Of a stretch of 20,387 nt of DNA, positions 1 through 20,387 are shown in pieces. Source of the DNA: a virus. A program made the position numbers and the translations under genes. The stretch is taken from positions 692 through 21,078 of IMG/VR virus record IMGVR_UViG_3300029319_000561; one strand, given 5' to 3'. The notes under the pieces were generated by a model. That model worked only from the letters and a program-made list of their open reading frames with translations, had not been told where the DNA came from and made no database searches. How positions within the stretch are numbered: the first letter of the stretch is position 1; each line of letters begins with the position of its first letter.

Positions 1-339
1 AAGAGGGTTAGAGAACGTAGGTTGTATGAAGCATACTTTAAAGATCTGAAGGTAGGCAGACGTGATAAAGAAGCAAGAGCAAGAGCTATTCAGGGTAGAA
101 TGCAACAAGGCATGGTATACTTTCCGAAAGATGCGGTTTGGACTGGTCCGTTGGTTGCAGAGTTGTTGCGTTTCCCGAATGGGGTTCATGATGACCAAGT
201 TGATGCCCTTGCGTGGATTGGTCTTATGATGACAGAGTTCTCTACGTATTTTGAACAAGAAGAGCATATCCCTTCATGGAGAGATAGACTAAAATATATA
301 GCTAAACCAACGAGGCGTAAAACGTCAATGAGTGCATAA
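1..339 (+). CDS. Terminase large subunit, C-terminal end (partial at 5')
   Basis: This is the last 112 codons of the large terminase, the motor ATPase/nuclease that cuts concatemeric DNA and translocates it through the portal into the prohead. The reading frame is open from base 1, so the gene begins outside the window; a TTG at 22 is internal and not a credible start. The key sequence is FPNGVHDDQVDALAW (H codon at 187-189), the HDDxxDA signature at the end of the RNase H-like nuclease domain, where the last aspartate is a catalytic metal ligand in this family. The ATPase domain is not in the window. The stop codon TAA (337-339) overlaps the portal ATG by one base, so the two are probably translationally coupled, and terminase followed by portal is the usual phage order. 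Confidence 0.9.
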   Translation, partial: KRVRERRLYEAYFKDLKVGRRDKEARARAIQGRMQQGMVYFPKDAVWTGPLVAELLRFPNGVHDDQVDALAWIGLMMTEFSTYFEQEEHIPSWRDRLKYIAKPTRRKTSMSA

Positions 340-2444
340 TGGCATACGGAAAACCGAAAAAAACATTAAGTAAGGCGGAAGAGGAGAATCTAGCTAGAAA
401 TAATTGGGAGAGGTACACTCGAGCTAGGGACGCGGGGCATGATGATTACATGGAGATCGCGCAGCAGTGTGACCAGTATTACAGAGGGCAGCAATGGGAA
501 GCGGCTGATGTAGCAGCGTTAGATGACCAAGGTCGACCAGCTCTTACAATCAATACAATCTTACCTACAATCAATACAGTCCTGGGCGAACAAAGTACAC
601 GTAGAGCTGATATTAAGTTCAAGCCTCGTGGCAGCGGTATGCAAGAAATTGCTGATGTACTTACAAAAGTTTACATGCAGGTGGCGGACAACAACAAACT
701 AGACTGGACTGAAGCGCAAGTGTTCGCTGATGGACTTATACAGGATCGCGGTTGGTTCGACGTACGTGTAGATTTTTCAGATAACTACAAAGGCGAAGTA
801 AGAATAACTGCTAAAGATCCTTTAGATATTATTATTGATCCAGATGCTAAGGACTACGATCCACGTAACTGGACTGAAATTTTTGAAACTAAGTGGATGA
901 GCTTAGATGAGATAGAAGAACAGTATAGCCAGAAGGCAGCTGACAAACTGCGTTTGATTTCTGAGATGGGTACCTCTTACGGTGGGGACTCTATGGAGTA
1001 TCAAGAGCAGAGGTACGGCGATACTGAAGAACATGAGTACTCTAGTAATTACGCATACAACCCAGAAGAGGCTAGAATTGTAAGGTCTGTTCGAGTAATA
1101 GAGCGTCAATACTACCAATTAAAAGACTGCATGTTTTATGTTGACCCAGTTACAGGAGATGAGCGTCAGGTTCCATACGATTGGGGTAAGAAAAAAAGAG
1201 AACAGTTCGCTGATGATTTTGGCTTACACATAGTATCTAAAAAAGTCCGGAAGGTTCGTTGGACAGTAACAGCAGACAGAGTGGTGTTATTTGATGATTG
1301 GTCTCCTTATGCACATTTCACTTTAGTACCTTACTTTCCATATTTCAGAAGAGGTAGGCCGTTTGGTATGGTGCGTAATCTAATCTCACCACAAGAACAG
1401 TTAAACAAAATTAGTTCCCAGGAGCTGCACATTGTAAACACAACTGCTAACAGCGGTTGGGTAGTTGAGTCAGGATCATTGACGGGTATGACCGCAGATG
1501 ATTTGGAAGAGCATGGCGCGGAAACTGGTTTGGTGCTCGAGTATAATCGAGGTTCTAGTCCCCCCGCTAAAATCCCACCAAACCAGATTCCCACTGGTCT
1601 CGATAGATTGGGGCAAAAAGCTGCTGCTAATATAAAACAGATTAGCGGTGTATCCGATTCTATGTTGGGTACAGATGGACCAGAGGTTTCTGGTGTAGCC
1701 ATACAACAAAAACAAAATAGAGGTATCTTGATGATACAAGTGCCTTTAGATAATTTAACTAAAACTAGACAGTATCTTGCAGAAAAAATTCTACAACTTA
1801 TACAACAGTACTACACAGAGGAAAGACTTATACAAATTACTGATGAGTCTGATCCGTTTAAACCTAGTATACCCGTTCCGATAAATGCTATGACCCCAGA
1901 GGGTGCTATCGTCAATGATCTTACTATAGGAGAGTATGATGTTGTGGTAGATACGATGCCCGCTAGAGATACTTTTGATGAAGTGCAGTTTGCAGAAGCA
2001 ATACAGCTAAGACAAGCAGGCGTACCTATACCAGATGATATGATCGTGGAGTATTCACATTTATCCCAGAAAGCTCAGATTGCAGATCGTATCAGAAGAC
2101 AACAAGGCACAGCTGAACCTACTGAACAGCAGCTGCAACTACAGCAGTTCCAACTTGAGTCTCAAATTAGAAGCACGCAACTTGAAATTGCTAAGATGGA
2201 AGCAGAAGTACAGAATTTACAGTCTCAAGCGCAACTTAATATGGCTAAAGCACAATCTGCCGAAGTCGATCCACAGTTGAAGATTGCAGAACTACAGAGT
2301 AAAATTCAAACGAAACGAGAAGAGCTCGATTTAAGGGAGAAGTTGTCCTCAATGACAAATGAAATGAGAAAGAACCAAAGTGATACATCAGCAGCGGCAA
2401 GGTTAGCCACTGCTGCTATGAAGCCAACTAATAATAGGAGTTAA
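339..2444 (+). CDS. Portal protein, P22-like family
   Basis: Portal protein of 701 residues, expected to form the dodecameric ring at the DNA-packaging vertex. The N-terminal region (about residues 66-100, RPALTINTILPTINTVLGEQ followed by RRADIKFKPRG) is the pattern typical of P22 gp1-like portals, and the length is close to that of P22 gp1 (725). Residues about 595-685 are a Gln/Glu/Lys-rich predicted coiled coil, the place where P22 portal has its long helical barrel reaching into the capsid, so a barrel is plausible here too. The gene starts at an ATG overlapping the terminase stop. It is followed two bases later by the scaffold gene. The family assignment is from pattern recognition; I am confident in portal and fairly confident in the P22-like class. 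Confidence 0.9.
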   Translation: MAYGKPKKTLSKAEEENLARNNWERYTRARDAGHDDYMEIAQQCDQYYRGQQWEAADVAALDDQGRPALTINTILPTINTVLGEQSTRRADIKFKPRGSGMQEIADVLTKVYMQVADNNKLDWTEAQVFADGLIQDRGWFDVRVDFSDNYKGEVRITAKDPLDIIIDPDAKDYDPRNWTEIFETKWMSLDEIEEQYSQKAADKLRLISEMGTSYGGDSMEYQEQRYGDTEEHEYSSNYAYNPEEARIVRSVRVIERQYYQLKDCMFYVDPVTGDERQVPYDWGKKKREQFADDFGLHIVSKKVRKVRWTVTADRVVLFDDWSPYAHFTLVPYFPYFRRGRPFGMVRNLISPQEQLNKISSQELHIVNTTANSGWVVESGSLTGMTADDLEEHGAETGLVLEYNRGSSPPAKIPPNQIPTGLDRLGQKAAANIKQISGVSDSMLGTDGPEVSGVAIQQKQNRGILMIQVPLDNLTKTRQYLAEKILQLIQQYYTEERLIQITDESDPFKPSIPVPINAMTPEGAIVNDLTIGEYDVVVDTMPARDTFDEVQFAEAIQLRQAGVPIPDDMIVEYSHLSQKAQIADRIRRQQGTAEPTEQQLQLQQFQLESQIRSTQLEIAKMEAEVQNLQSQAQLNMAKAQSAEVDPQLKIAELQSKIQTKREELDLREKLSSMTNEMRKNQSDTSAAARLATAAMKPTNNRS

Positions 2445-2446
2445 AT

Positions 2447-3532
2447 ATGGCAAAAGAAACCACAACAGAAAATGCAACTGAAGATACTTTAGTTTTTGAT
2501 TCTATGCCTGGTGGGGATAAAAAAGACCCACAAGGAACTGATTCATTTACAGTTGATTTAGATTTTTCAGAAGATACAACAACCGAGGATACAGATCCTG
2601 TTGCTACGGAGGAGCAAGAAGTTGAAGAAGAAACCACAGAAGAACCACAGGCTGAGAGTGAAGAAGCTCAACCAGAGGAAGTTGAGGACGAAACAGAAAC
2701 AGAAACAGTGGACGAAGCAGAAAGTTCAGTTGAATCAGAACCAGAAACAGCAGACGAGGAAGCTGTACAGGGAGATGTACAACAAGTTGAAGAGGAACCT
2801 AGTCCAGTAGAGGAGAAAAAAGCACCAATGGTGCCAAAATCTAGGTTAGATGAGGTGTTAGCTAAGCAAAAAGCTTTGCAAAAACAGCTAGATGACCTGC
2901 AAACTGCTAAAGTTGAAGCTGTAACTGAAGCTCCAGAATATGATTTTGCCGCAAAAGAGGCTGAATATCAGCAATTTGTGCTAGATGGCGAGTCAGAAAA
3001 AGCTATTGCTTTAAGAACTGAGATAAGAAACGCTGAAAAACAACAAATTATGTTTGAGGTACAACAAACTACTACTCAAAACATTCAACAATCTACTGAA
3101 GCGCAGTCTTTACAAGCTAAAGCTACTGAATTAGAGGCTCAATATCCTATTTTTGATGTAAATAGTGCCGAACATGACCCTGATTTGTTAAAAGAAGCCT
3201 TAGATTTACGTGATGCCTTTATGATTCAAGGGTATGATGGTGCTTACGCACTAGAAAAAGCTGTTAATACTACTCTAACGTTACAAAAACCAGAATTATT
3301 ACAAACAGAAGCTCCTAAAGTCGATCCAAAAGTAGCAGAACTCAATAAAAAGAAACAAACTGCTAAGGTCAGCGCTAAAATAGAGGCTTCACAGCAACAA
3401 CCCCCTGCTATGAAAGGAGAAGGTGCTGCCCAAAGAGGTGATAAACCAGTTGATCTTAATAAATTATCTGAAAAAGAGTTTAATGCGCTTCCAGAAGAAA
3501 CTCTTAAAAGGTTGCGTGGGGATTTTGGGTAA
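2447..3532 (+). CDS. Scaffolding protein
   Basis: Putative capsid assembly scaffold of 361 residues. Residues 1-125 are extremely acidic and low in complexity (runs of Glu, Thr, Asp). Around 130-155 comes a coiled-coil start, VPKSRLDEVLAKQKALQKQL, of the kind common in phage scaffolds. The middle is helical and Gln/Ala/Glu-rich, and the C-terminus ends in a compact charged helix (EKEFNALPEETLKRLRGDFG), resembling the coat-binding tails of short-tailed-phage scaffolds. It has no transmembrane segment. Position between portal and major capsid protein is the standard scaffold position. The start is ATG at 2447 behind TAGGAG (2435-2440), which overlaps the end of the portal gene. Primary sequence is poorly conserved in this class, so the call rests on composition, ending and location. 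Confidence 0.82.
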   Translation: MAKETTTENATEDTLVFDSMPGGDKKDPQGTDSFTVDLDFSEDTTTEDTDPVATEEQEVEEETTEEPQAESEEAQPEEVEDETETETVDEAESSVESEPETADEEAVQGDVQQVEEEPSPVEEKKAPMVPKSRLDEVLAKQKALQKQLDDLQTAKVEAVTEAPEYDFAAKEAEYQQFVLDGESEKAIALRTEIRNAEKQQIMFEVQQTTTQNIQQSTEAQSLQAKATELEAQYPIFDVNSAEHDPDLLKEALDLRDAFMIQGYDGAYALEKAVNTTLTLQKPELLQTEAPKVDPKVAELNKKKQTAKVSAKIEASQQQPPAMKGEGAAQRGDKPVDLNKLSEKEFNALPEETLKRLRGDFG

Positions 3533-3735
3533 GCTAAGATAGAAGTTCGTTTGCTAAAACGATATTTAGCCCTCGTCGTGGAGGTAAAACACGTTACTCG
3601 TCAATCAAGACGTAAAACATGATCGAGCTCGTGTTCGTTACAATCACGTAGACGTTTCCCAACGATAAAGGGTAGACGGGTAAAAGTCGCCCCAGAATAT
3701 AGCGACTGGTTAACTTTAATTATAAAGGTATATAA
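3533..3735 (+). promoter_or_regulatory. Hairpin-rich leader upstream of the capsid gene
   Basis: This 203-base gap is the longest non-coding stretch in the window. Between 3553 and 3651 it can be drawn as consecutive hairpins that all have six-base loops: 3553-3570 (GCTAAA/TTTAGC), 3571-3584 (CCTC/GAGG), 3584-3597 (GTAA/TTAC, sharing base 3584), 3599-3612 (CGTC/GACG), 3616-3635 (AACATGA/TCGTGTT with one G-U) and 3638-3651 (TTAC/GTAG with one G-U). A further six-pair stem, AGTCGC/GCGACT, spans 3685-3707. TAAAAC recurs at 3555, 3585 and 3613, TAAAAG at 3681, and GTAGACG at 3648 and 3672. CpG is frequent compared with the flanks. The last 25 bases are AT-rich and carry AAAGG (3724-3728) seven bases before the capsid ATG. 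I read it as a structured 5' leader or processing/regulatory RNA; function and family are unknown. Confidence 0.5.
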
Positions 3736-4878
3736 ATGGCTAATACTAACTTTAGCGCGTTGACCAGTGAACAGCTCACCATCTGGTCTCGTGATTTCTG
3801 GCGTGTTGCTAGGAATATGTCTTTCATTAACCAATTCGCAGGTAGCGGACCTAACTCCATGGTTCAGGAAATTTCTGAACTTACTCAATCCGAGAAAGGA
3901 GCAAGAGCAGTGTTAACACTTCTTGCTGACATGACCGGTGACGGTATTGTTGGGGACAACACCCTAGAAGGTAATGAAGAGGCATTAAGATCCTTCGACA
4001 TTGTCGTACAGCTTGATCAATTAAGATTTGCTAATAGGCTTTCGGGCAGATTGGCTGATCAAAAATCAGTTGTAAATTTCCGTGAGCATTCTAGAGATGC
4101 ACTTGCTTATGCAATGGCTGATAGAATAGACCAACTTGCGTTTTTATCGCTAGCTGGGATTGCATACACTAATAAAAACAACGGAGCTTTGAGGCCTGTT
4201 CTTACATCAGGACAGAACCTTGGGGATCTTACGTTTAATAGTGATGTAACTGCACCAACAAGTAATAGACACAAAAGAATCAATGGTAATGATCTTGCCG
4301 CTGGTTCTGTTACATCTATTACTGCTTCTGATACTTTGAAGTACAGACACATTGTCGATCTAAAAGCTTTTGCTAAAGATCAGTACATCAGAGGTATGAG
4401 AGGTGCTGGCAACGAAGAAATGTATCATTTCTTTGTTTCTCCGCAAGTAATGGCTGACCTTAAACTCGATTCAGACTTCTTATCAAACGTAAGAAGCGCT
4501 GGTATCAGAGGACCAAACAACGAACTATTTGCTGGATCTTCTAGCTTAATGGTTGACGGTGTTATGGTTCATGAGTTTAGGCATGTATTTAACACATCAG
4601 GTGCTACATCTGGATCAAGCAGTAATGCTGGTTCTGCTGGGTACAAAGGTGGTACAGGTGCTAATGTTGATTATGCATCATGTCTATTCTGCGGTGCGCA
4701 GGCACTTGCAATGGCTGACATTGGTCTTCCAGAAATAGTTGAAGATACTTTCGACTACGGAAACCAAAACGGTATTTCAATTGGTAAGATTTTTGGTCTT
4801 AAGAAACCTAAGTACAATTCTGACGTAACAGGTCAGGCTGAAGACTTCGGTGTCATAAGATTAGATGTCGCATTCTAA
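3736..4878 (+). CDS. Major capsid protein, N4-gp56-like family
   Basis: Major capsid protein of 380 residues, expected to have the HK97 fold and to build the icosahedral head. The N-terminal sequence (SEQLTIWSRDFWRVAR, then FINQFAGSGPNSMVQ) and the block around residues 50-140 with LTLLADMTGDGIVGDN and REHSRDALAYAMADRIDQL match the pattern of the N4-gp56 family of capsid proteins, and the protein ends with FGVIRLDVAF, a typical ending of that family. It sits directly after the scaffold. The gene is flanked by a structured leader upstream and a strong terminator downstream, so it is likely to be expressed at a level different from its neighbours. The ATG at 3736 has AAAGG seven bases upstream in an AT-rich stretch. 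Confidence 0.9.
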   Translation: MANTNFSALTSEQLTIWSRDFWRVARNMSFINQFAGSGPNSMVQEISELTQSEKGARAVLTLLADMTGDGIVGDNTLEGNEEALRSFDIVVQLDQLRFANRLSGRLADQKSVVNFREHSRDALAYAMADRIDQLAFLSLAGIAYTNKNNGALRPVLTSGQNLGDLTFNSDVTAPTSNRHKRINGNDLAAGSVTSITASDTLKYRHIVDLKAFAKDQYIRGMRGAGNEEMYHFFVSPQVMADLKLDSDFLSNVRSAGIRGPNNELFAGSSSLMVDGVMVHEFRHVFNTSGATSGSSSNAGSAGYKGGTGANVDYASCLFCGAQALAMADIGLPEIVEDTFDYGNQNGISIGKIFGLKKPKYNSDVTGQAEDFGVIRLDVAF

Positions 4879-4892
4879 TTGTGATAACATTT

Positions 4893-4932
4893 TACAGGTG
4901 GCTAGCATTACGTTAGTCACCTGTATTTTTTT
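4893..4932 (+). terminator. Rho-independent terminator after the capsid gene
   Basis: A 12-pair stem joins bases 4893-4904 (TACAGGTGGCTA) to 4914-4925 (TAGTCACCTGTA), with one G-T pair and a nine-base loop (4905-4913), followed at once by seven T residues (4926-4932). It begins 15 bases after the capsid stop codon and ends just before the ribosome binding site of the next gene. This is a textbook intrinsic terminator, placed like the one that follows the capsid gene in T7. Partial read-through would be needed to express the downstream structural genes unless another promoter exists. Confidence 0.92.
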
Positions 4933-4944
4933 AAGGAGTAATTT

Positions 4945-5265
4945 ATGAAAGTAGTATTTGATCAAGACACATATGTAGCATCTACGTGGGGACATGCGGA
5001 TTCTTTTGAGGCAGGTGTGCCTAAAGTGGTAGGTAAGGATTTTGGGGTTCTATGTTTACAACAAGGGGCTAGAGAACTAGACGATACGGAAGAAGTTGTA
5101 GTGGCTGAACCCGTTGAAGAAGCTCCCGCTGGAGAGGCTGTGGTAGATTTAGAGTCTATGACAAAAATACAGCTAGAAGAGTACGGTCGTACTATAGGTA
5201 TTGAGTTAGATAGACGTAAGACTAAAGCTAACTTAATAGAAGAACTAAAGGCTGCAATTAACTAA
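4945..5265 (+). CDS. Small capsid-region protein with SAP/HeH-like C-terminal domain
   Basis: Protein of 106 residues with two parts. Residues 1-46 form a short beta-rich segment (VVGKDFGVLCLQQGARELDD at the end) of a kind often seen in small proteins encoded after phage capsid genes. A Glu/Val/Ala-rich acidic linker covers about 47-70. Residues 71-105, MTKIQLEEYGRTIGIELDRR and on, form a helix-extended-helix pattern of the SAP/HeH/Rho-N type, ending in KANLIEELKAAI. Such domains can bind nucleic acid, but in virion genes they are also common as small capsid-associated modules. The ATG follows AAGGAG (4933-4938) immediately after the capsid terminator. A role as head-completion or decoration protein is inferred from position only. 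Confidence 0.6.
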   Translation: MKVVFDQDTYVASTWGHADSFEAGVPKVVGKDFGVLCLQQGARELDDTEEVVVAEPVEEAPAGEAVVDLESMTKIQLEEYGRTIGIELDRRKTKANLIEELKAAIN

Positions 5266-5272
5266 ATAAAAC

Positions 5273-5983
5273 ATGGGAACACTCACGGGGGCTAATTTAA
5301 TAACTAGAGTTCAAGACACCTTACAAGACACTACTAGTGTCAGGTGGTCTGAAGCTGAACTTCTTAGATATCTAAACGATGCGCAACGTGAGGTTGTTAA
5401 TTTAAGGCCAGATGCTTCTGCTCTAACGGCAAATGTTCAGTTAAGCACGGGTACTTTACAGACCATTCCCACTAATGGGTTACGTTTATTAAAGATAACT
5501 AGAAATATGTCTGGCACTAGTGGTAGTGCTACTGGAGGTCGGGCTATTCGAATAGTTGATTTCGACATACTTAATACACAAGAACCTAATTGGAATGACC
5601 CAACTGTAACTGGGGATGCTGCCCATGGCACTATCGTAAAACATTACGCTTTTGATCAGGATGACCCTAGGAAGTATTACGTCTATCCTGGTGTGTCTGG
5701 TAATGCGTATGTAGAGATTGTCTATTCTAAAACACCGGATGATTTTAGTTCGACTTCATCTACTCTTGATATTGATGATATATTTGCAAACGCCGTAGTG
5801 GATTTTGTTTTGTTCAAAGCATACCTAAAAGATTCTGAGTATGCAGGTAATGCAGTTAGGTCTAACCAACATTATGCTCTTTTTAATAACAGTTTAGGTC
5901 AATCAACAGCTGCTTCAAACATTAGCAACCCTAATTTTGATTACAATGCTAACAATACGGGAACTGTAGTAGGAGGAAGATGA
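5273..5983 (+). CDS. Head-tail adaptor protein
   Basis: Protein of 236 residues that I assign to the phage adaptor class. The N-terminal helix pair (LITRVQDTLQDTTSVRWSEA, then ELLRYLNDAQREVVNLRPDA) is the characteristic start of connector/adaptor proteins of the DUF6682-like type, followed by a beta-rich middle (residues about 50-165) and a C-terminal helix (ANAVVDFVLFKAYLKDSEYA, then YALF). It would form the ring under the portal that closes the head and joins it to the tail. The start ATG has no clear ribosome binding site (AAAGG is about 22 bases away); the gene begins seven bases after the stop of the previous gene, and an in-frame TAA at 5267 excludes a longer form, so reinitiation or coupling is likely. 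Confidence 0.72.
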   Translation: MGTLTGANLITRVQDTLQDTTSVRWSEAELLRYLNDAQREVVNLRPDASALTANVQLSTGTLQTIPTNGLRLLKITRNMSGTSGSATGGRAIRIVDFDILNTQEPNWNDPTVTGDAAHGTIVKHYAFDQDDPRKYYVYPGVSGNAYVEIVYSKTPDDFSSTSSTLDIDDIFANAVVDFVLFKAYLKDSEYAGNAVRSNQHYALFNNSLGQSTAASNISNPNFDYNANNTGTVVGGR

Positions 5984-5984
5984 T

Positions 5985-6668
5985 ATGGCTACGTTTGATT
6001 CCCTTGTAAAGGAAGTACTACCTTACGTTCCTGGTTGTCCCGATACTTTAGTAGAAACAAATTTGCGCTCTGCAACTATTGAGCTGTGTGAGAAGTCTAA
6101 AGCGTACGTAGTTGAGTTAGATGTTATAAGCAGCATAAGTGGAGTGTTTGAATATGAGTTTGATCAACCCACTGGTACGGATGTCCATCAAATCTTATGG
6201 ATGACATATGATGGAGAGGACATGGACCCTACTAGTCCTCGTAGTCTAGAACTTAATTATCCAGATTGGAGAGATAGAACTGGTATACCCGAAGTTTTCT
6301 TACAACAATCACCTGATCTTTTTTATGTAGCACCAGTACCTAACGCTACAAAAACTAATGGTTTTAGAGTAAGTGTGGCACTAAAACCGACTCGATCTTC
6401 AAACAATATAGACACCGACTTTTCTACAGACTATAGGGATGGGATTGTGTTCGGTGCCTTATGGAGATTACTACGAATCCCTGCTAGAGAGTGGAGTGAT
6501 ATTAGGGCTGCCGCTGATTATAGGAATCTTTTTGATGAACAAGTTCGAGAGGCTGAAGCTAGAGCTCGGGCTGGGGATCAAGGAGTTAGAAGACTTGTTA
6601 AATATAAAGGAGTTGGATTGAATCCAAGAAAAAGGTATAGAAGATATGGTAAGGAGATAGATTATTAG
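5985..6668 (+). CDS. Second adaptor-like head-tail connector protein
   Basis: Protein of 227 residues in the next connector position. It has the same layout as its upstream neighbour: an N-terminal helical part with an IELCEKSKAY helix, a beta-rich centre, and a C-terminal helix with VFGALWRLLRIPAREWSDIR followed by DYRNLF. The C-terminal part aligns with the upstream protein in spacing and character (alternating bulky hydrophobics, a basic residue after the aromatic, then Y..LF). The tail is strongly basic (KRYRRYGKEI). I infer a second connector ring or stopper, possibly arising from an old duplication. The start is ATG 5985, one base after the preceding TGA, with AGGAGG at 5971-5976. The alternative is an unrelated tail-terminator protein; no catalytic motif is visible. 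Confidence 0.6.
   Translation: MATFDSLVKEVLPYVPGCPDTLVETNLRSATIELCEKSKAYVVELDVISSISGVFEYEFDQPTGTDVHQILWMTYDGEDMDPTSPRSLELNYPDWRDRTGIPEVFLQQSPDLFYVAPVPNATKTNGFRVSVALKPTRSSNNIDTDFSTDYRDGIVFGALWRLLRIPAREWSDIRAAADYRNLFDEQVREAEARARAGDQGVRRLVKYKGVGLNPRKRYRRYGKEIDY
6651..6656 (+). promoter_or_regulatory. Ribosome binding site that questions the next start codon
   Basis: AAGGAG lies at the end of the second adaptor gene. In the frame of the following gene there is no ATG or GTG near it: a stop is at 6658-6660, ATT codons are at 6661 and 6664, and the first conventional start is TTG at 6679, 22 bases away, too far for normal use. The GTG at 6668 is in another frame that closes after 19 codons. Confidence 0.55.
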
Positions 6669-6678
6669 TGAAGATACT

Positions 6679-7089
6679 TTGGTTTTACCAAAACTTACAG
6701 ACATACGTCAGTGTTGGGATGAGGTAAAAGTAGGAATAGAATCAATAATAGCGGATGACCCTAACCTTAGCTTTAGGCCAGAAGATGTATATAGCGAATG
6801 TGTTAATGGTAGAGCAGAGTTATTTACATCTCCGATAGGGTTTTTAGTCCTTAGTACAGAGGTTGATCCTTTTACGGATGATCGAACTTTATTAATTTGG
6901 ATAGCGTATGTGTATGAAACTGGTAAACATAACTGGATGAAACATGTACAATGGTTTGAAGGGCTTGCTCGTAAGGCAGGCTGTAGATATATAGAGGCTA
7001 GATCTTCTGTTTCGCAGATGGAAGAGTATGCGTTAGAACAAGGGTTTAGCTTGAATACAAGAGTTTATACGAAGGAAGTAAATGAGTAA
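6679..7089 (+). CDS. GNAT-fold-like phage protein
   Basis: Protein of 136 residues (from TTG) or 141 (from ATT at 6664) with a GNAT acetyltransferase-like pattern: a beta hairpin with FLVLSTEVDPFTDDRTLLIW, a helix with WFEGLARKAGCRYIEARSS and the closing MEEYALEQGFSLNTRVYTKE, which fits the GF...Y.K end of GNAT domains. The acetyl-CoA loop (Q/R-x-x-G-x-G/A) is not visible; GKHNWMKH stands in its place, so catalysis is doubtful and a structural role is possible. Proteins of this type are often encoded between connector and internal-protein genes in marine phages. The start is uncertain: AAGGAG at 6651-6656 suits an ATT at 6664 better than the TTG at 6679. It overlaps the next gene by eight bases. 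Confidence 0.6.
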   Translation: MVLPKLTDIRQCWDEVKVGIESIIADDPNLSFRPEDVYSECVNGRAELFTSPIGFLVLSTEVDPFTDDRTLLIWIAYVYETGKHNWMKHVQWFEGLARKAGCRYIEARSSVSQMEEYALEQGFSLNTRVYTKEVNE

Positions 7090-7783
7090 TAAACCTAAGA
7101 AACAAGACTATAAACCTAGTGAGGCTGAGAAGACTCAAGCTTCTGTAGCAAAAGCAGAAAAAGATTATTTTAATGAGAAGTATGGTCCGCTTTTGCGTGA
7201 AATGCGTGATCTTGCTGCTACTGAAGATTTTGCACCAACAGCAAAAGGTAGAGCTCAAGCCGATACCATGCAAGCTCTTTCTGCTAGTCCTAGTTTAAGA
7301 GCTGCTCAATCAGTAGATGCAGCAGCAGATTTAGCTTCAGCCGCTGGAGCTCAACAGGCTCAAGCAGAGTTTCAAGCATTACAAGCAAAAAGACAACGTC
7401 AAGTTGGTGTATTGGGCACTGCAAGAGGTCAAGCTGCAGATGCTACAACTGGTTTATCTAGAGCGGCTAACATACAGTCTACAAGTGATTTGAGTAGGGC
7501 TAGGGATAAACAAGCCGTAGCGGACGCTAGGTTTGCGGCTGGTTTAAAAGTTGGAGGTACGTTGCTTGGTCAGGGTCTTGAAAATAGGCAAGGGGGCGGC
7601 ACATTCTTTAGTCCTGCAGGATTAGAGACAGCTGGCGGAGGTTTAACAGGTAGGTTTAGAGTAGGACAATATGGAAACTATGACCCAGTTACGGGAAAAG
7701 CGTATGGGGCAGAAGCTGACCAACAGATTCAAGAACAAAAAGGTTTAACTTCACCATCACCGTTCCTTGGAGGAATGATTTAA
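7082..7783 (+). CDS. Putative internal virion protein, Ala/Gln-rich helical
   Basis: Protein of 233 residues with no recognised family. Residues 1-150 are Ala, Gln, Lys and Glu-rich and look almost wholly helical (for example AAGAQQAQAEFQALQAKRQR). From about 155 it becomes Gly-rich with a hydrophobic patch (AGLKVGGTLLGQGLENRQGG), then ends in a Gly/Tyr/Phe-rich flexible tail. Size and character resemble the small ejection proteins of P22 (gp7) and T7 (gp14), and it opens the run of genes leading to the giant ejection protein. Its ATG overlaps the end of the upstream gene by eight bases, so it is coupled. Function is inferred from composition and place. Confidence 0.5.
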   Translation: MSNKPKKQDYKPSEAEKTQASVAKAEKDYFNEKYGPLLREMRDLAATEDFAPTAKGRAQADTMQALSASPSLRAAQSVDAAADLASAAGAQQAQAEFQALQAKRQRQVGVLGTARGQAADATTGLSRAANIQSTSDLSRARDKQAVADARFAAGLKVGGTLLGQGLENRQGGGTFFSPAGLETAGGGLTGRFRVGQYGNYDPVTGKAYGAEADQQIQEQKGLTSPSPFLGGMI

Positions 7784-8373
7784 TGGTAACAGGTTTAACT
7801 AGACAGATGTTAGGTAACATTAGTAATGAGACTACAGATTTCTCAACGTCGAATCTTCCAGAAGTTACAGATCCTGAAGCAACTTATGCTCAAATAACTC
7901 GTCAAGATTACGAAAACTATGTAAGAGATTTCAGGGCTTTTGAAGAAGACTTAATCGATACTAAAGATGATACTAGTCTTGTAGATCAAGCGTCTGTAGA
8001 CGCTGCTAATCAAGCTAGAATAGCTAGAGAAATACAGCAAAGAAATATTGAAAGGTACGGTGGAGCTGGTTTAACAGCCGTACAAAGGCAAGAACAAGCT
8101 AAAGCAATGAATTTAGGCGCAGCTACAAACCTTACGGGGTTATTGAATAATGCTAGGATTGGACAACGTGAGATTAATCAAGCCACTCTCGCTGATTTAA
8201 TAAACATAGGACAAGGCGTAAATAGAAACGCGTTACAAGGGTTAGGAGATGCTTCGTCTATGGCGGCTAACAAAAGGAATGCGTATAACAGCGCAAAAGC
8301 AGCTCATAGGGGTCAAATGATTGGGTTAGGAGGCTCTTTGGCTAGCGCGGCTGTACTAGCGTTTGCAATTTAG
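7783..8373 (+). CDS. Putative internal virion protein, T7 gp14-like in size and layout
   Basis: Protein of 196 residues, the same length class as T7 gp14. Residues 1-70 are mixed and acidic; 70-170 are helical and rich in Ala, Gln, Asn and Arg (ARIAREIQQRNIERYGGAGL); the C-terminus is a hydrophobic stretch (MIGLGGSLASAAVLAFAI, about 179-196) that could insert in a membrane. That combination of amphipathic helices with a glycine/alanine membrane-like end is typical of proteins ejected with DNA to form a channel through the outer membrane. The helical part resembles the upstream protein in its ALxxLxxA pattern. The ATG overlaps the preceding TAA by one base and has GGAGGA at 7769-7774. Confidence 0.55.
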   Translation: MVTGLTRQMLGNISNETTDFSTSNLPEVTDPEATYAQITRQDYENYVRDFRAFEEDLIDTKDDTSLVDQASVDAANQARIAREIQQRNIERYGGAGLTAVQRQEQAKAMNLGAATNLTGLLNNARIGQREINQATLADLINIGQGVNRNALQGLGDASSMAANKRNAYNSAKAAHRGQMIGLGGSLASAAVLAFAI

Positions 8374-8382
8374 GATATAACT

Positions 8383-10413
8383 ATGGCAGTAGATATAGGA
8401 CAAATAGTATCGAGCGCTCTAGGAGGAGCAGAGGCATCTTTTGCTCGTAAAGAACAACGTATGAATCTTGCTGAGGCAAGAAGACGTAACACTAGAAAAG
8501 AATTAAATAATCGAGCTATAACTTCTGGTTTATATACTTTAGATGACCAAGGTAATTTTCATGTAGATATAAAAAAAGCTTATGAAAGCCCTGAGTCTAA
8601 AGCTTTACTTTTAGATATTATAAATACTTCGGGTAGTGGAGCTGCTAACTATAAGGACTTAAATAATCAAGTAAAAAACGGCACATTTGCGGATCTTCCT
8701 AAAGTAGTAGATGCTGGGGATGGAACTCCTAATTTTATTGCAGAGATAAAAAAAGAAGATGGTAGCATTGAACCTTTGACGGAAAATAGGACTTCAAACC
8801 CCAACGATAATCCTGCCCTTATTGACGCTGCTTCTTTAGAGCTGTTAGCAGAGGGAGCAATGCTTAATAGTATGGGCGAGTTTGGAGTAGACGGCACAGC
8901 TGTAGCTATTTTACAAAATTTAAACTTTAATAGCCCTACAGTTAGAGCTCAAGAAGCTACAGTAAATGCTTTAAGGGATGAAGAAGATCCCGCTGCTTTA
9001 ACTAACTTAATCGCTCAACTTGGGCCTACTATAAAACAAACAGACCCAAATAGAGGAAATGTTAAGGTTGATGAATTAGAAACTAGAGTAATAGATCGTT
9101 CTGAGTCATTATTCGGTTCAGCTCCTTCCACGGTTACTGGCGACAAAGATGATGATACCGCAACTGTCACTGGACCTGCTCGTACTACTATAGACGAAGA
9201 AAGGACTAAACAGCTTGCTACTAAATATAAAATAAGTGAGGATACTGTAGCTGCTCTAATGAACGTAAAACCCAGAGGCCCTAGAGCAAATGTAGGCAGA
9301 AATGCTCCGTTTAAAGAAGACCCAATTGATGTCCTTTCAGATCAAATGCTTATTGATTCTGGATATATGGAAGAAGGAAAAGACGCACCGCTTTTTAAAC
9401 TAAGAGCTAAAAGAAAGTTTGTAAAAGATTTTTATAAAGACGCAGAACAAGAAGTTCCAACACAACAAGAAGTAGATGAAGGTTTCTTTGTTAAAGATCC
9501 AAAAGGAGCTAAAGGTCCAGCAGATGATTTTGATTTAGGCTTTGATATTTCAGAAATACCAACAGATATAGAAGGAGCCACTACATGGTTCAGCGATAAA
9601 GCTAATACAGATAAAATCGATCAACTTGATCCAGACAAGGTCGCTAAAGTTAGGGAGTTTTTAGAAGATAAAAACATTAACAGCAAAAAAGAATTGGTTG
9701 ATGCTGTCAAACAAGGAACAGTTACAGATAATCAAGCTAGGAGTATAGCTAGAATAACTGCTTGGTCTGTTGTTGATAAAAATGGGCAAAAAGATGCGCA
9801 GCTATCAGCTAATATATATTCTGGGTTTATCAATGAAATGCAAACAGGTAACCCCGATATAGACCCAGTAAAACTAGCTAATGCTGAAACTGCTAGAAAT
9901 AAACTAGCGTTAGAAGTAAAGAAATTTGGAAATACTTTATCAACTCAACAAAGAGATGAATATAAGTCTCTTCTAGAGCTCTATGAGACTGCAGGAGACA
10001 AAGGTTTTGATAGTGCTGAGTTCTTACAACAGTTAAAACCTAGAACTACTTTATTCTTAAGAGATAGGAATTTCAATGAGTTAGATCAAACAGAAAAAGC
10101 TTTAATGGATGGGGTTTTATCTCAAGCATTATTAGAAAGCGCACGAAAGTATGGTTCTACCGGCATCGGGGATTGGTTCATGGATATTTTTAGGGGCGAA
10201 GCTGGCGATACTTTAGGAAATACTATGGATAATGTTGCTATTAAGTATGACAAACCTGGCCCTGACGGTAAGCCTATTGAATTAGTCTTTTTAAGAACTA
10301 GAGGGGGTGGGCAAATCGAAGCTGAGGAAAGCATTACTTGGAATAACGTTACAGAAATTATTGGTGAGGGACAACTGGCTAATTATCTCTTAAGTAGGGC
10401 AAAAAGAAGGTAG
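8383..10413 (+). CDS. Putative internal/ejection virion protein, 676 residues
   Basis: Large soluble protein not recognised at family level. The N-terminus is an amphipathic, Arg-rich helix (about residues 5-46, with GAEASFARKEQRMNLAEARR). The rest is hydrophilic, strongly charged, mostly helical by eye, with acidic linkers around 235-260 and 365-400, and has no signal peptide or transmembrane segment. Length and position, between the gp14-like protein and the giant protein, suit a gp15/gp20-type ejection protein that forms part of the periplasmic conduit. Its ribosome binding site AGGA (8372-8375) overlaps the upstream stop codon, and it is followed four bases later by the giant gene. Another structural role cannot be excluded. 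Confidence 0.45.
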   Translation: MAVDIGQIVSSALGGAEASFARKEQRMNLAEARRRNTRKELNNRAITSGLYTLDDQGNFHVDIKKAYESPESKALLLDIINTSGSGAANYKDLNNQVKNGTFADLPKVVDAGDGTPNFIAEIKKEDGSIEPLTENRTSNPNDNPALIDAASLELLAEGAMLNSMGEFGVDGTAVAILQNLNFNSPTVRAQEATVNALRDEEDPAALTNLIAQLGPTIKQTDPNRGNVKVDELETRVIDRSESLFGSAPSTVTGDKDDDTATVTGPARTTIDEERTKQLATKYKISEDTVAALMNVKPRGPRANVGRNAPFKEDPIDVLSDQMLIDSGYMEEGKDAPLFKLRAKRKFVKDFYKDAEQEVPTQQEVDEGFFVKDPKGAKGPADDFDLGFDISEIPTDIEGATTWFSDKANTDKIDQLDPDKVAKVREFLEDKNINSKKELVDAVKQGTVTDNQARSIARITAWSVVDKNGQKDAQLSANIYSGFINEMQTGNPDIDPVKLANAETARNKLALEVKKFGNTLSTQQRDEYKSLLELYETAGDKGFDSAEFLQQLKPRTTLFLRDRNFNELDQTEKALMDGVLSQALLESARKYGSTGIGDWFMDIFRGEAGDTLGNTMDNVAIKYDKPGPDGKPIELVFLRTRGGGQIEAEESITWNNVTEIIGEGQLANYLLSRAKRR

Positions 10414-10417
10414 TCGT

Positions 10418-13400
10418 GTGGCGATTGAAAATGATACATTTTTCAGCGAATTTGCAAAAACTTCTGCTGGAGAAATAGAACAAGACACTTTTCAGTCTGA
10501 ACAAGCAGCACAAGGCGCACAGCTAACTGACCCCATTCAAATTTTTAAACAAGGTGTTTCTTCCGGGGCTAATAATCTAGCAGCTAACATACAGTATTTT
10601 AAAGGCATTGGTAACTCCATCATGGAGGATCAAGATGCTTTAGAGAAAAATCTTTATGCAGCCGAAAGGTACGAACGGGAAGCTGGCATGGCTATGGCGG
10701 ATGTACAGCAGTTTGATGATTTTCTAGAAAACCCAACCGCTTTAGGTTTTGTAAATCAAGTAGCAAGTGCAACAGGGCAGTTCGCGCCCTCTGCTATTGC
10801 TAGTGTGGCTTCAGCTGTATCTGGAGCTGGAGCGGGGGTTGCTGTTGTTGGGCTTACAGGCGTAACAAAAGGTCTAGTTCAAACTGTAGCAAAAAAAGAA
10901 ATTCAAAAAGTTTATAAAAAGAAAATGAAAAAACAGCCCCTTACTAAAGATGAAGAAGATCTTTTAAAGGGGTCTTACGAATCTTATAAAAAACTTAGGT
11001 TTGGCCCTGCTGCTAAAGGCGGTGCTGTAGCGGGTGCAGTAGCTCAAGAATATCCGCAAGGCGCAGGTATAGCGTTTGCTAATTTTGCTGAAGAAGATAT
11101 GACTGATCCAATTCGAGCGTTTCAATCTCTAGGAATTGGTGTTCCGTTTGCTGCAGTTGGTGTGGGAGCAGAAGCATTAGTATTTAAAGGGCTGACAGGT
11201 GTTCTTAAGAAACAAGGATCGGGGCCTATCCATAAACGTATTTTAGGAGCAATAGGACAAAGTGCTGGTAGAACGGGAGTTGTAGAAGGTCTAACAGAAG
11301 GCATACAAGAAGAACTTTCTGTTCAACAAAAATTTGCTATTGATGATGACTACAGTAGAGCTCAAGCAAAACTAGATAGAGCGCAAGCTGTATTTGCTGG
11401 TTTCTTTGGTGGTGTGGGTATAGGTGCGGCTGGTGGAACGGTAGCTGGTACTTTAAATGCCGCAACAGGTAATAGGATTATAGATAAAGCTAGAGAAAAT
11501 GTAATAGGTGGATATAGACGAGAACAATACAATGACTTTTTAAAAGAAAGGTACGGAATAGATCCAAAAGATGGACTGGGTCAGGTAGCTACAGAACCTA
11601 AAGCATGGATAAAAGCTCAAATAGAAGCTATATTTGACCCTACTAATTCTAAAGATTCTATTTTTATAGACAGAGCTAGCATAGGTATTTTTAACGAAGT
11701 TAGAGACGAAAACCCAGAGTTAGCAGCCCGATTAGATCAAATACCTAACCATTCTGCAGCGGATACAGGCGACCTGTCCGCTGGACTTCTGTTTAGTACC
11801 GATGGCGCAAAAGTAAACAAATTTAAAGAGGTTACAGATGAGTTTTTATACGACGGTACTAAACAAGACGAAGTTCTCGTAGATATTTTAGGGTATGAAC
11901 ATGGTAGGCTACCTGACGCTGATAGAGTAGTAGAAGTAAGAGATGCTGCTAATAATGTATTATGGTACCAATCTACAACCCTTGAAAAAGAAGCAGACGT
12001 AAAAGCAAAAGCAAAAGAACTATTCCCAGAGTCCAACAACATAGTCAGCGTTGACATAGATGATCACCTTTCTAGGAGAAACCAAGGACCAAAGGCTAGA
12101 GGGTCTGGACCATTTGAGTTAGATGATGAAGGCGAGGTAGTACAAGACGACGGTATAACTGAAGAAGAAGAACAAGAAGCCTTAGCTGCGTTTCGATTTG
12201 AGACTCCAGGTATTTCAGAAGAGCCAGGTATTAGGTCGGCTAATCAAAATGCTAGATTAACAGTTGAAGGTATTCAAAAAGGTGAAGGTTGGTCTAGAGG
12301 AGCATCGAGAGATACACAGTTGCAGACAGATGCCGCAGCTTATTTTCCTGCCTTTCCTCAGTATGCGGACAGAATGAACAGCGAGTTAAATCGTGGGTTT
12401 TACTCGGATGCTTTATTAAGGACTTATTTAAGAGTTTCAAAGAGAGCGCCTAATAATATTTATGTTATACAAGCCATAGATCCAGAAGCTGATAATGTAA
12501 GGTATGAAATTAAAAGATTAAATACTACGGATGGGCAAGTAGATATTGGACTAGGAATACCTACTGCTGTAACTGAAGCTATAGAAACAGAAAAAGATAG
12601 AATTTTTAGGGGTGGTAAACCTACTGGGTGGAAGATACAGCCCCCAGGTATTAATCCTCAGACTAAACAACCATATAAAATGGTGCCAGTATATATGCCT
12701 GCCTTGACTATTTTAGGTAGGAGAATAAACACTAGATTGGGACTTGCTTCGCCCGAATCAACTGAACTGCAAGGAGCTTTAGAGGGATTTAATACGATAT
12801 TTGTAGAGTTGGGAAAACAAAAATACAAGTTAGACTTTCCTGGTAAACAAGGTGTTGGCCCTAACAGAACTCCACTACCCTTCGAACAGTCAAACGCTAC
12901 TGTGTATCGTTCTAGAGGTAGAGACTATTCTTACAAACAACTACAACCAACCGGTGGCTTTGTAACATCAGGACTTGCAAGTTTAAAAAACAAAGTTCTT
13001 GATGTTGACGCTGGTCTTTTGCAACAGTTAGGTATTACTGAAGAAGAGATTAACGAAATTGAAACTTTAGAGGAGTTAGAGAATCTAGTTGAAGAAGAAA
13101 TAAACCCTAATATATCTGAACCTCAGAACAGAATTATGACTTCTAGTATGTTTGAAGGAGCAGAGTTTCCAGAGTTAGTTACCGGTAGACAACGAACAGA
13201 TGTACAGTTTGAGGAAGGACAAATCTTTGTAGACGAAAATGAACCCCTGCTTTTGAGAACAGAGACTGTTACAGATGTAGAAGGTAACAGAAGTGAAGTA
13301 CCAATTTTTCTTAGAGCTGGAGACCCTAATGCGGTAGTGCTAACAGACGAACTTAGAGCGGCGGGGTTTAAACCAGGTGACGTAGTTAACAGACGGGCAA

Positions 13401-16273
13401 CAGCTAGAACAGTGACGGAAGAATCTACAGACTTTGCACCTCTTACACCAGAGCAACAAGCTGCAGAAGAATACAAAGCTGCTACATTTGATGAGTTAGG
13501 TAGTACCACAAGACGAACAGATCCTGGTAAGTTTGTAGATGTATTCCCATCTTTAGCACAAAGGCTAGGAGACCCTCAGTTTGTTAGTAAGTTGTCTTTT
13601 ATAGCTAAGGATAGATTTAAACTTAAGAAAAGAACTAGAATATTTACATCAGACGTTAACTTTGACGAGGTACTTCCTTTAACAAAAAGCACTTTACCCA
13701 ATCTAAACTATATAAAAGCTCAACAAAATATTCTGAATGATTCTACAGAGCGAGCTAGGTTTATATCGTTAGGCAAAGAAAACATAATTTTAGTTAAAAT
13801 AGGTGCTAATGCTGGTTCTGCTGAGCAGGGAGCAGCGATGATAAGCATTGCTCATGAATTTGGTCACGCTGTATTTGACCAAGAGGTCACTAATAGTCTA
13901 ACAACAGAGATTGGTAAAAAAGTATATGCAGCCTTTGAAGCTGAGAGAAATGCCCCTAACGCCCCTGAAGCGTATCAAGAAGGAAATGAACATGCGTATG
14001 AAGAATGGTACGCCGATAAAATAGGAGGGTTTTTATTAGCAGAACTTAGGAATGAAAAAGTTAAAGCAAAGAATGGGGTTGAGTCTTATTTTAAACGTAT
14101 TGCTAAACAGATAGCGGATGCGTTTAGGAGTCTTGGTTCCGAAATAAGTAAGAGGTTTTCAGTTAATCCTGATTTTACAGACTACGCTCAAAACGTAGTT
14201 AAAACATATAAAGATGGGTTCGTAGACCGTACCCGTAACAAAGGCTCATATCAGCAACGGCGTTATTCAAGGGCTATGGTAGATAACTTTGTTCCTAAAA
14301 CTTACAAGAGTGCAGCGCAAAGAAGTTTCTTCGAGTCTCTTAAAAAAGCTTCTATAGAAATATTAGAAGATCCTTCAACTAAGGCTCCTCTTTATCTAAA
14401 GAAAGTATTCTATCCAGCTGATAATTTCTTAAAAGCTCTAGGCAAAGAAAAAAATATAGGTAAAGCGCTGGCTGCAATGTTTTACACTGCTAGTCAATCA
14501 GAAGGGGGCACAGGTCTCTTAACAGCTAACATCGTAAAAGCTAACGCAGAAGTTAATAAACTTAGCGCTATATTAGAGCTAGATGATGTAGCACAAATAA
14601 CTCCTGAAGCTGAAGCTATCTTATTAGAAGCTGAGAACGATACTATTCCTACCGAACAGTTAGGGGAAAAAGCTAAACAAGTAAGAGAATGGCTTTCTGA
14701 CTTCTACGATAGAGAAAACTTAGGTGCTATTTTTAATAATAAAAAGATAGAAAATTATTTCCCTAGATTGATAGCTGTTGCCGAAATTAGTGAAAACGTC
14801 GCTCTACAGGATTCCTTAGTTAATTTAATTGTACAAAACAACCCTAACACTACAGAGAAAGTAGCAAGAGAAGTGGTACAAGGGTTAATAGCAGAACCAG
14901 CAAATGCTCTGTTGGAAGGTAACGAAACGGATGGTGAAGGTAGATTTAATTTAGGATTAGCTAAAAAAAGAGCAGAGTTGTTTAAAAACATAGGTACGAA
15001 AGATTTAAGAGATGCTCAACTATTAGAAGAACCAGCAATAGCGGTTCGTAAGTACTTATCCAACAGTATAAAACGTTCAGAGTTCAACAAACGTGGTGGA
15101 GCTAAAAGAGTACAAGAGCTTATAGACCAGCTATCAGAAAATGAACAAGGACATGCTATAGATGCTGTAGATGCAATCATGGGCAGGGTCAATCCAAACA
15201 TGGGTGCTAATTTTAGGTTTATTAATAGTTGGGGCTTGGTTGCAAACATTACAACGCTCCTGGCGTTCGCTGTGTTTGCGTCTTTACCTGACTTTGCTGG
15301 GCCTGTTCTTAGGTCAAAAGAGTTTAGTGCGTTTGGTAACTTTGGTAGGGAGCTCCAATCTTATTTTCAAAACAGTGAGGAAGCCTCTAGATTTGCAAAA
15401 GATATAGGCGTGGTATCTACAGATGCTATAAATACTATGTATATCAATGCAGGTGAACTAGATTTTATGAGCAAGAATGCTAAATTCGTATCTGAGAAGT
15501 TTTTTAAGTACACAGGTTTAGAGTGGTACACAAGGTTTACAAGAATATTTGCTGCAGGTATGGGACGTAGGTTCTTAATGGAACATCAGATGAGAGCAGA
15601 CCAAGGTGATGTAAGGTCGCAACGTTTTCTAAAAGAGCTCAATGTTACACCAGCGCAGATAAAAGCTTGGAATAACTCACAGAATGTAGAAGCACATCCT
15701 GAAGTTAAGTTGGCTTTAGCTCAGTTTGTAGATGAGTCTATCGTTAGACCAAATGCTGCTGAAAGACCAGTGTGGGCTTCTGACCCTAGGTTAGCTTTAG
15801 TTTGGCAACTTAAGTCTTTCTTTTACGCATACGGAAAAAATATAGTTGGTGGTGTAATGCGAGAGTCTAGCAGCAGAGTAAGAGAAGGTGCGGGTATGAA
15901 CTCTGCAACTTTACCTCTGTTACTAGCCGCTAGTACCTTACTGCCGTTAAGTATGTTAGGGCTAGACCTTAGAGAAAGGTTTAAGGTAGGATTAGCATGG
16001 GCGTTACCAGGGGTAAGCCCAGAAGATAAGAACTACAGAAAGTCTCTAGATATGGAGTGGGATAAGTATAGTTTTGAGATCATAGATAGGTCAGGTGTGC
16101 TTGGACCGTGGGCTCTAGCAGCACCGTTATTTATGGAAAGTAAACGATATGGAGATCCGTTTTGGATCAGTCCGCTTGGCCCTTCAGCTGAAAAAGCTTA
16201 CGATTTATTGAAAGGAGATTTAGAGTTTGGAGACATGACTCCTATATACAATCAAATAGGAGGATTTGATTAA
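10418..16273 (+). CDS. Giant ejection-type virion protein with zinc metallopeptidase domain
   Basis: Protein of 1951 residues from a GTG start (10418) behind AAGAAGG (10404-10410). Domains in order: residues about 116-160, 200-264 and 325-358 are Gly/Ala-rich hydrophobic segments, some with glycine-zipper spacing, suggesting membrane insertion; 440-1100 is a long mixed region; about 1130-1200 is a zincin-type peptidase with HEFGH at 1146-1150 after an edge strand (ENIILVKIGANAG), and EEWYAD at 1195-1200 giving a likely third zinc ligand (E1196) in an ExxxD arrangement; 1607-1631 and 1832-1850 are hydrophobic segments; the block with WQLKSFFYAYGKNIVGG (about 1800) is a pattern seen near the end of very large phage polyvalent proteins. 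Place and size suggest the T7 gp16-like last ejection protein. Whether the peptidase acts on virion proteins, peptidoglycan or host proteins is unknown. No RNA-polymerase or transglycosylase motif was seen. Confidence 0.65.
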   Translation: MAIENDTFFSEFAKTSAGEIEQDTFQSEQAAQGAQLTDPIQIFKQGVSSGANNLAANIQYFKGIGNSIMEDQDALEKNLYAAERYEREAGMAMADVQQFDDFLENPTALGFVNQVASATGQFAPSAIASVASAVSGAGAGVAVVGLTGVTKGLVQTVAKKEIQKVYKKKMKKQPLTKDEEDLLKGSYESYKKLRFGPAAKGGAVAGAVAQEYPQGAGIAFANFAEEDMTDPIRAFQSLGIGVPFAAVGVGAEALVFKGLTGVLKKQGSGPIHKRILGAIGQSAGRTGVVEGLTEGIQEELSVQQKFAIDDDYSRAQAKLDRAQAVFAGFFGGVGIGAAGGTVAGTLNAATGNRIIDKARENVIGGYRREQYNDFLKERYGIDPKDGLGQVATEPKAWIKAQIEAIFDPTNSKDSIFIDRASIGIFNEVRDENPELAARLDQIPNHSAADTGDLSAGLLFSTDGAKVNKFKEVTDEFLYDGTKQDEVLVDILGYEHGRLPDADRVVEVRDAANNVLWYQSTTLEKEADVKAKAKELFPESNNIVSVDIDDHLSRRNQGPKARGSGPFELDDEGEVVQDDGITEEEEQEALAAFRFETPGISEEPGIRSANQNARLTVEGIQKGEGWSRGASRDTQLQTDAAAYFPAFPQYADRMNSELNRGFYSDALLRTYLRVSKRAPNNIYVIQAIDPEADNVRYEIKRLNTTDGQVDIGLGIPTAVTEAIETEKDRIFRGGKPTGWKIQPPGINPQTKQPYKMVPVYMPALTILGRRINTRLGLASPESTELQGALEGFNTIFVELGKQKYKLDFPGKQGVGPNRTPLPFEQSNATVYRSRGRDYSYKQLQPTGGFVTSGLASLKNKVLDVDAGLLQQLGITEEEINEIETLEELENLVEEEINPNISEPQNRIMTSSMFEGAEFPELVTGRQRTDVQFEEGQIFVDENEPLLLRTETVTDVEGNRSEVPIFLRAGDPNAVVLTDELRAAGFKPGDVVNRRATARTVTEESTDFAPLTPEQQAAEEYKAATFDELGSTTRRTDPGKFVDVFPSLAQRLGDPQFVSKLSFIAKDRFKLKKRTRIFTSDVNFDEVLPLTKSTLPNLNYIKAQQNILNDSTERARFISLGKENIILVKIGANAGSAEQGAAMISIAHEFGHAVFDQEVTNSLTTEIGKKVYAAFEAERNAPNAPEAYQEGNEHAYEEWYADKIGGFLLAELRNEKVKAKNGVESYFKRIAKQIADAFRSLGSEISKRFSVNPDFTDYAQNVVKTYKDGFVDRTRNKGSYQQRRYSRAMVDNFVPKTYKSAAQRSFFESLKKASIEILEDPSTKAPLYLKKVFYPADNFLKALGKEKNIGKALAAMFYTASQSEGGTGLLTANIVKANAEVNKLSAILELDDVAQITPEAEAILLEAENDTIPTEQLGEKAKQVREWLSDFYDRENLGAIFNNKKIENYFPRLIAVAEISENVALQDSLVNLIVQNNPNTTEKVAREVVQGLIAEPANALLEGNETDGEGRFNLGLAKKRAELFKNIGTKDLRDAQLLEEPAIAVRKYLSNSIKRSEFNKRGGAKRVQELIDQLSENEQGHAIDAVDAIMGRVNPNMGANFRFINSWGLVANITTLLAFAVFASLPDFAGPVLRSKEFSAFGNFGRELQSYFQNSEEASRFAKDIGVVSTDAINTMYINAGELDFMSKNAKFVSEKFFKYTGLEWYTRFTRIFAAGMGRRFLMEHQMRADQGDVRSQRFLKELNVTPAQIKAWNNSQNVEAHPEVKLALAQFVDESIVRPNAAERPVWASDPRLALVWQLKSFFYAYGKNIVGGVMRESSSRVREGAGMNSATLPLLLAASTLLPLSMLGLDLRERFKVGLAWALPGVSPEDKNYRKSLDMEWDKYSFEIIDRSGVLGPWALAAPLFMESKRYGDPFWISPLGPSAEKAYDLLKGDLEFGDMTPIYNQIGGFD

Positions 16274-16293
16274 ATTTAAGGTATAATTTTGAA

Positions 16294-16668
16294 ATGGCAT
16301 ATTCGAGTACAGTTAAATTAGTAGTAGGTGATACTTTACCTGAGTTAAACTTTACCCTGAAAGACAGCAATACTGCGGCTTCAGGCAAGACTTTAGACGA
16401 AGAAGATAACACTACTTGGGCCGCTGTTAACTTAACAGGGGGCTCTGTAAAATTACGTATAAGAGAGGTAGGAACTACTACAGTTCTTTCTACCATAACT
16501 GCTACTTTGTCTAGCCCGTCTTCAGGCGAATGTAGTCTAGTTTTCCCCTCTGGGACTTGGACTGCTGCAGGTACATACGAAGGTGAGATAGAGTTTACTA
16601 AGTCAGACGGCAACATACAGACAGTTCAAGACTTTATTAAGTTTAAGGTAAGAGACGACTTCGATTAA
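16294..16668 (+). CDS. BppU-N-like beta-sandwich protein
   Basis: Protein of 124 residues, almost entirely beta in character. The start (VKLVVGDTLPELNFTLKD) and the middle (VNLTGGSVKLRIREVGTTTV) match the pattern of the N-terminal domain of phage baseplate upper protein BppU (G-D-x-x-P-x-L-x-F-x-L-x-D, then L-x-G-x-x-V-x-L-x-I), an Ig-like module that anchors receptor-binding proteins. It ends with EGEIEFTKSDGNIQTVQDFI and a basic/acidic tail. Standing at the head of the fibre genes, it probably acts as an adaptor between tail and fibre. The ribosome site is weak (TAAGG at 16277-16281, 12 bases from the ATG). The stop overlaps the next ATG by one base. Confidence 0.6.
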   Translation: MAYSSTVKLVVGDTLPELNFTLKDSNTAASGKTLDEEDNTTWAAVNLTGGSVKLRIREVGTTTVLSTITATLSSPSSGECSLVFPSGTWTAAGTYEGEIEFTKSDGNIQTVQDFIKFKVRDDFD

Positions 16669-16958
16669 TGGCAACTAAAAGAAGAAGGGCTAAAATGCCC
16701 GCTAGAAATAAGAAGAACTTTCGTTCTACTAAATCTGGCGCGGGTATGACTAGAGCGGGCGTAAAAGCCTATAGGAGGCTGAATCCAGGCTCTAAATTAA
16801 AAACTGCTGTTACAGGAAAAGTAAAAAAAGGTAGTAAAGCTGCTAAGAGAAGAAAGTCTTTCTGCGCTAGATCAGCAGGACAGATGAAGAAGTTCCCTAA
16901 AGCAGCGAAAAATCCTAACTCAAGATTACGACAAGCTAGAAGACGTTGGAGGTGTTAA
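16668..16958 (+). CDS. DUF6321-like, very basic small protein
   Basis: Protein of 96 residues of which 35 are Lys or Arg and none is Asp or Glu. The block GAGMTRAGVKAYRRLNPGSK followed by KRRKSFCARSAGQMKK fits my recollection of the DUF6321 family of phage proteins, whose hallmark is KRRKSFCARxxG; the tail is Arg-rich (RQARRRWRC). The biochemical role of the family is unknown to me. Such charge would allow binding to DNA, RNA or an acidic surface. It is translated from an ATG overlapping the upstream stop by one base, inside the fibre gene run, with no convincing ribosome site of its own, so coupling to the upstream gene is likely. Confidence 0.65.
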   Translation: MATKRRRAKMPARNKKNFRSTKSGAGMTRAGVKAYRRLNPGSKLKTAVTGKVKKGSKAAKRRKSFCARSAGQMKKFPKAAKNPNSRLRQARRRWRC

Positions 16959-17963
16959 ATGGCCTTCAAAGTCATTGTCGACTATAGTAATTTACGTGTA
17001 GTAGTTGATACAGACTCTCTGGTTCCTGTATCAACTTTTCAAAATTTTAAATCTGTCCTGACATTTACAGATTTAGAGGGTTTATTACAATTTACAGATC
17101 TACAAGCTGCAAATGTATTCCTAGATGCAGATAGTAAAAACCTTTATTTTCTTGCTGCAAACAACTCTCCAAATGCAGAAAGTTTTTCATTTACTGACTC
17201 AGAAGTCTTAAGTGTAGGTCTCGCAAAAACAGATACCCCAGTTATAACAGAGGAACTAACTAAAGCTACGGGCGTTGGACTTACTGATGCCCCTACTATA
17301 ACTGAAAGTCTTAGCAGAGTTCTGGACTTCAACAGGACTTTTACGGATGCTCCAAGTCTTACTGACTCTCCAGCTCTTGGTCCAGAACTAGCAAAAAGTG
17401 ATAGTACCGCTGTGTCTGAAGAATTAGCTAAGTTAGTATCTGTTCCTCAAAGTGAATCTGTATCTTTCTCGGATTCTGAAGTTAGAAGTGTAGGCAAGGG
17501 TGTAGAGGACATAGGCGACATTAGTATGTCAGAATCTCTAGCGAGAGTAGTTACTTTTATTAGAACCTTTACTGATGGCACGTCTTTAGATGATGCTGCT
17601 AGCGCTAGTGATGATTTAGCTACAGAAACTGGTATAAATAAAAATAACATATTTAGTTTTACCGATACACAAACGTTTAGTGTTAGTAAGTCCGGTATTA
17701 CAGATAGCGCAACTGTCTCCGAGAGTATTGCTCATAGCCTTGCTAGGACCGTTGCCGACTCTTTTAGTTTATCTGATTCCCCTAGTGTTACTGGTATTAA
17801 CACTTTTACTGATTCTTCCTCTATAGCAGAAAGTTTAGTACATAGTTTTGGCAAATCTGTTTCAGATAGTGCTACAATATCTGAATCGGTAAGTGTCCTA
17901 CTTGAGCCTGGTGGTTCAAGTGTATTGAATACTGCCGCTTTAAACACATTTGCACTAAATTAG
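16959..17963 (+). CDS. Ser/Thr/Asp-rich repeat protein, probable tail fibre or appendage
   Basis: Protein of 334 residues. Residues 1-70 form a unique beta-rich head (FKVIVDYSNLRVVVDTDSL) with two FTDL segments. Residues about 74-310 are degenerate repeats built from SFSFTDSEV-, TITESLSRV- and RTFTDAPSL-like units. The C-terminus is short and Asn/Ala/Leu-rich (SVLNTAALNTFALN). There are no cysteines, no signal peptide and no catalytic motif. The repeated hydrophobic/Ser/Thr/Asp alternation suggests an elongated beta structure; a fibre shaft or adhesive appendage is inferred from the neighbours, which are fibre-type genes on both sides. The ribosome site is GGAGG at 16948-16952, inside the previous gene. 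Confidence 0.6.
   Translation: MAFKVIVDYSNLRVVVDTDSLVPVSTFQNFKSVLTFTDLEGLLQFTDLQAANVFLDADSKNLYFLAANNSPNAESFSFTDSEVLSVGLAKTDTPVITEELTKATGVGLTDAPTITESLSRVLDFNRTFTDAPSLTDSPALGPELAKSDSTAVSEELAKLVSVPQSESVSFSDSEVRSVGKGVEDIGDISMSESLARVVTFIRTFTDGTSLDDAASASDDLATETGINKNNIFSFTDTQTFSVSKSGITDSATVSESIAHSLARTVADSFSLSDSPSVTGINTFTDSSSIAESLVHSFGKSVSDSATISESVSVLLEPGGSSVLNTAALNTFALN
17178..17888 (+). repeat. Degenerate protein-level repeats
   Basis: Within the 334-residue protein, the unit beginning SFSFTDSEVLSVG (residue 75) recurs as SVSFSDSEVRSVG (167) and IFSFTDTQTFSVS (231). A second unit, TESLSRVLDFNRTFTD (115-130), recurs as SESLARVVTFIRTFTD (191-206), and more loosely as SESIAHSLARTVADS (254) and AESLVHSFGKSVSDS (290). 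Spacing is uneven (92 and 64 residues for the first unit), so the array has diverged and lost or gained sub-units. DNA identity between units is low enough that recent slippage is unlikely. Confidence 0.75.
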
Positions 17964-17971
17964 GAGCTCAA

Positions 17972-18397
17972 ATGATAAACGATGATTTAAAACTAAAAGG
18001 TAAATTAGCAATTGCTCTAAATGGAGAGGTTGTTCAAGAAGTTGATAACTTAGTGGTTACTGCTGGTAAGGGATATGTTGCTTCTAGAATAAAAGATGCT
18101 TCTGCTACTGCTATGTCTCATATGGCTATTGGTAGCGGTTCTACGGCAGCCGCTGCTAGTGACACTGCATTGGGAAGTGAACTTGGAAGAGTTGCTCTTA
18201 CAAGTACAAACGTTTCCTCTGCTGTTGTGACTTACGTTGCAACTTTTGCAGCAGGTACAGGGACAGGAGCTGTTACAGAAGCTGCGCTGTTAAATGCGTC
18301 TTCCGGAGGCACAATGCTTTGTAGAACAGTGTTCTCAGTTGTAAACAAGGGTGCATCTGACTCTATGACAATTACCTGGACAGTAACAGTTAGTTAA
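17972..18397 (+). CDS. Conserved small phage structural protein (fibre region)
   Basis: Protein of 141 residues rich in Ala, Thr, Ser and Val. The sequence LNGEVVQEVDNLVVTAGKGY, then MSHMAIGSGSTAAAASDTAL and LGRVALTSTNVSS, is a pattern I recognise from hypothetical structural proteins encoded beside phage tail-fibre genes; the end is VFSVVNKGASDSMTITWTVT. It looks like a single beta domain, probably a fibre-associated or baseplate-type module. Its exact role is not known to me. The ATG at 17972 has AGGAG (17962-17966) overlapping the upstream TAG, and 19 bases separate its stop from the next gene's start. Confidence 0.6.
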   Translation: MINDDLKLKGKLAIALNGEVVQEVDNLVVTAGKGYVASRIKDASATAMSHMAIGSGSTAAAASDTALGSELGRVALTSTNVSSAVVTYVATFAAGTGTGAVTEAALLNASSGGTMLCRTVFSVVNKGASDSMTITWTVTVS

Positions 18398-18416
18398 AAG
18401 ATAGGAGGCTTTTACT

Positions 18417-19859
18417 GTGGGAATTGTCTTAAAAAACAATGCCAATACCACTCTTGCATCGAGTCTTAGTGACTCAGCGACAAGTGCTACGGTTACTGAC
18501 GGTAGTGTTTTTCCCAGCCTAAGTTCTGGTGAATTTTTCTTTGTAACGTTTGACGACGGGACTAATAACGAAATATGCAAATGTACAGCCCGTTCTGGGG
18601 ATACTTTAACGATAGTACGAGCTCAAGATAATACTTCTGCTAGGGCTTTTAGTTCAGGAGACGAAGCACAACTAAGAGTTACAGCTTTGGTTTTAGAAAC
18701 ACTAGCTAATGAAGATTCGACAGGTAACTCAGCAACAGCGACAGCTTTAGCAACTGCCCGTACTATTCACGGCGTTTCCTTTGACGGAACGGCAAACATA
18801 GACTTATCTGAAGTAATACAAGATACGGTTGGGGCGATGTTCTCAAGCAATACTGAAACAGATATTACAGCTACATATCAAGACTCAGACGGAACGATAG
18901 ATTTGGTCGTTTCTGGTGGGGGTGGTGTTGACGGAATATCATCTAGTGCAGATGCTACAGCTATAACAATAAGCAGTAGTGAAGTTGTAACATTTTCCAA
19001 ACCAACAACATCAGACGGACATACAAGTTCTGTAGCAACGATATTTGAGTCAAACGCAAACGGAGACACCGTACCAGTACAACTCAAAGTTAAAGCAAAT
19101 AACGGTACAACATCAACACAAGGTCTTTATGGTAATGCAGGTTCAGCTTCAACAGACAACACAATTACATTAGGTGATGACGGTTCAACTGGATTGACTG
19201 TAAAAAATGGTGGTTCTGTTGGCATAGGCACACTCACACCTGCTAGACCACTTCATGTCAAATCAGCAGGAACAAACATTGGTTCGTTTGAGGGTAGCAA
19301 TGGAGAAGGTTTAGTTATTGTAAATAATACAGACGGTCGTGCAGACATCATAGGATATAGTGATACAGCAAGTGCTTATAATGCTCTTTCTATAAGAGCA
19401 AGTGCTAATGACGCTCTAAATATTGATACTGGTGGGCGTTTAACAACTCCGCAACAGCCTAAGTTTGGAGTCGCCCGTAATGCAGGCTATCTTTCAGATG
19501 ACCAAGTGTGGGTTTGTGATTTTGCAGACACCAATGTAGGAAGTCACTATAATACTTCAAATGGTAAGTTTACAGCTCCAGTAGCGGGTGTATACTTTTT
19601 CACAGGAAGTGTTATGACACATGACTCGAGTAGTTCGGTAACACAAGTAAGTTGGTCTTTTAGAAAGAATAATTCATCAGTAAAAGACTTTATACAACAT
19701 AAAATAAATGCAGTACATTGTAGGGTAGATGGTTCATTGATAATTACTTTGGCGGCAAATGACTATGTAACATTATTTGTAAATGACTCAAACACAAGTT
19801 CAGGTTGGGCAGGATCTCAAGCAGTACAAAACCACTTTGGTGGATTTTTAATAGGATAA
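18417..19859 (+). CDS. Tail fibre with C-terminal C1q-like domain
   Basis: Fibre protein of 480 residues starting at GTG 18417, set by AGGAGG at 18403-18408. Residues 1-105 form an N-terminal attachment domain (SATVTDGSVFPSLSSGEFFF, DTLTIVRAQDNTSARAF). Residues 110-165 carry ATARTIHGVSFDGTANIDLS and VGAMFSSNTETDITATYQDS, motifs common in phage fibres. A glycine run (about 167-171) acts as hinge. Residues about 265-285 contain SVGIGTLTPARPLHVKSAG, the fibre motif GIGTxxPxxxLxV. Residues about 349-480 match a C1q/TNF-like jelly roll (FTAPVAGVYFFTG, NHFGGFLIG), which usually trimerises and binds ligands, so this is the likely receptor-binding tip. Codon choice shifts toward ACA and TCA from about residue 185, unlike the first part. 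Confidence 0.8.
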   Translation: MGIVLKNNANTTLASSLSDSATSATVTDGSVFPSLSSGEFFFVTFDDGTNNEICKCTARSGDTLTIVRAQDNTSARAFSSGDEAQLRVTALVLETLANEDSTGNSATATALATARTIHGVSFDGTANIDLSEVIQDTVGAMFSSNTETDITATYQDSDGTIDLVVSGGGGVDGISSSADATAITISSSEVVTFSKPTTSDGHTSSVATIFESNANGDTVPVQLKVKANNGTTSTQGLYGNAGSASTDNTITLGDDGSTGLTVKNGGSVGIGTLTPARPLHVKSAGTNIGSFEGSNGEGLVIVNNTDGRADIIGYSDTASAYNALSIRASANDALNIDTGGRLTTPQQPKFGVARNAGYLSDDQVWVCDFADTNVGSHYNTSNGKFTAPVAGVYFFTGSVMTHDSSSSVTQVSWSFRKNNSSVKDFIQHKINAVHCRVDGSLIITLAANDYVTLFVNDSNTSSGWAGSQAVQNHFGGFLIG

Positions 19860-19872
19860 AAAGGAGAAAATT

Positions 19873-20109
19873 ATGGCAGATTACACAGTTACACTTACAG
19901 ACACAGAGGTAAAAGCAATGAAAACTGTTATGGTTGATATTGACGACTGGATTACTAATGCAGCAACCAACAGAGCGAGAATTGCCAAAGAAGATATACT
20001 CGCTATAAATATGGCTCATTGCAACGCAAACAACATAGCTTTAGCTACAGGGGAAGATGCACAAGTACAACAGGCTTATGACCTTAAATTAGTTGAAGAA
20101 CTTAAATAG
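19873..20109 (+). CDS. Small conserved phage protein, 78 residues
   Basis: Short acidic protein with a beta start (MADYTVTLTDTEVKAMKTVM) and a helical remainder containing DIDDWITNAATNRARIAKED. This pattern is common among small hypothetical proteins next to phage fibre genes; I know of no function. Strong ribosome site AAGGAG (19861-19866) seven bases upstream of the ATG. It follows the fibre stop by 13 bases and shares its ACA-rich codon style. A fibre chaperone or a small virion protein are both possible. Confidence 0.65.
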   Translation: MADYTVTLTDTEVKAMKTVMVDIDDWITNAATNRARIAKEDILAINMAHCNANNIALATGEDAQVQQAYDLKLVEELK

Positions 20110-20131
20110 ATTTTTTAAATAAGGAGTATTT

Positions 20132-20387
20132 ATGGCAGATCAGAAAATAGAACGAGTTAACTATAACGGCAAAGAATATCTTATAAAAGACTTAACAGAG
20201 CCAATGAAACAAGAGTTTAATCTACTTTTGTTAATACAAACTGAGATAAACAAGTTAGGTCAACTAGTGAAGGTTCAACAAAGAGCACAAGATAGCACTA
20301 CTGCAGCCCTTGATGCTCTTATAAAAGAAGCGGGTTTAAAAGAAGCACCTTCTGTTTCTGCTATTACAGATGGACAGTTGGAACGAG
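20132..20387 (+). CDS. Small DUF6447-like protein (partial at 3')
   Basis: An open frame of 85 codons runs off the window end. It begins with ATG at 20132 behind AAGGAG (20121-20126). The opening IERVNYNGKEYLIKDLTEPM followed by a helix with LLLIQTEINKLGQLVKVQQR resembles the DUF6447 pattern (a short strand pair ending in GKEY, L..L, then a coiled-coil helix) of small phage proteins encoded near fibre genes. The residues after about 65 may already be a linker. The assignment is tentative because the end is missing and no function is known. Confidence 0.55.
   Translation, partial: MADQKIERVNYNGKEYLIKDLTEPMKQEFNLLLLIQTEINKLGQLVKVQQRAQDSTTAALDALIKEAGLKEAPSVSAITDGQLER

Follow-up and report, generated by a model that had tools for sequence, protein, structure and literature searches.

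The window, the whole stretch of 20,387 nucleotides analysed here, comes from a marine phage (virus record of 22.6 kb) and carries the end of a terminase gene, a portal gene (PF16510), a gene in the scaffold position, the major capsid gene, and more structural genes, all on the plus strand. The scaffold-position gene (2447–3532), which is without a match, has the portal gene upstream and the capsid gene downstream. The capsid gene (3736–4878) is of the Phage_capsid_3 and phrog_334 families (Pfam PF13252, E 1.7e-43; phrog_334, E 2.7e-80). The gap between the two genes, 3533–3735, is by far the widest among the main genes of the window, and a small ORF inside it was ruled out by stops in all three forward frames. 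At the DNA level, no likeness to named phages was found. Elsewhere in the window, a small protein encoded after the capsid gene (4945–5265) shows weak matches to the endonuclease VII and prohead protease inhibitor families at about residues 41–105, and 10418–16273 encodes a 1951-residue protein with a GTG start and without a Pfam match.

A preliminary description of the gap reported six tandem hairpins closing six-base loops, and all of them are present. Specifically, 4-6-4 hairpins with at most one G-U pair are found at 3571–3584, 3584–3597, 3599–3612, 3624–3637 (or 3619–3632), and 3638–3651, the segment 3553–3570 forms a perfect 6-6-6 hairpin, and the further stem at 3685–3707 is also there. 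The repeats TAAAAC (3555, 3585, and 3613) and GTAGACG (3648 and 3672) lie where they had been placed, and the reported CpG enrichment was reproduced, with an observed/expected ratio of 1.92 in 3546–3709 vs 0.67 in the whole window. That the cluster goes beyond chance was borne out as well: five non-overlapping 4-6-4 hairpins occur in 99 nt, while dinucleotide shuffles contain about 0.9 on average and none of 3000 reaches five, the five-hairpin statistic being chosen after the fact and another spot of the window, near 5379–5431, also having at least four. Nested folding of the single sequence gave a modest stability (z −1.3 to −2.4), which is explained by the true fold being pseudoknotted. The nested minimum-free-energy fold, only mildly stable and without most of the covarying helices, was rejected as the true structure. 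As single-sequence folding is only mildly stable, comparison with relatives was needed.

A capsid protein search yielded 80 viral loci with 79–100% identity, which contain 64 distinct gap sequences. Among these 64 relatives, only four of the six hairpins are conserved as hairpins, namely 3553–3570 (97% of cells paired), 3571–3584 (94%), 3599–3612 (98%), and 3624–3637 (90%), all with compensatory changes. The outer five pairs of the 3685–3707 stem are 92% paired, again with compensatory changes. The hairpins at 3584–3597 (49% paired) and 3638–3651 (46%) are not conserved, and their bases are parts of pseudoknots 2 and 4. Hence, the picture of independent tandem hairpins with constant loops had to be abandoned: the apparent loops are strands of interleaved helices, and two of the six hairpins are spurious. 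The element proposed in the preliminary description is a structured RNA, but one with a longer span, 3547–3707, or to about 3735 when the spacer with the ribosome-binding site (RBS) is included.

The scaffold-capsid gap almost certainly encodes a conserved pseudoknot RNA (3547–3707, plus strand), in which six H-type pseudoknots follow each other in a chain. In these, a loop strand pairs outside its hairpin and two interleaved helices result. Pseudoknot 1 (3547–3570) is built on module I, one of two recurring modules described below, and is composed of helices P1a (3547–3550/3559–3562) and P1b (3553–3558/3565–3570). It is joined without a linker to pseudoknot 2 (3571–3593; module II), composed of P2a (3571–3574/3581–3584) and P2b (3577–3580/3590–3593). 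Pseudoknot 3 (3599–3623; P3a 3599–3602/3609–3612, P3b 3604–3607/3620–3623) and pseudoknot 4 (3624–3649; P4a 3624–3627/3634–3637, P4b 3629–3633/3645–3649) both belong to module II and likewise have no linker between them; four of the five P4b pairs form in the window sequence. Pseudoknot 5 (3653–3672; P5a 3653–3655/3662–3664, P5b 3658–3660/3670–3672) is module I-like and holds the best-conserved stretch of the whole RNA, and a nearly invariant block, AACGAUAAAGGGUANACGG, lies at knots 5 and 6. Pseudoknot 6 (3678–3707) consists of P6a (3678–3680/3691–3693) and P6b (3685–3689/3703–3707).

The relatives were aligned with MAFFT, fitted to no structure, and 49 pairs in 12 helices were scored. Standard pairs fill 92.0% of the pair cells in the 64 relatives, compared with 81.5% after re-dealing and 30–44% in slid controls, and 30 of the 49 pairs are altered on both sides, compared with 7–12 in slid controls. 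Cells changed on both sides number 386 vs 108 re-dealt, and the covariation score is 0.367 vs 0.164 re-dealt and at most 0.085 slid. The same picture emerges from a second alignment (40 diverse sequences), and parsimony on the capsid tree gives at least 135 double changes. The check proposed in the preliminary description, for conservation and covariation among relatives, was thus passed with 64 distinct relatives. G-U cells outnumber A-C cells by 107 to 4 without P2b and by 134 to 12 with it; this excess indicates that the structure acts as RNA of the plus strand, in the sense of the capsid gene.

Each helix was further tested by re-dealing its 3′ strand among the relatives, which gives a z value. 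In knot 1, P1a is 98% paired (z 5.4) and P1b 97% (z 9.7) with compensatory changes across the 64 relatives, P1a exchanging UCGU/ACGA for UCGC/GCGA or UCGG/CCGA. In knot 2, P2a is 94% paired (z 8.0), and P2b (z 4.1) exchanges CGUU/AACG for CGUG/CACG or CGCU/AGCG; inspection sequence by sequence revealed that many relatives form P2b only with a bulged U and that a few lack it. Knot 3 has P3a 98% paired (z 3.5) and P3b 92% paired (z 9.7), the latter changing from AUCA/UGAU to ACUA/UAGU, CGCA/UGCG, or AACA/UGUU. In knot 4, P4a is 90% and P4b 87% paired (z 5.1 each), and UCGU/ACGA in P4b is replaced by UCAU/AUGA or UCGC/GCGA. The helices of knot 5 are almost invariant (P5a 100% and P5b 98% paired) and have no covariation support in the window clade; analogy with module I of the phiR18 clade, whose stem and closing pair vary together, supports this knot. 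In knot 6, P6a is 100% paired (z 2.1), GGG/CCC becoming GGA/UCC in 20 relatives, and P6b is 92% paired (z 6.4). Judged from these alignments, four knots are well supported, number 6 is mostly so, and number 5 is invariant.

The chain keeps a fixed place in the genome. In all 76 loci with both genes placed, the scaffold-capsid gap is 203–230 nt long, a length that stays steady though the scaffold protein is often just 43–65% identical. A degenerate DNA pattern built from the knot 5–6 block gave 116 viral matches, of which 109 lie 70–91 nt upstream of a capsid match and two run off the contig end. The remaining five, with room downstream and no capsid gene nearby, are without the chain. Another 56 matches came from cellular genomes; none is beside a capsid gene, and they were read as chance. 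Wherever a genuine occurrence was found, the capsid gene follows the RNA directly.

Around the element there is a probable promoter–leader–capsid–terminator unit, which the preliminary description had not seen. A sigma70-like promoter is predicted at 3512–3540 on the plus strand, overlapping the end of the scaffold gene, with a −35 box TTGCGT (3512–3517), a 17-nt spacing, and a −10 box TAAGAT (3535–3540). The window match is weak (7/12) and under the cut-off of the scan. When relatives were scanned with a sigma70-like model, the best −10-like box ended 6–12 nt upstream of knot 1 in 62 of 65, with scores only moderately above those of shuffles. Downstream of the chain, an AU-rich spacer (3708–3735) carries the RBS, AAAGG at 3724–3728. 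In the 64 relatives, the spacer has an average AT content of 76% over about 33 nt vs 55% in the chain, and UUAA occurs 1.8 times per spacer on average. A strong intrinsic terminator is predicted at 4893–4932 on the plus strand, where a 14-pair stem (4893–4925) is followed by a T run, and 43 of 62 relatives (69%) have a terminator-like site within 110 nt past the capsid stop, compared with 1% of shuffles. Considering the −10 box before knot 1, the RBS spacer, and the terminator at the capsid end, the capsid gene probably forms a transcription unit of its own, to which the chain is the 5′ leader.

We then inspected capsid leaders of three further clades, the cultured members of which are Paracoccus phage KLEP18-1, AP1, and Pseudomonas phage phiR18/KPP25. 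The sequences of these leaders differ, and the two modules are reused in what seem to be shorter chains of about three knots. Module I has the form UCGN-NN-stem-NCGA-YAY-stem′. In the phiR18 clade, re-dealing of its stem gives a z of 8.7, and the closing pair is complementary in 36 of 39 leader matches vs 23 of 79 matches elsewhere in the same loci. Module II, TTCGYC-loop-GRCG-TAAA-strand, is present in the window, KLEP, and AP1 clades, and its loop and strand form at least four Watson-Crick pairs in 54% vs 9% when re-dealt. The frame TTCGYC-loop-GRCG-TAAA of knot 3 recurs in two of the distant clades, where loop and partner strand again match each other. In the AP1 clade, the loop-to-strand z values of the first two knots are 6.3 and 6.5, and the stem of the third knot is unsupported by re-dealing (z −1.3). 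A simple knot-count scanner sets the window clade apart from shuffles; it is weak in the distant clades, whose reverse strands score equally high, and the knots of these clades were judged by strand re-dealing instead. A covariance model of the window chain, consisting of hairpins only, was scanned over 289 kb of the distant clades. Its three best matches, L266 (E 0.0022), L084 (E 0.26), and L462 (E 0.59), are all in capsid leaders, only that in L266 being significant. Leaders of Rhizobium and Microcystis phages contain candidate knots, each from a single sequence.

Of 66 phiR18-clade leaders, 36 are insulated by a terminator on their upstream side, and in several members of this clade the first knot comes after a strong −35/−10 pair. 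Complementarity between the RBS and the 3′ strand of knot 2 in this clade exceeds that after re-dealing (15.05 vs 12.77; 0/2000), the shifted controls being null. Across L421–L498 of this phiR18/KPP25 clade (e.g. L423, L426, L470, and L482), the module II 3′ strand is complementary to the capsid RBS region over 6–10 bases. With its apparently matching changes, this pairing is a possible translational switch. In the window clade, pairing between the knot 6 strand and the RBS is unsupported (z 0.8). Two annotations at this gene junction deserve mention. In Pseudomonas phage phiR18 (L082), a hypothetical protein annotated in the scaffold-capsid gap (2292–2411) overlaps a terminator and the leader knots, and is probably not a gene. 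In Burkholderia phage BcepMigl (L499), a gene annotated as a CsrA-like regulator (263–457) is directly upstream of the capsid gene; it occupies the position of the window-clade RNA, which hints at post-transcriptional control of the capsid.

The statement that no named RNA family matches still stands, as no Rfam 15 family reaches its gathering cut-off in the whole window or in the loci of 20 relatives. GP20-b RNA (RF03003) matches weakly over knots 3–4 (3599–3650) and resembles the chain in that its consensus has a similar strand arrangement and a UAAAA loop. It was rejected, with 17.0 bits vs a cut-off of 36.2; seven phage records gave no match, nor did four cultured relatives. DUF2815 RNA (RF03084), which like the window leader has AGGGUAGACG and ends at AUG, scores 21.7 bits vs a cut-off of 41.2 at 3669–3738 in the window and its nearest relative. 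Other clade members match less well or not at all, and the match is therefore probably chance. A tRNA or tmRNA was likewise rejected: ARAGORN found 0 genes, and there is no tRNA-like domain and no tag reading frame. The pseudoknot ring of tmRNA is comparable in having several H-type pseudoknots in series. Neither H-type knots nor structured leaders are new as such. Our literature search, with a 2017 survey of 224 candidate structured RNAs outside its scope, found no description of tandem pseudoknots in phage leaders; as far as searched, a six-knot chain as capsid leader is undescribed. The stabilising 5′-terminal stem-loops of the ompA/papA type resemble the window leader in placing structure at or beside the transcript start (predicted for the window), but they are one stem-loop and not a pseudoknot chain. 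The leader of T4 gene 32 has a 5′ pseudoknot followed by an AU-rich, UUAA-containing unstructured stretch over the RBS (PMC3014915). The window leader shares this layout, with H-type pseudoknots first and an AU-rich RBS region after them, likewise in a phage mRNA. The T4-type leader differs in having one knot before the gene of an ssDNA-binding protein, whereas about six precede the capsid gene in the window. The gene 32 leader is the gp32 operator, to which the window leader is likened by layout.

The chain is very probably a cis-acting leader of the capsid gene and probably governs the amount of capsid protein produced. Among the roles suggested in the preliminary description, a stabiliser of the capsid mRNA or an element of its translation is the best-supported class, and the analysis gave evidence neither for nor against an RNase processing site, a packaging RNA, or the target of a phage regulator. 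The main mechanism may well be protection of the mRNA at its 5′ end with control of capsid output in cis, a proposal to which we give an even chance. From the promoter that overlaps the scaffold gene's end, a capsid-specific transcript would start at, or a few nucleotides from, the first pseudoknot; the terminator past the capsid gene would end it, and the chain would thus lead an mRNA dedicated to the capsid. Such a knotted 5′ end would offer no single-stranded end to RppH and RNase E, nor to RNase J, a 5′ exonuclease. Being compact, the knots would also withstand nucleases and prevent the leader from mispairing with the RBS, which would be kept open in the AU-rich spacer. As a result, the capsid message would be long-lived and well translated relative to those of portal and scaffold. 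RppH and RNase E require single-stranded 5′ ends, and 5′ structure protects mRNA (PMC3997798); a start at the knot, an open RBS, and a terminator of its own would for this reason fit a stable and highly expressed capsid mRNA. However, a single 5′-terminal knot would suffice to shield the end, and the presence of six, together with the nearly invariant block at knots 5–6, suggests recognition by a partner.

Such a partner is central to the main rival explanation, a translational operator, which we hold to be less likely. A phage protein (capsid, scaffold, or other) would bind the chain and then the AU-rich RBS spacer, thereby stopping or timing capsid translation as gp32 does. The layout shared with the T4 gene 32 leader (PMC3014915) and the nearly invariant knot 5–6 block are consistent with this. 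So is the knot 2 strand of the phiR18 clade, complementary to the RBS beyond re-dealing; it points to translational control at least in that clade, where a switch working by pairing of the knot 2 sequence with the Shine-Dalgarno region is plausible. In the window clade, however, the strand examined for anti-RBS pairing gives no signal (z 0.8); an RNA-binding partner is not known, and a phage needs capsid excess more than capsid shut-off.

The remaining explanations are each improbable. Processing or termination could release the leader as a small RNA of its own, regulatory or virion-borne, with the capsid gene a mere neighbour. The compactness of the chain, its conservation, its own promoter-like start, and the ability of knots to resist nucleases would agree with this, but, by eye, no terminator recurs consistently in the stretch from knot 6 to the RBS, and the chain is always capsid-adjacent at a near-constant distance, with the RBS immediately after it. 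Slightly less probable again is that the nascent chain modifies RNA polymerase for the downstream late genes by put-like antitermination or pausing. High conservation at a probable transcript start would be expected of such an RNA, yet the late genes already begin upstream of it, where terminase and portal lie, and the terminator past the capsid gene in 69% of relatives would be defeated by an antiterminator upstream of it. Inverted repeats and CpG-rich sequence would also suit a DNA-level element (a packaging, replication, or recombination site) or chance palindromes. Given the 107 G-U vs 4 A-C cells and the interleaved pairing compensated on one strand only, this has next to no likelihood, the strand and covariation tests having refuted it as the main explanation.

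From a single gene cluster, tailed phages produce hundreds of capsid copies vs a dozen portals, a difference usually credited to promoters and RBS strength. Here, an elaborate conserved RNA is placed exactly at the step of capsid-versus-portal dosage. With six knots, most of them covarying, absence from Rfam, and a shorter form in cultured phages, the chain provides a testable system for RNA-based dosage control, and also for nuclease-resistant 5′ leaders. Tentatively, and at less than even probability, we propose a modular class of RNA, in which chains of three to six small H-type knots are assembled from two modules and serve as a general 5′ leader for the capsid mRNAs of phages sharing this fold, both marine and cultured (Pseudomonas, Acidovorax, Paracoccus, Rhizobium, and perhaps Microcystis). 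Such leaders would act as a dosage control specific to the capsid, setting its output apart from that of portal and scaffold, perhaps through the sensing of a virion protein.
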